Shown here in pieces: positions 1 through 64,000 of a stretch of DNA of 64,000 bases. The stretch covers positions 3,322,001 through 3,386,000 of the forward strand of contig NZ_CP041636.1 in the NCBI RefSeq assembly GCF_007197755.1, written 5' to 3'. Both the position numbers and the translations under genes were made by a program. The notes beneath the pieces were generated by a model. That model did not search any database and was not told the DNA's origin. It was given only the letters and a program-made list of their open reading frames with translations. Positions within the stretch are counted from its first letter, which is position 1; every line of letters starts with the position of its first letter. The stretch comes from Ferrovibrio terrae (GTDB lineage: Bacteria > Pseudomonadota > Alphaproteobacteria > Ferrovibrionales > Ferrovibrionaceae).

Positions 1-135
1 CTGGAGGGACAAGCGGAAATCTGGCGCCTGATCTCGGGCAAACAGATCCTCGGTCCAGGAGGCGTACCGCCGGCGCCGGGCGACATGGTGGTGAATTGTC
101 CGGTCATCGCCTGGCTGGATGGCCCGGTACCATAG
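1..135 (+). CDS. C-terminal end of an unrecognised protein (partial)
   Basis: The first 45 codons form an open frame that runs in from the left edge and ends at TAG (133-135). The 44 visible residues include a GDMVVNCPVIAWLDG stretch. I do not recognise the family, and too little is visible to assign a function. A hairpin followed by a T-run begins at the stop codon, which supports this being a real gene end. Confidence 0.5.
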   Translation: MEGQAEIWRLISGKQILGPGGVPPAPGDMVVNCPVIAWLDGPVP

Positions 136-174
136 GCAAACCAATCCCGCAGCGGGGCTGCCGATTGCCTTTTT
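135..174 (+). terminator. putative rho-independent terminator
   Basis: GGCAA (135-139) can pair with TTGCC (165-169), with an inner GCAG/CTGC stem between, followed by TTTTT (170-174). It lies directly after the stop of the partial first gene. The stem is interrupted, so the call is moderate. Confidence 0.4.
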
Positions 175-227
175 GCGGGCGATCCCGTCTACTGATTTGC
201 ATACGGATTCGCCCTTTTGAGCTATAA

Positions 228-449
228 ATGATCCTTCCAGACACCACCGTGCAGGGGAATGCTCGTTATTTTCCCAAGTCGACCGATCTCGTCGTGCTGC
301 GCTGGTGCAGCGCGCGCGGTGTGACGATGGATGAGCTGGCAACGCAGGTCGGCGTGCCCCGCATCAATCTCGGCCTGATCCTGAAGGGGCTCGACCCCGT
401 CACCTCCGCGCTGGAACGCAAACTGCGTACCGTCATCGACGGCAACTGA
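228..449 (+). CDS. small helix-turn-helix-like protein
   Basis: A 73-residue protein whose middle part (about residues 33-62, TMDELATQVGVPRINLGLILKG) reads like the helix-turn-helix core of Xre/Cro-type DNA-binding proteins. The spacing Leu-Ala-x5-Val-x4-Leu fits that fold. No other domain is present, so it would be a stand-alone binder or a domain remnant. There is no strong Shine-Dalgarno before ATG 228. It is transcribed toward the GST gene on the opposite strand (gap of 3 bases). Function is not assigned; the HTH reading is an inference from the motif. Confidence 0.55.
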   Translation: MILPDTTVQGNARYFPKSTDLVVLRWCSARGVTMDELATQVGVPRINLGLILKGLDPVTSALERKLRTVIDGN

Positions 450-452
450 CCA

Positions 453-1133
453 TCAGGCCAGCAGCGCCTGCATGAACTCCGGCACCCGTCGCTTTTCCCC
501 CAGCAGATAGCGCGCCATCGCGCCGGCCACCTGACGCACGCTGGCACGTTCGCCGATGCGGCCGCGCCAGGCGATCAGGCGATGGTGCGACACCGGGATC
601 GGTGCGCCCATGCGATCACCGAAAACCTGCGCCATGTAGAAGGCGATGTCGGCATAGGTGAAGGCCGCGCCGGCCAAGTATCTGCGGCCGTCATCAAGCA
701 AGGCTTCCAGCTCGTCGTAGAATTTTGCGGCACCCGCCCGCGCCGCAACGGCGGCAGGATCGTCAGGCGCCTGCTGCAGGCCCATCAGCCGAATGATATG
801 CGGGAAATAGACCTCGTCGGATTTCAGTTCCAGCAAGCGGGCACGTGCGCGCTCTGCCGGCACCTGCGGCCACAACCGTGGTTCCGGTGTCAGGTCTTCC
901 AGATATTCGAAGATCTGCGTGGAGTCGAAAATCTCCAGATCACCATGCACCAGAACCGGCACCTGTCGCTTCGGATTGATGCGGAGCACGTCAGGGTGCT
1001 TGGGTTCGTACAGCGCTTTCATCTCGAAAGGCACCATGATCACGGCGGCGTCGATCCGCTTCTCCAGCGCGGCGATCTGCGCCTTCGCGCCGAACATGCT
1101 GAGTGGACCGGAATAGAGCTGGATGGCTGCCAT
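453..1133 (-). CDS. glutathione S-transferase family protein
   Basis: A 226-residue cytosolic GST. The N-terminal thioredoxin-like half contains LYSGPLSMFGAK, the cis-proline region KRQVPVLVHGD and the glutathione-binding motif IFDSTQIFEYLED. The all-helical C-terminal half ends with the FTYADIAFYMAQV N-capping region. The start at 1133 is chosen over an upstream in-frame ATG because GGAGG (about 1139-1144 on the minus strand) lies just before it. GSTs conjugate glutathione to electrophiles or act as reductases; the substrate cannot be read from sequence. It is divergent from the sensor kinase gene at 1351. Family assignment is firm, physiological role is open. Confidence 0.88.
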   Translation of the reverse strand: MAAIQLYSGPLSMFGAKAQIAALEKRIDAAVIMVPFEMKALYEPKHPDVLRINPKRQVPVLVHGDLEIFDSTQIFEYLEDLTPEPRLWPQVPAERARARLLELKSDEVYFPHIIRLMGLQQAPDDPAAVAARAGAAKFYDELEALLDDGRRYLAGAAFTYADIAFYMAQVFGDRMGAPIPVSHHRLIAWRGRIGERASVRQVAGAMARYLLGEKRRVPEFMQALLA

Positions 1134-1350
1134 GATTTTCCTCCCGAGGCGGATCAAACCTAGAGAGCGCGCGCGTTGCGGGCAATCAGTCCCGGAAACA
1201 CTACTGACAACCCCTGTCAGACTCGACCCGGTCTGGATCGGCGATATCTCAAATTGCGCGACTTCGCGGCGCTGCCCTCCAAGGTAGGGGTAAGCCTTGT
1301 TGGAAAACAGCAGATGACACCTATGAAAACTAAGTCATACAGTCGTAGCC

Positions 1351-3477
1351 ATGGGGGCGCTGGAAAGCGGGTTTGAGCTGCCGCGGCGCGCGATACGGGT
1401 ATCATCGGTCGCGCTGGTTTGCGTTGTCGTGCTGCTGGCTTGCCTGGCACCGATCGGCTTCGTCACATGGCATGCCTGGCAATCGCGTGCTGCCGCGCTG
1501 GAGCGTGGCTTCGCTGAGGCCGAAGACCTGGTCCAGGCGCTGAGCCAGCATGCCGCGCGCACTTTCGCAGAACCCAACCTGATCCTTCAGGATGCCATCG
1601 AGCATGTGCAGTCCGATGGTACCGGACCGGCAGCACAGCAGCGCCTGCATAAAATCCTTGTGAATCACATCAAGACTTCGCGGGTGATCCGCGAACTCGG
1701 CGTTCTGGATGAGCGGGGCTACTGGCGGAACTCGTCGCTGCCCGTGCTGCCGACGCACAGCAACGGCGACCGTGAATATTTCATCTACCATCGCAACAAC
1801 CCCGACGGCGGGCTGCGCATCAATACGCCGATCCTCAGCCGCCTGACCGGCAAATGGACAATTCTGGTCACCCGGCGCATCAACGATGCCGACGGCGGCT
1901 TCGCAGGCATCGCGCTTGCTTCCATCGGCACCGAGTACTTCCAGGCTTTCTACGATACGCTGAATGTCGGCACCCTTGGTCATGTCGGGCTCTATCGCGA
2001 CGATGCGCGGTTGCTGGTACGCCGACCATTCGTGGAATGGCACCTGACCTCGGATCGCTCCCAGGCCTTTTTCGAGGCCACGCAACGCCAGCCTGTCGGC
2101 CGTTTCCATGGCGCTTCGGTTTATGACGGCATCACGCGTCTGGCAGCCTGGCGCACACTGGAGGATTTCCCGCTGATCATGACGGTCAGTCGTGCCGAAA
2201 CCGATGTACTGGCAGCCTGGCGCAAGTCGGCAGACGTAGATATTGCGGTTGCGGCCGGGGCATCCATCATCATCATGCTGCTCGGTAGCCTGTCGGTGAT
2301 CCTGCTGCGTCGACGCATCCATGCCGAGAGTGTCGCCGCCGAAGCTGGCCGGCAATATGCCATGCTTGCCGAAACCGCCACTGACGTGATCGTGCGGATC
2401 AGCCCCGCCGGCAGGCGGTTATACGTCTCGCCGGCCAGTCGCGACGTGCTCGGATACGAACCTGAAGAACTGCTGAAGCAAAACCTGACGGATATCGTGC
2501 ATCCCGATGATGTTGTCGTGCTGGAACAGACAATGACGGCTCTGCAAAGCGGCACGCCGCGCAGCACGGTGATCTATCGCGGTCGACACAAGGATGGCCA
2601 TTATGTCTGGCTGGAAATTGCCTTCCGCGCAGTCCTCGATCCGGACACCGGTTTGCTGCGTGAGATCATGGCCAGCACGCGCGATATCAGTGCACGCAAA
2701 CTGTCGGAACTGCAGCTGGCGCGCGCCAAGGAAGCGGCCGAGATCGCCAATCGCGCCAAATCGAGCTTCCTGTCCGGCATGAGCCATGAACTGCGAACAC
2801 CGCTGAATGCCATTATCGGTTTTTCGGATCTGATGGTGAATGAACTGTTCGGTCCGATCAGCAATCAGAAATATGCCGGTTATGCGCGCGACATCAAGGC
2901 GAGTGGCGAGCATCTGCTCGATCTGATCAACGACATCCTCGATCATGCCAAAATCGAGGCCGGCCAGTTTGAATTGCATGAAACAGCTCTGGATCTGGCA
3001 GAGGTGATGGAATTCACGGTTCATATGGTGGCGTTGCATGCCGAGCAGGCAAAACTCTCCTTGCACGTCGACGTTCAATCCGGCATTCGCCTGTTTGCCG
3101 ATGAAAGACGCATCCGCCAGATACTGCTGAACCTGCTCAACAATGCGATTAAATACACGCCCGAAGGCGGTCATGTCCGGGTCGGCGCCGATTTCAGCGC
3201 CGACGGCGGTCTTTTGCTGATCGTATCGGATACCGGTATTGGTATGTCCGCGGCTGATCAGCAGCGTGCATTGCAGCCATTTGCCCAGATCGACAATGAA
3301 CGGAACCGCAGCCAGCAAGGCACCGGACTTGGCCTGACGCTGACGCGCCGGCTCGCCGAACTGCATGGCGGGCGACTTGATTTGCGCAGCGCCGTAGGCG
3401 AGGGAACGACGGTGACTGTGACATTCCCGGCAGGACGCGTTCTGGCGCGGCCGAAGCCTGAAGCGATGCCGGCTTAG
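1351..3477 (+). CDS. membrane PAS-domain sensor histidine kinase with periplasmic Cache-like sensor
   Basis: A 708-residue kinase. Two membrane segments (about residues 15-38 and 297-320) enclose a roughly 255-residue periplasmic region resembling double-Cache sensors (REYFIYHRNN, INTPILSRLTGKW). A PAS domain with PAC follows (about 335-455), then a HisKA domain with phospho-acceptor His near residue 479 in MSHELRTPLNAIIGF. The HATPase_c domain has the N box NLLNNAIKYTPEGG, the DTGIGM G1 box and the GTGLGL G2 box. It lacks a receiver domain, so it would phosphorylate a separate response regulator, none of which is adjacent. The signal is unknown. The start has only a weak ribosome site. Its stop overlaps the end of the convergent flagellin gene by four bases. 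Confidence 0.9.
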   Translation: MGALESGFELPRRAIRVSSVALVCVVVLLACLAPIGFVTWHAWQSRAAALERGFAEAEDLVQALSQHAARTFAEPNLILQDAIEHVQSDGTGPAAQQRLHKILVNHIKTSRVIRELGVLDERGYWRNSSLPVLPTHSNGDREYFIYHRNNPDGGLRINTPILSRLTGKWTILVTRRINDADGGFAGIALASIGTEYFQAFYDTLNVGTLGHVGLYRDDARLLVRRPFVEWHLTSDRSQAFFEATQRQPVGRFHGASVYDGITRLAAWRTLEDFPLIMTVSRAETDVLAAWRKSADVDIAVAAGASIIIMLLGSLSVILLRRRIHAESVAAEAGRQYAMLAETATDVIVRISPAGRRLYVSPASRDVLGYEPEELLKQNLTDIVHPDDVVVLEQTMTALQSGTPRSTVIYRGRHKDGHYVWLEIAFRAVLDPDTGLLREIMASTRDISARKLSELQLARAKEAAEIANRAKSSFLSGMSHELRTPLNAIIGFSDLMVNELFGPISNQKYAGYARDIKASGEHLLDLINDILDHAKIEAGQFELHETALDLAEVMEFTVHMVALHAEQAKLSLHVDVQSGIRLFADERRIRQILLNLLNNAIKYTPEGGHVRVGADFSADGGLLLIVSDTGIGMSAADQQRALQPFAQIDNERNRSQQGTGLGLTLTRRLAELHGGRLDLRSAVGEGTTVTVTFPAGRVLARPKPEAMPA

Positions 3478-4307
3478 CCGGCGGCGGCGCCGCGATACAG
3501 CTGCACCAGGGTGGCCTGGCGGCTGGACGACAGGCTGAGGGCTGCGACGCTGAGCTGCTTCTGTACAGCAAGCGAAGCAAGCACGGCGTCATTTGCCGAG
3601 ATGTCGCTGTCGACCAGCGCACCGACACCGAACCGCATCGCATCGACCAGGGACTCGTTGAAATCCATCTGCAGTGTCAGCTGCCGCCGCACGATAGCGA
3701 AATCCGCAATCGCTGCGGTGGAGGCGGAGGTCAGCGGTTCGATCAGGTTATAGGCGGCGCTGGCCGTGGTGGCGTCAGTGATGGCATCAATCGCGCTGCT
3801 CAATGCGCCATGCTCGGCGCTCATGTCGAAGACCGGCACCGTAAAGCTGTTGCCGGCAAAGTCGGCGATGAAAGTGGCCGTCGTCGAACTGGCGAGTAAC
3901 TGGTTGCGGCCCTGGAAGCTGCCCTGATTGACGATAACGAGCATCTGCTGGGCCAGCTGCTGTCCGTCACTGCGATAAATGCTGCGCTGCGCATCCGACA
4001 GTGAACCATCAGATGCCTTGATCAGGGTGGAGCGCATATTGTCGGCCAGCTGCAAAACACCGTTAAGAGCGGCAATGGTGACGTCGATCAGGCCGATGCC
4101 CTGTTGCATGGACGAGTGCGCGGCGGCGTGGGCACGGAAATTCGTGCGGATACCCTGGGCGACAGCAAAGACAGAGGCATCGTCAAAAGCATCAGCGACG
4201 CGAAAGCCGGTTTCCAGCTGCTTCGACGTCATGTCGATCTGTGCGTCAGTGATACGCAACGCGGCAATAGCCGACATCGCGCCGTAATGAGTGTTAATTG
4301 ACGTCAT
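3474..4307 (-). CDS. flagellin family protein
   Basis: A 277-residue protein with both conserved flagellin ends. The N-terminus begins MTSINTHYGAMSAIAAL and continues through TGFRVADAFDDASVFAVAQGIR, matching the alphaproteobacterial flagellin D0/D1 helix. The C-terminus has DSDISANDAVLASLAVQKQLSVAALSLSSSRQATLVQLYRG, cut here as the usual D1/D0 helix. The central variable region is short, so the filament subunit would be small. Flagellins are exported by the flagellar type III system and polymerise outside the cell. No hook, chaperone or export genes are next to it; motAB lie near 43-44 kb in this window. Only a weak ribosome site precedes ATG 4307, but the N-terminal sequence fixes the start. 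Confidence 0.85.
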   Translation of the reverse strand: MTSINTHYGAMSAIAALRITDAQIDMTSKQLETGFRVADAFDDASVFAVAQGIRTNFRAHAAAHSSMQQGIGLIDVTIAALNGVLQLADNMRSTLIKASDGSLSDAQRSIYRSDGQQLAQQMLVIVNQGSFQGRNQLLASSTTATFIADFAGNSFTVPVFDMSAEHGALSSAIDAITDATTASAAYNLIEPLTSASTAAIADFAIVRRQLTLQMDFNESLVDAMRFGVGALVDSDISANDAVLASLAVQKQLSVAALSLSSSRQATLVQLYRGAAAG

Positions 4308-4835
4308 TCAGTTGCGCGCAGGGCTTAACGCGCCCTGGTCCCCCGATAACCTTCTCTATCCCTGCATTTTTTGCATGTGGTTAATGAAGTGTAAATACAG
4401 AATCTGCAACCGGTTCATGATTCGCGAGCGGGGCAGATAAATTAATCCGATGGCTGATTAACCTTAACGGGACTTGATTGAGCGCGAACAATATGAGAAC
4501 ATAAAACTTAAAGCCGGCCCCGGATGGTCGTCGCGAACCCGGACGAACCACCGAGAACGCTCACGAACTCCTACGAACCCGCACGAACGCCCGCGAACCA
4601 GCACGAACGCCAGCGAACCGGCACGAAGCAGGACGAGCTGCTGCGAAGCCGGATGAATGCGAACCAGGCTGCCCTGGGCATTTGGGTAGCTTCCTGTGGG
4701 TAACTAGTTGTTCGGGCTGACTTTCACGTTAGCTGATGGGGGCCGGTGGCTTGTCGAGCCGGTGATCCTGTCCCATCCTGCGCGCCTTGATACTCTTGCG
4801 CGCTTTTACTGGCGACCCTGCCGCGGAGCTTCCCG
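4308..4835. other. 528-bp intergenic region with promoter-like and repeat content
   Basis: No convincing gene lies here. The left part (4308-4500) is AT-richer than its surroundings and contains several TTAA/TTAAC words, including TTAACCTTAA at 4458-4467, and probably holds the flagellin promoter on the minus strand. The middle (4531-4660) is a 10-bp phased repeat array, described separately. The right part (4661-4835) precedes the GST gene and shows nothing else I can name. A TTG-started 60-codon frame crosses the array but is Arg/Thr-rich only because of the repeat. Confidence 0.6.
4531..4660. repeat. 10-bp phased tandem array of CGAAC-N5 units
   Basis: CGAAC or a one- or two-base variant begins at 4534, 4544, 4554, 4564, 4574, 4584, 4594, 4604, 4614, 4624, 4634, 4644 and 4654, exactly every 10 bases. 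The first five bases of each unit are conserved and the second five vary. Two consecutive 20-base blocks (4582-4601 and 4602-4621) agree at 18 of 20 positions, so duplication built at least part of it. The period is about one helical turn, so all copies would face the same side of DNA. Function is unknown. Confidence 0.85.
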
Positions 4836-5540
4836 ATGATCGACCTGTATTACTGGCCCACCCCGAACGGCCACAAGATCACCCTGTTTCTGGAAGAGGC
4901 AGGTATTCCCTACACCATCAAACCGGTGGCGATCGGCAAGGGCGAGCAGTTCAAGCCGGACTTCCTGGCGATCAGCCCGAACAACCGCATGCCGGCCATC
5001 GTTGATACCGCGCCCGCCGATGGCGGAGCGCCGATCAGCGTGTTCGAGAGCGGCGCGATCCTGCTGTATCTCGCCGACCGCTACAAAAAGTTCATCCCGC
5101 AGGATCTGCGCGGCCGTGTCGCCTGCACCGAATGGGTGATGTGGCAGATGGGCGGACTGGGGCCGATGTGCGGCCAGAACCATCACTTCACCCAGTATGC
5201 ACCCGAGAAGATCGAGTATGCGATCAACCGCTATGTCAACGAGACCAACCGTCTCTATGGCGTGCTGAACAAGCGGCTCGACGGCCGCGCCTTCATCTGC
5301 GGCGACGACTACACGATTGCCGATATGATGAGCTATCCCTGGATCGTGCCGCATGAGCGCCAGAGCCAGAAGTTGGAAGACTTCCCGAACCTGAAGCGCT
5401 GGTTCGACAGTATCTGGGCCCGTCCCGCCACCAAGGTGGCCTACGAGAAGGGCAAGGCGATCAACCAGGGCATCCCGGTGATGACCGAGGAGGCCAAGAA
5501 GGTTCTGTTTGGTCAGACCGCCGGCGTGGTGAAGGGGTAG
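4836..5540 (+). CDS. glutathione S-transferase, YfcG/YghU-like disulfide-bond oxidoreductase type
   Basis: A 234-residue GST with the features of the nu-class (YfcG/YghU) group: N-terminal MIDLYYWPTPNGHKITLFLEE (first strand and Thr/Asn active-site region), SPNNRMPAIVD before the cis-proline, and VFESGAILLYLADR for the glutathione gamma-glutamyl contact. The WVMWQMGGLGPMCGQNHHF block is also typical. In this group the enzyme usually binds two glutathiones and acts as a disulfide reductase rather than a transferase. CGGAG precedes ATG 4836 by a normal distance. It is paralogous to the GST at 6072. Confidence 0.9.
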   Translation: MIDLYYWPTPNGHKITLFLEEAGIPYTIKPVAIGKGEQFKPDFLAISPNNRMPAIVDTAPADGGAPISVFESGAILLYLADRYKKFIPQDLRGRVACTEWVMWQMGGLGPMCGQNHHFTQYAPEKIEYAINRYVNETNRLYGVLNKRLDGRAFICGDDYTIADMMSYPWIVPHERQSQKLEDFPNLKRWFDSIWARPATKVAYEKGKAINQGIPVMTEEAKKVLFGQTAGVVKG

Positions 5541-5555
5541 TTGTTTTTTTATTTG

Positions 5556-5620
5556 TCGTTCCCGCGAAAAGCTGGAACCCAGAACTGCATCTGGATCCCC
5601 GCTTTCGCGGGGATGACGAT
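5556..5620. repeat. REP-like intergenic inverted repeat
   Basis: The left arm begins TCGTTCCCGCGAAAAGC and the right arm ends CCCCGCTTTCGCGGGGATGACGA, with a central CCCAGAACTGCATCTGGATC-like segment that can itself pair. Elements of this look (GTCATCCCCGCGAAAGCGGGGATC) are scattered between genes of many proteobacteria. It sits between the GST and the GNAT gene. The right arm alone forms a strong CCCCGC/GCGGGG hairpin and could stop transcription or protect the mRNA end. Confidence 0.65.
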
Positions 5621-5636
5621 TGTGTAGTGGAGACCA

Positions 5637-6068
5637 ATGAGCATTTCAGTTCACATCGCCGAAACCGACGCGCAGATCTCTGCCTGTTTTCCCGTTATGC
5701 AGGACCTGCGGCCGCATCTGAAGGATGCCGACGAACTGGTCGCACGGGTGAAGCTGCAGCAGACGGAAGGTTATGTGCTGGCCTATTCGACTGGCATCGA
5801 TGGCAAGCCGGTCGGCTGCATGGGGTTTCGCCGGCAGAACCGGCTCGTGCACGGCCCGGTGATCTATGTCGATGATCTCGTCACGCTGGGTAACCAGCGC
5901 TCCAGCGGTCATGGCGCGGCCTTGCTCGACTGGCTTGAGGCACTGGCGAAACGCGAAGGTTTCAAGGCTGTCGATCTCGACAGCGGCACGCAGCGCACCG
6001 ATGCGCACCGCTTCTACCTGCGCCAGCGCTTCGCCATCACCGCTTTCCATTTTCTGAAAAGGATCTGA
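5637..6068 (+). CDS. GNAT family N-acetyltransferase
   Basis: A 143-residue single GNAT domain. The acetyl-CoA-binding region is NQRSSGHGAALLDWLEALAKREG (about residues 85-107; the Q/R-x-x-G-x-G/A signature reads QRSSGHGAALL), followed by the GFKAVDLDSG strand and the TDAHRFYLRQRF motif typical of the C-terminal half. A GGAG site lies 6 bases before ATG 5637. It would transfer an acetyl group from acetyl-CoA to an unknown amine. The next GST starts 3 bases after its stop, so the two are probably cotranscribed. Substrate unknown. Confidence 0.85.
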   Translation: MSISVHIAETDAQISACFPVMQDLRPHLKDADELVARVKLQQTEGYVLAYSTGIDGKPVGCMGFRRQNRLVHGPVIYVDDLVTLGNQRSSGHGAALLDWLEALAKREGFKAVDLDSGTQRTDAHRFYLRQRFAITAFHFLKRI

Positions 6069-6071
6069 CCC

Positions 6072-6698
6072 GTGATCGATCTCTACACCTGGGGTACGCC
6101 GAACGGCCGCAAGGCTTCTGTCATGCTGGAGGAAACCGGCCTGAAGTATCAGGCTTTTCCGATCAACATCTCGAAGGATGAGCAGTTCGCGCCTGACTTC
6201 CTCAAGGTGAACCCGAACAACAAGATTCCGGCCATCGTCGACCACGAACCGCCGGCCGCTTATGGCAAGGAGCCGGTGAGCGTGTTCGAATCCGGCGCGA
6301 TCCTGATCTATCTGGCCGAGAAGAGCGGCAAGTTGCTGCCGACCGATGCCAAGGCGCGGATGCAGGCGCTGCAGTGGCTGATGTGGCAGATGGGCGGCTT
6401 CGGTCCGATGCCGGGCCAGCTGCATCACTTTGGCCGCTTCGCCAAGGAGAAGATTCCCTACGCCATCGAGCGTTTCACCACCGAAACCGCGCGCCTCTAC
6501 AAGGTGCTGGATGGCCAGCTGGCGAAGAACGAGTTCGTGTCCGGCAAGGATTATACCATCGCCGATATCGCGATCCTGCCATGGGCCGCGCGCTGGGAAT
6601 GGCACAGCATCGACTGGGCGACCCATCCGAATGTGAAGCGCTGGTTCGATGCCGTGATGGCGCGTCCGGCCGTGCAGCGCGGCTTCGAGGTGCCATAA
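6072..6698 (+). CDS. glutathione S-transferase, YfcG-like
   Basis: A 208-residue GST closely resembling the one at 4836: MIDLYTWGTPNGRKASVMLEE at the N-terminus, NPNNKIPAIVD, VFESGAILIYLAEKSG and WLMWQMGGFGPMPGQLHHF. The C-terminal YTIADIAILPW is the N-capping box. Likely a glutathione-dependent disulfide reductase of the YfcG type. The start is GTG at 6072 with AAGGA about ten bases upstream. It follows the GNAT gene by 3 bases and precedes the YbaK gene by 3 bases, forming a short operon. Confidence 0.9.
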   Translation: MIDLYTWGTPNGRKASVMLEETGLKYQAFPINISKDEQFAPDFLKVNPNNKIPAIVDHEPPAAYGKEPVSVFESGAILIYLAEKSGKLLPTDAKARMQALQWLMWQMGGFGPMPGQLHHFGRFAKEKIPYAIERFTTETARLYKVLDGQLAKNEFVSGKDYTIADIAILPWAARWEWHSIDWATHPNVKRWFDAVMARPAVQRGFEVP

Positions 6699-6701
6699 GG
6701 C

Positions 6702-7217
6702 ATGTCGTCTGCCGCGATTCTCGAGAATGCCTCGGTGAAGCGCGTGCGCGAGGCGCTCCGCCTGCGCGGCGTTGAAGGCGAGCGCGTGATTGCCCTGGAT
6801 GGCGCCGCGCGGACGGCAGCCGAGGCCGCAGCTGCGCTTGGCTGTGAGGTGGGCGCCATCGTGAAGTCCCTGGTCTTCTCCTGTCCGGCCGAGGGCGGCG
6901 AAAAGCAGGCGGTGATGGCCCTGGTGGCCGGGGATCGGCAGTGCAATGTCGAGATGCTGGGCCGGGCGCTGGGCCTGGGCGTAACGCCCGGCCGGGCGGA
7001 TGCCGATCTGGTGCGCCGGGCGACCGGTTTTGCCATCGGCGGCGTGGCTCCGCTGGGTCATCCGGAGCAGCTGCCCATCGCGATTGACGGCAGCCTGGCG
7101 CGCTTCCCGCTGCTGCATGCCGCGGCCGGGCACCCCCATGCCGTATTTCCGTTGACTTACGACGAGTTGCTGGAATGGACCGGGGGGCTGGCGGCCCCTG
7201 ATCTGGCAAAGGCTTGA
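6702..7217 (+). CDS. YbaK/EbsC-type aminoacyl-tRNA deacylase
   Basis: A 171-residue YbaK/prolyl-tRNA-editing domain protein. Recognisable parts are AAALGCEVGAIVKSLVF with the conserved Lys needed for editing in this family, VMALVAGDRQCNVEMLGRALG, and TGFAIGGVAPLGHPEQLPIAID. Members hydrolyse mischarged tRNAs such as Ala- or Cys-tRNA(Pro) in the cytosol. Which misacylated tRNA this one edits cannot be read from sequence. It closes the GNAT-GST-YbaK run and lies about 70 bases before the tRNA-Ser gene. Confidence 0.85.
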   Translation: MSSAAILENASVKRVREALRLRGVEGERVIALDGAARTAAEAAAALGCEVGAIVKSLVFSCPAEGGEKQAVMALVAGDRQCNVEMLGRALGLGVTPGRADADLVRRATGFAIGGVAPLGHPEQLPIAIDGSLARFPLLHAAAGHPHAVFPLTYDELLEWTGGLAAPDLAKA

Positions 7218-7287
7218 GCGTTGACAGGCCATCTTCGGGCCCTTAGAAGAAGCCCCGCATACACTGTGTTAATACCCACTCACATGC

Positions 7288-7380
7288 GGAGGGGTGGCCG
7301 AGTGGCTGAAGGCAGTGGTTTGCTAAATCACCGTACGATGTCAAGTCGTACCGCGGGTTCGAATCCCGCCCCCTCCGCCA
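7288..7380 (+). tRNA. tRNA-Ser (GCU)
   Basis: A 93-nt class II tRNA. The acceptor stem GGAGGGG pairs with CCCCTCC, followed by discriminator G and an encoded CCA (7378-7380). The anticodon loop reads TTGCTAA with anticodon GCT. A long variable arm (CGTACGA..TCGTACC region) and the GGTTCGAATCCC T-arm are present, as expected for serine tRNA. It reads AGC/AGU codons. Confidence 0.95.
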
Positions 7381-7381
7381 C

Positions 7382-8938
7382 TTACTTTTTCTTCTTTCCC
7401 GAGCCCGACTCCTGCCCGGCGACGATGCCGAGCTGCTGAAGGATCGGCAGGGTGCGCTGCCGGAATGTCTCGTAGCGCTCGCGCAGATGCGCCAGGTTTT
7501 CCTCGCGGGTGGCCAGCGCCTTGCCATCGCGGACCAGCACTTCGTTGCGGGCTGTCAGGCAGTCGGTGACGAAGGCGGCGGGATCCTGCTTGCGCTGCTC
7601 GCCCAGCAGGAACAGCTGTTCGAACCGGCCGATCTGGTAGCCGCCGCCAGTTACCGGCGAGGCGAGGAACTGCAGCTCGTTGCTGTACAGCGCGCGCTCC
7701 ATGATCGCGGTGTTGAACGCCGCCGTCGACCTGGCGCGCTCCGCATCGCCCGCTGCGGGAAGGCAGGGCTGCACATGGTTCTGGCCGACCAGAGCGGTGA
7801 TCGCCTCGATCACGGCGACGATGTTGACGGCACTGAGCGCGGCATCCTGCATCAGCTCGGCCAACGTGCGCGGGCCACGGGCCAGCACTGCAATCAGCGG
7901 GTCGAACACCGCAGCGTTCAGACCCAGGTTGCCCAGCGGCGTCAGCACATTGCGCTTGATCGTATCATCGGGAGAGGTCAGCACGAAGCGTGTCGCCAGT
8001 ATCTGTCGGTTTCTTTCCGCAGCATCCAGCGGCAGCCGACCTTTGATGTAGAGATCGCGGCGGAACTGGCGGTTGGTCAGGAAATCGCGCATCACCTCGC
8101 GATGATCCGGATTCTCGGTGCCTTGCAGCAGCGCCTGCTGCTCGGCCGTCAGGTTGAAGTTGTCGAGATGCTCGAAAAGCTCGACGGTTGTTGCATAATC
8201 CAGCTTGGCGCTGCGCATGTCGCGCGCCACATCGGTATGATAGAAAATCGTCCAGTCGCGATTAAAATACTCGTGGGCGATATACGGGCGCGTCTGCTTG
8301 CGAACGCCCTCGAAGCGGTCTTTCAGCATCGGGTTGACGCGCGAATACATGCTGTTCGTGTCGAACAGTCCTTGGATTTTTGATAGCGCCTGATCGATGC
8401 GCGGCAGCAGCGGGTCGCTCGAATTGCCCGACAGCATCACCATAAGCTGGCGCAGCGGCGCCATGGTGGCCCAGCCTGGATAGCAGTTGTAGCTGATATA
8501 GACGGTGCCGCCGACCTTGAGCCGCTTGGCGAGGAAATTGATGATGTGGTTGCGGTTCTCCTCATTCACCCAGGTATAGACGCCATGCAGGGTGATGACA
8601 TCGAACTGCGGCAGGTCGCGTTTGACGAATTCCTCGAAGGAGTCATCATAGAAATGGACGTTCTTCATCCCGGGCTCCGCCGCCAGATTCTGGGCATAGC
8701 TGATATGGCCGGGCAGGAAGTCGTTGGCGTGGAATTCGGCCTGCGGGTGTGCCGCCGCCAGCAGCGCCGTACTGAAGCCATGGCCGCAGCCGAGCTCGCA
8801 ATAGGTGATGCGATCGAGATTGACATGACCGGGATCGATGCTGCGCGACAGCAGGGCGAAACGGTGCAGGGCAGGGGTCAGCTCACGATAGAAATCGTGG
8901 GTATAGCCGACGTCCACGTAACCTTCTGTCCAATCCAC
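7382..8938 (-). CDS. SAM-dependent methyltransferase with methyltransferase-regulatory domain
   Basis: A 518-residue protein. The N-terminal class I methyltransferase domain has WTEGYVDVGYTHDFYRELTP, the SAM-binding CELGCGHGFSTALL (motif I) and FDVITLHGVYTWVN. A C-terminal region of about 250 residues fits the 'methyltransferase regulatory domain' found in a family annotated from protein lysine methyltransferases. The start is placed at GTG 8938, preceded by a GGGGG tract, because family members begin just before WTEGY; a longer in-frame ATG at 9004 has no support. The C-terminus is Lys-rich (GSGKKKK). The stop nearly abuts tRNA-Ser. Substrate unknown. Confidence 0.82.
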   Translation of the reverse strand: MDWTEGYVDVGYTHDFYRELTPALHRFALLSRSIDPGHVNLDRITYCELGCGHGFSTALLAAAHPQAEFHANDFLPGHISYAQNLAAEPGMKNVHFYDDSFEEFVKRDLPQFDVITLHGVYTWVNEENRNHIINFLAKRLKVGGTVYISYNCYPGWATMAPLRQLMVMLSGNSSDPLLPRIDQALSKIQGLFDTNSMYSRVNPMLKDRFEGVRKQTRPYIAHEYFNRDWTIFYHTDVARDMRSAKLDYATTVELFEHLDNFNLTAEQQALLQGTENPDHREVMRDFLTNRQFRRDLYIKGRLPLDAAERNRQILATRFVLTSPDDTIKRNVLTPLGNLGLNAAVFDPLIAVLARGPRTLAELMQDAALSAVNIVAVIEAITALVGQNHVQPCLPAAGDAERARSTAAFNTAIMERALYSNELQFLASPVTGGGYQIGRFEQLFLLGEQRKQDPAAFVTDCLTARNEVLVRDGKALATREENLAHLRERYETFRQRTLPILQQLGIVAGQESGSGKKKK

Positions 8939-9069
8939 GCCTGACCCCCATTGTTGGCTTCTGGCATGGTGCGTAACGCAATAACGTAAAACAAGCCCTA
9001 ACATCGCTGCGCCAACGCGCCGCGGCAGGCGTGGTTGACCCCGGCCGGGCTCAGGGTCAACTATGGGGC

Positions 9070-10473
9070 ATGGACAAGATCAGGCTGACGAGGCGGGAAG
9101 CGATAGCTGCGGGCGCAGCCGCTTTGTTGATTGCGCCGCGCGGCGCAAAAGCCGCCCCCGAACCGGTGACCCTGACCGCTGCCGTTGTCCCCCGCACCCT
9201 GCCGGGCAATGTCGGACCCTCTGATCTCTGGCTGTACAACGACACCATCGCGCCGGTTCTTCGAACACGCCGTAACGAAGTGTTTACTGCCGTGTTCCGC
9301 AACCGTCTGGCCGAGCATAGCGCGATCCACTGGCATGGCGTGCGCGTGCCGCATGACATGGATGGCGTGCCCTATATCACGCAGCCACCGGTGAAGCCGG
9401 GCGAAAGCTTCACCTACAAATTCGCGCCGCCCGATCCCGGCACCTTCTTCTTCCATCCCCATTGTAACACTGTTGAGGCTCTGGGCCGTGGCCTGGCCGG
9501 GGTGCTGATCGTGGAGGACCCGCGCGAGCAGGGTCTGTTCGACATCGAGCATGTGCTGGTGCTGAAGGATTGGCGCAGCCGGCATGACGGCAGCTTCGAG
9601 GAGTTTCTGACAGATGCCGGCGCAACGCGGTCAGGCACCTTCGGAGATCTGCGCACCGTGAACGGCGAGGCCCAGCCGGTGCTGCGGGTGCAGCCCGGCG
9701 CTCGTGTCCGCCTGCGGATCGTCAACGTCGACCCGACGCGTATTCCGATGCTCAGTCTGCGTGGCGTCGAGCGGTCGATGGTGATCGCCACCGACGGCAA
9801 TGCCTGCGATCCCTTCGCGCTGAATGGCTGGCGGCTGGGTCCAGCGCAACGCGCCGATGTTGCCTTCATCGCGCCTGAGAAGGAAGGCGCGGAGATCGTT
9901 CTGGAAGACGTGTTCAGCACCCGGCCGCGCCCTCTGGCCAAACTGGTGACGGCTGGGCAGGGATTGCGCTCGACCCGGGCGGTTTTGCGCCTGCCTGCCG
10001 CTGAACTGCCGCAACCAGACCTGAAGACCGCGACCATGCTGGATGTGCAGCTGCTGGCCGGCAGCGCCGATCCCAAGCTGCTGGCCTGGGCCAGGGAGAT
10101 GGGCGTCAGCCCGGATGAAATCTGCCTGACGCAGAAAGCCTTCTGGTCGATCAACCGTCAGGTCTGGCCCGGCATGGGCCATGAGAAACTGCCGCCGCCG
10201 CTGTATGAACTGAAAGCCGGCCGCAGCTATGTGATGGAAATGTTCAACGGTACGCCGCATCAGCACCCCATGCATATGCATGGCCATACTTTTCGGGTGC
10301 TGTCGTCGTCGAACCGCGACCTGCCGGCGCACTGGGCCGACACCGTACTGGTGCGGCCCAAGGAGCGCATCCGAATTGCCTTCGTAGCCGGCGAAACCGG
10401 CGACTGGATGTTCCACTGCCATATCATAGAACACCAGGAAACCGGCATGATGGGGTATCTGCGGGTTTCCTGA
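9070..10473 (+). CDS. Tat-exported multicopper oxidase (laccase/CueO-like)
   Basis: A 467-residue periplasmic multicopper oxidase. The N-terminus has a twin-arginine signal (TRREAIAAGAAALLIAP, residues 7-23). The copper ligands are all visible: HWHG (87-90), HPH (129-131), HQHPMHMHGH near 397-406 and HCHIIEH with the axial-position Met (449-460). Such enzymes oxidise Cu(I), phenols or metals and reduce oxygen to water. The Met-poor sequence near the type 1 site does not identify CueO specifically. The start at 9070 is preferred because it places the RR motif correctly. An upstream in-frame start at 9031 is possible. Followed by a perfect AT-rich inverted repeat. Confidence 0.9.
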   Translation: MDKIRLTRREAIAAGAAALLIAPRGAKAAPEPVTLTAAVVPRTLPGNVGPSDLWLYNDTIAPVLRTRRNEVFTAVFRNRLAEHSAIHWHGVRVPHDMDGVPYITQPPVKPGESFTYKFAPPDPGTFFFHPHCNTVEALGRGLAGVLIVEDPREQGLFDIEHVLVLKDWRSRHDGSFEEFLTDAGATRSGTFGDLRTVNGEAQPVLRVQPGARVRLRIVNVDPTRIPMLSLRGVERSMVIATDGNACDPFALNGWRLGPAQRADVAFIAPEKEGAEIVLEDVFSTRPRPLAKLVTAGQGLRSTRAVLRLPAAELPQPDLKTATMLDVQLLAGSADPKLLAWAREMGVSPDEICLTQKAFWSINRQVWPGMGHEKLPPPLYELKAGRSYVMEMFNGTPHQHPMHMHGHTFRVLSSSNRDLPAHWADTVLVRPKERIRIAFVAGETGDWMFHCHIIEHQETGMMGYLRVS

Positions 10474-10479
10474 CCTCCA

Positions 10480-10499
10480 GGATTAAAAAGATTTAATCC
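10480..10499. other. perfect inverted repeat after the multicopper oxidase gene
   Basis: GGATTAAA (10480-10487) and TTTAATCC (10492-10499) are exact complements around an AAGA loop. The short AT-rich stem without a T-run makes a poor terminator; it could equally be an operator for the degP promoter downstream. Confidence 0.45.
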
Positions 10500-10573
10500 G
10501 GCGTTCAGGCGCGCTGAAAGTACGGCTTCCTATGTTGCAGGGGTGAGTTCCCCCTGCCCAAGGAGCAGACGCC

Positions 10574-12049
10574 ATGAAGACCCCCTCCAGTATAAAACGC
10601 GCCGTCATTGCAGTTCTGCTGGCCAGCACCGTGCTGTCCGGCGGCGGCGGCTATCTGGCAGCCCGCGCCTATGCGGCGAACGACGCGCCGATCACCATCA
10701 CTCCGGCCGAACAGCCGATGACGGCAGCCAGGCCGTCCTTTGCCGATCTGGTCGAGAAGGTGAAGCCGGCAGTCGTGAATATCTCGACCACCGAAAAGGT
10801 CGAAGCCAAGCAGCGCCAGCAACAGCAGATGCAGCCCGGGTCGATGGAAGACTTCTTTCGCCAGTTCATGGAGCAGGGCCAGCGCAAGCGTGGCCCGCAA
10901 CATGCGCTGGGTTCAGGTTTCATCATCGACGCCTCAGGCTACATCGTAACCAATAACCATGTGGTCGCGGATGCGGCCAAGATCGTGGTGACGCTGGAGG
11001 ATGGCAGCGAACATCCCGCCGTGGTGAAGGGACGTGATCCCAAGACCGACGTGGCGCTGCTGAAGATCGAGAGCAAGACGCCGCTGCCTTATGTCGCTTT
11101 TGGTGACTCCGACAAGGCGCGGATCGGTGACTGGGTGATCGCGGTCGGCAACCCCTTCGGCCTGGGCGGCAGCGTCTCGGCTGGCATCCTGTCGGCGCGC
11201 GGCCGCAACCTGAACAGCGGGCCTTACGACAACTTCCTGCAGATCGACGCACCGATCAATCCGGGCAATTCCGGCGGGCCGATCTTCGATGCGGCTGGTC
11301 GTGTGATCGGTATCTCGACGGCGATCTATTCGCCGAGCGGCGGCAGCGTCGGCATCGGCTTTGGCGTGCCATCCAATCTGGCTGGCAGCATCGTCGCGCA
11401 GCTGAAAGACGGCGGCAAGGTCGAGCGTGGCTGGCTCGGCGTCAGCATGCAGCCGATGACCGAAAGTTTGGCCAAGGCGATCGGCCGCAAGTCCGCCGAC
11501 GGCGTGCTGGTCAACGATGTGATGGCTGACGGTCCAGCGGCCAAGGCGGGCCTGAAGCAGGGCGACGCGATCGTGACCATCAACGGCCAGACAATCCGCG
11601 ATCCGCGCGATCTTGCGACCCAGGTGGCCGGGCTGAAGGCCGGCGACAGCGCGAAGTTCGGCATCTGGCGCGACGGCCGCGAGCGCAATCTGACCGTGGC
11701 GATCGGCACTCAACCGAGCGACCAGACGGCGGCGCTGAACGATGCCGCGGGCGAGGACGGCAAGGTCGGCCTCAGCCTGGCGCCACTGACACCCGAACTC
11801 CGTAATCGCTTTGGCCTGGAAGCCGGTGCGAAGGGCGCTGTGGTCGCCGAGGTGGCGTCTGACAGCCAAGCCGAGGAAAGTGGTGTGAAGCCGGGCGACG
11901 TGATTGTTGGTGTCGCCGGGAAGTCGGTCGCCAATCCGGGGCAGGCGGTCGATGCCATCAAGTCGGCGCAGCGCGAGAAAAAGGAGGCCGTGACCCTGCT
12001 GGTCATGCGTGACGGCACGACCTATTATCTTGCCCTGCATCTCGTCTGA
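10574..12049 (+). CDS. degP: periplasmic Do-family serine protease (DegP/HtrA/MucD)
   Basis: A 491-residue trypsin-like protease with two PDZ domains. After an N-terminal signal or anchor (VIAVLLASTVLSGGGGYLAA), the catalytic triad is visible: His about 129 (TNNHVV), Asp about 159 (DPKTDVALLK) and Ser about 233 (GNSGGP). PDZ1 covers about 275-370 (ERGWLGVSMQPM) and PDZ2 about 390-485. Do proteases degrade or refold misfolded envelope proteins. An AAGGAG site precedes ATG 10574. The response regulator and sensor kinase genes follow on the same strand, suggesting control of envelope stress, although a strong hairpin separates them. Confidence 0.93.
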   Translation: MKTPSSIKRAVIAVLLASTVLSGGGGYLAARAYAANDAPITITPAEQPMTAARPSFADLVEKVKPAVVNISTTEKVEAKQRQQQQMQPGSMEDFFRQFMEQGQRKRGPQHALGSGFIIDASGYIVTNNHVVADAAKIVVTLEDGSEHPAVVKGRDPKTDVALLKIESKTPLPYVAFGDSDKARIGDWVIAVGNPFGLGGSVSAGILSARGRNLNSGPYDNFLQIDAPINPGNSGGPIFDAAGRVIGISTAIYSPSGGSVGIGFGVPSNLAGSIVAQLKDGGKVERGWLGVSMQPMTESLAKAIGRKSADGVLVNDVMADGPAAKAGLKQGDAIVTINGQTIRDPRDLATQVAGLKAGDSAKFGIWRDGRERNLTVAIGTQPSDQTAALNDAAGEDGKVGLSLAPLTPELRNRFGLEAGAKGAVVAEVASDSQAEESGVKPGDVIVGVAGKSVANPGQAVDAIKSAQREKKEAVTLLVMRDGTTYYLALHLV

Positions 12050-12058
12050 TCCATCATT

Positions 12059-12085
12059 GGCCAGGGCGGCAGACCCGCCCTGGCC
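12059..12085 (+). terminator. strong hairpin between degP and the response regulator
   Basis: GGCCAGGGCGG (12059-12069) pairs perfectly with CCGCCCTGGCC (12075-12085) around CAGAC. No T-run follows, so it may be an attenuator, mRNA-end stabiliser or partial terminator. It starts 9 bases after the degP stop and ends 16 bases before the regulator start. Confidence 0.6.
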
Positions 12086-12101
12086 GATCCTCCAGCGATC
12101 C

Positions 12102-12782
12102 ATGAAGATTCTCCTCGTCGAAGATAACCAGCAGGTCGCGCAGTTTGTCCGGAAGGGGCTGACGGAGGCGGGCCATGCCGTCGACCATGCCGATAACGGG
12201 CGTGACGGGCTGTTCATGGCCAGCAGCGAAAGCTACGACGCGCTGATCCTGGACCGCATGCTGCCGGGCGGCGTGGATGGCCTGGGGATCATCGAAGCAT
12301 TGCGCCGCACCGGCAACACGACGCCGATCCTGATCCTGAGCGCGCTGTCCGATGTGGATGAGCGCATCCGCGGACTCAAGGCCGGCGGCGACGACTACCT
12401 GACCAAGCCCTTCGCCTTCGGTGAACTGGAAGCACGCCTGATGGCACTGACCCGGCGCGGCCAGTCGGCCGGGCAGGAAACCATGCTGAAGGTCGGCGAT
12501 CTCACGCTCGATATCCTCAGCCGCACGGCGATGCGCGGCAGCAAGGCGATCAGCTTCAAGCCGCGTGAATACAAGCTGCTGGAATATCTGATGCGGCATG
12601 CCGGACAGGTGGTCACGCGCACCATGCTGTTGGAGAATGTCTGGGACTATCATTTCGACCCGCAGACCAATGTGATTGACGTGCATATCAGCAACCTGCG
12701 ACAGAAGATCGATGCCGGCTTCGACAAGCCACTGCTGCAGACCGTGCGCGGGGCGGGATATCGCTTAAGTGAAAATGCCTAA
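12102..12782 (+). CDS. OmpR-family two-component response regulator
   Basis: A 226-residue regulator. The receiver domain (1-118) has the acidic pair in LLVEDN, phospho-acceptor Asp51 in DALILDRMLPG, and the conserved Lys in DYLTKPF. A winged-helix DNA-binding domain (about 128-224) follows, with FKPREYKLLEYLMRHAGQVVTR and the C-terminal hairpin VRGAGYRL. ATG 12102 is chosen because it begins the canonical MKILLVED. The partner kinase overlaps its end by 14 bases. Similar to CusR/CopR and envelope-stress regulators; with a copper oxidase and degP upstream either reading is possible. Confidence 0.9.
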   Translation: MKILLVEDNQQVAQFVRKGLTEAGHAVDHADNGRDGLFMASSESYDALILDRMLPGGVDGLGIIEALRRTGNTTPILILSALSDVDERIRGLKAGGDDYLTKPFAFGELEARLMALTRRGQSAGQETMLKVGDLTLDILSRTAMRGSKAISFKPREYKLLEYLMRHAGQVVTRTMLLENVWDYHFDPQTNVIDVHISNLRQKIDAGFDKPLLQTVRGAGYRLSENA

Positions 12783-14136
12783 GCTCCTGCGCTCGACGGC
12801 CACGCGGCTGGCGCTGGTCTTCGCCATTCTGTTCATGGTGGCGGCTATGCTGCTGGCCGGGCTGCTGTGGTGGACCACCACCGGCTACCTCGACCGCGAA
12901 ACCGATGCTGTGATCGCCGCCGATACCCGCGCCATCGGCGATCGCCTGAGTGACTTCGGTCTTGCCGGCGCGGTGCAGACCATGAATGAGCGTATCGCTG
13001 CCGATGCTGATAATCGCGGCATCTACCTGCTGACCGATCCGCGCCTGCGGCCGCTAGGTGGCAATGTCGATGCCTGGCCGCTGAAAGTGGGACCCCGGCC
13101 CGGCTGGTACGAGATCGAACTGGTGCATCGCGACCGACTACATGTCGCCCGTCTGCTGCATGTGACGCTGCCGGGAAATTTCCAGCTGCTGGTTGGCCGC
13201 GACGTGCAGGACCGCGTGGAGATGCGCAACCTGTTCCTGCGCGGCCTGGTCTGGGCCGGCGTGGCGGCGCTGACATTTGCCTTCTTCGGCGCCTGGCTGA
13301 TCCGCCGTGCCGTCGAGCGCCGCATCGAAGGCATCAACCGCACGGCCCTGGCAATTGTTCAGGGTGACCTCGCACGGCGTGTTCCATTGCGCGATGCCGA
13401 TGACGAATTTGACCAGCTGGTCGCCACCATCAACCGCATGCTGGACCAGATCCAGCAACTGATCGAGGGCGTGCGCAATGTGTCGAATGCCATCGCGCAT
13501 GACCTTCGCACACCGCTAGCCGAAACCCGGGCGCGGCTGGAGGGCTTGCTGCGTCAGCCGGCCGGGATGGATGTCTCTCTGGATGGCATCGCTGCCGCCA
13601 TTGCCGATATCGATCGGCTGATAGGTGTGTTCAATGCGCTGCTGCGACTGGCCGAACTGGAGACCGGCCTGCGGCGCGCCGGCTTCGCGTCGGTTGATGT
13701 GCCGGCATTGCTGGACGATGCGGCCGAACTTTATAGCCCGGCGGCAGACGCCAAGGGGCTTGATCTGGTCAGCCATGCCGATACCGGCCTTGTCCTGAAC
13801 GGAGACCGCCAGCTGCTGGCCCAGGCCATCGGCAACCTGCTCGACAATGCGGTGAAATATACCCCGGCGGGCGGGCGTATCGATGTGCGGGCCGAGGTTG
13901 GCACGGATGGCCGAATCCTGATCAGCGTGGCCGACAGTGGCCCGGGAATACCCGAAGCTGAGCGGACCAGGGCCGTGCAACGCTTCTATCGTGGCGATGC
14001 CAGCCGCCATGCCGAGGGCGTGGGGCTGGGACTCAGCCTGGTTGAGGCCGTGGCTCGGTTGCATGGCGGAGAGTTGCGATTGGATGGCAACAATCCGGGC
14101 TTACGAGCCGTCTTGGCACTGCCGCCTCAGGCTTGA
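12769..14136 (+). CDS. HAMP-domain sensor histidine kinase
   Basis: A 455-residue kinase with two membrane helices (about 14-36 and 153-175) around a short periplasmic domain of about 115 residues. A HAMP linker, HisKA (AIAHDLRTPLAETRARLEGLL, phospho-His about 244) and HATPase_c (NLLDNAVKYTPAGG, DSGPGIP, GVGLGLSLV) follow. The start is GTG 12769, within the end of the response regulator gene, which indicates translational coupling; ATG 12775 is an alternative. It would phosphorylate the upstream OmpR-type regulator. The signal is not evident from sequence. Confidence 0.9.
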   Translation: MKMPKLLRSTATRLALVFAILFMVAAMLLAGLLWWTTTGYLDRETDAVIAADTRAIGDRLSDFGLAGAVQTMNERIAADADNRGIYLLTDPRLRPLGGNVDAWPLKVGPRPGWYEIELVHRDRLHVARLLHVTLPGNFQLLVGRDVQDRVEMRNLFLRGLVWAGVAALTFAFFGAWLIRRAVERRIEGINRTALAIVQGDLARRVPLRDADDEFDQLVATINRMLDQIQQLIEGVRNVSNAIAHDLRTPLAETRARLEGLLRQPAGMDVSLDGIAAAIADIDRLIGVFNALLRLAELETGLRRAGFASVDVPALLDDAAELYSPAADAKGLDLVSHADTGLVLNGDRQLLAQAIGNLLDNAVKYTPAGGRIDVRAEVGTDGRILISVADSGPGIPEAERTRAVQRFYRGDASRHAEGVGLGLSLVEAVARLHGGELRLDGNNPGLRAVLALPPQA

Positions 14137-14148
14137 TAGGATCGGGTC

Positions 14149-14787
14149 ATGACGCATGACCACGATCACGACCATCATCACCATGATCACGACCACGATC
14201 ATGGCACCGTCCTGAGCGATGTCGAGCTGCGCGTGCGCGCACTCGAAAGTATCCTGGTTGAAAAGGGCTATGTCGATCCGGCAGCACTCGATGTTCTGAT
14301 CGAGACCTATGAAACCAAAGTCGGGCCGCACAATGGCGCCCATGTGGTGGCCAAGGCCTGGAGCGATCCGGCCTATCGTGACTGGCTGCTCAAGGATGCG
14401 ACCGCGGCGATCGAGTCCCTCGGCTATGTCGGCCGGCAGGGCGAGCATATGGTCGCGGTGGAGAACACGCCTTCGACGCATAACATGGTCGTCTGCACGC
14501 TGTGCTCCTGCTATCCGTGGCCGGTGCTGGGTCTGCCGCCGGTCTGGTACAAGTCGGCGCCGTATCGCTCGCGCGCGGTGATGGATCCGCGTGGGGTGCT
14601 GCAGGATTTCGGCGTCACACTACCCGAGGGCAAGAACATAAAGGTCTGGGACTCGACGGCCGAGATACGCTACCTCGTGCTGCCCGAACGGCCGGAAGGC
14701 ACCGAGGGCTGGAGCGAGGAGAAGCTGGCGACGCTAGTGACGCGCGACAGCATGATCGGCACCGGTGTCGCAGGGCAGCCGACATGA
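14149..14787 (+). CDS. nthA: nitrile hydratase alpha subunit, cobalt type, with His-rich N-terminus
   Basis: A 212-residue alpha subunit. The metal-binding motif VCTLCSC (Cys116, Cys119, Ser120, Cys121) has Thr after the first Cys, the signature of non-corrin cobalt enzymes; iron enzymes usually have Ser. The two outer Cys of the site are expected to be oxidised. [15 protein letters not shown] follows, as in the family. The enzyme hydrates nitriles to amides in the cytosol as an alpha-beta heterodimer or tetramer. Residues 2-19 are almost only His and Asp, an extension not needed for the catalytic fold. AGGA precedes ATG 14149. Its stop overlaps the beta-subunit start (ATGA). Confidence 0.95.
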
Positions 14788-15446
14788 ATGGCGGCGCCGA
14801 TATGGGCGGCATGATGGGCTTCGGCCCGGTGCGCCATGAAGGCGAGCATGAGCCTAAATTCCATGCCGAGTGGGAAAAGCGCGTTCTGGCCCTGACGCTC
14901 GCGATCGGCTCGACGGGGCAGTGGAATATCGACATGTCGCGTTCGGCGCGCGAAAGCCTGCCGCCGCCGCAATATTTCGCCAAGACCTATTATGAAATCT
15001 GGCTGGCCGGCATCGAGAAACTGATGATCGAGCGCGGCATGATCTCGGCCGACGAGATCGAGACTGGCCGCGTGCTGGCGCCGCCGAAGCCGCTGCCGCG
15101 CATCCTCAAGGCCGAGAGCGTCGCCGCCGTATTGTCCAAGGGTGGACCGACCGCGCGTGCCAGCGAACAGCCGGCGCGCTTCAAGGCCGGCGCCCGCGTG
15201 CGCGCGAAGAACATCCATCCGGCCGGTCATACACGCCTGCCGCGTTACGTCCGTGGCCATGTCGGCACAATCGAACTGCTGCATGGCGTGCATGTCTTCC
15301 CCGACAGCAACGCCAGGGGGCAGGGCGAACAGCCACAATGGCTTTATACCGTGCGTTTCGAGGGGCGTGAGCTCTGGGGACCGGAGGCTGATCCGACGCA
15401 CTCGGTTTCAGTCGACGCCTGGGACAGCTATCTGGATCCGGCGTGA
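14784..15446 (+). CDS. nthB: nitrile hydratase beta subunit
   Basis: A 220-residue beta subunit. The N-terminal [16 protein letters not shown], the [20 protein letters not shown] helix and the C-terminal SH3-like half ([32 protein letters not shown], cut as two parts in the family profile) are characteristic. The beta subunit forms half of the active-site cleft and contributes Arg residues that contact the oxidised Cys ligands. The start at 14784 overlaps the alpha stop by four bases, and its stop overlaps the activator start, so the three genes are translationally coupled. Confidence 0.94.
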
Positions 15447-15796
15447 CCAGCCTGAAAGACATTCTGCCGGATCTGCCCTGTGACGACACTGCGGCACCGG
15501 TATTTCGCGCGCCATGGGAAGCGCAGGCCTTTGCCATGGCCGTCAGCCTGCACCAGAAGGGCCTGTTCACCTGGACCGAATGGGCAGCGGTGCTGACTGC
15601 CGAGATCAGGGCCGCGCAGGCGGCGGGCGATCCCGATACCGGCGCGACCTACTATCACCATTGGCTGCGCGCGCTGGAGCGCCTGGCCGTCGAGAAGGGT
15701 GCTGCGACACCGGCAGCTTTGCAGGCCAAGGCCGCGGCCTGGGATCGCGCCGCGCGCGCCACGCCGCACGGCCAGCCCGTTACGCTGCTTTCCTGA
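15443..15796 (+). CDS. nitrile hydratase accessory/activator protein (beta-like)
   Basis: A 117-residue protein resembling the N-terminal part of nitrile hydratase beta: FRAPWEAQAFAMAVSLHQKGLFTWTEWAAVLTAEI and TYYHHWLRALERLAVEKG. These small proteins (P14K or NhlE type) escort the alpha subunit and deliver cobalt by subunit swapping. The start is GTG 15443, overlapping the beta stop. Its presence directly after alpha and beta completes a standard cobalt nitrile hydratase operon. No cobalt permease or amidase gene is visible next to it. Confidence 0.9.
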   Translation: MTSLKDILPDLPCDDTAAPVFRAPWEAQAFAMAVSLHQKGLFTWTEWAAVLTAEIRAAQAAGDPDTGATYYHHWLRALERLAVEKGAATPAALQAKAAAWDRAARATPHGQPVTLLS

Positions 15797-15798
15797 AG

Positions 15799-16851
15799 CT
15801 ACGCCGTCTTTGGCACCGATATGCCGAGCTTGTCGGCCCAGGGCCGCAGGCTCGGCATGATCTCGGGATGCAGCGTCACACCTTCGGCCTGCTGCTGCGT
15901 CCGCAGCTTCAGGCCGCGTTCGCCCGGCATGCGCACCGACGGGTTGCCGGGCTTGACCGGTGCGGTACGGCAGGCCTCGGCCAGCCATTCGGTTTCCTGG
16001 GCAAATGCTTCGGCGCCGCCGAAGGCCGCTGGATCGATCACCTGCACGAAGACGCGCGCGCCCCACTGTTTGGAACCTTCGGCACGGCCCGAACCGGCGA
16101 GGGCCGAGGTCAGCATTTCGACCAGCAGGCCGAGCGCGAAGCCCTTGTGGCCGAGATCCATACCGCCGAGCGGTAGTACCGCGCCGGGCGGCGTCGCGGT
16201 GAAGCTGGCGGGATCGTCGGTGGCGTTGCCCTTGTTGTCGACCAGCCAGGGGCCACCGAGTTTGCCACCGGTGCGGTTCAGCCGCGCCACCATGCCGTTC
16301 GTGGTGGTCGAAGCGCTGATATCGAAGATCACCGGCGTGGTTTTGGTCGGCCAGCCACCGGCGATGGGGTTGGGTGTGTAGCGGCCGACAATCGCACCGA
16401 ATGGCGCCACTGAGCCGCTATGCGGGTCGGAACTGGCGATCAGCAGCGCCATGCCGCGCTCGATCACACGCAGCGGATAGGCGGCGAGACAGGCGATGTG
16501 GTGCGAATGGTTGATCACCACGGTGCCGGTCCCATAGGTCCTGGCTCGCGTGATGGCGTTCTCGATGGCCTTGAGCACCAGCCAGGGACCGGGCAGGTAA
16601 TGGCCGTTCCAGGTAAGCACCGCAGGGCGCTCGGCGATGATCGTCGGCTCGCCGTTCTTGGCCATGCGGCCGGCTTCCAGCTCCGCAAGGTAAGGCCCGA
16701 GCAGCTGCAGGCCATGCGTGCTGTGGCCCATCAGGTCACCTTCGACCAGGATCGCGGCGGTGGCGCGGGCCTTTTCCACATCCAGCCCGCCCTTGCGAAG
16801 CAGATCGATGGCGAAGGTGACAAGATCGGTGGCGGCAAAGCGTTCGGTCAT
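15799..16851 (-). CDS. Ldh2/malate-type NAD(P)-dependent dehydrogenase
   Basis: A 350-residue member of the malate/L-lactate/ureidoglycolate dehydrogenase family, which has a fold unrelated to classical Rossmann dehydrogenases. Recognisable parts are the N-terminal DLLRKGGLDVEKARATAAIL, GHSTHGLQLLGPYL with the conserved His, VINHSHHIACLAAYPL, and GGMDLGHKGFALGLLVEML with the conserved Lys/Gly pattern. Members reduce 2-keto acids or oxidise 2-hydroxy acids. It is convergent with the nitrile hydratase operon (2-base gap). The cox-type operon terminator lies just upstream. Substrate not assigned. Confidence 0.88.
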   Translation of the reverse strand: MTERFAATDLVTFAIDLLRKGGLDVEKARATAAILVEGDLMGHSTHGLQLLGPYLAELEAGRMAKNGEPTIIAERPAVLTWNGHYLPGPWLVLKAIENAITRARTYGTGTVVINHSHHIACLAAYPLRVIERGMALLIASSDPHSGSVAPFGAIVGRYTPNPIAGGWPTKTTPVIFDISASTTTNGMVARLNRTGGKLGGPWLVDNKGNATDDPASFTATPPGAVLPLGGMDLGHKGFALGLLVEMLTSALAGSGRAEGSKQWGARVFVQVIDPAAFGGAEAFAQETEWLAEACRTAPVKPGNPSVRMPGERGLKLRTQQQAEGVTLHPEIMPSLRPWADKLGISVPKTA

Positions 16852-16874
16852 GGCCTGTCCAGACAGCGCGAATC

Positions 16875-16908
16875 AAAAACGGCGCGCCATTGTAGTCGGG
16901 CGCGCCGT
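16875..16908 (-). terminator. rho-independent terminator of the cox-type operon
   Basis: On the minus strand ACGGCGCGCC (16908-16899) pairs perfectly with GGCGCGCCGT (16888-16879) and is followed by a TTTTTGATT tract. It sits 20 bases beyond the stop of the FAD subunit gene and before the Ldh2 gene start. Confidence 0.85.
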
Positions 16909-16927
16909 CGATGTGAAAGCTATGATC

Positions 16928-17725
16928 TCAGCCGAGCGCGTTCTGCACGGCGCGCTTGGCGACCACACCCACCAGATGAGCACGGTATTCGCCGCTGCCG
17001 TGGATGTCGTTGTTCATCTTGGCGGGATCAGTCTTGATGCCCTTCAGTGCGTCAACGCTGAAGGATTTCGACAGTGCCGCTTCCATTTCCTTGTGACGGA
17101 ACACGCAGGGGCCAGCGCCGGTGACGGCAACGCGGACACCATCGGCAGTTTCAGCCACGAAGACGCCAACCATGGCGTAGCGCGAGGCCGGGTTGCGGAA
17201 CTTCTCGTAGCCGGCGCGCTTGGGCACCGGGAACTCGATCTTCGTGATGATCTCGCCGTCTGCCAGCGCGGTCTCGAACAGGCCAGTGAAGAAACTGTCG
17301 GCGGCGATCTTTCGCTTGGTGGTATGCACCGTGGCATTCAGGCCGAGCACGGCGGAAGGATAGTCCGCTGCCGGGTCATTGTTGGCGACCGAGCCACCCA
17401 CCGTGCCCATGTTGCGCACGGCGGGGTCGCCGATCAGGCCGGCGAGTGTGCTGAGCGCCGGGATGGCCTTCTTCACCTCGGCCGAGGTGGCGACAGCGCC
17501 ATGCTTTGTGATGGCGCCGATGCTGACGGTGCTGCCTGCGACTGAAATACCGCTCAGTTCGGCTATGCCGGTGAGGTCAACCAGGTCAGACGGCGAGGCG
17601 AGGCGGTTCTTCAGCGTCGGCAGCAGGGTCTGGCCGCCGGCGATGAATTTGCCGTCGCTGGCGTCGCCAAGCAGCTTGGCGGCATCGGCCAGCGATTTCG
17701 GTCGATGATAGTTGAACGCATACAT
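16928..17725 (-). CDS. xanthine dehydrogenase family FAD-binding (medium) subunit, CoxM-like
   Basis: A 265-residue FAD-binding subunit of a molybdenum hydroxylase. MYAFNYHRPKSLADAAKLL is the usual start. The FAD-contacting motifs are KFIAGGQTLLPTLKNRL and TVGGSVANNDPAADYPSAVLGLNA. The C-terminal half is the CO_deh_flav_C region (KFRNPASRYAMVGVFVAE). The subunit passes electrons from the iron-sulfur protein to an acceptor through FAD. It is the last gene of the G-S-L-M operon, 19 bases after the large subunit, and is followed by a terminator. Confidence 0.92.
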   Translation of the reverse strand: MYAFNYHRPKSLADAAKLLGDASDGKFIAGGQTLLPTLKNRLASPSDLVDLTGIAELSGISVAGSTVSIGAITKHGAVATSAEVKKAIPALSTLAGLIGDPAVRNMGTVGGSVANNDPAADYPSAVLGLNATVHTTKRKIAADSFFTGLFETALADGEIITKIEFPVPKRAGYEKFRNPASRYAMVGVFVAETADGVRVAVTGAGPCVFRHKEMEAALSKSFSVDALKGIKTDPAKMNNDIHGSGEYRAHLVGVVAKRAVQNALG

Positions 17726-17744
17726 GGGGGCTTCTCCTGGTCTC

Positions 17745-20117
17745 TTACTCGGCGGCCGCGGCGAGATTCTGGCTCTGGATCACGCGCCAGACATTCTGCG
17801 GCGTCGCCGGCATGTTGATCTTCTCGGTGCCGAGCGCATCGGTAATGGCATTCATCAGCGCGGCCGGAGCTGCAATCGCACCGGCTTCGCCGCAGCCCTT
17901 CACGCCCAGCGGATTATGCGGGCAGGGCGTTTCGATCATGCCGACGTTGTAGGATGGCAGGTCATCGGCGCGCGGCATGCAATAGTCGTTGAACGATGCC
18001 GTGAGCAGCTGGCCGCTCTTGGGATCGTAGACCACGCCTTCCAGCAACGCCTGACCGATGCCCTGGGCGATGCCGCCATGCACCTGGCCCTCGACGATCA
18101 TCGGGTTGACCACCTTGCCGAAGTCATCGACCGCCACCCAGTTCACGATGTGGGTGACGCCGGTATCGCTGTCGATCTCCACTTCGGCCACATGCACGCC
18201 GGCGGGGAAGGTGAAGTTCGCCGGATCGTAGAAGGCGCTGGCCTCCAGCCCCGGTTCCAGGTCGGCCGGATAGTTGTGCGGCACGTAAGCCGTGAAGGCG
18301 ATCTGCGCCATGGGCACCTGCTTGTCGGTGCCTTTCACCGAGAAGACGCCCTTGTCGTAAGCGACATCGTCGGCCGACGCCTCCATCAGATGGGCGGCAA
18401 TCTTCTTGCCCTTGTCGATGATCTTGTCGGCCGCGCGCATGATGGCGGAGCCACCGACGGCCAGTGAACGTGAGCCGTAGGTGCCCATGCCCATCGGCAC
18501 CAGTGCGGTATCACCATGCACCACTTCGATACTCTCGAGCGGCACACCGAGGCGGTCCGACACGATCTGGGCAAAGGTGGTTTCATGGCCTTGGCCATGG
18601 CTGTGCGAGCCGGTATGGACGAACACACTGCCGGTGGCGTTGAAGCGGATCTGTGCCGACTCCCAGAGGCCGACGCCAGCGCCGAGCGAGCCGACCACGG
18701 CCGAGGGCGCGATGCCGCAGGCCTCGATATAGGCGCAGAGGCCAATACCGCGCAGCTTGCCTTTCTTGGCGGCATCTGCCTTGCGCTGCTTGAAGCCACT
18801 GTAGTCAGACATCTTCAGCGCTTCATCCAGCGCCTTGGCATACTGGCCACTGTCATACACGCAGGCGACCGGCGTCTGGTACGGGAATGCGTCGTCCGGC
18901 ACGAAATTGCGCCGGCGCAGTTCCGCCGGATCGACCTTCAGCTCGCGCGCCGCTGCTTCGACGATACGTTCGACCACATAGGTTGCTTCCGGACGGCCGG
19001 CGCCGCGATAGGCGTCCACCGGGGTGGTGTTGGTGAACACGGCCTTCACCTCGGCATAGATCGCCGGCGTGGTGTACTGGCCCGCCAGCAGCAGTGCGTA
19101 AAGATAAGTCGGTACGGCCGAGGCGAAGGTGGACAGATAGGCGCCCATATTTGCCTTGGTCTCGACGCGGAAGCCGAGGAATTTGCCGTCCTTGTCCATG
19201 GCCAGTTCGGCATGGGTGACATGGTCGCGGCCATGCGCATCGGTCAGGAAGGCCTCGGTGCGATCCGAGGTCCACTTCACCGGCTTCTTCAGCTTGCGCG
19301 CGGCCCAGACGCAGACGGTTTCTTCGGCATAGTTGAAAATCTTGGAGCCGAAGCCACCGCCGACATCGGGCGCGATCACGCGCACCTTGTGTTCGGGCAG
19401 GCCGAACACGAAGGCGCAGAGGATCAGCCGGATGACATGCGGATTCTGTGAGGTGGTGTAGACCGTGGTGTTGTCGGTGCCCGGTTCGTATTCACCGATG
19501 GCGCTGCGCGGCTCCATAGGATTGGGCGACAGCCGATTGTTCACCAGGTCGATTTTGGTGACATGCGCGGCCTTGGCGAAGGCAGCTTCGGTGGCAGCCT
19601 TGTCGCCGAAGTCCCAGTCGTAACAGAGGTTGCCGGGTGCATCGGCATGCACCTCCGGTGCTCCGGGTTTCAGGGCGTTGACCACATCGACCACCGGCGT
19701 CAGTACGTCGTAATCGACCTCGATGGCCTCGGCGGCATCGCGGGCTTCACCCAGGCTGCGCGCGATCACTACGGCCACCTGATCGCCGACATGGCGCACA
19801 TGATCGATGGCGATGATGTCGTGGCGCGGCGCCTTGTGCGGCTCGCCCTTCTTGTCCTTGACGGTCCAGCCGCAGATCAGGCCGCCGACCTTGTCGGCCG
19901 CCACATCCTTGCCGGTATAGACGGCAACGACGCCTGGCATCTTGCGGGCGGCGTCGGTGCTGATCGATTTGATTTTTGCGAAAGCGTGCGGTGAACGATG
20001 GAAGTAGGCGTAAAGCTGGCCGGGGCGGTTGATATCGTCGGTGTAATGGCCCTGACCCGTAATGAAGCGGAAATCTTCCTTGCGACGGACTGACTGGCCG
20101 ATGCCCTGGTTGGTCAT
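17745..20117 (-). CDS. xanthine dehydrogenase family molybdopterin-binding (large) subunit, CoxL-like form II
   Basis: A 790-residue molybdopterin-cytosine-dinucleotide subunit. [21 protein letters not shown] starts the protein, with a GGGGGTAAGC ribosome site before ATG 20117. The active-site loop is AYRGAGR (residues 369-375). True CO dehydrogenases (form I) have AYRCSFR with the Cu-binding Cys; AYRGAGR is the form II sequence, for which CO oxidation is doubtful. GGGFGSK and the late KGCGEAGAI with the conserved catalytic Glu are present. Likely an aldehyde or aromatic/heterocycle hydroxylase. It pairs with the small and medium subunits on either side. Confidence 0.92.
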
Positions 20118-20122
20118 AACGC

Positions 20123-20593
20123 TTACCCCCGCATTGCCTGTGCCCCGGCCATCACGGCCTTGACGATGTTGTGATAGCCCGTGCAGCGGCAGAGGTTGCC
20201 CTCCAGCTCGTGACGAACGGTTTCCTCGTTGGGGTTCGGATTGCGCTGCGCGAGGTCGACGGCACTCATGATCATGCCCGGCGTGCAGAAGCCGCATTGC
20301 AGGGCGTGATGCTCGCGGAAGGCTTCCTGCATTGGGTGCAGCTTGCCGTCCTGGGCCAGGCCTTCGATCGTGGTCACCTTCGCACCCTGCGCTTGCGCGG
20401 CGAGGATGGTGCAGGCTTTCACGCTTTTGCCGTCGACATGGACGACGCAGGCACCGCACTGGCTGGTGTCGCAGCCGACATGCGTGCCGGTCAGCTGGAG
20501 ATGCTCACGCAGGAACTGCACCAGCAGGGTGCGGGGTTCGACGTCACGCGTTTCCGGCTGACCGTTGACGGTTATCGTCACGGAAATGGTCAT
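20123..20593 (-). CDS. (2Fe-2S)-binding small subunit of a molybdenum hydroxylase, CoxS-like
   Basis: A 156-residue protein with two [2Fe-2S] domains. The plant-ferredoxin-type domain has [22 protein letters not shown] (four Cys, two clusters of the motif), and the helical domain has [12 protein letters not shown] and [10 protein letters not shown]. The start at 20593 is chosen for the GGGAGGATCAGC ribosome site; an earlier in-frame ATG at 20632 lacks one. The subunit relays electrons from molybdenum to FAD. It lies 5 bases upstream of the large subunit gene in the same operon. Confidence 0.93.
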
Positions 20594-20699
20594 GCTGATC
20601 CTCCCATGGGGCGCGGAGAAGTGTTGGGGCATTCGCGCGCCGCACCCGATAACTTTGGGCGCAATGCGCGAGGGGCGTCAAGTTGCAAAACGGTGGATA

Positions 20700-21377
20700 T
20701 CAGCTGCGCAGGATCAAAACCGTAGCTGCGCATACGATCGCGATCAGGCCGGTGATCCAGAGCCAGCTTGGTATCCCACCAGTTACTGGCGTCGATGGTT
20801 GCGTTGCAGCAGGGCGTTGCAGCGCGTCGGCTGCTGCCGAAGCCGAGATCGGTTCCGCCATGGCGATGTCTTTGGCGGCTTCCGCTACGGTAGACGCAAT
20901 GTCCGCGCCGGCGGCCGGCCCGCCGACGATCTGGTTGAACTTGGTGAAGAAGTCTTCGGCCATCTTGGCGGCGACGCCATCGATCAGACGCGCGCCGATC
21001 TGGGCCAGCTTGCCGCCAACCTGGGCATTGACTGAATAGGAGAGACGGGTGGCGGGACCCGGCGTGCCGTCGATCTGGGCGTCGACGAGCTGCACCTTGG
21101 CGCTGCCCTTGCCGAAACCGGCGGCGACGCCGCCCTGGGCCTCGCCTGAGATGGTACAGCTGCTGGGCGGATCGAGGTCGCCAAGTGTCACCTTGCCCTT
21201 GAAGCGGGCTTTGACCGGCCCGACCTTGACCAGTACAGCGGCTTCAAAGTCAGTGTCCGAGGTCTTGGTGACGCTCTCGCAGCCGGTAATGCACTGGCGA
21301 AGGATCTCGGGGTCGTTGATGGCATCCCAGACCGCCTGACGAGAGGCGGGAATAAGCTGTTCGCCGGTCAGTTCCAT
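20700..21377 (-). CDS. CoxG-like SRPBCC protein with C-terminal membrane anchor
   Basis: A 225-residue protein. The SRPBCC (START-like) domain covers about 1-150 with MELTGEQLIPASRQAVWDAI, CITGCESV and KFKGKV-type strands (ARFKGKVTLGDLDPPSSC). A Pro/Ala-rich spacer is followed by a membrane helix (LWITGLIAIVCAATVLIL) at the extreme C-terminus. In Oligotropha CoxG recruits CO dehydrogenase to the membrane. Here it precedes coxS, L and M-like genes on the same strand (106-base gap to coxS), so it likely anchors this hydroxylase to the respiratory membrane. Confidence 0.85.
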   Translation of the reverse strand: MELTGEQLIPASRQAVWDAINDPEILRQCITGCESVTKTSDTDFEAAVLVKVGPVKARFKGKVTLGDLDPPSSCTISGEAQGGVAAGFGKGSAKVQLVDAQIDGTPGPATRLSYSVNAQVGGKLAQIGARLIDGVAAKMAEDFFTKFNQIVGGPAAGADIASTVAEAAKDIAMAEPISASAAADALQRPAATQPSTPVTGGIPSWLWITGLIAIVCAATVLILRS

Positions 21378-21494
21378 GACAAACCTCCAAAAATCACAAC
21401 ATTAAGTGGCTGAGAAACGATTCACGGGCTGTTAAGATTAGCCGCCTAGGTTCGACAGAACTAGGTTCAGGTCCAGTGCAAGGGTAGGGGTGCT

Positions 21495-22256
21495 ATGGTC
21501 CCCGCGACACGATCCGGCATCGATGTAAGTTTCTGGCTGCTCGAACAGGCGGCGACAGAGCGTATTGCCATGTCGCTGCCGAAACTGCGCTGGCTGCTCT
21601 ATCTGGCGCAGGCGCATTATGCGATTGCCCGCGACGGCGCCAAGCTGATGCCGGCGACCTTCCTGGTCGGCGACGACGGTCCCATCGAGCCGACACTGGA
21701 TCTGGTATTCCAGGCCGGCATTGAAAACCCCTGGTCCCCCGCTTTGAGCGAGACTGCGGCCGCCTTCCTGGAAGGTTTCTGGAAGCGCTTCGGTGCCCTG
21801 CCGGCGATTGCGCTGCACAAACTCGTGATTGGCGACCCAGCTTGGCGCAAGGCGCAGGAGAATGGCCCGGGCAGCGAGATCGCCGTCGACCTGCACCGCG
21901 CTTCCGCGCCCAAGCCCACAAGTCTCGGCCATGCACCTGTCCATCCGGCATCCGCCACCGGCGCGCGCCGCCGGCCGCCGGCGCCGCCGGCCGTGCTGCC
22001 GCCGTTCGAAGAAGCGGTGCGGCAGAAGATCGCCGAGCATGCCATCGACGCGGCTCATCCGCTCACCCGGGCAGTGCGCACTGCGCAGCCGGCCCGGCCC
22101 GGGCAGCAGTCGCAGGCCAAGACCGCATCGGTTCAGGAAGCCGCTGGCCACCTCCGGGCAGCACCGCCTGACAGTCAGGAAGTCCGGTTCACCGCGGACG
22201 GCCGCTCGGTCACCCGATGGCGCCCGAAGCGGCGCGTCGAAGGCCCCACGATTTGA
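21495..22256 (+). CDS. Panacea-domain-like protein (putative), orphan
   Basis: A 253-residue protein. Residues 25-125 (LPKLRWLLYLAQAHYAIA, GDDGPIEPTLDLVF, ALHKLVIGDPAWRKAQ) resemble the Panacea (DUF4065/SocA-like) fold, which acts as an antitoxin or regulatory module in many phage and TA loci. The rest is Pro/Ala/Arg-rich and probably disordered (GARRRPPAPPAVLPPFEEA), so the protein is much longer than the domain. No toxin-like gene is adjacent: neighbours are coxG (divergent) and the cold-shock gene. AGGG/GGGG precede ATG 21495. The domain call is by eye and moderate. Confidence 0.55.
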   Translation: MVPATRSGIDVSFWLLEQAATERIAMSLPKLRWLLYLAQAHYAIARDGAKLMPATFLVGDDGPIEPTLDLVFQAGIENPWSPALSETAAAFLEGFWKRFGALPAIALHKLVIGDPAWRKAQENGPGSEIAVDLHRASAPKPTSLGHAPVHPASATGARRRPPAPPAVLPPFEEAVRQKIAEHAIDAAHPLTRAVRTAQPARPGQQSQAKTASVQEAAGHLRAAPPDSQEVRFTADGRSVTRWRPKRRVEGPTI

Positions 22257-22365
22257 ACTGACAGCCCTTCGTAACCCTCCGCAGCCCTTGTTAGAATCGC
22301 TTTGGCACCGCCCGTAAAAGGTGTTACGGTTAGACGTTTAGTGGGGCAATTGAAGGGCTAAAAGA

Positions 22366-23076
22366 GTGGATCAAGGGGGCTTCGGCGACGCCGAGATCGT
22401 CAAGATTTCCGGCAAGGTCAAGTGGTTCAACGCAGTCAAAGGCTTTGGTTTCGTCAGTCCTGACGACAACTCCGGAGACATCTTTCTTCATCTCTCCTGC
22501 TTGCGACAGGCTGGTTACGAAAGCATCGAAGAAGGCTCGACCCTGATGCTCGAAGTGGCCAAGCGGCCCAAAGGCATGCAGGCCGTCCGCGTTCTGTCGG
22601 TCGATACCAGCACTGCGCAGCCCTCGAGTGGCGGCCCTGGCGGCGGTTTCGGTGATCGCGGCCCGCGTCCCCCGCGTCAATCGCGGTTCGGTGACCGCGG
22701 TGGTTTCGGTGATCGCGGCGGCTTTGGCGACCGTGGCGGTTATGGTGACCGCGGCGGCGATCGTGGTGGCTTCGGCGATCGCGGTGGTTATGGCGACCGC
22801 GGCGGTGATCGTGGCGGCTTCGGTGGCGATCACGGCGCAGCTCGCTTCCCCTCGGTTGTCGCCCAGGGCGATTTCTTTGAAGCCAAGGTCAAGTGGTTCA
22901 ATGCCGTAAAGGGCTATGGCTTTGTGTCACGCGGTGACGGCGAGCAGGACATTTTCGTCCACATGGAAGTGCTGCGTCGCGAAGGCATCAATGAGCTGCA
23001 GCCGGGCCAGTCGGTTCGCGTGCGCATCGGTCAGGGCCCGAAGGGCCCGCAGGTGGCCGAAATCCGCAACGAGTAA
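22366..23076 (+). CDS. double cold-shock domain protein with Gly-Asp-Arg-rich linker
   Basis: A 236-residue protein. Two cold-shock domains (about 13-80 and 170-236) each carry RNP1/RNP2-like motifs: KWFNAVKGFGFVSPDD with DIFLH, and KWFNAVKGYGFVSRGDGEQDIFVH. They are joined by about 70 residues of RGG/GFGDRGGYGDRGG repeats (88-157) that resemble RGG RNA-binding linkers. Such proteins bind single-stranded nucleic acids and melt RNA structure. The start is GTG 22366 after AAGGGCTAAAA. A rho-independent terminator follows. Alphaproteobacteria often have two-CSD proteins, but an RGG linker of this length is less common. Confidence 0.92.
   Translation: MDQGGFGDAEIVKISGKVKWFNAVKGFGFVSPDDNSGDIFLHLSCLRQAGYESIEEGSTLMLEVAKRPKGMQAVRVLSVDTSTAQPSSGGPGGGFGDRGPRPPRQSRFGDRGGFGDRGGFGDRGGYGDRGGDRGGFGDRGGYGDRGGDRGGFGGDHGAARFPSVVAQGDFFEAKVKWFNAVKGYGFVSRGDGEQDIFVHMEVLRREGINELQPGQSVRVRIGQGPKGPQVAEIRNE
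22686..22826 (+). repeat. in-frame tandem repeat encoding (G)GFGDRGG/GYGDRGG units
   Basis: The cold-shock protein linker is coded by seven or so degenerate copies of an 18-30 base unit of the form GGTTTCGGTGATCGCGGC. Units keep frame and mostly differ at third positions. Copy number could vary between strains by slippage or recombination. Confidence 0.75.
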
Positions 23077-23099
23077 TCGACCCACACCAGATTTTTGCA

Positions 23100-23131
23100 A
23101 AAACGCCGGCGGATCAAACCGCCGGCGTTTT
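23100..23131 (+). terminator. rho-independent terminator after the cold-shock gene
   Basis: AAAACGCCGGCGG (23100-23112) pairs with CCGCCGGCGTTTT (23119-23131) around ATCAAA, followed by CATTTT. A-rich and T-rich ends let it work in both directions, and the convergent PAS-protein gene ends at its right edge. Confidence 0.9.
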
Positions 23132-23658
23132 CATTTTGGCGGTGCCGGATGGCGAACTGCTGGGCGCGACGCCTTGCCTTCAACGGCCGGTGCCGCAGTC
23201 TTTTCCTCGTCGGGGTAGGCGTTGAGGATGAGCAGCATGTCGACATTTTCGCCGTCCCGGGCCAGCGGAAAATAGACGCGCTCGGTATCGATGAAATCGC
23301 GGCCGGGATGCGGCATGCCGAACCGGTCGTAGACGGCTTCACGCCTTTCAAGCACGGCCATCATGTTACCGTGGATACGGCCGAAATATTCCGGCAGAAC
23401 GGCATCCTCAAGATACTGGCCGCTGATCTCGCGGCCGGCAGCCGTGCTCTGCAGCGTGCCGATCAGGCGGAAGCGGAAGCGGATTTTTCCGTCCGTACGC
23501 TCGACATCGACGAGGTTGGTGAAAGAGAGCAGGGCGCGTATGGCCAGCGGATCGATATGCTGCCGACCGGGCAATTTGCCCGGCGGGGCAACCCCAGCCA
23601 GATAGTCCCGCATACGCGCAAATTGCGCATCCAGCTTGGCGTAATCCGGTCGCTGCAT
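23131..23658 (-). CDS. PAS_5-family single-domain protein
   Basis: A 175-residue protein matching the PAS_5 family common in Rhodospirillales and Rhizobiales: LPGRQHIDPLAIRALLSFTNLVDVER, RFRFRLIGTLQSTAAGREISGQYLED, and DTERVYFPLARDGENVDMLLIL. It has no output domain and no membrane segment. Members of this family have no established role; they are presumed small-molecule sensors. The C-terminal 25 residues are charged and low in complexity. Isolated between two terminators, so probably monocistronic. Confidence 0.75.
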   Translation of the reverse strand: MQRPDYAKLDAQFARMRDYLAGVAPPGKLPGRQHIDPLAIRALLSFTNLVDVERTDGKIRFRFRLIGTLQSTAAGREISGQYLEDAVLPEYFGRIHGNMMAVLERREAVYDRFGMPHPGRDFIDTERVYFPLARDGENVDMLLILNAYPDEEKTAAPAVEGKASRPAVRHPAPPK

Positions 23659-23707
23659 TTCTGCCTCCCCCTGACGCCACGGGGATCAGCCTAATCCTGT
23701 TGCGCCG

Positions 23708-24646
23708 TCAGCGCAATTCAGCTGCATAATCCGCGACCGGCAGGGCGTTGGGGATCAGGCCCTGTTTAACGAGGTAATCGGCGAAGCGGCTGTAGCGGTG
23801 ATTGTCCAGCGCCCGAGGTGACTGCGCGAAGCGCGGCAGAGTGGCACCCCAGGCGCGGCGGTTCAGTTCGTCGTCCAGGCTTTTGCTTTCCTTGATGAAC
23901 GCCTGCCAGCTTTTCTGCGGTTCGTTATGCATGTAGGCGACCGCTTCTTCGATGGCGTCCAGTAGTCGCTTGAGGCGATCGTCGTTCAGTTTGTCCTTAT
24001 GGGCGACCAGTACCAGTTCGTCATACAGCGGCACGCCGTAGTCCTCTGGATAGAAGGCGCGGCCTGGCTTGCCCGCGATGTCCATCTGGTTCAGCTCAAA
24101 ATTGCGGAAGGCACCGATGGTGGCATCGACCTGGCCGGAGAAAATCGAGGGCGAGAGTGAAAAGTTGACGTTGATCAGCGTCACGTCGGTAAGCTTCAGG
24201 CCATATTGCTCCAGCATGGACTTGAGCAGGGCATCCTCGAAGCCGCCGACGGAATAGCCGATCTTCTTGCCCTTCAGGTCGGCAATCGACTTGACCGGAC
24301 CATCGCGCAGCACGACCAGCGAATTCAGCGGTGTGGCGACCAGCGTGCCGATGCGGCGCAGCGGCAGACCCTGCGCCACCTGCACATGCAGTTGCGGCTG
24401 ATACGAGATCGCCACCTCGGCCTTGCCGGCGGCAACCAGCTTGGGCGGATCGTTCGGATCGGCGGGCGCGACCAGATCCACCAGTAGCTCGTTGCGGTCG
24501 AAGATGCCGGTGTGCTTGGCGACAATCAGCGGCGCATGATCGGGATTGACAAACCAGTCGAGCAGCACGGTCAGCTTGTCATGTGCCGAGGCGATGCCAG
24601 GCAGCAGGGCGGTGACAAAGCCGGCAATGGCGATCATGCGTTTCAT
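23708..24646 (-). CDS. thiY: ABC transporter substrate-binding protein, NMT1/THI5-like (ThiY)
   Basis: A 312-residue periplasmic protein with signal peptide (MKRMIAIAGFVTALLPGIASA). The mature part is NMT1/THI5-like: LTVLLDWFVNPDHAPLIVAKHTGIF, VAPADPNDPPKLVAAGKAEVAISYQPQ, and KKIGYSVGGFEDALLKSML. This family binds pyrimidine precursors of thiamine (formylaminopyrimidine or HMP) or thiamine analogues. It is the third gene after a TPP riboswitch, downstream of the ATPase and permease genes, and thus part of a thiZXY-type importer. Confidence 0.88.
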   Translation of the reverse strand: MKRMIAIAGFVTALLPGIASAHDKLTVLLDWFVNPDHAPLIVAKHTGIFDRNELLVDLVAPADPNDPPKLVAAGKAEVAISYQPQLHVQVAQGLPLRRIGTLVATPLNSLVVLRDGPVKSIADLKGKKIGYSVGGFEDALLKSMLEQYGLKLTDVTLINVNFSLSPSIFSGQVDATIGAFRNFELNQMDIAGKPGRAFYPEDYGVPLYDELVLVAHKDKLNDDRLKRLLDAIEEAVAYMHNEPQKSWQAFIKESKSLDDELNRRAWGATLPRFAQSPRALDNHRYSRFADYLVKQGLIPNALPVADYAAELR

Positions 24647-24658
24647 GGATGGACTCCT

Positions 24659-25444
24659 TCAGGATACGCGGTCGGTCGATAAGGGGGCATGGCTGTCGGC
24701 CTGCCAGCGCAGCAGTCGGCGGGTCGCGATGTCGACGCCGGCGTATAACCCGACGGCGCAGGCGGCGAGCAGGATCAGGGCGGCGAACATCAGGTCGGTC
24801 TGTACGCGCGCATTGGCCTGCAGCATGCGGAAACCCAGGCCTGCGCTGGCGCCGACCCATTCGCCGATCACCGCACCGATCGGCGCGACGGCGGCGGCAA
24901 TCTTAAGCCCGCTGGCAAAGGCCGGCAGCGCGGCCATGACGCGGATATGCAGCAGGATGCGCAGGCGATGCCGCGGCGCATCGGCTGTCATCACGCGCGC
25001 CAGATCGAGCCAGCCGGATTCAGTGCGGCGCAGGCCATCGTAAAGCGCGACAGCGACAGGGAAGAAGATCACCAGCACCGCCATCATCACTTTCGAGGCC
25101 ATGCCGAAGCCGAGCCACAGCACCAGCAGCGGTGCCAGCGCAAACACCGGCACGGCCTGGCTGGCGATCAGCAGTGGCAGTAACCAGCGCCGGGCGACTG
25201 GCGACAACAGCAGGCTGATCGCGGCAATGGCTCCCAGCAGGCTGCCGAACAACAGGCCGAGCAGCATTTCGGCCACCGTCACCGCTGCTTCGCCGAGCAG
25301 CAGTGCGGCATTGTCGACGAGGGCGACGGCCACGCGATCCGGCGCGGGCAGGATGTAGGGCGGCAGTTCAAACACCCAGACGATGCCCTGCCAGAGCAGC
25401 AGCAGGCCAATGAGGGTGATGGCGGTGCGGATCAGACTGTTCAT
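24659..25444 (-). CDS. thiX: ABC transporter permease (ThiX)
   Basis: A 261-residue inner-membrane permease of the BPD_transp_1 family. About six hydrophobic segments are visible, for example ITLIGLLLLWQGIVWVF and LLPLLIASQAVPVFALAPLLVLWLG. The EAA loop is GLKIAAAVAPIGAVIGEWVGAS. It overlaps the ATPase gene by four bases and precedes thiY by 12 bases. With the TPP riboswitch upstream it is the membrane channel of the thiamine-precursor importer. Confidence 0.87.
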   Translation of the reverse strand: MNSLIRTAITLIGLLLLWQGIVWVFELPPYILPAPDRVAVALVDNAALLLGEAAVTVAEMLLGLLFGSLLGAIAAISLLLSPVARRWLLPLLIASQAVPVFALAPLLVLWLGFGMASKVMMAVLVIFFPVAVALYDGLRRTESGWLDLARVMTADAPRHRLRILLHIRVMAALPAFASGLKIAAAVAPIGAVIGEWVGASAGLGFRMLQANARVQTDLMFAALILLAACAVGLYAGVDIATRRLLRWQADSHAPLSTDRVS

Positions 25445-26181
25445 ACGGCCACAGCTTTCTGCAGCGCGGCCTGCACGCCGCGTAGCACGGGCAGCACGGA
25501 TGCCGACAAGGGATCACGCGGCGCGGCCGGCGATAACACGGCAGCCTGCTGCAGGCTGGCCGGCTGGCCGCTCAGGATGAAGATACGGTTGGCAAGACGG
25601 CAGGCTTCGGCCGGATCATGCGTCACCAGCAGCACGGTGCGATGCGCCAGCATCTCGCTGGCCAGCTCCTGCATCGCCGCGCGTGTGATCGCATCCAGTG
25701 CCGAGAAGGGCTCGTCCATCAGCACCAATGGCCGGTCTTCCATCAGCGTGCGCGCCAGGGCTGCGCGCTGGCGCATTCCGCCAGAGAGAGAGGCCGGCAG
25801 GGCAGTGGCGCGGTCGGCCAGGCCAAGCCGCGTCAGCAGGGTCTGTGCCAGCGCAATGTCGGGTACTTCTCCGCGCAGGCGTGCGCCGAGCAGGATGTTG
25901 TCCTGCAGGCTGAGCCAGGGCAGCAGCAGGTCCTGTTGCGCCATCCAGGCAGCCTGGCCAGCGAAAGGGGAGGATTGGCCAGGCAGCAGGCCGGCGATCA
26001 GGCGGAGCAGTGTGCTCTTGCCGCAGCCGCTGGCGCCCAGGATCGCCACCGTTTCGCCGGCAGCAAGGTCGAGCGAGAAGGGTGCGAGCACAGCGCGGTT
26101 GCCATAAGCGAAACCGCTGCCTTCCAGCCGGAAGGCCGGCGCAGATGCGGACGGAGGAAGGGAGATGGAGTCTGCTGACAA
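25441..26181 (-). CDS. thiZ: ABC transporter ATP-binding protein (ThiZ)
   Basis: A 246-residue ABC ATPase. Walker A is GASGCGKST, the signature is LSGGMRQRAALAR, Walker B is RPLVLMDEPFSALD, and the switch His lies in LLVTHDPAEA. The frame has no ATG near its N-terminus; TTG 26181 is proposed because the GGGA of the TPP riboswitch 3' end lies about nine bases upstream. If so, ligand-dependent folding would directly mask the ribosome site. A downstream start is possible, since the first 15 residues are low-complexity. First gene of thiZXY. Confidence 0.87.
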   Translation of the reverse strand: MSADSISLPPSASAPAFRLEGSGFAYGNRAVLAPFSLDLAAGETVAILGASGCGKSTLLRLIAGLLPGQSSPFAGQAAWMAQQDLLLPWLSLQDNILLGARLRGEVPDIALAQTLLTRLGLADRATALPASLSGGMRQRAALARTLMEDRPLVLMDEPFSALDAITRAAMQELASEMLAHRTVLLVTHDPAEACRLANRIFILSGQPASLQQAAVLSPAAPRDPLSASVLPVLRGVQAALQKAVAV

Positions 26182-26187
26182 ACCGCT

Positions 26188-26282
26188 GATCCCTACGCCG
26201 GTATCAACCGGATCAGGTTCGAGGGGTCGTCCGGCTCACCCGGACCTCTCAGCCGCCAATCGGCTCCCCCTCAGCTGGGGCC
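26188..26282 (-). ncRNA. TPP riboswitch (THI element)
   Basis: On the minus strand the leader contains GGCTGAGAGG, a variable P3 hairpin (TCCGGGTGAGCCGGA), GACCCCTCGAACCTGATC and the conserved TPP core ending GATACCGGCGTAGGGA. These are the pyrimidine- and pyrophosphate-binding halves of the thiamine pyrophosphate aptamer. The aptamer ends about 7 bases before the proposed TTG start of thiZ, indicating control of translation initiation. It would switch off the thiZXY importer when TPP is abundant. Confidence 0.93.
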
Positions 26283-26337
26283 ATTATAGGCGAGCTGGAC
26301 AGCTTGTTAAGCCCCGCAGGCCCACTAGATTCTGCCT

Positions 26338-27459
26338 ATGCACCAGCCAGCACTGTTTATCGGCAACGAGATCTATCGGCATTCCAGCCTGGGCGGAAAA
26401 CACCCGCTGTCGATCCCGCGGGTTTCGACCGTGATGGACATGGTGCACGCGCTGGGCTGGCTGGAAGACGGCCAGTATCGCGAAAGCCGCCAGGCAACGC
26501 CCGAGCAACTCGCGCGTTTCCATCGCGAAGACTATGTCGCTGCCGTGCAGGCGGCTGAGCGGACCCTGACCGTGAGCCGCGAGGATTCCGAGCGCTACAA
26601 TCTCGGTCGCGGCGGTAATCCGGTTTACGCCACAATGTTCCGCCGCCCGGCCACCGGCGTCGGCGGTAGCCTGATCGCGGCGCAGCATCTGCTGCAGAAC
26701 GGCGGCGGCATTGTCTACAGCCCCGGCGGCGGCACGCATCACGGCCGCCCGGCGCAGGCCTCGGGCTTCTGTTATTTCAACGATCCGGTGCTGGCGATCC
26801 TGGCCATGCTGGATGCCGGCCTGTCGCGAGTCGCCTATATCGATCTTGATGTCCATCACGGCGACGGCGTGGCCGATGCCTTCGCTGCCGATCCGCGCGT
26901 GCTGGTTGTCTCGGTGCACGAAGCTGGCCGCTGGCCGCATTCAGGGCAGCTCGATGAAGAGGGTGTTGGTAATCTTTTCAACCTGCCGATCACGCCCGGC
27001 ATGGTCGATGACGAGATGATGGCGCTGGTCGAAGAGGCCATCGGACCGCTGGTCGAGGGCTTCCGGCCAGACGCACTGGTGATCCAGTGCGGTGCAGATG
27101 CGCTGGCTGACGATCCGCTGGGCAAGCAGACGCTGTCGAACGGTGCCTTGTGGCATGCGGTCGCAGCCCTGAAACCGCTGGCGCCGCGCCTGTTGGTGCT
27201 GGGCGGCGGCGGCTATAATCCGTGGTCGGTGGCGCGGTGCTGGACCGGCATCTGGGCGGAGCTGAACGGGCTGGAAAAGCCCGACCGGTTGCCACCTGTT
27301 GCTGAAACCCTGTTGCGGGGCCTGAGCTGGAACCGCAGTGCGGGCCGCCACCCGCCAAACCACTGGTTCGTCACGCTTGCCGATATCCCGCGCCATGGAC
27401 CGGTGCGCGACGAGGTGCAGGGACTGGTACGGCGTGTGAAAGAGAGGATGAGGGCGTGA
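26338..27459 (+). CDS. histone deacetylase / AcuC-family deacetylase-like enzyme
   Basis: A 373-residue arginase-deacetylase fold protein. GGGTHHGRPAQASGFCYFNDPVLAI contains the catalytic His pair (about 134-135), and YIDLDVHHGDGVADAF has the zinc ligands Asp and His. The third zinc Asp lies in VIQCGADALADDPLG, and the catalytic Tyr-loop is LGGGGYNP. Bacterial members are AcuC-like protein deacetylases or acetylpolyamine amidohydrolases; the long AcuC-type architecture favours the former. Ribosome site is weak. It overlaps the DUF192 gene by four bases. Confidence 0.87.
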   Translation: MHQPALFIGNEIYRHSSLGGKHPLSIPRVSTVMDMVHALGWLEDGQYRESRQATPEQLARFHREDYVAAVQAAERTLTVSREDSERYNLGRGGNPVYATMFRRPATGVGGSLIAAQHLLQNGGGIVYSPGGGTHHGRPAQASGFCYFNDPVLAILAMLDAGLSRVAYIDLDVHHGDGVADAFAADPRVLVVSVHEAGRWPHSGQLDEEGVGNLFNLPITPGMVDDEMMALVEEAIGPLVEGFRPDALVIQCGADALADDPLGKQTLSNGALWHAVAALKPLAPRLLVLGGGGYNPWSVARCWTGIWAELNGLEKPDRLPPVAETLLRGLSWNRSAGRHPPNHWFVTLADIPRHGPVRDEVQGLVRRVKERMRA

Positions 27460-27944
27460 AACTCAGTCGGGTATGGACCGTTCTATGCGGCATGATTCTG
27501 TTGGCCACACTTACCGTTGCCCCGCCGATCGCGGCGCAGCCGCAGCCGACCCTGCCGCAGAGCGACCTGGTGATCCAGACCGCGAAGGGGCCACAACGTT
27601 TCCGTGTCGAACTGGCGGATAACGACCAGTCGCGGGCGCGCGGCATGATGTTCCGCACCAGCATGGCGCCGGATGCCGGCATGCTGTTCGACTTCAGGCA
27701 GGAGCAGATGGCGTCCTTCTGGATGCGCAACACGCTGCTGCCGCTGGATATGCTGTTCATCAAGGCCGACGGCACCATCCTGAACATCCACCAGCGCGCT
27801 ATCCCCCGGGACGAGACCGGTATCAACTCGGTCGGGCCGGTACGGGCGGTGCTGGAGGTGAATGGTGGCACGACCGCCCGGCTGGGCATCAAGGCCGGCG
27901 ACAAGGTCGAACACGCCATTTTCGGAAACACGCCCCGGAAGTGA
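27456..27944 (+). CDS. exported DUF192 domain protein
   Basis: A 162-residue protein with an N-terminal signal peptide (VWTVLCGMILLATLTVAPPIAA) and a DUF192 domain. The latter shows FRVELADNDQSRARGMMFRTSM, GMLFDF, SFWMRNTLLPLDMLFI and VLEVNGGTTARLGIKAGDKV. The family is widespread, its biochemical role unknown, and members are small beta-barrel proteins at the envelope. GTG 27456 overlaps the deacetylase stop, so the two are translationally coupled. Confidence 0.85.
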   Translation: MKLSRVWTVLCGMILLATLTVAPPIAAQPQPTLPQSDLVIQTAKGPQRFRVELADNDQSRARGMMFRTSMAPDAGMLFDFRQEQMASFWMRNTLLPLDMLFIKADGTILNIHQRAIPRDETGINSVGPVRAVLEVNGGTTARLGIKAGDKVEHAIFGNTPRK

Positions 27945-28059
27945 TTCTGGCGAGAAAGCCGGTTTCCGGGCCCCGTCCGGGCCAGTTTAAGGCTGGGCAG
28001 GGGCTGGTCGGGGACGATGGCTTCATGCTAAAAGGCGGCCACTTTCCGCTATTTACGGG

Positions 28060-28136
28060 CGGGGTGTAGCTCAGTCTGGTAGAGCGCTTGCTTTGGGAGC
28101 AAGAAGTCGCTGGTTCGAATCCAGTCACCCCGACCA
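28060..28136 (+). tRNA. tRNA-Pro (UGG)
   Basis: A 77-nt tRNA. CGGGGTG pairs with CACCCCG, followed by discriminator A and an encoded CCA (28134-28136). The anticodon loop CTTTGGGA holds anticodon TGG. D-arm and T-arm (GGTTCGAATCC) are canonical. Confidence 0.95.
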
Positions 28137-28174
28137 TAATGGCCCTGACGACCAGCAGACCCAGGATCAGGACG

Positions 28175-28471
28175 ATGACCAAGGCCCGTATCTATCAGCC
28201 GACCAAGACCGCCATGCAGTCGGGCAGGGCGCGGACCCAGCAATGGGTGCTGGAATACGATACCGCTGCCAGCCGTTTCGTCGAGCCGCTCATGGGCTGG
28301 ACCGGGGCTGCCGGCACGCTGGGCCAACTGACGCTGAAATTCGACAGCAAGGAAGAAGCGATCGCCTATGCCAACAAGAAGGGCATCGCCTACGACATCG
28401 AGGAGCCGCAGGTTCGCAAGCTGAACCGCCGCGCCTATGCCGATAACTTCGCGTATACCAGAATCCGCTAA
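28175..28471 (+). CDS. NDUFS4-like complex I accessory subunit
   Basis: A 98-residue homologue of the mitochondrial complex I subunit NDUFS4 (ETC_C1_NDUFA4-type domain): ARIYQPTKTAMQSGRARTQQWVLEY, PLMGWTGAAGTLGQLTLKFDSKEEAIAYANKKG and the C-terminal NRRAYADNFAYTRIR. In alphaproteobacteria and mitochondria it stabilises the NADH-binding arm of complex I. The ATG at 28175 is chosen because family members begin MxARIY and AGGA precedes it. It is outside the main nuo cluster, next to tRNA genes, as is usual, and ends before a terminator. Confidence 0.92.
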   Translation: MTKARIYQPTKTAMQSGRARTQQWVLEYDTAASRFVEPLMGWTGAAGTLGQLTLKFDSKEEAIAYANKKGIAYDIEEPQVRKLNRRAYADNFAYTRIR

Positions 28472-28496
28472 GCAGTCTCCGGCGAGGTGCCCGCAG

Positions 28497-28521
28497 CGGC
28501 CGGCCTCGCCGGCCGTTTTTG
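28497..28521 (+). terminator. rho-independent terminator after the NDUFS4-like gene
   Basis: CGGCCGGC (28497-28504) pairs with GCCGGCCG (28508-28515) around CTC, followed by TTTTTG. It separates the gene from the tRNA-Arg gene. Confidence 0.9.
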
Positions 28522-28542
28522 TTTGCCGCCAGAGTCTCCTGC

Positions 28543-28619
28543 GTGCCCTTAGCTCAGTTGGATAGAGCAGCCGCCTTCTAAGCGGCAGGTCGGTGGTTCG
28601 AATCCACCAGGGCACGCCA
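28543..28619 (+). tRNA. tRNA-Arg (UCU)
   Basis: A 77-nt tRNA. GTGCCCT pairs with AGGGCAC, followed by discriminator G and an encoded CCA (28617-28619). The anticodon loop CCTTCTAAG holds anticodon TCT, reading AGA/AGG. T-arm GGTTCGAATCC is canonical. Confidence 0.95.
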
Positions 28620-28744
28620 TTCCTCACATTCGTCATCTTCGCAGTAACGACGTGGGAGTGTTCCGCGCGTTCACTCGTCACTGCGAAATACAAGCTTGAC
28701 GCGACAAATTTTCGTTGACGGCCTCAAAGTCTCTGCCCTAACTA

Positions 28745-28759
28745 CCATACAAGATATGG
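28745..28759. promoter_or_regulatory. putative operator in front of the GntR-family gene
   Basis: CCATA (28745-28749) and TATGG (28755-28759) form an inverted repeat spaced by CAAGA, directly before the regulator's start. FadR-type GntR proteins bind similar short inverted repeats, often autoregulating. The assignment is inference; no second copy was found before dctP or dctQ. Confidence 0.4.
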
Positions 28760-28762
28760 AAC

Positions 28763-29620
28763 ATGGCCATAGATGCCATGGCGGGAGGAAAACAGTTGGC
28801 GGCGATGGGGCGCAGTCAGTCAGCAACGCGTGTAAAGCAGCGCCAGCGAGAAGCTGATGTGCTGCCGGTGGCGCGTCCACGACGGATGCGCGGCAATACC
28901 TCGCCGGGCGGAGCCACCGCATCGGCCCAGGTGTATCAGCAGCTGCGCGCGCAGATCATCGCACTCGACATTCCGCCCGGCGCAGCTTTGTCCGAGAACG
29001 ATCTTGCTTCGGCATTCGGTGTAAGCCGTACGCCCGTTCGCGAGGCGCTGCTGCGACTGGCGGACGAGGGACTGGTCGAGATCGTGCCGAAATCCGGCAC
29101 CACCGTCAGCCGTATTCCCTATGCCCAACTCGCCGAGGCCATCGTCATCCGCAAGGCGCTGGAGGAGGTGGCGGTGCGCGAGGCGAGCCTGCGTGCCACC
29201 AAGAGCCAGTTCACCGGTCTTTGGGCGCTGATCGAGCGCCAGCGTGAAGCGGCGAAGGCCGATGATCGCGATGCCTTCCATGCCGCTGACGAGGCGTTTC
29301 ACGCCGCCATTGCCGAAGCAGCCGGCTATCCCGGCATCTGGCGCCTGGTCAATCAGGTGAAGGTTCAGGTTGACCGCCTGCGGCATCTGACGCTGCCGGA
29401 AGGCGGTCGCATGCTGCGCGTGACCAAGGAACACGCCGCAGTGCTGACCGCCATGGAGAAGCGCGACGGCAACAAGGCGATTGCCGCCATGCGTGGTCAT
29501 CTGGACGGGCTGGAGTACAGCCTGCCGGAAATCCGTCGCAGCAATCCCGATTATTTTGTTGGTGAAACAGGAGTGTTCGTGTTGCCCGGTGTTGCTGGGC
29601 GAAAAACCAGAAGTGCGTGA
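28763..29620 (+). CDS. GntR/FadR-family transcriptional regulator
   Basis: Up to 285 residues. After a roughly 50-residue Arg-rich N-terminal extension, the GntR winged helix (about 52-115) has VYQQLRAQIIALDIPPGAALSENDLASAFGVSRTPVREAL, whose helix-turn-helix part is SRTPVREALLRL. The FCD ligand domain (about 125-260) has the DAFHAADEAFHAAIAEAAGYPGIW pattern with metal-binding Asp/His. The true start is uncertain: TTG 28796 follows GGAGG at a good distance, and ATG 28763 and 28805 also exist. Placed 23 bases before a TRAP dctP gene, it probably controls this uptake and catabolism locus, with a sugar acid or organic acid as effector. Confidence 0.87.
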   Translation: MAIDAMAGGKQLAAMGRSQSATRVKQRQREADVLPVARPRRMRGNTSPGGATASAQVYQQLRAQIIALDIPPGAALSENDLASAFGVSRTPVREALLRLADEGLVEIVPKSGTTVSRIPYAQLAEAIVIRKALEEVAVREASLRATKSQFTGLWALIERQREAAKADDRDAFHAADEAFHAAIAEAAGYPGIWRLVNQVKVQVDRLRHLTLPEGGRMLRVTKEHAAVLTAMEKRDGNKAIAAMRGHLDGLEYSLPEIRRSNPDYFVGETGVFVLPGVAGRKTRSA

Positions 29621-29643
29621 CAACCAAAACGAGGGAGAGAAAC

Positions 29644-30618
29644 ATGAAAAAGATGATGACAGGCCTGGCTGTGGCAGCACTGTTTGCGGTCGCTGGTCCG
29701 GCAGGGGCGCAGACCAAGCTGAAATGGGCGCATGTTTACGAAACGCCTGAACCCTATCACACCGAGGCAGTCTGGGCCGCCGGCGAGATCGCCAAGCTTA
29801 CCAACAACAAGTATCAGATCGATGTGTTTCCGGCCTCGCAGCTCGGCAACGAAAACCAGATCAACGAAGGCCTCGGGCTCGGCACTGTTGATATGATTTA
29901 TACCGGCGTGGCTTTCGCCGGCTCGATCCACAAGCCGATCGCCATCACCAATGCGCCGTTCATCCTGCGCGATTTCGATCACTGGAAGGCCTATCGCGAT
30001 TCCAAACTGTTCCGCGATATTGCCGCCGGTTACGAGCAGAAGACCAAGCATAAGGTGACGGCGCTGACCTATTACGGCCAGCGACACGTCACTGCCAATA
30101 AAGCGATCAACAAGCCCGAAGACATGAAGGGCATGAAGCTGCGTGTGCCGCCAGCGCCGCTGTTCCTGATGTTTACCAAGTCGGTTGGCGCCAATGCTAC
30201 GCCCATCGCCTTCGCCGAAGTGTATCTGGCGCTGCAGCAGGGCACGGTGGACGGGCAGGAGAATCCGCTGCCGACCATCATGGCCAAGAAGTTCTATGAA
30301 GTGCAGAGCCACATCATGCTGACCGGCCATATCACCGAGTCTCTGCTCAGCATTGTCGGCAGCCATGTCTGGGCGAAGCTGAACGACGCTGAAAAGAAAA
30401 TCTTCGACGAAACCCTCCGCGCGGCGGCGATGCGGGCGTCCGACAAGATCCGTGCTTCGGAACTGAGCCTGGCGGATGAGTTTAAGAAACTCAACAAGAC
30501 CGTCGTGACACCGGATCGTGAGGCTTTCCGCAAGGCCGCGATGCCGTTGCACAACGACGCTTCGGCAGGCGCCGGCTGGAGTCAGGCGGAGTACGACGCG
30601 CTGCAGGCGCTGAAGTAA
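29644..30618 (+). CDS. dctP: TRAP transporter substrate-binding protein (DctP family)
   Basis: A 324-residue periplasmic protein with signal peptide (MKKMMTGLAVAALFAVAGPAGA). The mature part is DctP-like: LKWAHVYETPEPYHTEAVWAAGEI, VFPASQLGNENQINEGLGLGTVDM, and the ligand-carboxylate region LKMKGMKLRVPP-type (DMKGMKLRVPPAPLFLMF) with the conserved Arg. GAGGGAGAG precedes ATG 29644. It would bind a C4-dicarboxylate, sugar acid or similar anion and feed DctQM, whose genes start 1.2 kb downstream after an inverted enolase-superfamily gene. Confidence 0.9.
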   Translation: MKKMMTGLAVAALFAVAGPAGAQTKLKWAHVYETPEPYHTEAVWAAGEIAKLTNNKYQIDVFPASQLGNENQINEGLGLGTVDMIYTGVAFAGSIHKPIAITNAPFILRDFDHWKAYRDSKLFRDIAAGYEQKTKHKVTALTYYGQRHVTANKAINKPEDMKGMKLRVPPAPLFLMFTKSVGANATPIAFAEVYLALQQGTVDGQENPLPTIMAKKFYEVQSHIMLTGHITESLLSIVGSHVWAKLNDAEKKIFDETLRAAAMRASDKIRASELSLADEFKKLNKTVVTPDREAFRKAAMPLHNDASAGAGWSQAEYDALQALK

Positions 30619-30626
30619 GTCGGGTT

Positions 30627-30656
30627 GCCGGCGGTCCGCGCAATCGGGCCGCCGGC
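30627..30656. terminator. hairpin between convergent dctP and the enolase-superfamily gene
   Basis: GCCGGCGG (30627-30634) pairs with CCGCCGGC (30649-30656) around a 14-base loop. It lies between two converging gene ends and may act for both. No T-run follows in either direction, so efficiency is uncertain. Confidence 0.5.
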
Positions 30657-30661
30657 GTCCT

Positions 30662-31768
30662 TCAACTAATAACGATTGGCGTGAAGGCCTGCCGTTTGGC
30701 AATGGCGTCCCAGTTCCAGTCGATGCCGAGACCAGGCGCCATCGGCGCCACGGCCTTGCCATCGGCGATCTCGAGCCGGTTGAGCGTGACATCGTCGAGT
30801 TGCGGAATCCATTCTACCCAGGCGGCATTCGGTACGGCAGCGCAGAGTGAAACGTGAAGTTCCATCAGGAAATGCGGGCAGATCGGCGTGTTGAAGGTCT
30901 CGGCCAGGTGGGCGACCTTCAGCCATGGCGTGATGCCGCCGATGCGCGCCACGTCGGGTTGCACGATGCTGCAGGCGCGCTGTTGCAGATACTCCCGGAA
31001 ATGACTGGGATGATAGATCGACTCTCCCACCGCGATGGGCAAGGTCGTCGCGCCGCAGAGCCGCCTATGGCCATCCAGATCCTCGGCCGGCAGCGGTTCC
31101 TCGAACCAGGCGAGATCGAAAGCCTCGAACTGACGTGCCCGACGGATTGCTTCGGCGGCGGTGAAGGCCTGGTTGGCGTCGGTCATGATCTCGAAGGCCG
31201 GACCGACAGCCTGACGAACGGCGCCGAGCCGCGCCACGTCTTCCGCCACATGGGGGCGGCCGACCTTGATCTTGGCGCCGCGGAAGCCGGCATCGCGCGC
31301 CTTCAGCGTATCATCCACCAGCGCTGCAGGCTCTATATGCAGCCAGCCGCCCTCGGTGGTGTAGACCGGTACGGCCGGCTGGGCACCGCCGGCTTCCTGC
31401 CAGAGCGGACGTTCGGCTGCCAGGCAGCGCAGATCCCACAAGGCGGTATCAATGGCAGCCAGCGCCAGGCTGGTAATTGCGCCAACCGCAGTGGCATGCG
31501 TGGCGAAGAACAGATCCTTCCATATCATCTCGATCAGCGCCGGGTCGCGGCCGATCAGTCGCGGCGCAAGATGGTCGCGCAGCAGCGCCACTACGGACGA
31601 GCCGCCAGTGCCGATTGTATAAGTGTAACCTGTCCCGACAAGTCCGTCGGTGGTGGTAATGCGCACCATCGGCGTTTCCTGCGTGACGAAAGACTGGATA
31701 GCGTCGGTTCGTTTCACTTTCGGCGGCAGGTCGACCTGTCCCACCTCCACGCGTGCAATTCTCGCCAT
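30662..31768 (-). CDS. mandelate racemase/muconate lactonizing enzyme (enolase superfamily) protein
   Basis: A 368-residue enolase-superfamily enzyme. The N-terminal capping domain is MARIARVEVGQVDLPPKVKR. The barrel carries GAKIKVGRP (Lys acid/base region), EIMTDANQAF with the first metal Asp, LAWFEEPLPAEDLDGHRRL with the second metal Glu, and AVGESIYH with the third. Such enzymes dehydrate sugar acids or racemise/cycloisomerise carboxylates. The start at 31768 follows GGGAGGAC. It sits on the minus strand between dctP and dctQM, so catabolism and uptake genes are interleaved. Substrate not assigned. Confidence 0.9.
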   Translation of the reverse strand: MARIARVEVGQVDLPPKVKRTDAIQSFVTQETPMVRITTTDGLVGTGYTYTIGTGGSSVVALLRDHLAPRLIGRDPALIEMIWKDLFFATHATAVGAITSLALAAIDTALWDLRCLAAERPLWQEAGGAQPAVPVYTTEGGWLHIEPAALVDDTLKARDAGFRGAKIKVGRPHVAEDVARLGAVRQAVGPAFEIMTDANQAFTAAEAIRRARQFEAFDLAWFEEPLPAEDLDGHRRLCGATTLPIAVGESIYHPSHFREYLQQRACSIVQPDVARIGGITPWLKVAHLAETFNTPICPHFLMELHVSLCAAVPNAAWVEWIPQLDDVTLNRLEIADGKAVAPMAPGLGIDWNWDAIAKRQAFTPIVIS

Positions 31769-31836
31769 AAAAACGTCCTCCCTGATTTTTACTTGGCCAC
31801 AGAATGCCAAGGCTTTCGCTATAAGGAAATGAGGAA

Positions 31837-32385
31837 ATGACCGACCTGAAAACCGACGACACACCGCATTTGATCAGCACGGTCGATCCTGAGGTCAAGA
31901 TCGAACATCATGTGGAGGATTGGTTGTCCTTCGGCATCTTCTGGACATTGGCCGGAGTGGTGTTTCTGCAGTTCTTCACCCGGTACGTGCTGAACGATTC
32001 AGTCGCGTGGACCGAGGAGATTGCACGTTATCTGTTGATCTGGATCACCTTCATCGGCGCTACCATCTCTTTTCGCCGGGGCACTCATATCAGCGTCGAG
32101 ATGTTGCAGCACTTCATGCCGGAAAAGCTGGTGCGACCACTGCGTTTTGTCATCGATGTGCTGACGGTAGGATTCGTCGCGCTGCTTTGCTGGTTTTCGA
32201 TCGCCATTACCGAGCGCATGCACATTCAGACCATGACGGTGATCGAATGGCCAATGAGCATCGTCTATGCCGGCGTCGGGCTAGGGTGCTTCCTGATGTT
32301 TTACCGCGCGGTACAGGTGTTCATCGCCAACGCCAGGCGTCGCTGGGCCGAGGATCCGGCCAAGCAGACACTGATCATTGATTGA
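31837..32385 (+). CDS. dctQ: TRAP transporter small permease (DctQ)
   Basis: A 182-residue inner-membrane protein with about four hydrophobic helices. The DctQ features are FWTLAGVVFLQFFTRYVLNDSVAWTEEIARYLLIWITFIGATISFRRGTHI (TRY..N..W.EE..R.L..W, a family signature). GAGGAA precedes ATG 31837. It ends 11 bases before dctM. With DctP and DctM it forms the Na+-dependent uptake system of this locus. Confidence 0.9.
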   Translation: MTDLKTDDTPHLISTVDPEVKIEHHVEDWLSFGIFWTLAGVVFLQFFTRYVLNDSVAWTEEIARYLLIWITFIGATISFRRGTHISVEMLQHFMPEKLVRPLRFVIDVLTVGFVALLCWFSIAITERMHIQTMTVIEWPMSIVYAGVGLGCFLMFYRAVQVFIANARRRWAEDPAKQTLIID

Positions 32386-32396
32386 GGGTATCCATT

Positions 32397-33671
32397 ATGG
32401 CTCTTCTTCTTGCCGTTTTCTTTGCTGCATTGCTCACGGGCCTGCCGATCTTCATCGCACTGGCTGGCTCCTCTCTGGTCTACACCCACTTTTCCACAAT
32501 GATTCCGGATTTCGTGGTGCTGCACCGCATCGCCGGTGGCGTCGATTCCTTCCCACTGATTGCGGTGCCGTTCTTCATCCTGGCCGGCAACCTGATGAAC
32601 ACGGCGGGTATCACCAACCGGATCTACGACTTCGCCACCGCCGCAGTGGGCTGGATGCATGGTGGTCTGGGCCACGTGAACGTGGTGGGATCCGTGATCT
32701 TCGCCGGCATGTCGGGCACGGCCGTAGCGGATGCCGGCGGTCTGGGCACCATCGAGATCAAGGCGATGCGCGATCACGGTTATCCCGATGATTTCGCCGT
32801 CGGCATCACCGCAGCATCCTCCACAATCGGACCGATCATCCCGCCCTCGCTGCCCATGGTGATCTTCGGCGTGATGGCGAATGTCTCAATCGGTCAGCTG
32901 TTTGCCGCCGGTTTCCTGCCCGGCCTGCTGATGGCTGCCTGCATGATGGTCTATGTCGCCTGGTATGCCTGGAAGCACAAGATCGGCGCCGATCAGCGCT
33001 TCTACTGGGCTGTGCTGGGCCGCACCCTTATCGGCGCCATTCCTGCGTTGCTGACACCAGCTATCATCATCGGCGGCATGGCGACGGGTGCCTTCACGCC
33101 GACAGAAGCGGCCATTGCGGCCTGCGCCTGGGCATTGATCCTGGGCACGCTGCTGTACAAGTCGCTGAACTGGAAGCAATTCTATCGCATCTCGATGGAG
33201 ACCATCGAAACCACGGCCAGCGTACTGATTATCGTAGGTGCAGCTTCCCTGTTCGGCTGGGTGCTGACCACGACGCGCGTCACTGAACAGGTGACATCAG
33301 TCCTGCTGTCGATCACATCAGATCCGCTGCTGCTGCTGCTGATCATCAACGTGCTGTTGCTGATTGTTGGCTGCTTCATGGAGACGATTGCGGCAATTTC
33401 GATTCTGGTGCCGGTGCTGATGCCGGCCGTGCTGAAGGTCGGGATAGACCCGGTACAGTTCGGCGTCATCATGGTGCTGAACCTGATGATTGGCCTGCTG
33501 ACACCGCCGGTCGGCATGGTGCTGTTCGTGCTTTCAAGGGTGGCAAAGATGTCGTTCGATCGCACGGTGATGGCCGTGCTGCCATTCCTGTTCCCGCTGC
33601 TTGCGGTGCTGGTGCTGATCTCGATCTTCCCGCAGATCACGCTGTATCTGCCAACACTCTGGTATCGTTGA
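32397..33671 (+). CDS. dctM: TRAP transporter large permease (DctM)
   Basis: A 424-residue membrane protein of the TRAP large subunit family with about 12 hydrophobic segments. LLTGLPIFIALAGSSLVYTHF and FPLIAVPFFILAGNLMNTAGIT are the first elements, and TAASSTIGPIIPPSLPMVIFG and NLMIGLLTPPVGMVLFVLS are the two hairpin motifs. The start at ATG 32397 has GAGGG nine bases upstream; a longer TTG-started frame has no support. A hairpin follows the gene. Confidence 0.93.
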   Translation: MALLLAVFFAALLTGLPIFIALAGSSLVYTHFSTMIPDFVVLHRIAGGVDSFPLIAVPFFILAGNLMNTAGITNRIYDFATAAVGWMHGGLGHVNVVGSVIFAGMSGTAVADAGGLGTIEIKAMRDHGYPDDFAVGITAASSTIGPIIPPSLPMVIFGVMANVSIGQLFAAGFLPGLLMAACMMVYVAWYAWKHKIGADQRFYWAVLGRTLIGAIPALLTPAIIIGGMATGAFTPTEAAIAACAWALILGTLLYKSLNWKQFYRISMETIETTASVLIIVGAASLFGWVLTTTRVTEQVTSVLLSITSDPLLLLLIINVLLLIVGCFMETIAAISILVPVLMPAVLKVGIDPVQFGVIMVLNLMIGLLTPPVGMVLFVLSRVAKMSFDRTVMAVLPFLFPLLAVLVLISIFPQITLYLPTLWYR

Positions 33672-33718
33672 CCTGCGCGACCACGGGATGTTTCCCTAAT
33701 GTTCCGAGGCGGATAACA

Positions 33719-33751
33719 GCCAGCCGGACTTCCCCCTGTTGTCCGGCTGGC
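33719..33751 (+). terminator. hairpin after dctM
   Basis: GCCAGCCGGAC (33719-33729) pairs perfectly with GTCCGGCTGGC (33741-33751) around an 11-base loop. No T-run follows; probably a terminator or mRNA-end structure between dctM and the SDR gene. Confidence 0.6.
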
Positions 33752-33864
33752 CGCACTGAAATCCATCAATTAGGCGTTCCTGCAGGCCATCGCACGCGCC
33801 GGCGCTTTTCAGTCGCGGGCGGTTGGTTATTGTAGGTGTACATAAATTTGGAGGAACCCCAGCA

Positions 33865-34620
33865 ATGACATCAACAAAGGTCGCACTGGTTACAGGCGCA
33901 GGCACGGGTATCGGCAAGGCTTCAGCCATTGCGCTGGCCAAGGCAGGGTACAATGTAGTGTTGGCCGGCCGCCGGCTCGAGGCGCTCGACGCCACCGCGC
34001 GCGAAGCCGAGGCGCATGGCGTGCGCGCGGTGGCAGTGGCGACCGATGTGGGCGATCACGCTCAGGTCAAGGCCCTGTTCGCCAAGACCAAGCAGGCCTT
34101 CGGCCGCCTTGATGTGCTGTTCAACAATGCCGGCATGGGCACCCCGGCCATGCCGCTGGAAGACCTGTCATACGAGCAGTGGAAAGCCGTGGTCGATGTC
34201 AACCTGACCGGCCCGTTCCTGTGCACCCAGGAAGCCTTCAAGATCATGAAGGACCAGACCCCGCGCGGTGGCCGGATCATCAACAACGGCTCTATTTCCG
34301 CTTATGCGCCGCGTCCGTTCTCGTCGCCCTATACCTCGACCAAGCATGCGATCAGCGGCCTGACCAAAGCCAGTTCGCTGGATGGCCGGGCCTACGATAT
34401 CGCCGTCGGCCAGATCGACATCGGCAATGCCGCCACCGACATGACCGAGCGCATGAAGAACGGCGTGCCGCAGCCCGATGGCTCGATCCGGGTCGAACCG
34501 CGCATGGATGTCCAGCATGTCGCCAACGCCGTGGTCCATATGGCCAGCCTGCCGCTCGACGCCAATGTGCTGTTCATGACAGTGATGGCAACCAAGATGC
34601 CCTTCGTCGGCCGCGGCTGA
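33865..34620 (+). CDS. short-chain dehydrogenase/reductase (SDR)
   Basis: A 251-residue classical SDR. The cofactor motif is [10 protein letters not shown] (about 12-21), NNAG follows in [10 protein letters not shown], and the catalytic Ser is in [10 protein letters not shown]. Tyr156 and Lys160 are in [16 protein letters not shown] lies before ATG 33865, chosen over a longer frame from 33823. It may take part in the same catabolic locus as the TRAP genes (oxidising a hydroxy acid or alcohol), but the hairpin upstream and a 190-base gap leave that open. Confidence 0.88.
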
Positions 34621-34730
34621 CGCGCCGGCGGCACGACTACGCCTTTTGAATAGCTAGGCGGCTTTCGCCCGTGCCTTTATGTAATCGGCACGGCGGGGGC
34701 GGCCGTTGCGAATCAGTGAAGGAGAACGGG

Positions 34731-35057
34731 GTGAGCGACGCCATTACCCAGATGCGGGAGCAAATCCGCAAATATCAGGACGACAAGGCGCGGCTGGAGG
34801 GCGATCTGGCCACATTGGCGAAAAAGCGCCCTGAACTCGACAAGCAGATCATGGCCGCCCAGGCCAAGCTTAGGGACGCCAAGGGACCTGCGGTCCAGCA
34901 ACTCCAGAATGAAATGCGCAACGCCAAGGAAGCCGCCCAGGGCGCTGCCGGCGGCATGCAGAGTTTGCGGGGAAAAATAGCGGAACTGACCGGAAAGATT
35001 GCAGAACTGGATAAAAACATTAAAATCGTTGAAGATTTCATGCGGCCGAAGAAATAG
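34731..35057 (+). CDS. small coiled-coil protein of unknown function
   Basis: A 108-residue highly charged protein that is predicted almost wholly helical: heptads run through IRKYQDDKARLEGDLATLAKKRPELDKQI and again MQSLRGKIAELTGKIAELDKNIKIVEDF, with a central Ala/Gly hinge. GTG 34731 is chosen for the AGGAGAACGGG site directly before it. No family recognised. The pentapeptide-repeat gene begins 36 bases after its stop, so the two are probably cotranscribed. Confidence 0.75.
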   Translation: MSDAITQMREQIRKYQDDKARLEGDLATLAKKRPELDKQIMAAQAKLRDAKGPAVQQLQNEMRNAKEAAQGAAGGMQSLRGKIAELTGKIAELDKNIKIVEDFMRPKK

Positions 35058-35093
35058 GCTGCCGAGGGCACGGAAATAGGGGGCAGGGGCAGT

Positions 35094-36359
35094 ATGAACC
35101 CCATGGAAGTAGAACGGATGCTGGCACGCCATCGGGAGTGGCTGGCCAAGCGTCCCCGCGGTGCCCGTCTGAATCTCTCACTGGCAGACTTGCAGGGCTA
35201 TGATTTCAGCGGTGCCGATCTGCGCGCCGCCAAGATGTCTGGCGCGAATATGTCGCGCGCCGTCCTGGTCGAGACCAATCTGTCCGAAGCCGACCTGTTT
35301 GCCGCCAATCTGGAACGCGCGGACCTGTCGAAGGCCGACCTGACCAAGGCCGACCTGCGCGGGGCCTCGATGCGCGGCGCCACCCTGGCTGGCGCCCGCC
35401 TGATGGGGGTGGATTTCCGCGGTGGCGCACTGATGCAGGCCTCTGACAACGGCGTTGGTTTTGGCGGCCCGGATTCAAGCGGCAACAAGCCGAAAGCGAA
35501 TACCTCGGGCGCTGACCTGGCGGAGGCCAATCTACGCGGTTCGAACCTGACCGGTTCGAACATGAACGGCGTCAATCTGGCTGGCGCCAATCTCTCGCGC
35601 GCCAACCTCACTAAGGTGTCTCTGCGCAAGGCCAACCTCGCTGGCGCAGATTTCAAGGGCGCCTGCCTGCGTGGCGTCGACATGTCGCTGGCACTGATCG
35701 ACGGCGCCGATTTCCAGGGTGCCGACCTCAAGGGCGCAATCCTGGAAGATGTCGACATGGACTCCGCCAACTTCACCGGTGCCGAGCTGTTCGTCGATGT
35801 CGCCAGCTTCGGCGATACCGTCGCCAGCATCCTTCAGGAGCACGAGAAGTGGATCAAGACGGACGGGCGCGAAGGCACCCGCGCCGATCTTGCCGGCCTG
35901 AACATGGAGCGCATCGATCTTTCCAATAAGGATCTCAGCGGCGCCAATCTGAAAGGCGCGAAGCTGGCCGGTGCCAAGCTGCAGAATTCCACTCTGGTCA
36001 TGACCGATCTTTCGGAAGCCGATCTGACCGGTGCCAACCTGATCGGCGCGCTGGCCAACGGCGTCAATCTCGCCCGCGCCATCCTGCAGAAGGCGATACT
36101 CACGCGTGCCCAGCTCGGGCAGGTGCCGCTGCGTGGCCCTGACGGCAAGCCGATCGGCCGTTTCTGGTCAGCCAGTCTGGCGGCTGCCGATGCCAGCGAC
36201 GCGGATTTCTCGGACGCATTGCTGAAGGGCGCCAACCTGATCGACGCCAAGCTCAATCGGGCCCGGCTGGTGAATGCCAACCTGACCGATGCCAAGATGG
36301 TGAATGCCGATCTGACGGGCGCCGATCTGACGGGTGCGCAAATTCCGCAGCAGGGGTGA
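35094..36359 (+). CDS. pentapeptide-repeat protein with two repeat domains
   Basis: A 421-residue protein built of A(D/N)LxX repeats that fold into a right-handed quadrilateral beta-helix. The first repeat block (about 22-240) is interrupted near residues 118-138 by a Gly/Ser/Lys loop. A second helical cap (ILQEHEKWIKTDGREG, from residue 246) repeats the N-terminal one (MLARHREWLAKRPRGAR), then a second repeat block (about 262-420) follows. So the gene looks like an internal duplication of a cap-plus-solenoid unit. Such proteins mimic DNA or act as scaffolds; the role here is unknown. A coiled-coil gene lies upstream. Confidence 0.87.
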   Translation: MNPMEVERMLARHREWLAKRPRGARLNLSLADLQGYDFSGADLRAAKMSGANMSRAVLVETNLSEADLFAANLERADLSKADLTKADLRGASMRGATLAGARLMGVDFRGGALMQASDNGVGFGGPDSSGNKPKANTSGADLAEANLRGSNLTGSNMNGVNLAGANLSRANLTKVSLRKANLAGADFKGACLRGVDMSLALIDGADFQGADLKGAILEDVDMDSANFTGAELFVDVASFGDTVASILQEHEKWIKTDGREGTRADLAGLNMERIDLSNKDLSGANLKGAKLAGAKLQNSTLVMTDLSEADLTGANLIGALANGVNLARAILQKAILTRAQLGQVPLRGPDGKPIGRFWSASLAAADASDADFSDALLKGANLIDAKLNRARLVNANLTDAKMVNADLTGADLTGAQIPQQG

Positions 36360-36379
36360 TCCGGTCTATCGACCGGATC
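36358..36379. terminator. short hairpin between converging genes
   Basis: GATCCGGT (36358-36365) pairs with ACCGGATC (36372-36379) around CTATCG, starting at the last bases of the pentapeptide gene's stop codon. The minus-strand gene ends at 36394. A weak bidirectional terminator is likely. Confidence 0.5.
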
Positions 36380-36393
36380 AGCAATCTTTCCGC

Positions 36394-37590
36394 TCAGCTT
36401 TCCATGTTGCGTGCACGCTCAAGGCGCATGCGACCGGCATGGTCGATGGCTTCCTTGTAGGATTCGGGCGCCAGCGACGACAGCTTGTGGCTAAGGTTGC
36501 GTGACATCTGCCATTCCTTGCGCGGCTCGTTTTTGCTGAGCAGAGCCTTCGAGCTCAGGTTTGACAGGATGCGTTCCCACAGCGTGTCGGCGCAGAGCGG
36601 CAGCTTGTTCTCGCCCAGCAGTCGATTGACCTTTTCCAGCAACGGATCGGGCTTGGCCGGCATTTCCAGCTTACCGGCCGACAGGTCGGCCAGTGCGATC
36701 AGCGCCTCCGAGAGGCCAGGGCGCGAGCCCAGCAGGTCCTGGATCAGTGTGGTTGAATCCATGCATGCGGCCGAAATCTCATCCAGCAGCACTGCAGTGC
36801 CGTGCATCGGTCGCTCGATCATGTCGTTCAGCGCGAGATCCAGTCGTGCCGCATAGCTCGACAGCGACTGGGTCACTTTCGTCGTCTGGAAGAAGAACGT
36901 GAAGCGCAATTCATCATCTTTCATGCGCTGCGACAGACGCTCGTACAGCCGGGCATAATCATTGTTCTCGAATGCCGGCAGGTTTTTCTCGGCCAGGGCA
37001 TTGCGCGTATGCGCCATCAGCTTGTCGAACAGCGCTTCCAGTTTCTTGCTGCGTTCGGCCTGGCCGGGCAGGCCCGGCTGTGTCTGTGCGCCAGCAAGCG
37101 CATAGATACCGGCCCGCATGAAGCTGCTCATGTCGTTGAGCTTGCGCTGATGCTGCGGTGAATGAAGTAGCTCGATCGCGGTGGCATTCTGCTTGTCAAG
37201 GAATTCGCGGAAGACAGTGCCGAACGCCTTCACCGAAGGACGCTTCGCCATGTCGAAGATGGTGTCGCAGACCGGGAACACGCCCTTGTAGGGGCGCGTC
37301 GCCATCGTCTTGGGGCGGGCAGTGGCGACCTTGTTGAAGATTTCCGACTGTGTGCCGAAACCATCCGAACGCTCACGCGAGCGCAGCACCTTCACGGCCT
37401 GGAAGTCACCCATGTTGAGTAGGGCATTGGCCTGGGCGATGGCACTCTTTTCAAGCTGTTCATTGGCGTTCTGCGTGTTACTGGCCTGGCCTTCAAGCCG
37501 CTTGTCGAGCCGCCAGCGGCCATCGACCTGCACATAGATCTCGTAGGCAAAGGCGCGGGAGCCCGCACCGAACATCGAACCGAAAACCAT
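36394..37590 (-). CDS. conserved-looking protein of unknown function
   Basis: A 398-residue soluble protein that I do not recognise. The N-terminal 80 residues (FAYEIYVQVDGRWRLDKRLEG and NEQLEKSAIAQANALL) look like a small alpha/beta domain; the rest is mostly helical with many charged residues. No signal peptide or membrane helix. GGGGA precedes ATG 37590; a longer frame to 37650 has no ribosome site. It follows the 142-residue gene on the same strand (83-base gap) and faces the pentapeptide gene. Codon use is like its neighbours, so horizontal transfer is not indicated. Confidence 0.7.
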   Translation of the reverse strand: MVFGSMFGAGSRAFAYEIYVQVDGRWRLDKRLEGQASNTQNANEQLEKSAIAQANALLNMGDFQAVKVLRSRERSDGFGTQSEIFNKVATARPKTMATRPYKGVFPVCDTIFDMAKRPSVKAFGTVFREFLDKQNATAIELLHSPQHQRKLNDMSSFMRAGIYALAGAQTQPGLPGQAERSKKLEALFDKLMAHTRNALAEKNLPAFENNDYARLYERLSQRMKDDELRFTFFFQTTKVTQSLSSYAARLDLALNDMIERPMHGTAVLLDEISAACMDSTTLIQDLLGSRPGLSEALIALADLSAGKLEMPAKPDPLLEKVNRLLGENKLPLCADTLWERILSNLSSKALLSKNEPRKEWQMSRNLSHKLSSLAPESYKEAIDHAGRMRLERARNMES

Positions 37591-37673
37591 GACTTCCCCA
37601 CCAACTCGCTTTGTATGTTTTAGTCTGAATCGATCCTTGCCGCCGGACACGGTTATTGCAAGGCGATTGTCAC

Positions 37674-38102
37674 TCAGTCCTGCTTGTCGCGGCGCTGCTT
37701 CTCAGCAATCGCACGCTGCTCGACTGTCTGTAATTGCTTGGCAAACCGCTCAAAAGCCTGAGACACCGAGAGTACGAATTGGCGTTGCTGCGGTTCCGGC
37801 ATTTCCAGCGCAGCCTCGGCGAATTTACGAGCCTGCTGACGCGCCAGCCCGGCGGCGTCGCGGAACGCATCGACGCGCACCTGCTCGAATGTGGACAGGA
37901 TGCAATGTCGGGTGATGCTTTCTTCAACGGTCTTGAAAGAGGCTTCCTTGACCATGCCGTCTTTCAGCAGGTCGAAAACCAGAAGTGTCTCTTCAGAAAT
38001 CCGGTTGATGATGCCATCGACCCGCTCGCGGTCGCGCGGAGTCGGGGCCAGGTCGGGCTCCGACGGCCGCTTGTTGGAACGCTTTACGACACTGGACCAC
38101 AT
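37674..38102 (-). CDS. helical protein of unknown function
   Basis: About 142 residues, predicted all-helical: DRERVDGIINRISEETLLVFDLL, RHCILSTFEQVRVDAFRDAAGLARQQARKFAEAALE and a C-terminal coiled coil (FERFAKQLQTVEQRAIAEKQRR). No family recognised. The start at ATG 38102 is uncertain; in-frame ATGs at 38186 and 38213 would add up to 37 residues without better ribosome sites. It precedes the unknown 398-residue gene on the same strand and may be cotranscribed with it. Confidence 0.6.
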   Translation of the reverse strand: MWSSVVKRSNKRPSEPDLAPTPRDRERVDGIINRISEETLLVFDLLKDGMVKEASFKTVEESITRHCILSTFEQVRVDAFRDAAGLARQQARKFAEAALEMPEPQQRQFVLSVSQAFERFAKQLQTVEQRAIAEKQRRDKQD

Positions 38103-38295
38103 GACCCGCGGTGACGGCCCTTTCTGGCATCCGTCGGAATTGCCTTGCCCCTTGCTATAGTGCGACACAACCCCGAGGTGCGCCATGATTATGGCCGATA
38201 AATGGTTGCCCAAGGCTTAAGTCTTGATAACCCGGATCGGGTTAGCGAAATGTTCTCGGCGGGATTTGCCGAGAATCACGACAACAGGCAAGAAA

Positions 38296-38319
38296 AAAGG
38301 CCCCGCAAGCGGGGCCTTT
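38296..38319 (-). terminator. rho-independent terminator of the second Tat-exported TRAP protein gene
   Basis: AAAGGCCCC (38296-38304) pairs with GGGGCCTTT (38311-38319) around GCAAGC. On the minus strand it is followed by a run of T (from AAAAAA at 38293-38298), 24 bases after the stop of the gene at 38344. Confidence 0.88.
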
Positions 38320-38343
38320 CTCCGGGTTCAGAAAGTGGCTGGA

Positions 38344-39480
<1,137 letters not shown>

Positions 39481-39609
39481 TTATCTTCTCCCTGTTTGAC
39501 GGGCCGGACTCTGTCGGCCCGATTACCCACCGTCCTTGCAGACTGACGCTGCTTAAGACGATGGAGGGAGATTACGGGATCAGTTTCATCAGAACAATGA
39601 CTGATAAAG

Positions 39610-39634
39610 AAAAGCCCCGCAGGGCGGGGCTTTT
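39610..39634 (-). terminator. rho-independent terminator of the first Tat-exported TRAP protein gene
   Basis: AAAAGCCCCGC (39610-39620) pairs with GCGGGGCTTTT (39624-39634). On the minus strand this hairpin follows the stop of the gene at 39672 and ends in a T-run, so the two paralogues are separate transcripts or partly read-through. Confidence 0.88.
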
Positions 39635-39671
39635 CCATAGTTCGTATACTGAAAGTCTTTAGGCTGTTGTA

Positions 39672-40799
39672 TCAGCCCTTCTTCGCAGGGGCCTTGCTCT
39701 TGCGTTGGCTGGCGGCCGACATGAAGTTGTCGAAGGTGCCTTCAGCAACACGGAACCACAGCAGCTGGTCATCGCGATACTTCACCCAGCTGTCGTAGAC
39801 CTTCTTGAACTTCGGATTGGCAGCAGCGACTTCGGCGTAGACTTCGTTCGTTGCATCGAAGCAGGCTTCCATCACCGCACGCGGGAACGGGCGCAGCTGC
39901 GTGCCGCTCGCGACGAGCTTCTTCAACGCAACCGGGTTCTGCGCATCGTACCTGCCGAGCATCCAGTTGTTGCATTCCGCGCTGGCGGCTTCGAGGGCAG
40001 CCTGATATGGCTTCGGCAGGCTCGCCCACTGTGCGTTGTTGACGTACAGCGAGACCTGCGGACCGCCTTCCCACCAACCCGGATAGTAGTAGTACTTGGC
40101 AACCTTGTTGAAGCCGAGCTTCTCGTCATCATACGGACCCACCCACTCGGCGGCGTCGATGGTGCCCTTTTCAAGCGCCGGATAGATATCGCCGCCAGCG
40201 AGCTGCTGCGGTACGACGCCCAGCTTGGTGAGGATCTGGCCGGCGATGCCTGCGATACGGAACTTCAGGCCCTTCAGATCTTCAACGGTCTTGATTTCCT
40301 TGCGGAACCAGCCGCCCATCTGCGTGCCGGTGTTGCCAGCCGGGAACTGCACGATGTTGTAGTCCTTGAAGAACTCACGCATCAGTTCGAGGCCGCCGCC
40401 ATTGCGCATCCAGGAATTCTGCTGGCGCACGTTCAGGCCGAAGGGCAGGCAGGCGTCGAAGGCGAAGGTCGGGTCCTTGCCGACGTAGTAGTAGCTGACG
40501 CTGTAACCGGCTTCGACGGTGCCAGCCTGAACGGCATCGAGCACCTGCAGACCCGGGACGATTTCGCCGGCGGCGAAGACGCGAATCTGGAACTTGTTGT
40601 CGGTCAGCTCAGCGACGCGCTTGGCCAGCTGCTCGCCACCGCCGTGGATGGTGTCGAGGCTCTTCGGGAAGCTGGTGGGCATACGCCACTTGATTTCGGG
40701 CAGGCTCTGCGCGAGCGCGGGGGCCGGGAAGCTTGCGGCAGCGCCTATGCTGCCCGCGCCGGCAATGGCCGCGCCTTTCAAGAATTTACGACGAAGCAT
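39672..40799 (-). CDS. Tat-exported TRAP transporter substrate-binding protein (copy 1)
   Basis: A 375-residue paralogue of the downstream protein, with twin-arginine signal [22 protein letters not shown]. It shares the same blocks ([73 protein letters not shown]). Differences are concentrated around the middle (NNMLGRYDAQNP versus [11 protein letters not shown]), a region that could shift ligand preference. Tat export suits a protein that folds or binds a cofactor or ligand before export. No permease gene is adjacent. A 140-base leader separates it from bpt. Confidence 0.9.
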   Translation of the reverse strand: MLRRKFLKGAAIAGAGSIGAAASFPAPALAQSLPEIKWRMPTSFPKSLDTIHGGGEQLAKRVAELTDNKFQIRVFAAGEIVPGLQVLDAVQAGTVEAGYSVSYYYVGKDPTFAFDACLPFGLNVRQQNSWMRNGGGLELMREFFKDYNIVQFPAGNTGTQMGGWFRKEIKTVEDLKGLKFRIAGIAGQILTKLGVVPQQLAGGDIYPALEKGTIDAAEWVGPYDDEKLGFNKVAKYYYYPGWWEGGPQVSLYVNNAQWASLPKPYQAALEAASAECNNWMLGRYDAQNPVALKKLVASGTQLRPFPRAVMEACFDATNEVYAEVAAANPKFKKVYDSWVKYRDDQLLWFRVAEGTFDNFMSAASQRKSKAPAKKG

Positions 40800-40939
40800 G
40801 TTTGGTCCTTCTCCCTAGCGTGTCTGTCAGCCGGTATTCCGGTCCGGAAATTGAGGCTACAGGAACTACGTGTACACGGAGAATCCGTATACGTCGGGGG
40901 AAAATACCCCTCTAGGGAACCCCAGGCAAGAAACCCGGA

Positions 40940-41710
40940 TCAGACAAAGGTGGGAACGGCGGGGGCCGCTTGAGGTATCGGATCGGCTTCCTGGTCGAGG
41001 AGTCTCCAGCCCTCCTGGGTGAGGGCTTCGAGCGGCCGGAATCGGCTCTTATAGGCCATCTTCCGGCTCTCCGAGATCCAGTAGCCAAGATAGACATATG
41101 GCACGCCCAGGTCGCAGGCGTTCTGGATATGCCAGAGGATGATGAAACTGCCCGGACTGCGGTTTTCGAAGTCAGGATCGAAGTAGCTGTATACCAGCGA
41201 GATGCCGTCGTTCATCTCGTCGATCAGGCAGACGCCGAACAGGCGGCCGTCGGCGTTGCGGAACTCGGTCAGGCCGCTGCGCACCGGACTGTCTTCAACC
41301 ATGGCGCGGTAATCGGCGAATTCCATATCGGCCATACCGCCGCCATCGTGGCGCGCGGTCACATAGCGGCGGAACACCTGGTAATGCTCGCGCGTCGCGT
41401 AGGCCGGCAGGCGGCGTGCCATCACACCGCTATTCCGCCGCAGCACTCGGCGTTGTGCCTGATCGGGCTGGAAGTCGGCGGCGGGTACGCGCACCGGCAC
41501 GCAGGCATTGCAGTTCTCGCAGGCTGGCCGATACGCCAAATCCTGGCTGCGGCGGAAGCCCGCCTGGCTGAGCGCATTGTGCAGCCCATCGGGATCGTCA
41601 CCGGCCAACAGTGTCACTACCTTGCGCTCCAGCCGGCCCTGCAGGTAGGGGCAGGGCGTAGGCGGCGTCGCAAAGAAGTGCCGCAAGGGTATCTGCAGGC
41701 GATGTTTCAC
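40940..41710 (-). CDS. bpt: bacterial leucyl/aspartyl-tRNA-protein transferase (Bpt-like arginyltransferase)
   Basis: A 256-residue N-end-rule aminoacyltransferase. The N-terminal half has FFATPPTPCPYLQGR and YRPACENCNACVPVRV with the conserved Cys cluster; the C-terminal half has the acetyltransferase-like SPGSFIILWHIQNACDLGVPYVYLGYWI and the KMAYKSRFRPLE region. Bpt attaches Leu to N-terminal Asp/Glu (secondary destabilising residues), feeding ClpAP degradation. GTG 41710 is the likely start: longer frames overlap the RDD gene and lack homology. It lies at the end of the motA-motB-RDD run. Confidence 0.9.
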   Translation of the reverse strand: MKHRLQIPLRHFFATPPTPCPYLQGRLERKVVTLLAGDDPDGLHNALSQAGFRRSQDLAYRPACENCNACVPVRVPAADFQPDQAQRRVLRRNSGVMARRLPAYATREHYQVFRRYVTARHDGGGMADMEFADYRAMVEDSPVRSGLTEFRNADGRLFGVCLIDEMNDGISLVYSYFDPDFENRSPGSFIILWHIQNACDLGVPYVYLGYWISESRKMAYKSRFRPLEALTQEGWRLLDQEADPIPQAAPAVPTFV

Positions 41711-41789
41711 GTCGCAGTCCGTCCGCGTGAGAGTCGGATTGAGATTAGCGTAATTGACCGGCTTGGGGAGGGGGTAATCTGCGCTTTTC

Positions 41790-42284
41790 TCACATGCGGC
41801 CCAGGCGGCGAACCACCATCGTGCCGCAAAGCTGGTCATGCAGGCAGCGCCGGCGATTGCTGAACAGCGGCCAGAGCAGGATCAGTCCGCCGGTGAAGCT
41901 GGTTGTAACGTAAAAGACCGCAGTATGCAGTAAAGCCTGGATATAACCCGGTTTACCGCCATCCCACACCCGCACCTGCAACCCGAAGAGACGCATGCCT
42001 AAGGTTGCAGAGCCCGAACCGCCGATAGTGAGGGTGTGATAGGCGACGGGTATGGCAGCCGCTAGCAGAACCAGCAACGGCGTGGCGAGGCCGAAAGTGA
42101 TTACCGTGAAGAAGACCAAAGCGACCTTGTAGACCAGCAGCAGGCCCAGCAGGATGCAGAGGTCGATGAAATAGGCTAGGCAGCGTCGCCATAGCAGGCC
42201 ATCGAACTGTGCGGGATCAGAGAAGGGATCCACGACAGGGATCGTGGTCGACGCAAGTTCAGAAGGTGGTTTTTGATCTGACAC
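41790..42284 (-). CDS. RDD-family membrane protein
   Basis: A 164-residue RDD protein. The Arg/Asp residues are in LWRRCLAYFIDLCILLGLLL (first helix, with R-x-x-A-x-x-I-D), the middle helix in LATPLLVLLAAAIPVAYHTL, and the GSATLGMRLFGLQV loop precedes the third helix. RDD proteins are small inner-membrane proteins of unclear transport or ion function. It begins 2 bases after the motB stop and may be translated with it. Confidence 0.85.
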   Translation of the reverse strand: MSDQKPPSELASTTIPVVDPFSDPAQFDGLLWRRCLAYFIDLCILLGLLLVYKVALVFFTVITFGLATPLLVLLAAAIPVAYHTLTIGGSGSATLGMRLFGLQVRVWDGGKPGYIQALLHTAVFYVTTSFTGGLILLWPLFSNRRRCLHDQLCGTMVVRRLGRM

Positions 42285-42286
42285 GA

Positions 42287-43498
42287 TCAGCGACTCGGCA
42301 TGACGCGGATCTGACTGTTGCTGCCCGGTCCGTTGAGCCCCGGCGGCGGCGGCGGCGGCGGCGCCGGGTTACGCAACGCGCCGGGATTGACCCGACCCGG
42401 CGTAAAGCCGCCGCTGTTATTGCTGCCTGCGCCACCACTACGATTGCCGCCAGGCGTGTTATTGCCACCGGGTGCGGCCTTCGGCACATCGCTCAGCAGC
42501 AGGATCGCGATGCGACGGTTACGCGCATCGAGCGGGTTGTCCTTGATCAAGGGATCCTGGTCGGCATTGCCGGTCACCTGACGAATGCGCTCGCTTGGCA
42601 CGCCAGCCTCGATCATGGCGCGGCGCGCAGCGTTGGCGCGATCGGCCGACAGTTCCCAGTTTGAATAGGAACCCTGACCACGGAACGGCTGCGCATCGGT
42701 GTTGCCACTGATCGCCAGCTTGTTCGGCAGTTTGGAGACGGCCTGAGCCACCTGCTGCATGAGGCGGCGAGTCTTGTCGGTCATGCCCGAACTGCCCGAC
42801 GGAAACATCGAGGACTGCTCTTCATCGACCAGTTGGATGCGGAAGCCTTCCGGCGTGTTGTCAAACACGATCTGCTTCGACAGTTCGGAGAGCTGCGGGT
42901 TGTCGCGGATCGCCTGGCGAATCTGGTTTTCCAGTTCGTGGAAATTCTCGGCCTCGGCCTGCGCGACGCGCTCGCGCGCGGCCTGCGCATCGATCTGCTG
43001 CAGGTCGGTGACCTGCTCGGGTCCGCCGCCGGTGCCATCCTGGTTCTGTTGGCCGGCACCGCGCTGTGCGGCGTCAGCGGGATCGGGGAAACGATCGCCC
43101 TGCGTGCCGGGCGCTGGCGGCGGCTGGCGCGCATCGGGATAGCGCTGGTCGTATTGTGGCTGGTCCGGCTGGTCGCTTTTTTCCGATGAGGGGCCGATCA
43201 CTACGGTCGGCAGGCCGAAGCTGGAAATCTTGCCGCCATCTTCCAAGATGGTACGGCCGCCCATCACGCCGCCGGCGCCGGACAGGCTGCGGCTGACGGA
43301 AGCGGGCGAAAAGTAATCGGCAACGCCCTTCTTTTGCTCATCGGTGGTCACGTTCAGGAGCCAAAGCAGCAGGAAGAACGCCATCATCGCGGTCACGAAG
43401 TCGGCATACGCAACCTTCCACGCGCCGCCATGGGCGGAATGCACGCCCTTCTTGATCTTCTTGACGATGATCGGGCGATCGCCCTCGATACCGGCCAT
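42287..43498 (-). CDS. motB: flagellar stator protein MotB
   Basis: A 403-residue stator subunit. A single N-terminal membrane helix carries the proton-binding Asp33 in YADFVTAMMAFFLLLWLL. A variable Gln/Asp/Pro-rich stretch (about 90-170) follows, then the OmpA-type peptidoglycan-binding domain (LPNKLAISGNTDAQPF, DRANAARRAMIEAGV, NRRIAILLL). The C-terminus is extended by a Gly/Asn/Pro-rich tail (GGNNTPGGN..PPPPPPPG) not needed for the stator. MotA lies 20 bases upstream; together they couple proton flow to torque. Confidence 0.92.
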   Translation of the reverse strand: MAGIEGDRPIIVKKIKKGVHSAHGGAWKVAYADFVTAMMAFFLLLWLLNVTTDEQKKGVADYFSPASVSRSLSGAGGVMGGRTILEDGGKISSFGLPTVVIGPSSEKSDQPDQPQYDQRYPDARQPPPAPGTQGDRFPDPADAAQRGAGQQNQDGTGGGPEQVTDLQQIDAQAARERVAQAEAENFHELENQIRQAIRDNPQLSELSKQIVFDNTPEGFRIQLVDEEQSSMFPSGSSGMTDKTRRLMQQVAQAVSKLPNKLAISGNTDAQPFRGQGSYSNWELSADRANAARRAMIEAGVPSERIRQVTGNADQDPLIKDNPLDARNRRIAILLLSDVPKAAPGGNNTPGGNRSGGAGSNNSGGFTPGRVNPGALRNPAPPPPPPPGLNGPGSNSQIRVMPSR

Positions 43499-43518
43499 GG
43501 TTCAGAGCCCTGCGGTCG

Positions 43519-44379
43519 TCACACCGACTGCACTTTGCTAGTCGCTTCTTCCACTTCGTAGAAGGTCGGCCTGACATTCGACATCAGGGACTTGCGGGCG
43601 AACTCGACCGAGACGGCCGGCGCATAGCCCTGCAGGTGGGCCAGCAAGCCGGCCTTGATGCACATCAGGTATTTGCTGTCATGCTCCATCGTGGCCTTAC
43701 AAGCGGCCGCAATCGGCGAGACGATGCCATAGGACATCAGAATGCCAAGGAAGGTGCCGACGAGCGCGCCACCGATCAGCTTGCCGAGCACTTCCGGCGG
43801 CTCACTGATCGAGCCCATGGTTTTGATAACGCCGAGCACTGCGGCGACGATGCCGAGCGCCGGGAAGCTTTCGCCAAAGGCGTTGATCGCGGACTGGGCG
43901 AGGTGATCTTCCTGATGGTGAACTTCAAGTTCCATATCCATCAGGGATTCCATCTCATGCGGGTTTTCGCTGCCCAGGGTCATCAGGCGCAGATAGTCGC
44001 AGAGGAAATCCATATTGTGATGGTCGGCCATGAATTTGGGAAACTGGGTGAAGAGCTTGCTCTCTTCCGGTTTCTCGATGTGCTGCTCCAGCGCCAGCAT
44101 GCCTTTACTTTTGGCGAGCTTGAACGTGCTGTACAGCATCGACAGCAGTTCGAGATAATCGTCCTTGCTGTATTTCGGGCCTTTGAAAGCGGTCTTGAAT
44201 CCATTCAGGCCGGCCTTCAGCACCGGCTTCGGGTTACCGACAATGAAAGCGCCAACGCCGGCACCGCCGATGATGACCAGCTCGAACGGCTGCCATAGCA
44301 CCATGAGCTTGCCGCCCATGGCGACATAGCCGCCCAGCACGCAGCCCAGACCGACGATAGAGCCGATAATGATGAGCAT
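43519..44379 (-). CDS. motA: flagellar stator protein MotA
   Basis: A 286-residue stator subunit with four membrane helices: two N-terminal (IIIGSIVGLGCVLGGYVAMGG; ELVIIGGAGVGAFIVGNP) and two C-terminal (FPALGIVAAVLGVIKTMGSI; LIGGALVGTFLGILMSYGIV). The cytoplasmic loop has FMADHHNMDFLCDYLRL and the TLGSENPHEMESLMDMELEVHHQE region containing the charged residues that touch the rotor. It is the first gene of motA-motB-RDD-bpt on the minus strand. The 166-base upstream region likely holds the promoter. Confidence 0.92.
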   Translation of the reverse strand: MLIIIGSIVGLGCVLGGYVAMGGKLMVLWQPFELVIIGGAGVGAFIVGNPKPVLKAGLNGFKTAFKGPKYSKDDYLELLSMLYSTFKLAKSKGMLALEQHIEKPEESKLFTQFPKFMADHHNMDFLCDYLRLMTLGSENPHEMESLMDMELEVHHQEDHLAQSAINAFGESFPALGIVAAVLGVIKTMGSISEPPEVLGKLIGGALVGTFLGILMSYGIVSPIAAACKATMEHDSKYLMCIKAGLLAHLQGYAPAVSVEFARKSLMSNVRPTFYEVEEATSKVQSV

Positions 44380-44545
44380 TCAAAATCTCCATACCCACGC
44401 CACGATGGCTCGCAGACGCGAATCCGCCTGAGACGTGCAACCCGACCCTTCTTATCTTATGCGGGGGGTAAATAGAATATTGAAAAGGGGTAATGGCTTA
44501 CGTCGTAAAGGGCTGATTTGATCACTTTTTCCGGCTCTTGGCCGG

Positions 44546-46963
44546 CTATCGAGCGGTCAGGCGCAGGCGTCCCAAGGCTCCGGTCTCGAAATCGGCGGGC
44601 CGCATCGACATGGGAATATACTCAACTGCCGCCCAGGGGGTCGCATAATCCCGGTAGTGTCGCGACAGGACATGGCCGGACTGGCCGGTCGAATGCATGA
44701 ACTGCGACCGGTTCAGGTCGGCCAGATCGTAGATCGCCCGCAGCGACGCGGCATGGCGATTCCCGAACGGATCCTTGTCGTTGGCAAGATCGTTGCGGCC
44801 GACATTCACCGTAAAGGCATCGCCACCGGTGGGAACGCTGACTTCGAAGAAGCGCCGCAGCATGGCGATGTTACTGAAGGGCCGGTGCGTGCCCCGTGCC
44901 GAATGGGCCTCACCCCAGCGCCAGCGCGCCATGTCCGACCCGTAGCGCACCTTGAGGTCGTCGAGTGCCCGGTCCAGCGCTTCGGCGACCAGTTCGGAGC
45001 AGGGCGTGGTGGCGCCGGTCGCCTGGTTGGCGCACCAGCGGCTCTGGCCGTTCTGGTTGGTGAGGATATTCTTGATCAGAATCGGCCGGAAGCGCCACAA
45101 CGGCTGGAAGGCATCCCCCAGTTCGTCGGCTAGGATCAGGCGGGTGAGTTCGCGATACCAGGCCTGGAAAATCAGCGGCTCGGCGCGATTGACCGACATG
45201 TTGCCGTCCCATGAGGCCATCAGGCCATGGCTGCCCGGCAGTTCGCTGTTGCGCGGCAGGTTCTTCGGCGGCACGGCCAGCAGGAGCGGCAGGATTTCCC
45301 CCACCATCGGTGACATGATATCGCCCTGCAGCTGTTTGAAGCTTTCCACCGAGTGGACATTGCGCTCCTTCAGCAACTGTTCGATGCGGCGGGCGCGATA
45401 CGGCTCAGCCCAGTCGGCGGTGATGAAATGAGGATAACTGTCGGGCACGATCTTGTTGTTAGCCGTGACGATGGTGCCGGGCGGTGGATTGTAGCTGCGC
45501 GGCAGTTGGTCGAACGGAATGAAGCCGTTCCAGTCGTAGCGCGCATCCCAGCCGGGGGCCGGTGCAAGGCCCTTTAGATCGTTGTCGGCGCGGCGGATCG
45601 GGATCAGTCCCGGCGCGACGAAACCGATATTGCCCTCTCGGTCGGCGTAAACGATGTTTTGCTGCGGCGAGACGAAGCGGCGCAGGTTATCGTTGAAACC
45701 GTTCCAGTCCGTCACACTGTCGAGGCCGAGCAGGGCGTCGGCCGTAGTGTCTTCATCCAGCAGGGCGGTCCACGCAAAAGCGAGGACATAACCGGCCTCC
45801 AGTTGCTGGCGTGCGCCGTCATGTACATCGGAGATCACCGGGCCATGGCGCGTTTCTCGCACGGTGATGACGACATCCTCGCCGCTGCGCTGCTTGATAG
45901 TTTCCTGCCGCGTGACGAAGGCCGCCGAGCCCTCAGGCGTGACATACTGCGTCGTATCTGCGGGATCAATCTTCTCGATATAAAGGTCCTGCGTGTCCGG
46001 GCCGGTATTGGTGAAGCCCCAGGCGATGCGGCCGTTATGGCCCAGCACCACGCCCGGCACGCCGGGCAACGTCGCGCCGATCGCAGCGCCGGCGGGTGAC
46101 GCCATATGCGCGAAATACCACAGCGCTGGCGTGGCGAGACCGAGATGCGGATCGTTGGCCAGCAGCGGCTGGCCGGTCACCGTGCGCTTGCCGTTTATCA
46201 CCCAGTTGTTGGAGCCGATGCCTTCCGGCCGCTCGGGCGGCAGGATTTCAAGCAGGCGCTCGACATCAACGGCGGCCGCAACCTGGCGATACAAATCTGT
46301 CATATCAGCCAGGGCGACCGGGCCATCGCCGGGATAGGGCGGATAGAATTCTTCGATCTGCTGCTTCGTCAGGCGTTTTGCGAGACCGAGTGTGGCGAGT
46401 TCACGGCCCCAGTTGCCGCCCAGATCCCAGGCCATCATTTTCAGCCAGCCGAGAGAGTCTGCCGGCGTCCAGGGCTCGGGCGTAACATCGAAGATCAGAA
46501 ATTCCGGCGGCAGTGGACCGTTGCGGCTGGCGAGGAAGGCATTCACGCCATCGGCATAGGCCTGCAGCGTCGTCTGCGTCTCGGGCTTCAGATGCGCAAA
46601 GGCGGTGACGGCCTTGCGTCGGATGCCCAGCGTACGAATGAATTTGTCGGTGTTGAGCGCAGCCGCGCCAAACAGTTCAGCCAGCCGGCCGGCGGCAATG
46701 CGACGCTGAACTTCCATCTGCCAGAGACGGTCCTGCGCATGGGCATAGCCGAGGCCGAAGGCTGCGTCATTGCGGCTGCTGGCGCGGATATGCGCGACGG
46801 CATTCCGGTCACGCAGAATCTCAACGGGGCCGGACAGTATCTGCCCGACTTTCACTTCTCCATTGACGACTGGCAGAGAGAGGCGGGCAACAACATAACT
46901 GCCGCCAGCGGCAAGGCCCAGAAGCACGAACAGAAGAACGACTAACCTGAAAATCCAGCGCAT
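44546..46963 (-). CDS. penicillin acylase family protein (Ntn hydrolase)
   Basis: An 805-residue penicillin-acylase family precursor. An N-terminal signal or anchor (FRLVVLLFVLLGLAAGGSYVVA) exports it to the periplasm. The alpha domain has LRDRNAVAHIRASSRNDAAFGLGYAHAQDRLWQMEVQRR. Self-cleavage exposes the nucleophile Ser251 in GSNNWV. The oxyanion and catalytic residues lie in the beta chain (HNGRIAWGFTNTGPDTQDLY and AKDPFGNRHA-like NDKDPFGNRHAASLR). Such enzymes cleave amides: beta-lactams, or acyl-homoserine lactones. The substrate cannot be told from sequence; with a quorum-quenching role possible. Isolated monocistronic gene. Confidence 0.92.
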   Translation of the reverse strand: MRWIFRLVVLLFVLLGLAAGGSYVVARLSLPVVNGEVKVGQILSGPVEILRDRNAVAHIRASSRNDAAFGLGYAHAQDRLWQMEVQRRIAAGRLAELFGAAALNTDKFIRTLGIRRKAVTAFAHLKPETQTTLQAYADGVNAFLASRNGPLPPEFLIFDVTPEPWTPADSLGWLKMMAWDLGGNWGRELATLGLAKRLTKQQIEEFYPPYPGDGPVALADMTDLYRQVAAAVDVERLLEILPPERPEGIGSNNWVINGKRTVTGQPLLANDPHLGLATPALWYFAHMASPAGAAIGATLPGVPGVVLGHNGRIAWGFTNTGPDTQDLYIEKIDPADTTQYVTPEGSAAFVTRQETIKQRSGEDVVITVRETRHGPVISDVHDGARQQLEAGYVLAFAWTALLDEDTTADALLGLDSVTDWNGFNDNLRRFVSPQQNIVYADREGNIGFVAPGLIPIRRADNDLKGLAPAPGWDARYDWNGFIPFDQLPRSYNPPPGTIVTANNKIVPDSYPHFITADWAEPYRARRIEQLLKERNVHSVESFKQLQGDIMSPMVGEILPLLLAVPPKNLPRNSELPGSHGLMASWDGNMSVNRAEPLIFQAWYRELTRLILADELGDAFQPLWRFRPILIKNILTNQNGQSRWCANQATGATTPCSELVAEALDRALDDLKVRYGSDMARWRWGEAHSARGTHRPFSNIAMLRRFFEVSVPTGGDAFTVNVGRNDLANDKDPFGNRHAASLRAIYDLADLNRSQFMHSTGQSGHVLSRHYRDYATPWAAVEYIPMSMRPADFETGALGRLRLTAR

Positions 46964-47067
46964 GCGATCCCGATCAACCTGTACCGGAGATCAGGCTTAA
47001 CAGATTCGACAATGATTTGCAGGTTCGAATCGCCACATGACCGTAAACACACGGTCACGGAATGGGA

Positions 47068-47595
47068 TCAGGCTTCAGCAACCTGCTTGCTGCCGGTCGG
47101 AACGCCCTGCAGGCTGCTGAACGCGGCAGCTGATGCCGCGACCACCTGCGGAGCAGGAGCCGTGGGGTTCGGCGCAGGCGCGCTGGCAGCACGATCCTCG
47201 GCACTGCCGATGATGCGAGGCTGCGGTACAGTTCGGTCGTGCCCACCCTGCGGACGCAGGCTCGAATCCTCGGGAAGGTGCTGCTGATACTCGCGCACGG
47301 CGCGCGGGCTCGGATACTGTTGCTGCACTTCGCCGGTTTCGCTGTTGCGAATTTCGACAATGGCTAGACGTGCCGTGATGTCGAAGCGGATGAAGGGGCT
47401 GACAAACACAGCCAGGTTCGCGGATGGAGAGGAAACCTGAACCTCTTCTCGCGGCGCACTCTCAGAATGCACTGAAACAGCCGCGTCCCTGGAGGATGCA
47501 GCTGCGGAGATCTGGTCGTTTACTCGGGCAGTATTGCGGGCGTTCGCTCCGCTACTGCCCGACGCGGCAACAGTGCCGAGGATGTCGAGCGGCAT
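47068..47595 (-). CDS. protein with possible FlaG-like core, otherwise unknown
   Basis: A 175-residue protein. Residues 70-110 (FVSPFIRFDITARLAIVEIRNSETGEVQQQYPSPRAVREYQ) resemble the C-terminal FlaG pattern, where a beta strand precedes x-x-TGEV-x-x-Q-x-P. FlaG proteins sit on the flagellar filament or influence its length. The flanks are Ala/Ser/Pro-rich and disordered. The gene lies on the minus strand 2.7 kb from motA but is not in an operon with it. The FlaG reading is weak and by eye. Confidence 0.5.
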   Translation of the reverse strand: MPLDILGTVAASGSSGANARNTARVNDQISAAASSRDAAVSVHSESAPREEVQVSSPSANLAVFVSPFIRFDITARLAIVEIRNSETGEVQQQYPSPRAVREYQQHLPEDSSLRPQGGHDRTVPQPRIIGSAEDRAASAPAPNPTAPAPQVVAASAAAFSSLQGVPTGSKQVAEA

Positions 47596-47759
47596 GATGG
47601 GTTTCTCCCACGCAGATACAGCAACGTTAGTAATTATTTACCATATTTTTCTTGGACTTGCTAGCAGTAATTGTGTCTTGCAGCTCACCAATCGCTATAA
47701 GAGCGTTAACGGGGCGATTGCCCGAAAGTTCCTCATGGTGCAAACTGCCGACCGCTGCG

Positions 47760-47777
47760 GCAGTTAACCTTAACTGC
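47760..47777. promoter_or_regulatory. inverted repeat GCAGTTAA-CC-TTAACTGC in a divergent promoter region
   Basis: GCAGTTAA (47760-47767) and TTAACTGC (47770-47777) are exact inverted repeats around CC, between the FlaG-like gene (minus, starts 47595) and the dehydrogenase gene (plus, starts 47807). The core TTAACCTTAA also occurs at 4458-4467 before flagellin. TTAACC resembles a CtrA half-site. Operator role is inference. Confidence 0.45.
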
Positions 47778-47806
47778 TTATGATTCTTGGACTTTAGGGG
47801 GAAACG

Positions 47807-48694
47807 ATGGCGAAAGTGGCGTTTATTGGCCTGGGAGTGATGGGCTACCCGATGGCGGGGCACTTGGTAAAAGCCGGCCATACCGTGACGGTCTGGAACC
47901 GCTCAGCCGACAAGGCTGACAAGTGGGTTGCTCAGCATAAGGGCCAAAAGGCTGCCACCCCGAAGGAAGCCGCAACCGGCGCAGAACTGGTCATGGCCTG
48001 CGTCGGCAACGACGATGATCTGCGGTCGGTGACCTACGGTGATACCGGTCTCTTGGCGGGTCTGGCCAAGGGCGCGATCTTTGTCGATCACACCACGGCC
48101 TCGGCTGATGTGGCGCGCGAGATCGGCGAGAAGGCCAAGGCAAACGGTCAGGGCTTCATCGATGCCCCTGTGTCAGGTGGGCAGGCCGGCGCCGAGAACG
48201 GTCAGCTTACCATCATGTGCGGCGGCGATGCGGCCACCTATGACAAGGTGCATCCGGTGATCCAGGCCTACGCGAAGATGCAGAACCTGATGGGCCCGAC
48301 CGGCAGCGGCCAACTCACCAAGATGATGAACCAGATCTGCATCGCCGGTCTGGTGCAAGGCCTGGCCGAAGCGCTGGCCTTTGGTCGCGCTTCAGGTCTG
48401 GACCTGACGAAAGCTGTGGAAGTGATCTCCAAGGGCGCAGCCGGCTCGTGGCAGATGGACAACCGCCACAAGACGATGATCGAAGGCAAGTTCGATTACG
48501 GTTTCGCCGTCGATTGGATGCGCAAGGACCTCAGCATCTGTCTGGCCGAAGCGCGTCGCAACGGCGCCAGCCTGCCAGTGGCTGCACTGGTCGACCAGTT
48601 CTATGCCGAAGTGCAGCAGATGGGCGGCAATCGCTGGGATACGTCCAGCCTGATCGCGCGCCTGGAAGCGACCAAGACCGCCAAGAAGTTCTGA
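47807..48694 (+). CDS. NAD(P)-dependent beta-hydroxyacid dehydrogenase (HIBADH/GarR-like)
   Basis: A 295-residue dehydrogenase of the 3-hydroxyisobutyrate/2-hydroxy-3-oxopropionate family. The cofactor motif is FIGLGVMGYPMAGHLVKAGH, the substrate-binding DAPVSGGQAGAENGQLTIMCGG follows, and the catalytic Lys is in GPTGSGQLTKMMNQ. It is distinct from mmsB at 54689, which has the MmsB-like sequence. Likely substrates are tartronate semialdehyde or another short beta-hydroxy acid. A ribosome site GGGGG lies before ATG 47807. Confidence 0.87.
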   Translation: MAKVAFIGLGVMGYPMAGHLVKAGHTVTVWNRSADKADKWVAQHKGQKAATPKEAATGAELVMACVGNDDDLRSVTYGDTGLLAGLAKGAIFVDHTTASADVAREIGEKAKANGQGFIDAPVSGGQAGAENGQLTIMCGGDAATYDKVHPVIQAYAKMQNLMGPTGSGQLTKMMNQICIAGLVQGLAEALAFGRASGLDLTKAVEVISKGAAGSWQMDNRHKTMIEGKFDYGFAVDWMRKDLSICLAEARRNGASLPVAALVDQFYAEVQQMGGNRWDTSSLIARLEATKTAKKF

Positions 48695-48722
48695 TTGAGG
48701 TGAAAGCCGGGGAGGCAGCCGA

Positions 48723-49745
<1,023 letters not shown>

Positions 49746-49973
49746 TCAGAAAGCTTTATCAAACCGCTCCTGAAACGCAATCCAGACCCAGGGAGAAGTG
49801 CCCAGAATTCTGCCCAGCCGCATGGCCAGGCCGGAGGAAATCGGCCGTTCGCCGGCCAGGACCTGCCGCAGCAGCTTGCGGGGAATATGGGCTTCGCGGA
49901 TGAAATGCTCGGGATCGCTGCCGCGGGCGAAAATGGCCCGCTCAAGCAGAATGCCAGGATGGATCGGCAGCAT
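49746..49973 (-). CDS. HigA-type addiction-module antitoxin-like small protein
   Basis: A 75-residue protein of the HigA/VapI Xre family: HPGILLERAIFARGSDPEHFIREAHIPRKLLRQVLAGERPISSGLAMRLGRILGTSPWVWIAFQ. The family signature is the P-G-x-x-L opening, the helix-turn-helix around IPRKLLRQVLAGERPIS, and the L-x-x-x-x-G-x-S-x-x-W-x-x-x-Q ending. HigA proteins bind DNA and neutralise HigB RNase. No HigB-like frame lies beside it (the upstream 90 bases hold none). Its stop directly abuts the hemB start. Confidence 0.8.
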   Translation of the reverse strand: MLPIHPGILLERAIFARGSDPEHFIREAHIPRKLLRQVLAGERPISSGLAMRLGRILGTSPWVWIAFQERFDKAF

Positions 49974-50064
49974 CGCATCACCTCGCGCATCGAACTGTAC
50001 CGTCCGATTCTCGCGCGGCAGTGGTTAATGCCCCGTAACGCCACTCCGGGCAACTTCTCCCGTC

Positions 50065-52347
50065 TTATTTTTCCTGGGGTTTGCGGCCGGCCAGGCGGTC
50101 GAACTGCTTCACCAGATCAGCGATATCGGCATCGATCGGGCGCGGCGGCAGTATTGTCGCGGCATCGTTGGCCGGCGGGCGCGCAGCAGGCTGAGCCGGC
50201 TCCTGCAGCGCCAGTTTCGCGGTCAGTTCGAGATCTTCGCGGCAGCGCACGGTGAACCAGAAGGTGGAGCCTTCGCCCGGGGCGCTGATCACGCCGATCT
50301 CGCCGCCCATCAAATGCACCAGGTGCTTGCAGATGGTCAGACCAAGCCCGGTGCCACCATAGCGACGGGTCATCGAGATATCGGCCTGGGTGAAGGGTTC
50401 GAAGAGAGTCAGTTGCTGCTCGGCGGCGATGCCGATGCCGGTATCGCGGATCGCGCAATGCAGCATGAAGTCACCGTTCTGCAGGCCCGTCGCCGTGATT
50501 GTGATTGTCACCGTGCCTTTCTCTGTGAACTTGATGGCGTTGCCGATCAGGTTGGTGAGAATCTGCCGCAGGCGAAGCGGATCGCCAATCACATGCTCCG
50601 GCACGCTCTCGGCAACATCAAGGATCACCTGATTGCCGTTTTCGCGGGAGCGCGGCGTGAGCAGGGCAACGATGCTGTCGATGGTCGGTCGCAGGTCGAA
50701 ATCAATCGCCTCGATCTGCAGCTTGCCGGCCTCGAGCTTGGAAACATCGAGAATATCGTCGATCAGGCCGAGCAGGTCGCGTGCCGACTGGTGCGCGACT
50801 TCCGAATAACGCTTCAGTGCTGGCTCAATGTCGCTGCGGTTCAGCAGGCTGAGCATGCCCAGTACGCCGTTCATGGGCGTGCGGATTTCATGGCTCATCA
50901 TGGCGAGGAAATTCGACTTGGTCTTATGCGCGGTTTCTGCGGCATCCCTGGCGGCGGCCAGAGCCTGGGCGGTTTCGGCCAGCTTGACCGACTGTTCTTC
51001 CAGCATATGGCGCTGCAGTTCGAGTTCGTTCATCTGGCGGCGAATCTGGTCGACGTCTTCGAGACTACCGATCAGTCGCGAAGCGCGACCAGTTGCCGTG
51101 TAGCTCGGTTCGGCGCGCGCCAGAACCCAGATATACACGCCATCGCTGCGCCGGATGCGGAATTCGGCCTCGTATGTGCGCCGCTGCTTCAGCGCGGTGT
51201 TGACGCGACGCGTTACCATGTCGCGGTCATCGGGATGCATCAGCTCGGTGAAGGCTTCGATCGTGGTGCGCGATGACAGCAGTGTCGTGTCGTCACGGTC
51301 CTGCAGATAGTTGGCGACGATCAGCAACTCGCCGGTCAGCAGATCCCAGTCCCAGATGCCGAGCCGGCTGCTGCGCGCAGCGGCTTCGAACAGGTCGTTG
51401 CTGGCCTGCAATGCCGCGCGTGCCGCCGCCATGGCGCGCTGCTGCACCATCACGCGTACTGCAAGGGCGATCAGTCCGGCGATCATGTAGGTAGCGACCA
51501 GACAGGCCATGAAAGACAGCATGGCAACGAGCGGCAGCGTCGTGCTGGCGCTCGTTGCCTGCCACAGGATGAAGGAGGCGACGATACCGCCGATCAGGAC
51601 GATGGCCTGGCCGGCCAGCAATGGTAGCGGCGCGATCTGTGACGAGGGATGGAAGGTGCGGGCGGCACAGGCCGCGCCCAGCAGAAGCAGAACGATGGCG
51701 CCATCGGGCATGGCGGCGGAGTGCGCCGTCCAGGCAGCCGTCTGCGGCAGCAGGTCGAGTGCACCGATAGACAGCGTGAGTGCCAGCGCCACAAGTGTCA
51801 TCGCAACTGACCACCCGAGTGGCACATTGCCCACGGTGGCGCGTGGCGAGGCGGGAACATACAGGCGCGCGGCCGTCAGCAGCGCGCCAACGCAGAGTAC
51901 CGGCCCCATGCTGCCACTCCACAGCATGGCTAGTGTTGGCGCGACTGAAGCTTCGGTGGCCTGCAACAGGCTGCCATGCAGAATATAGTTGCCCAGCCCG
52001 GCGATGCTAAGGCAGGCGAGCGTCAGCGCCAGCAGGCGTGAGGCCGGTGGCGCGGTATCGCGCAGCAGCAACGACAGACCGGCCAGTGCGGCCACGACCG
52101 CAACATCGGCATGGAAGGGCGGTGTACCCGGCAGCCAGGCGGTGGTCATGGTGCCGCTGAACAGCGGCGCACCGGCCAGCAATACGGTGAGTCCAATCAG
52201 CAGGCCAGCTAGCCCGTAAGCCAGGCCGCGCAAAGGCCAGCCGATGCCGGTTTCGGCATCCGGTTGTCGCTGAGGATCGAGAGGCAGCATGGGCGGTGGC
52301 AATGGACCTGATGAAGCGCGAAAGGCTAGCATGCAGAAACAGCCCAT
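50065..52347 (-). CDS. multi-pass membrane PAS sensor histidine kinase
   Basis: A 760-residue kinase (741 residues if started at ATG 52290). About eight N-terminal hydrophobic segments (residues 30-310) form an integral membrane sensor, for example [19 protein letters not shown] and [32 protein letters not shown] domain with PAC (about 325-440) and a short coiled coil follow. HisKA has [23 protein letters not shown] with the phospho-His, and HATPase_c has [13 protein letters not shown] and [13 protein letters not shown]. There is no receiver domain. A Pro/Ala-rich C-terminal tail precedes the stop. No response regulator is adjacent. Confidence 0.88.
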
Positions 52348-52440
52348 GCGACTCTGTTCGGGCCTAGTTCGTCTGGACTAGACCGGCCGTTGACGGCTGA
52401 TTGGCGGGCAATTAAGACCCGGAATAAGGGAGAAAACAGC

Positions 52441-53592
52441 ATGCTGTTCGAGTTGTCCGATGATCAGCGGGCCATCCAGGAAACCGCCCGGCGTTTTGCG
52501 CTGGATCGGATGCAGCCCAATGCAGCAGCGTGGGACGAGAAGAAGCACTTTCCCGTGGACGAACTGCGCGAGGCCGCTGCGCTCGGCTTCGGCGGCATCT
52601 ATGTCGCTGACGACGTCGGCGGCTCGGCGCTCAGCCGCCTCGATGCCGCGATCGTCTTTGAGGAACTGGCGGCGGGCTGCACATCGACGGCGGCCTATAT
52701 CTCGATCCACAACATGGCGGCCTGGATGATCGACCGCTTCGGCGGCGACGAACAGCGCCAGCGCTTCCTGCCCGATCTTTGCAGCATGCAGAAATTCGCC
52801 TCCTATTGTCTGACCGAACCGAATGCCGGCTCCGACGCCGCAGCGCTGCAGACGCGCGCAGCTGATGCCGGTGACCATTACATACTGAACGGCAGCAAGG
52901 CCTTCATCTCGGGTGGCGGACGTTCTGATATCTATGTCTGCATGGTGCGTACTGGCGAGGCCGGCGCGCGCGGCGTCACCTGCCTGGTGGTCGAAAATGG
53001 CACGCCTGGCCTTTCGTTCGGCGCGCAGGAACGCAAGCTCGGCTGGAACAGCCAGCCGACCGCGATGGTGAATTTCGACGATTGCAAAGTGCCGAAGGCC
53101 AACCGTATCGGCGCCGAGGGCGAAGGCTTCCGCATTGCCATGGCCGGGCTGGATGGGGGCCGCATCAATATCGGTGCCTGCTCGCTGGGTGCGGCCAAGG
53201 CCTGTCTGACCACGGCGCGTGAATATGTCGCCGGCCGCAAGCAGTTTGGCAATGCGATCGGCAACTTCCAGGCGACCCAATTCAAGCTGGCCGATATGGC
53301 CACGGATCTGGCCGCCGCGCGGCTGATGATCCGCCAGGCTGCAGCTATGCTGGATGTAAAGCATGTCGAGGCGACGATGTACTGCGCCATGGCCAAGCGA
53401 TTTTCCACCGATGCCGGCTTTGCCATCTGCAACGAGGCATTGCAGTTGCATGGCGGTTACGGCTATCTGAAAGACTACCCGGTCGAACGCTATCTGCGCG
53501 ATGCGCGGGTACACCAGATACTGGAAGGCACCAACGAGATCATGCGCGTGATTATCGCGCGTGCGCTGACATCCGGTTCATTTCACGATTGA
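52441..53592 (+). CDS. acyl-CoA dehydrogenase, likely isobutyryl-CoA dehydrogenase
   Basis: A 383-residue flavoprotein. [24 protein letters not shown] opens the alpha domain, [18 protein letters not shown] and FISGGG are the FAD and substrate loops, and the catalytic Glu is in [14 protein letters not shown] near the C-terminus, the position used by short-chain and isobutyryl-CoA enzymes. GGGAG lies before ATG 52441. It is first in a valine-degradation run with 3-hydroxyisobutyryl-CoA hydrolase and mmsB, which supports isobutyryl-CoA as substrate. Confidence 0.9.
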
Positions 53593-53607
53593 GCTTTGGA
53601 GTAAATC

Positions 53608-54657
53608 TTGAGCAACGACATTCTGTTTTCGGTTCAGAACGGCATCGGCATCATCCAGCTCAATCGTCCGCAGGCGCTCAATGCGCTGACGCACGACATG
53701 TGCATTCCGCTGGAGCAGCATCTGCGCAGCTGGGCGAAAGATGCTGCCGTCAGGGCGGTGATCATCAAGGGCTCGGGCGAGAAGGCCTTCTGCGCTGGTG
53801 GCGACATCCGCAAGCTGGCCGACCGTGGCCCGGATGGCGTGCAATATCGCAAATCTTTCTGGTATGACGAATACCGCTGCAACACCCTGATCGGCGAATA
53901 TCCGAAACCGTTCATCGCACTGATCGATGGCATCTTCATGGGCGGCGGCGTTGGCCTGTCAGTGCATGGCAGTCATCGCATCATCAGCGAGTTCGCGCAT
54001 TTCGCCATGCCGGAAACCGGCATCGGCCTGTTCCCCGATGTTGGTGGCACCTATTTCCTGCCGCGCTGCCCGGGCGAACTCGGCGTCTATCTCGGTCTGA
54101 CGGGTGCGCGTCTGAAAGGCGCCGATATCCTAACCGCCGGCGTGGCCACACATTTCGTGCCGCGGGCCAGCATGGCGGCGCTCGAGCAGGGATTGATAGA
54201 TGCTGCACCGACCGATAAGGCCGGCATCGATGCCGTGGTGGCGAAGTTCGCGACTGATCCCGGCCCGTCGCAACTGGCTGAGCGTAAAACCGAGATCGAC
54301 AGGCGTTTCGGCGGCGAGAGCGTGGCGGCGGTGATGGCGGCGCTGGAAGCCGATCCGTCGCCGTTTTCGATCGAGCAGGCCGGCATCATCCGAGCCAAGT
54401 CCCCGACGTCCGTGAAACTGACCTTCGCACAGCTGCGCCGTGGACGCAGTCTCTCGCTGCGCGACTGCATGAAGCTGGAATGGCGCATCTGTAATCATGT
54501 TGCCGTCGGCCATGACTTCTATGAAGGCGTGCGCGCGGTGATCATCGACAAGGATCACAAACCGAAGTGGCAGCCGGCACGACTTGAAGACGTGACCGAT
54601 GCCGAGATCGAGGCTTATTTCGCGCCGGTCTCGGACGGCGAGCTGCTGTTCGACTGA
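53608..54657 (+). CDS. 3-hydroxyisobutyryl-CoA hydrolase (enoyl-CoA hydratase superfamily)
   Basis: A 349-residue crotonase-fold protein whose length and blocks match HIBCH rather than ordinary hydratases: NGIGIIQLNRPQALNALTHDM, SGEKAFCAGGDIRKLAD, GIFMGGGVGLSVHGSHRI, PETGIGLFPDVGGTYFLPRCPGELGVYLGLTG and SPTSVKLTFAQLRRG. It hydrolyses 3-hydroxyisobutyryl-CoA to the free acid. The start is TTG 53608 with GGAG before it. It lies 15 bases after the dehydrogenase gene. Confidence 0.9.
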   Translation: MSNDILFSVQNGIGIIQLNRPQALNALTHDMCIPLEQHLRSWAKDAAVRAVIIKGSGEKAFCAGGDIRKLADRGPDGVQYRKSFWYDEYRCNTLIGEYPKPFIALIDGIFMGGGVGLSVHGSHRIISEFAHFAMPETGIGLFPDVGGTYFLPRCPGELGVYLGLTGARLKGADILTAGVATHFVPRASMAALEQGLIDAAPTDKAGIDAVVAKFATDPGPSQLAERKTEIDRRFGGESVAAVMAALEADPSPFSIEQAGIIRAKSPTSVKLTFAQLRRGRSLSLRDCMKLEWRICNHVAVGHDFYEGVRAVIIDKDHKPKWQPARLEDVTDAEIEAYFAPVSDGELLFD

Positions 54658-54688
54658 ATAATCCAGAAATATAACCGGAGGAATGACC

Positions 54689-55579
54689 ATGGCGACGATT
54701 GGTTTCATCGGCGTAGGCAATATGGGCGGCCCTATGGCCCGGAACCTGCTGAAGGCCGGCCATAGGGTGAAGGCTTTCGACCTGATGCCGGATCCGGTGC
54801 AGAAGGTGGTCGATGCCGGCGGAACCAGGGCCGCAAGTGCTGCCGATGCCGCGCGTGATGTCGACGCCGTTATCACCATGCTTCCGGCCGGTAAGCATGT
54901 CGCCAGCGTCTATACCGGCGACAAAGGCATTCTCTCCGTGGCGCGTCCGGGCACGGTTTTTATCGACAGTTCGACCATCGACGTGAAGACAGCGCGTGAC
55001 GTTATCGCTGCGGCTGAAGCCAAGGGCATGCTGATGCTGGATGCGCCGGTGTCAGGCGGCATCGCCGGCGCCGAGAATGCGGCGCTGACTTTCATGGTCG
55101 GCGGCAGCGATGCGGCGTTTGCCAAGGCCAAGCCGATTCTGGAAGCCATGGGCAAGAAGATCGTGCATGCCGGCGGTGCGGGGAACGGGCAGGCGGCCAA
55201 GGTTTGCAACAACATGGTGCTGGGTATCACCATGATCGGCATTTCGGAAGCCTTCGTGATGGCCGAGAAGCTCGGACTGTCGCCGCAGGCGATGTTCGAC
55301 ATCGTCGGAAGTTCGTCGGGCTCCTGCTGGGCGCTGCTCAACCATTGCCCGGTGCCGGGTCCGGTGCCGACCTCGGCTGCCAACCGCGACTACAAGCCCG
55401 GCTTTGCCGCTGACTTGATGCTTAAGGATCTGAAACTTTCGCAGGAAGCGGCGAGGTCGGCAAAAGTCCAGACGCCGCTGGGCTCAGAGGCCACGGCGCT
55501 CTATGCCGAATATGTCGAGGGCGGCAACGGTTCGCTGGACTACTCCGGCATCATCCGCATGATCCGCGATCTGGGATAA
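54689..55579 (+). CDS. mmsB: 3-hydroxyisobutyrate dehydrogenase
   Basis: A 296-residue HIBADH. FIGVGNMGGPMARNLLKAGH binds NAD, DAPVSGGIAGAENAALTFMVGG contacts substrate, and the catalytic Lys171 is in GNGQAAKVCNNMVLGI. The KDLKLSQEAA C-terminal block is typical of MmsB. It oxidises 3-hydroxyisobutyrate to methylmalonate semialdehyde, the step after the preceding hydrolase. Of two adjacent ATGs, 54689 has the better spacing to GGAGG. mmsA is not in the window. Confidence 0.92.
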   Translation: MATIGFIGVGNMGGPMARNLLKAGHRVKAFDLMPDPVQKVVDAGGTRAASAADAARDVDAVITMLPAGKHVASVYTGDKGILSVARPGTVFIDSSTIDVKTARDVIAAAEAKGMLMLDAPVSGGIAGAENAALTFMVGGSDAAFAKAKPILEAMGKKIVHAGGAGNGQAAKVCNNMVLGITMIGISEAFVMAEKLGLSPQAMFDIVGSSSGSCWALLNHCPVPGPVPTSAANRDYKPGFAADLMLKDLKLSQEAARSAKVQTPLGSEATALYAEYVEGGNGSLDYSGIIRMIRDLG

Positions 55580-55585
55580 GGCGTC

Positions 55586-56062
55586 TCAGCCCGGCTGGCG
55601 CTTCGGTGGCGAGAATTTCGCCATAGCGAGCAGTTCCTCACGGCTGAGCGGCGTGACGAAGCTGACGACCGAATCCCTGCGCTCAAAGCGGACCTGTTTC
55701 CATTCGATCTCAACGCGATCTTCAGCCAGGCCCAGCATTTTGTCCACGCCGACCACAACCCCGACGGCCTGACCGTCGCGATCCAGGATGATGTTTTCGA
55801 CCGTGCCGATGACGTCGCCGCTTTCATTGCGCAGCTTGGCGCCGACCACAGCAACCTGATCGCTGCTCAGGTGTGGCATATGTTTGTCCACAGAGAAGTC
55901 AGGTGCTTTTGACTTCTCGCCCAGCGGCACGCCCGGTTCGGCGTTGGGGCCTGGCACTGCTGCACGCGGCTGCCGCGGGGCGGGGTCTTCCTGCTTGGGC
56001 GCCTGGGCCAAGGCGGCAGTCGCGGCCAGCGCGGCGATGCCGGCGATGAGGGCGGTACGCAT
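55586..56062 (-). CDS. exported PRC-barrel domain protein
   Basis: A 158-residue protein with a signal peptide (MRTALIAGIAALAATAALAQA), a Pro/Ala-rich spacer (about 25-60), and a PRC-barrel (about 75-150: VAVVGAKLRNESGDVIGTVENIILDRDGQAVGVVVGVDKMLG). PRC barrels in exported proteins are presumed to bind proteins or RNA-like ligands; the role is unknown. ATG 56062 overlaps the stop of the upstream 66-residue gene (TGATG), so translation is coupled. It converges on mmsB (6-base gap). Confidence 0.82.
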   Translation of the reverse strand: MRTALIAGIAALAATAALAQAPKQEDPAPRQPRAAVPGPNAEPGVPLGEKSKAPDFSVDKHMPHLSSDQVAVVGAKLRNESGDVIGTVENIILDRDGQAVGVVVGVDKMLGLAEDRVEIEWKQVRFERRDSVVSFVTPLSREELLAMAKFSPPKRQPG

Positions 56063-56262
56063 CACTTGCGCTCGCCAGACATGCTGACGGTCATCACTTT
56101 GGGCATGTTCGGCATGCTGTAGCTCGAGCCGGTTTGACGCAGATCGTCGCCCCACATCGCCACGCTGGACTGGCGGGGTGTGGTCTGCAGGAAGCCGCTG
56201 AAGGCGACAAAAGGCAGGCTGGCGATGCAGGCTGCTCCCAGGATCAGTATCAGTTCGCGCAT
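56062..56262 (-). CDS. small exported or membrane-anchored protein coupled to the PRC-barrel gene
   Basis: A 66-residue protein with a single N-terminal hydrophobic stretch (LILILGAACIASLPFVAFSGFL) that is a signal peptide or anchor, then a short hydrophilic tail (NMPKVMTVSMSGERK). GGAGGTGGGTC gives a strong ribosome site before ATG 56262. No family recognised. The TGATG junction with the PRC-barrel gene suggests the two act together at the envelope. Confidence 0.7.
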   Translation of the reverse strand: MRELILILGAACIASLPFVAFSGFLQTTPRQSSVAMWGDDLRQTGSSYSMPNMPKVMTVSMSGERK

Positions 56263-56384
56263 GACCCACCTCCGTTTGAAGAACGCCGTGGCTGGCATTC
56301 GTAAACCAAACGTAAATGGCCATGGGCGGTTCCGGCCCTGACAGGTAGGGAATCCGTGATTTGCCTGTGACAAAAGTCGGCAGG

Positions 56385-56783
56385 TCAGGAAGCGGAGGGC
56401 ATCACCGCAGTGGCTTCGATCTCGACCTTCGCGCGGTCTTCGAGCAGGGATGCCACCTGCACCAGGGTCATTGCCGGGTAATGCCGGCCAAGAATTTCGC
56501 GGTAAGCTTTACCGATGTCGGCATTGCGGGCCATGTAGTCGCGCTTGTCGACGACATACCACGTCAATCGCACGATATGCTCGGGACGGGCACCGGCCTC
56601 TGCAAGTACACGAACGATATTGCGCAGTGCCTGACGCGTCTGGTCGGCAATATCGTCGCTGTCGAAGGTTGCTTCGGCATTCCAGCCGATCTGGCCCGCG
56701 ACGAAAACCTGACGGCCTTCAACGGCGATGCCATTTGCATAGCCTTTCGGCTTGGCCCACTCGGCTGGATTGAGAATCTGCAT
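56385..56783 (-). CDS. RidA family protein (imine/enamine deaminase-like)
   Basis: A 132-residue RidA/YjgF-family protein. NPAEWAKPKGYANGIAVEGRQVFVAGQIGWNAEATF, QTRQALRNIVRVLAEAGARPEHIVRLTWYVVDKRDY, and HYPAMTLVQVASLLEDRAKVEIEATAVMP mark the trimeric chorismate-mutase-like fold with the conserved Arg before the C-terminal strand. It is closer to the Rid subgroup with the DRAKVEIEA pattern than to archetypal RidA. Members hydrolyse reactive imines. It lies between the small secreted gene and the liv operon, divergent from the latter. Confidence 0.87.
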   Translation of the reverse strand: MQILNPAEWAKPKGYANGIAVEGRQVFVAGQIGWNAEATFDSDDIADQTRQALRNIVRVLAEAGARPEHIVRLTWYVVDKRDYMARNADIGKAYREILGRHYPAMTLVQVASLLEDRAKVEIEATAVMPSAS

Positions 56784-56805
56784 GGGATGCCCCGACGGAA
56801 ATTTG

Positions 56806-56819
56806 TTTTATATATAAAA
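56806..56819. promoter_or_regulatory. perfect AT palindrome before ridA-like gene
   Basis: TTTTATATATAAAA is its own reverse complement and stands out in this GC-rich context, 23 bases upstream of the ridA-like start on the minus strand. It may be a promoter -10 element or an operator. No function shown. Confidence 0.4.
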
Positions 56820-56945
56820 TACTATTCCGGAATCGGCAAGGCGCGTGTAAAGCAGCAATTAAATTTCCCGCATCGGCATACTCGCGCAGCATGACGTCGG
56901 AACCTGTGCAAAACCCGCTTAACCCTTGAGAGCAGTAACAAATAA

Positions 56946-57179
56946 ATGTACAGACGATTCATGTCAGACGCGACAGGGAGCGATGACGGGGACTGGGAAG
57001 CGATCATCGAGTTTCGCCGCATCGGTACGGCGTTGCAGGTGATAGCGATTGACCCGGAGACCGGGAGGGAAGTGTCGATGGTGGGCGATCCACGCCTGTC
57101 GCGGCATGAACTCGGACGGCTCGCGGCGCAGAAACTCCGCTATGTGCTGACCAAGCACGCGGACCAGTCGAACGGATGA
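56946..57179 (+). CDS. small DUF6898-like protein upstream of livH
   Basis: A 77-residue protein: GDWEAIIEFRRIGTALQVIAIDPETGREVSMVGDPRLSRHELGRLAAQKLRYVL. The pattern (EAIIEFRRIG..KVSAID..TG.EV..VGDP....ELERLAVRKLRYVL) is that of a small alphaproteobacterial family annotated as DUF6898, of unknown function. ATG 56961 is an alternative start. It ends 10 bases before livH and is probably the first gene of the liv transcript. Confidence 0.72.
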   Translation: MYRRFMSDATGSDDGDWEAIIEFRRIGTALQVIAIDPETGREVSMVGDPRLSRHELGRLAAQKLRYVLTKHADQSNG

Positions 57180-57189
57180 TCGGGGGCGA

Positions 57190-58104
57190 ATGGAGTATTT
57201 TCTTCAGCAGTTGATCAACGGTCTGACGCTGGGCGCTGTGTATGCGCTGATCGCCATCGGTTACACGATGGTTTACGGCATCATCGGAATGATAAATTTC
57301 GCCCACGGCGAAATCTACATGATCGGCGCCTTCATCGCGGTGATCACGTTTTCCATCCTCGGGATCGTCGGCATCACCTGGGTGCCGCTCGCGCTTCTGA
57401 TCGTGCTGATCGTCTCGATGATTATCACCGGCCTGTATGGCTGGACCGTCGAGCGCATTGCCTACCGGCCCTTGCGCGGTTCCTTCCGTCTGGCGCCGTT
57501 GATCTCTGCCATCGGCATGTCGATCTTCCTGCAGAATTATGTGCAGATCGCCCAGGGCGCCAAGATCAAGCCGCTGCAACCGATGATCCGCGGCGGTATC
57601 GAACTGATGAAGGGCGAAACCTTCTCGGTCACGATCTCTTATCTGCAGATGATCATCATGGCGATGACCCTGGTGCTGATGCTGGGCTTCTCCTACCTGA
57701 TTTCGGCCACGCCGCTCGGTCGCGCGCAGAGAGCATGCGAGCAGGATCGCATGATGGCCTCGCTGCTCGGTGTGAATGCTGACCGCACCATCTCTCTTAC
57801 CTTCGTGCTTGGTGCCGTGCTGGCGGCTGTCGCCGGCGTAATGGTTTCACTCTATTACGGCGTGGTGGACTTCTACATCGGCTTCCTCGCCGGCCTGAAG
57901 GCGTTCACGGCCGCGGTGCTGGGCGGCATCGGCAGCCTGCCGGGCGCAATGCTCGGCGGATTGCTGATTGGTCTGATCGAGGCTTTCTGGTCTGCCTATT
58001 TCAGTATCGAGTACAAGGATGTCGCCGTCTTCACCATCCTGGTGGTGGTGCTGATCTTCCGTCCGACTGGTCTGCTGGGCCGGCCTGAAGTGGAGAAGGT
58101 GTGA
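57190..58104 (+). CDS. livH: branched-chain amino acid ABC transporter permease LivH
   Basis: A 304-residue permease with about eight membrane helices. YFLQQLINGLTLGAVYALIAIGYTMVYGIIGMINFAHGEIYMIGAF is the family opening; GLKAFTAAVLGGIGSLPGAMLGGLLIG is the EAA-like loop and following helix. GGGGGCGA precedes ATG 57190. It overlaps livM by one or four bases. With LivM, LivG, LivF and the binding protein LivK it imports branched-chain or other amino acids. Confidence 0.94.
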   Translation: MEYFLQQLINGLTLGAVYALIAIGYTMVYGIIGMINFAHGEIYMIGAFIAVITFSILGIVGITWVPLALLIVLIVSMIITGLYGWTVERIAYRPLRGSFRLAPLISAIGMSIFLQNYVQIAQGAKIKPLQPMIRGGIELMKGETFSVTISYLQMIIMAMTLVLMLGFSYLISATPLGRAQRACEQDRMMASLLGVNADRTISLTFVLGAVLAAVAGVMVSLYYGVVDFYIGFLAGLKAFTAAVLGGIGSLPGAMLGGLLIGLIEAFWSAYFSIEYKDVAVFTILVVVLIFRPTGLLGRPEVEKV

Positions 58105-59414
58105 TGACGGCGGCTGAACGTCTCAAGGACGCGATTATGGCTGCCGGTGTGGCGGCCCTGCTGGCGCTGCCGCTGATCGGTTTCGAAACCGTCGATACCG
58201 GCGGCCCGCTCGGCATCAAGACACGGTTCGACTACATCGCCTATGCCGCGATCGCCGTCTTCCTCGGCCGGCTTGGCATGCGGATCGCGCTCGACTGGCG
58301 ACGAAACTACCGGGAATCGCTGGTCGATAAGCTCGATCCCGTCGCTGCGGTCAAACACCAGTCGGTGCTGTCCGATCTAGGGCAGAAGGCGGACAAGTGG
58401 CTGATGCCGGTGATGATAGGCTTTGCCATCATCATGCCGTTCCTGCCATTCGCCAACCGCACCGTGATCGACCTCGGCACCGTGGTGCTGATTTATGTAA
58501 TGCTGGGCTGGGGCCTCAATATCGTGGTCGGCCTCGCCGGTCTGCTCGATCTCGGCTACGTCGCTTTCTACGCGGTCGGCGCCTATACCTTCGCGCTGCT
58601 GTCGATGCATTTTGGCTTCGGCTTCTGGGAAACGTTGCCGCTCGCCGGGCTGTTGGCTGCCACCTTCGGCGTCGTTCTCGGCTTCCCGGTACTGCGCCTG
58701 CGCGGCGATTACCTCGCCATCGTCACGCTCGGCTTCGGCGAGATCATCCGCGTGATCCTGCTCAACTGGCAGCCGGTCACCGGCGGCCCGGCCGGCATCT
58801 CGGGCATTCCGCGTCCGTCCTTCTTCGGCTTCCCGTTCTCGGCCGACCCACCGGCCGGCATGACGTCGTTCCACCAGCTGTTCGGGCTGGAATTCGCCTC
58901 GCTCCATCGCATCACCTTCCTCTACTACCTGATCCTCGCGCTGGCGCTGATCACCAACATCTTCACCATGCGGATCCGTAAACTGCCGGTCGGTCGTGCC
59001 TGGGAAGCGCTGCGCGAGGACGAGATCGCCTGCACGGCGCTTGGCATCAATCCGACCAACACCAAGCTGACTGCCTTCGCCATTGGTGCGATGTTCGGTG
59101 GTTTCGCCGGCAGCTTCTTTGCCGCACGCCAGGGCTTCATCAGCCCGGAAAGCTTCAGCTTCATCGAGTCCGCCGTGATCCTGGCAATCGTCGTGTTGGG
59201 TGGCATGGGCAGCCAGGCCGGCATCGTGCTGGCCGCGGCTTTCCTCACGCTGCTGCCGGAAGTGGCGCGCGAATTCTCGCTGTTCCGAATGCTAGCCTTC
59301 GGTGCCGCCATGGTGCTGATCATGGTGTGGCGTCCGCAGGGCCTGCTGGCGCATCGCGAGCCGACGATGCGGCTGCATCCTGCCGGGGCCAAACCGGGCG
59401 GAGGCAAGCCATGA
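58104..59414 (+). CDS. livM: branched-chain amino acid ABC transporter permease LivM
   Basis: A 436-residue permease, longer than typical LivM because of about 110 N-terminal residues that add an extra helix region. The LivM core starts near [29 protein letters not shown] and includes [26 protein letters not shown] and the EAA-like [43 protein letters not shown] 58104 overlaps the livH stop; GTG 58101 is possible. livG follows with an ATGA overlap. Confidence 0.93.
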
Positions 59415-60250
59415 CTGCTTCCACCGTGAAGACTGGGCCTCTGCTCAGGGTCGAACACCTGACCATGCGTTTCGGCGGTCTGATTGCGGTGAACGATGTG
59501 TCCTTCGATGCACATGAAGGCCAGATCACGGCAGTGATCGGCCCGAACGGCGCCGGCAAGACCACGGTGTTCAACTGCATCGCCGGCTTCTACAAGCCGA
59601 CAGTCGGCCGACTGGCTCTGACCAGGAATGATACGCCATATCTGCTGGAGCGCATGTCCGGCAACGACATTGCAGGCAAGGCGCGCGTGGCGCGCACCTT
59701 CCAGAATATCCGTCTCTTCCCGAAGATGACTGTGCTGGAAAACCTGATCGTCGCGCAGCACAACAAGCTGATGCGGGCATCAGGTTTCACGCTGCTTGGC
59801 CTGTTCGGCTGGCCGGGATACCGCAAGGCCGAGGCCGCTGCCGTCGATATGGCGCGTTACTGGCTGGAGCGCACCAACCTGACCGATGTCGCCGACGAAG
59901 TTGCCGGCAGCCTGCCGTATGGCGGCCAGCGTCGCCTCGAGATCGCGCGCGCCATGTGCACCGAACCGGTGCTGCTGTGTCTTGATGAGCCGGCCGCCGG
60001 GCTCAACCCGCGTGAGTCGGCCGACCTGAACACACTGCTGCGTTTTATCCGCGATGAACACAAAACCGGCGTGCTGCTGATCGAGCATGACATGAGTGTG
60101 GTGATGCAGATTTCAGATCATGTCATCGTACTGGATTACGGTCGTAAGATTGCCGATGGCTCGCCGGATACCGTGCGAAACGACCCGAAGGTGATCGCTG
60201 CCTATCTGGGCGAGCCGGAAGAGGTTGTTGTTGCCGAGGGGATCGCCTGA
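59411..60250 (+). CDS. livG: branched-chain amino acid ABC transporter ATPase LivG
   Basis: A 279-residue ABC ATPase. Walker A is GPNGAGKTT, the signature region is [15 protein letters not shown] (Leu-Pro-Tyr-Gly in place of LSGG, as usual for LivG), Walker B is [15 protein letters not shown], and the switch His is in [12 protein letters not shown]. The start ATG 59411 overlaps the livM stop. Its stop overlaps livF (TGATG). Confidence 0.94.
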
Positions 60251-60960
60251 TGCTCTCGATCAGCGGCCTGCATACCTATTACGGCGCGGTGCATGCGCTG
60301 AAGGGCGTCGATGTTGAAGTGAAGCAGGGCGAGATTGTAGCGCTGATCGGCGCCAACGGCGCCGGCAAGTCGACCCTGCTGATGAGCATTTGTGGCAGTC
60401 CGAAGCCGCGGCATGGTCATGTGAAGCTCGCCAATGAAGACATCACCGGCATTGCCACGCATCATCTGGTGCGTCGCGGTCTGGCGCATGCGCCGGAAGG
60501 CCGCCGGATCTTCCCGCGCATGACAGTGCTGGAAAACCTGCGTATGGGCGCAGTCGCCGGCAATCCTGCGCATTTCGAGTCCGATCTTGAGCGTGTCTAC
60601 GGGTTGTTCCCGCGTCTGAAAGAGCGCAGCGAGCAGCGCGGCGGTACGCTGTCGGGTGGCGAGCAGCAGATGCTGGCCATTGCCCGTGCCCTGATGAGCC
60701 GGCCGAAGCTGCTGCTGCTGGACGAACCGTCGCTTGGTCTGGCGCCACTGGTGGTGAAGCAGATTTTCTCGATCATTGAGGAAATCAACCGCGCTGATGG
60801 GGTGACGGTCCTACTGGTCGAACAGAATGCCTATCATGCACTCAAGCTTGCCCATCGCGGCTATGTACTGGTGAATGGGCACATCACCATGAGCGGTACC
60901 GGCAGCGAGCTGCTGGCTAACGAGCAGATCCGCGCGGCCTATCTGGAAGGAGGGCACTGA
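60250..60960 (+). CDS. livF: branched-chain amino acid ABC transporter ATPase LivF
   Basis: A 236-residue ABC ATPase. Walker A is GANGAGKST, the signature is LSGGEQQMLAIARAL, Walker B is KLLLLDEPSLGLAPL, and switch is LLVEQNAYHAL (Gln-Asn instead of His-Asp, typical of LivF). It forms a heterodimer with LivG. The next small gene starts on the last base of its stop. Confidence 0.94.
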   Translation: MLSISGLHTYYGAVHALKGVDVEVKQGEIVALIGANGAGKSTLLMSICGSPKPRHGHVKLANEDITGIATHHLVRRGLAHAPEGRRIFPRMTVLENLRMGAVAGNPAHFESDLERVYGLFPRLKERSEQRGGTLSGGEQQMLAIARALMSRPKLLLLDEPSLGLAPLVVKQIFSIIEEINRADGVTVLLVEQNAYHALKLAHRGYVLVNGHITMSGTGSELLANEQIRAAYLEGGH

Positions 60961-61313
60961 TGGTGCACGCCATCCTGGGGGAGAGTATCCTGGTATTCCT
61001 GGGATTGACCGTTGTCCTGGTGGGCGGTTGCGCCTTCCTGATGGGGCAGGCGATTGCCGGAACCTGGCGGCCCTATTGGCAGATCCTGCCCTACAGCCTG
61101 ATCATGGCGGCTGCGAACCGCTTCCTGGCTTTCTCGCTGTTCAAGGAGCAGTTGCTGGCGATAGTGCCGTACCTGATCTCTATTTTCGTCGTCTGGGCGT
61201 TTGCCACATTCGGCTTCCGGCTGACCCGGGTTGATCAGATGGTGCACCAGTATCCGTGGCTCTACGAACGATCCGGCCTGCTCGGCTGGCGGGAAAAGCA
61301 GGGGACACCTTAG
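60960..61313 (+). CDS. small membrane protein, DUF6867-like, in the liv operon
   Basis: A 117-residue protein with three hydrophobic segments: ESILVFLGLTVVLVGGCAFLMGQAI, PYSLIMAAANRFLAFSLF and LAIVPYLISIFVVWAFATFGF. Then a hydrophilic tail (QMVHQYPWLYERSGLLGWREKQ). The layout and sequence fit the small family annotated DUF6867, of unknown role, that accompanies liv operons in alphaproteobacteria. Its start overlaps the livF stop by one base, and livK follows 67 bases later. An auxiliary membrane component of the transporter is a reasonable guess. Confidence 0.78.
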   Translation: MVHAILGESILVFLGLTVVLVGGCAFLMGQAIAGTWRPYWQILPYSLIMAAANRFLAFSLFKEQLLAIVPYLISIFVVWAFATFGFRLTRVDQMVHQYPWLYERSGLLGWREKQGTP

Positions 61314-61380
61314 GTTGTTGCCGAGGTCGGCCCGACTGCATTAGACTTTGTTCAACGTTGTATAACAGGGAGAGGATGTC

Positions 61381-62481
61381 ATGCGTAAACTCACTACCGG
61401 TTTGGCTGTTGTCGCTGCGGTCGGCCTGTTCGCCGGTGCTGCTACGGCACAGATCAAGGTTGCCCTCAACGGTCCGATCACCGGCCAGCTCGCCAGCTTT
61501 GGCGAACAGATGAAGCGTGGCGCCGAAATGGCCATCGCCGACATCAATGCTGCTGGCGGCGTCAACGGCCAGAAGCTGCAGCTCGTGATCGGCGATGACC
61601 AATGCGATCCGAAGCAGGCGGTGGCGGTTGCCAACCGCGCGGTGCAGGAAAAGGTTGCCGTCGTGTTCGGTCACTTCTGCTCGGGTTCGTCAATCCCGGC
61701 CTCGGATGTCTACAAGGAAGAGAATATCCTGCAGATCACCCCGGCCTCGACCAATCCGCGCTACACCGAGCGCGGCTACAAGAACACGTTCCGCGTCTGC
61801 GGCCGTGATGACCAGCAGGGCATTGTCGCCGGCGACTACATCCTTGAGAAGTTCAAGGGCAAGAAGGTCGCCATCCTGCATGACAAGACCCCGTATGGTC
61901 AGGGCCTTGCCGAAGAGACCAAGAAGCGCCTGAACTCGAAGGGCATGACCGAAGCCATGTTCGAAGCGGTCACCGCTGGCGAGAAGGATTACTCGGCGCT
62001 CGTTTCGAAGATGAAGCAGGCCGGTGTCGAGCTGATCTATCTCGGCGGCTATCATCCGGAAGGCGGCCTGATCGTTCGTCAGGCCAAGGAGCAGGGCCTG
62101 AATGCTCCGCTCATGGGTGGTGACGCTCTGGTCGACAAGCAGTTCTGGGCGATTTCCGGCCCGGCCGGCGAAGGTTCGCTGATGACCTTCGATGCCGATC
62201 CGCGCAAGAACCCGATTGCCAAGCCGCTGGTCGACAAGTTCAAGGCGCAGGGCTACGACCCGGAAGGCTACACGCTCTACACCTATGCTGCGGTTCAGGT
62301 CTGGGTGCAGGCTGCCACCACGGCGAAGTCGGTGAAGACCGCTGACGTCGAGAAGGCAATGCGGGCCGGCAAGTTCCAGACCGTGCTGAATGAGATCTCG
62401 TTCGACGCCAAGGGTGACACCACCTCGCCGGCGTACAAGGTCTATGTCTGGAAGAATGGCTCCTACGACTACGTGAACTAA
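61381..62481 (+). CDS. livK: branched-chain amino acid ABC transporter substrate-binding protein
   Basis: A 366-residue periplasmic binding protein with signal peptide (MRKLTTGLAVVAAVGLFAGAATAQ). The mature part is Peripla_BP_6/LivJ-like: IKVALNGPITGQLASFGEQMKRGAEMAIADINAAGGVNGQKLQLVIGDDQCDPKQA, VFGHFCSGSSIPASDVY with the Ser/Thr ligand loop, and KNTFRVCGRDDQQG. GGGAGAGG precedes ATG 61381. It ends the liv transcript before a clear terminator. Ligand is probably leucine/isoleucine/valine. Confidence 0.93.
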   Translation: MRKLTTGLAVVAAVGLFAGAATAQIKVALNGPITGQLASFGEQMKRGAEMAIADINAAGGVNGQKLQLVIGDDQCDPKQAVAVANRAVQEKVAVVFGHFCSGSSIPASDVYKEENILQITPASTNPRYTERGYKNTFRVCGRDDQQGIVAGDYILEKFKGKKVAILHDKTPYGQGLAEETKKRLNSKGMTEAMFEAVTAGEKDYSALVSKMKQAGVELIYLGGYHPEGGLIVRQAKEQGLNAPLMGGDALVDKQFWAISGPAGEGSLMTFDADPRKNPIAKPLVDKFKAQGYDPEGYTLYTYAAVQVWVQAATTAKSVKTADVEKAMRAGKFQTVLNEISFDAKGDTTSPAYKVYVWKNGSYDYVN

Positions 62482-62502
62482 TCTCCGTATCCGGAGAGTA
62501 GG

Positions 62503-62545
62503 GAAGCCCGGGTCGCCATTCGATATGGCCCCGGGCTTCTTTTTC
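62503..62545 (+). terminator. rho-independent terminator of the liv operon
   Basis: GAAGCCCGGG (62503-62512) pairs with CCCGGGCTTC (62530-62539), followed by TTTTTC. It begins 21 bases after the livK stop. Confidence 0.92.
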
Positions 62546-62681
62546 GGACAAATGTTCGCTAATTGTACGCATGAATGAAAGATGGCAATCCGCCACGGCC
62601 AAGCATTTCCCTTGTTGGTAGGGTTGGCACCTGCCACCGGATATTGTAGGGTCCGGCCGTCTTTCCCGAGGTGTCCTGCCG

Positions 62682-63125
62682 ATGTCCAAGCCCACGGTCG
62701 CTCTCGCTGCCGATCATGCCGGTTTTGAGTTGAAAAACCTGCTGCGCGATGAGCTTAAGGCCGAGGGCTATGACGTACTCGACCTCGGCACCAATTCTTC
62801 CGACAGCGTCGATTACCCCGATTTCGGCCGCCAGCTTGGCCAGACCGTGGCCGCTGGCAAGGCCGCCTTTGGCGTTGCCGTCTGCGGCAGCGGCATTGGC
62901 ATCTCGATTGCCGCCAACCGCGTCACCGGTTGCCGCGCTGCCCTGGTGCACGATGCCACCAGCGCCCGGCTCTGCCGCGAGCATAACGATGCCAATGTGC
63001 TGGCGCTTGGCGCTCGCCTGATCGGCATCGAGACCGCGCGCGACTGCCTCAAGGCTTTTCTCGCCACCCCATTCGCCGGCGGCCGCCATCAGCGCCGCGT
63101 CGACAAGCTCGACCAGCCGGCCTGA
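62682..63125 (+). CDS. rpiB: ribose-5-phosphate isomerase B
   Basis: A 147-residue RpiB/LacAB-family isomerase. [36 protein letters not shown] and [21 protein letters not shown] with the catalytic Cys are the diagnostic blocks. It interconverts ribose 5-phosphate and ribulose 5-phosphate. It lies 29 bases before glyA; rpiB-glyA adjacency is common in alphaproteobacteria. The reading [15 protein letters not shown] completes the phosphate-binding region. Confidence 0.94.
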
Positions 63126-63154
63126 CCGAATACAGACGCTTTAGGAGTCCGCCG

Positions 63155-64000
63155 ATGTCGAGCACCGCAGCCAAGCCAACCGTCACCCATGCCGGCTTTT
63201 TCGAGCGCACGCTCAAGCAGGCTGACCCGGAAATCTTTGACTCCATCGTCAAGGAACTGGATCGCCAGCAGAGCCAGATCGAGTTGATCGCCTCGGAAAA
63301 CATCGTCAGCCGCGCCGTGCTGGAAGCGCAGGGCTCGGTGATGACCAACAAGTATGCCGAAGGCCTGCCGGGCAAGCGCTATTACAACGGCTGTGAATTC
63401 GTCGACATCGCAGAAAACCTCGCGATCGAGCGCGCGAAGAAGATCTTCGGCTGCGGCTTCGCCAATGTGCAGCCGCATTCGGGCGCGCAGGCCAACCAGG
63501 CGGTCTTCATGGCTATGCTGAAGCCGGGCGACACCTTCATGGGCCTTGACCTCGCGGCTGGCGGCCATCTGACGCACGGCGCATCGGCCAATCAGTCGGG
63601 CAAGTGGTTCAATGTTGTCAGCTACACCGTGCGCAAGGACGACATGCGCGTTGATATGGACCAGGTTGCTCAACTGGCCGAGCAACACAAGCCGAAGCTG
63701 ATCATCGCTGGCGGGTCTGCCTATCCGCGCTTCTGGGATTTCGCGAAGTTCCGTGAGATCGCTGACAGCATAGGCGCGATCTTCATGGTCGATATGGCGC
63801 ATTTCGCCGGCCTGGTCGCGGGCGGCGCGCATCCGAGCCCGTTCCCGCATGCACATATCGCCACGACCACTACGCACAAGACGCTGCGTGGCCCGCGCGG
63901 CGGCATGGTGCTGACCAATGACGAGGCGCTGGCCAAGAAGATCAACTCGGCGGTGTTCCCCGGTCTGCAGGGTGGCCCTCTGATGCATGTGATCGCTGGT
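63155..64000 (+). CDS. glyA: serine hydroxymethyltransferase (N-terminal part; runs off the window)
   Basis: The first 282 residues of Gly[39 protein letters not shown] and [19 protein letters not shown] open the protein. The PLP-binding Lys is in [15 protein letters not shown], and [19 protein letters not shown] is conserved. GlyA converts serine and tetrahydrofolate to glycine and methylenetetrahydrofolate in the cytosol. AGGAG precedes ATG 63155. The gene is intact as far as the right edge. Confidence 0.95.

Follow-up and report, generated by a model that had tools for sequence, protein, structure and literature searches.

Short tandem repeats dispersed between genes are a known kind of bacterial sequence. 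In cyanobacteria, the STRR sequences form dispersed intergenic arrays of short degenerate heptamer tandem units of unknown function, and we know of no link between them and an operator-bearing promoter. The arrays described here resemble STRR in their scattered intergenic placement and in their short, degenerate tandem units, and differ from them in having 10-bp units instead of heptamers. CRISPR arrays are built differently: they are accompanied by cas genes, and their repeats, about 20-50 bp long, alternate with unique spacers of comparable length.

Direct repeats of the heptamer TAACTGA have been reported in Beggiatoaceae, cyanobacteria and Bacteroidetes; in the accessible part of that account they are dispersed and mostly intergenic, lie upstream of genes without a common function, and in some sets recur at corresponding sites of related strains that differ there by the gain or loss of one unit (PMC4679880), features that the arrays here share. 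The differences, as far as the same part of the account allows, are that the TAACTGA unit has 7 nt and often ends 1 nt before the start codon (PMC4679880), whereas the arrays here have 10-15 units of 10 bp with a conserved core and a variable half, lie 3' of a LexA-type promoter box and have a variable half that changes in concert. Neither the main class nor the related ones, with units of 20 or 21 bp, have the 7-nt unit of the STRR/TAACTGA kind. The published Caulobacter LexA box has the form GTTC-N7-GTTC, and alphaproteobacterial LexA operators, in the portions of the sources available, resemble the boxes found here in their GTTC half-sites, in the 7-bp gap and in lying over the promoter -10 element (PMC12700426, PMC6237742); they differ in that the boxes here adjoin housekeeping genes and are followed by phased arrays, LexA control being putative. 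In listings of open-licence literature, no paper was found on such arrays in the genus or on operator-linked, helically spaced 10-bp arrays. The original prediction made for this locus did not include the dispersed family, the box at the LexA-type promoters or the exchange of array classes at a single place, and the sequence comparisons suggest that the arrays may be an undescribed regulatory module beside damage-response-type promoters.

The array between the flagellin and glutathione S-transferase genes

The window, that is the whole stretch of 64,000 bp that was analysed, belongs to the genome of Ferrovibrio terrae (G000; 4,264,634 bp), which was compared with nine other genomes of the genus (G001-G009). 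The features surrounding the array are the following:

3474..4307, - strand: flagellin-like protein (Pfam Flagellin_N), divergent neighbour of the array (ORF and domain scan)
4486..4500, - strand: putative LexA-type box GTTCTCATATTGTTC (on the + strand, GAACAATATGAGAAC), 33 bp 5' of the array (box search)
4534..4663, + strand: array of 12 exact-phase 10-bp units CGAA(C/G)NNNN(A/G) and a degenerate 13th (pattern match, Tandem Repeats Finder)
4691..4835, + strand: conserved stretch from the array to the glutathione S-transferase start (CTGTGGGTAACT...GATCCTGTCCCATCCTG...), alignable in G001 and G002
4836..5540, + strand: glutathione S-transferase (GST_N, GST_C), same-sense neighbour of the array (ORF and domain scan)

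The phased array of thirteen 10-bp units that had been predicted is real, with 12 exact units filling 4534-4653 and a degenerate unit (TGAAT) at 4654. Eight units start with CGAAC and the remainder with AGAAC, CGAAG, CGAGC, CGAAG and TGAAT. The agreement of neighbouring 20-base blocks at 18 of 20 positions was recovered at 4574-4593 and 4594-4613, and the ORF coordinates confirm the gap of 528 bp between the flagellin start (4307) and the GST start (4836). Tandem Repeats Finder reports 4532-4627 with period 20 (score 108) and with period 10 (score 60). The GST gene has orthologues in all ten genomes of the genus, and the stretch 4691..4835 is probably its promoter or leader. The LexA-type box is unchanged in G001, differs at 2 of 15 positions in G002 and, unlike most copies, is directed away from the array. 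Elsewhere the window holds a TPP riboswitch (26173-26280, - strand) and three tRNAs, which are ordinary.

It could be argued that the array is coding sequence, given that a 59-aa ATG ORF (4524-4703) and a 60-aa TTG ORF (4474-4656) span it, that at least one + frame is open in 39 of 40 arrays, that the 21-bp classes have a unit that is a multiple of 3, and that in G008 a predicted gene contains the array found at the window's place. Against this, the absence of a protein-coding period noted in the original prediction was upheld, the 10-bp period rotating the frame; open frames come easily in T-poor sequence, and in six of ten G008 arrays not all + frames are open. The prediction had itself raised the case that the array might be part of a conserved protein, but the orthologous place holds unalignable arrays of another class and not a conserved protein. 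A coding role is extremely improbable.

A dispersed family with a near-invariant step

In G000 (4.26 Mb), (CGAAC-N5)x3 matches 85 times and its reversed control 0 times, so the window array is not a product of chance; a 9-bp-period version has 0 matches in all ten genomes of the genus. The 85 matches were grouped by hand into 21 arrays of 5-15 units each, on which most of the G000 counts below are based. With a 22nd array near recA, richer in CGAAG units, there are at least 22 in this genome, scattered and on both strands; those at L042 and L046 are each split by an 11-bp step. Genome-wide, the unit reads CGAA, C/G, four variable bases, A/G. A relaxed pattern has 136 matches in G000, 37 in G001, 37 in G002, 18 in G005 and 29 in G008, and none in G003, G004, G006, G007 and G009; arrays are present in four of the nine other genomes and five of the ten are array-less. 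In a set of 96 relatives from 85 genera, the strict pattern turned up in 5, all of one genus. The relaxed pattern was not found outside the genus: 2 of 385 genomes of the class match, in one genus of 276. Among the matches listed (80 loci in named genomes), four belong to the genus, and the rest are mostly perfect repeats of a 5- or 10-mer.

The 500-bp flanks of the 21 copies are mutually unrelated except for those of L042 and L046, therefore the array itself is the repeated thing. Twenty of the 21 lie outside predicted genes, the L032 array overlapping a weak 262-aa prediction, and the family thus occurs in many copies at unrelated intergenic places, as do other short tandem repeats dispersed between genes. 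In 15 of 21 arrays the gene on the 5' side is divergent, and in 14 of 21 the one on the 3' side has the same sense; array gaps (n=20) comprise 10 divergent, 8 tandem and 2 convergent ones, versus 13, 30 and 4 of the other gaps (n=47). Among the 40 of 42 array neighbours that were scanned (two of L048 being left out) no gene theme, SOS included, was found. They include ribosomal proteins L13 and S4, adenylosuccinate lyase, nucleoside diphosphate and cytidylate kinases, a ClpB-like ATPase, methylmalonyl-CoA mutase, GST and flagellin. Two other identities were considered and rejected: a MITE or insertion element with ends, no element ends being common to the flanks beyond the array in the 21 copies, and a CRISPR array, for which the original prediction had rightly called the units far too short, with a 5-bp core and a 5-bp variable half that is re-used across arrays.

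Between CGAA(C/G) cores, 327 steps are of 10 bp, 1 is of 11 and 0 are of 9 (L177 and L180 left out). This near-invariant step is compatible with repeated protein binding, and to that extent the same-face geometry of the original prediction would hold. The spacers have diverged to saturation and the step has been kept, which would imply either selection on spacing or constant in-register rebuilding. In periodic stretches outside predicted genes, the best lag is a multiple of 10 or 21 in 40 of 40, this being a biased sample in which most stretches were fetched for holding arrays. Inside predicted genes, 12 of 14 best lags are multiples of 3, and the two exceptions are themselves arrays, L032 (lag 30/20/10) and L180 (lag 21). 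Coding tandem repeats with many internal similarities were also seen near recA (L171:1-1200 and L253:7130-8501), with a 24-bp lag in L171. A rule of 10.5 bp, drawn at the outset from +1 spacing steps (12 vs 0), lost most of its weight: most of these are one recurring 11-mer (L034, L042, L044, L046), which together with L171 and L183 leaves about three independent events, and the 10.5-bp argument is therefore weak.

The original prediction had also considered DNA bending, which was not supported: a wedge model gives no intrinsic curvature beyond the control in four of five species. Intrinsically curved DNA, either as phased A-tracts or as a wrapping signal, is very improbable. In G000, AA does recur each 10 bp with G+C-rich spacers, and the arrays bend by 7.6 versus 5.6 for column-permuted units; however, one in four column permutations bends equally, and the arrays of the other four species bend less than permuted ones because AA is also found half a turn away. 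By the same model, the curvature above composition- and period-matched DNA that marks phased A-tracts was not seen.

A LexA-type promoter box beside the arrays

The arrays are linked to a box of the form GTTC-N7-GTTC. Nine exact copies lie within 400 bp of the 21 arrays versus 3 in 205 kb of background, and half-site gaps of 5, 6, 8 and 9 give 0-2 matches; the one-mismatch form shows no excess near arrays by count (16 vs 9-18). The boxes were then counted by a score that had first been fitted to those of G000: one was found at most 330 bp 5' of 19 of 21 G000 arrays and 3' of 0 of 21; in the relatives, where many loci are orthologues, it was found 5' of 15 of 19 and 3' of 1 of 19. The same score gave 107 in 3000 random windows and 8 in 50 other intergenic gaps. 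No box was found within 330 bp at L030, L032, L177, L180, L181 and L184. The array begins 19-207 bp beyond the box, which is directed toward it in 30 of 34 cases, the exceptions being the window, L031, L178 and L033 (a tie). The box overlaps the promoter -10 element, its centre being a -10-like TATAAT. With array-locus elements chosen in + orientation, the promoter match toward the array is better in 28 of 45 and worse in 10, and toward the array 19 of 45 elements have TTG at 16-18 bp, versus 4 of 45 the opposite way. Exact GTTC-N7-GTTC is found at all eight lexA loci examined, and recA of G000, G001, G002, G005 and G008 has a one-mismatch form of it. The sites at the promoters near arrays have the form of a LexA/SOS operator and are putative targets of LexA. 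For CATCGTGAATATGTC, a candidate conserved leader motif, 9-mers were common to at most 6 of 45 leaders.

A promoter directed into the array in most copies, with a box of the lexA form and nearly of the recA form, raises the question of whether the array is transcribed. It may be proposed that SOS-controlled short non-coding transcripts are made, a T-poor and weakly structured RNA with CGAA in each 10 nt binding an RNA protein or a Rho-like factor, and in keeping with this the T content of the array strand is 0-5% and its RNA is weakly structured (MFE per nt -0.07 to -0.20). But single-stranded RNA needs no exact 10-nt steps, RNA structure and unit order have no effect, and intrinsic terminators 3' of arrays are in no excess (7 of 40 vs 8 of 40 on the other strand). 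Moreover, other array classes are less T-poor, the window box is directed away from its array, and no Rfam match at gathering level was found at array or leader in the window and in 18 of 20 other G000 loci. Such transcripts are a decidedly unlikely explanation.

Boxes also occur away from the CGAAC arrays. The pattern GTWCNNNWWNYGTTC has 28 matches in G000 (control 9), 13 at arrays, one 0.7 kb away and 14 elsewhere. Judged by eye, 8 of these 14 have other arrays downstream, of the types (G)ATAAGCNNCG (about 10 bp), AAACNGGACG/AAACTGGCTC (20 bp) and the 21-bp class. At these 14 box loci, which lack a CGAAC array, the best downstream lag is 10, 11, 20 or 21 in 7 cases (8 of 100 controls) and has f>=0.5 in 5 (0 of 100 controls). 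The 20-bp class AAACNGGACG/AAACTGGCTC was seen downstream of LexA-type boxes in G000 at L251:2490-2760 and L246:2537-2800. An exact 17-mer of the 21-bp class has only 3 matches, in 2 of 10 genomes, and this class is therefore more degenerate than the pattern used.

Matches to GTWCNNNWWNYGTTC versus control in the array-bearing genomes are 28/9 (G000), 29/12 (G001), 33/10 (G002), 23/15 (G005) and 18/16 (G008), so that G008 has arrays with hardly any box excess; in the array-less ones they are 6/9 (G003), 8/20 (G004), 4/19 (G006), 8/24 (G007) and 3/7 (G009). An excess is also seen without CGAAC arrays in genomes of other genera (G010 14/8, G011 29/13, G016 13/7); the box is therefore not peculiar to arrays, and this fits ordinary LexA regulons.

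Fixed places, concerted units and candidate explanations

The arrays keep their places between species. Of the 19 array loci of G001, G002, G005 and G008, 12 adjoin orthologues of the genes next to the 21 arrays, and three more (L170, L171, L181) match further G000 box or array loci, which gives 15 of 19; L177, L182, L184 and L185 had no match among the G000 loci compared. The prediction would have lost its ground if the phase were absent from relatives, and a phased array is kept at many matching places. The sequence of the array is another matter: the window's place holds a 21-bp array in G001, a CGAA array in G002 and a CGAACNGGAT array in G005 and G008, the flanking box and GST leader being alignable across G000, G001 and G002, and the place of L251 holds a 20-bp array in G000 versus a CGAA array in G001. 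Two places hence hold different array classes in different species. Each genome has its own vocabulary of units, which are closer to those of other arrays in the same genome than to those of orthologues: 16-mer sharing is 0.054 within a genome (267 pairs), 0.0067 between orthologous arrays (14 pairs) and 0.0087 between non-orthologous arrays of different genomes (499 pairs), and 13 of the 14 orthologous pairs have zero 16-mers in common. In G008 (L179, L181, L182, L184, L186), 10-bp units of the ATAAGCGCCG type were observed to adjoin the CGAAC array on its 5' side and to keep its register.

The reading that we tentatively prefer, at somewhat less than even confidence, is that the array may serve, in connection with a LexA-type promoter, as a multivalent platform for protein binding. 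The window array would be one copy of a dispersed, clade-specific intergenic module of two parts, a GTTC-N7-GTTC box over the promoter -10 followed by a helically spaced array (10 bp; in places 20 or 21). A protein would read CGAA(C/G), or the equivalent core of other classes, on one face of the helix and bind cooperatively along the array, and the bound array might then set the local state of the neighbouring promoters by repression, insulation or supercoil handling, possibly with LexA acting jointly with the array-binding protein. Since other array classes are without CGAAC, one protein cannot read all of them by that core. The GAAC core is the LexA half-site on the opposite strand, but the other classes are without GAAC, so that a reading of the arrays by LexA itself is only a sub-hypothesis. 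The uniform vocabulary within a genome could arise by co-evolution with the protein or by recombination between arrays.

Concerted evolution of this kind is also what would be expected of neutral or selfish short tandem repeats, which slippage and recombination would grow into 10- or 21-bp arrays in the permissive spacer by an old promoter box and which gene conversion would homogenise, the array itself being functionless. The higher 16-mer sharing within genomes than between orthologues, the replaceability of array sequence and even class, the array-less half of the genus and the unrelated neighbour genes all agree with this account. It is, however, somewhat unlikely: the arrays retain their position, orientation and exact 10-bp step even where the spacers have reached saturation, every intergenic period in the biased sample noted above is a helical multiple, and the box linkage on the 5' side is strong.

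The binding-platform reading may be extended to a network for the Ferrovibrio clade, in which some 30-40 LexA-type promoters with their arrays would serve as landing strips for a fast-evolving DNA-binding protein; the vocabulary would co-evolve genome-wide and the code would be species-specific, with places, spacing and operators fixed and classes swappable without loss of the element. This larger picture is speculative and rather unlikely. If the arrays are binding platforms, dozens of housekeeping genes in one genus would be wired to LexA-type promoters via an element type that the papers searched do not describe, and the concerted unit change would be a natural record of protein-site co-evolution; if they are neutral, they would represent a clean case of concerted evolution in dispersed tandem repeats at fixed bacterial loci, with exact 10-bp spacing. 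On either reading, the arrays make the upkeep of helical spacing in bacterial intergenic repeats testable.

Similar units were also noticed in distant lineages. Metagenome-assembled genomes of Schlesneria (L056, L060, L071, L085, L096, L102) have a dispersed planctomycete element, in which a degenerate [CGAACTYGAT]n precedes a conserved stretch with ...GTCGAAGTCGATCGAACTTGATCGAACTTTGACACC at its end. Degenerate CGAAC 10-bp arrays are found in Chloroflexota/Dehalococcoidia (L049, L053, L057, L084, L109, L113, L114), apparently an independent case in another phylum, and after several of them come 10-bp units resembling AACCTGAAAA, along with an inverted repeat around CTGGAGATC.
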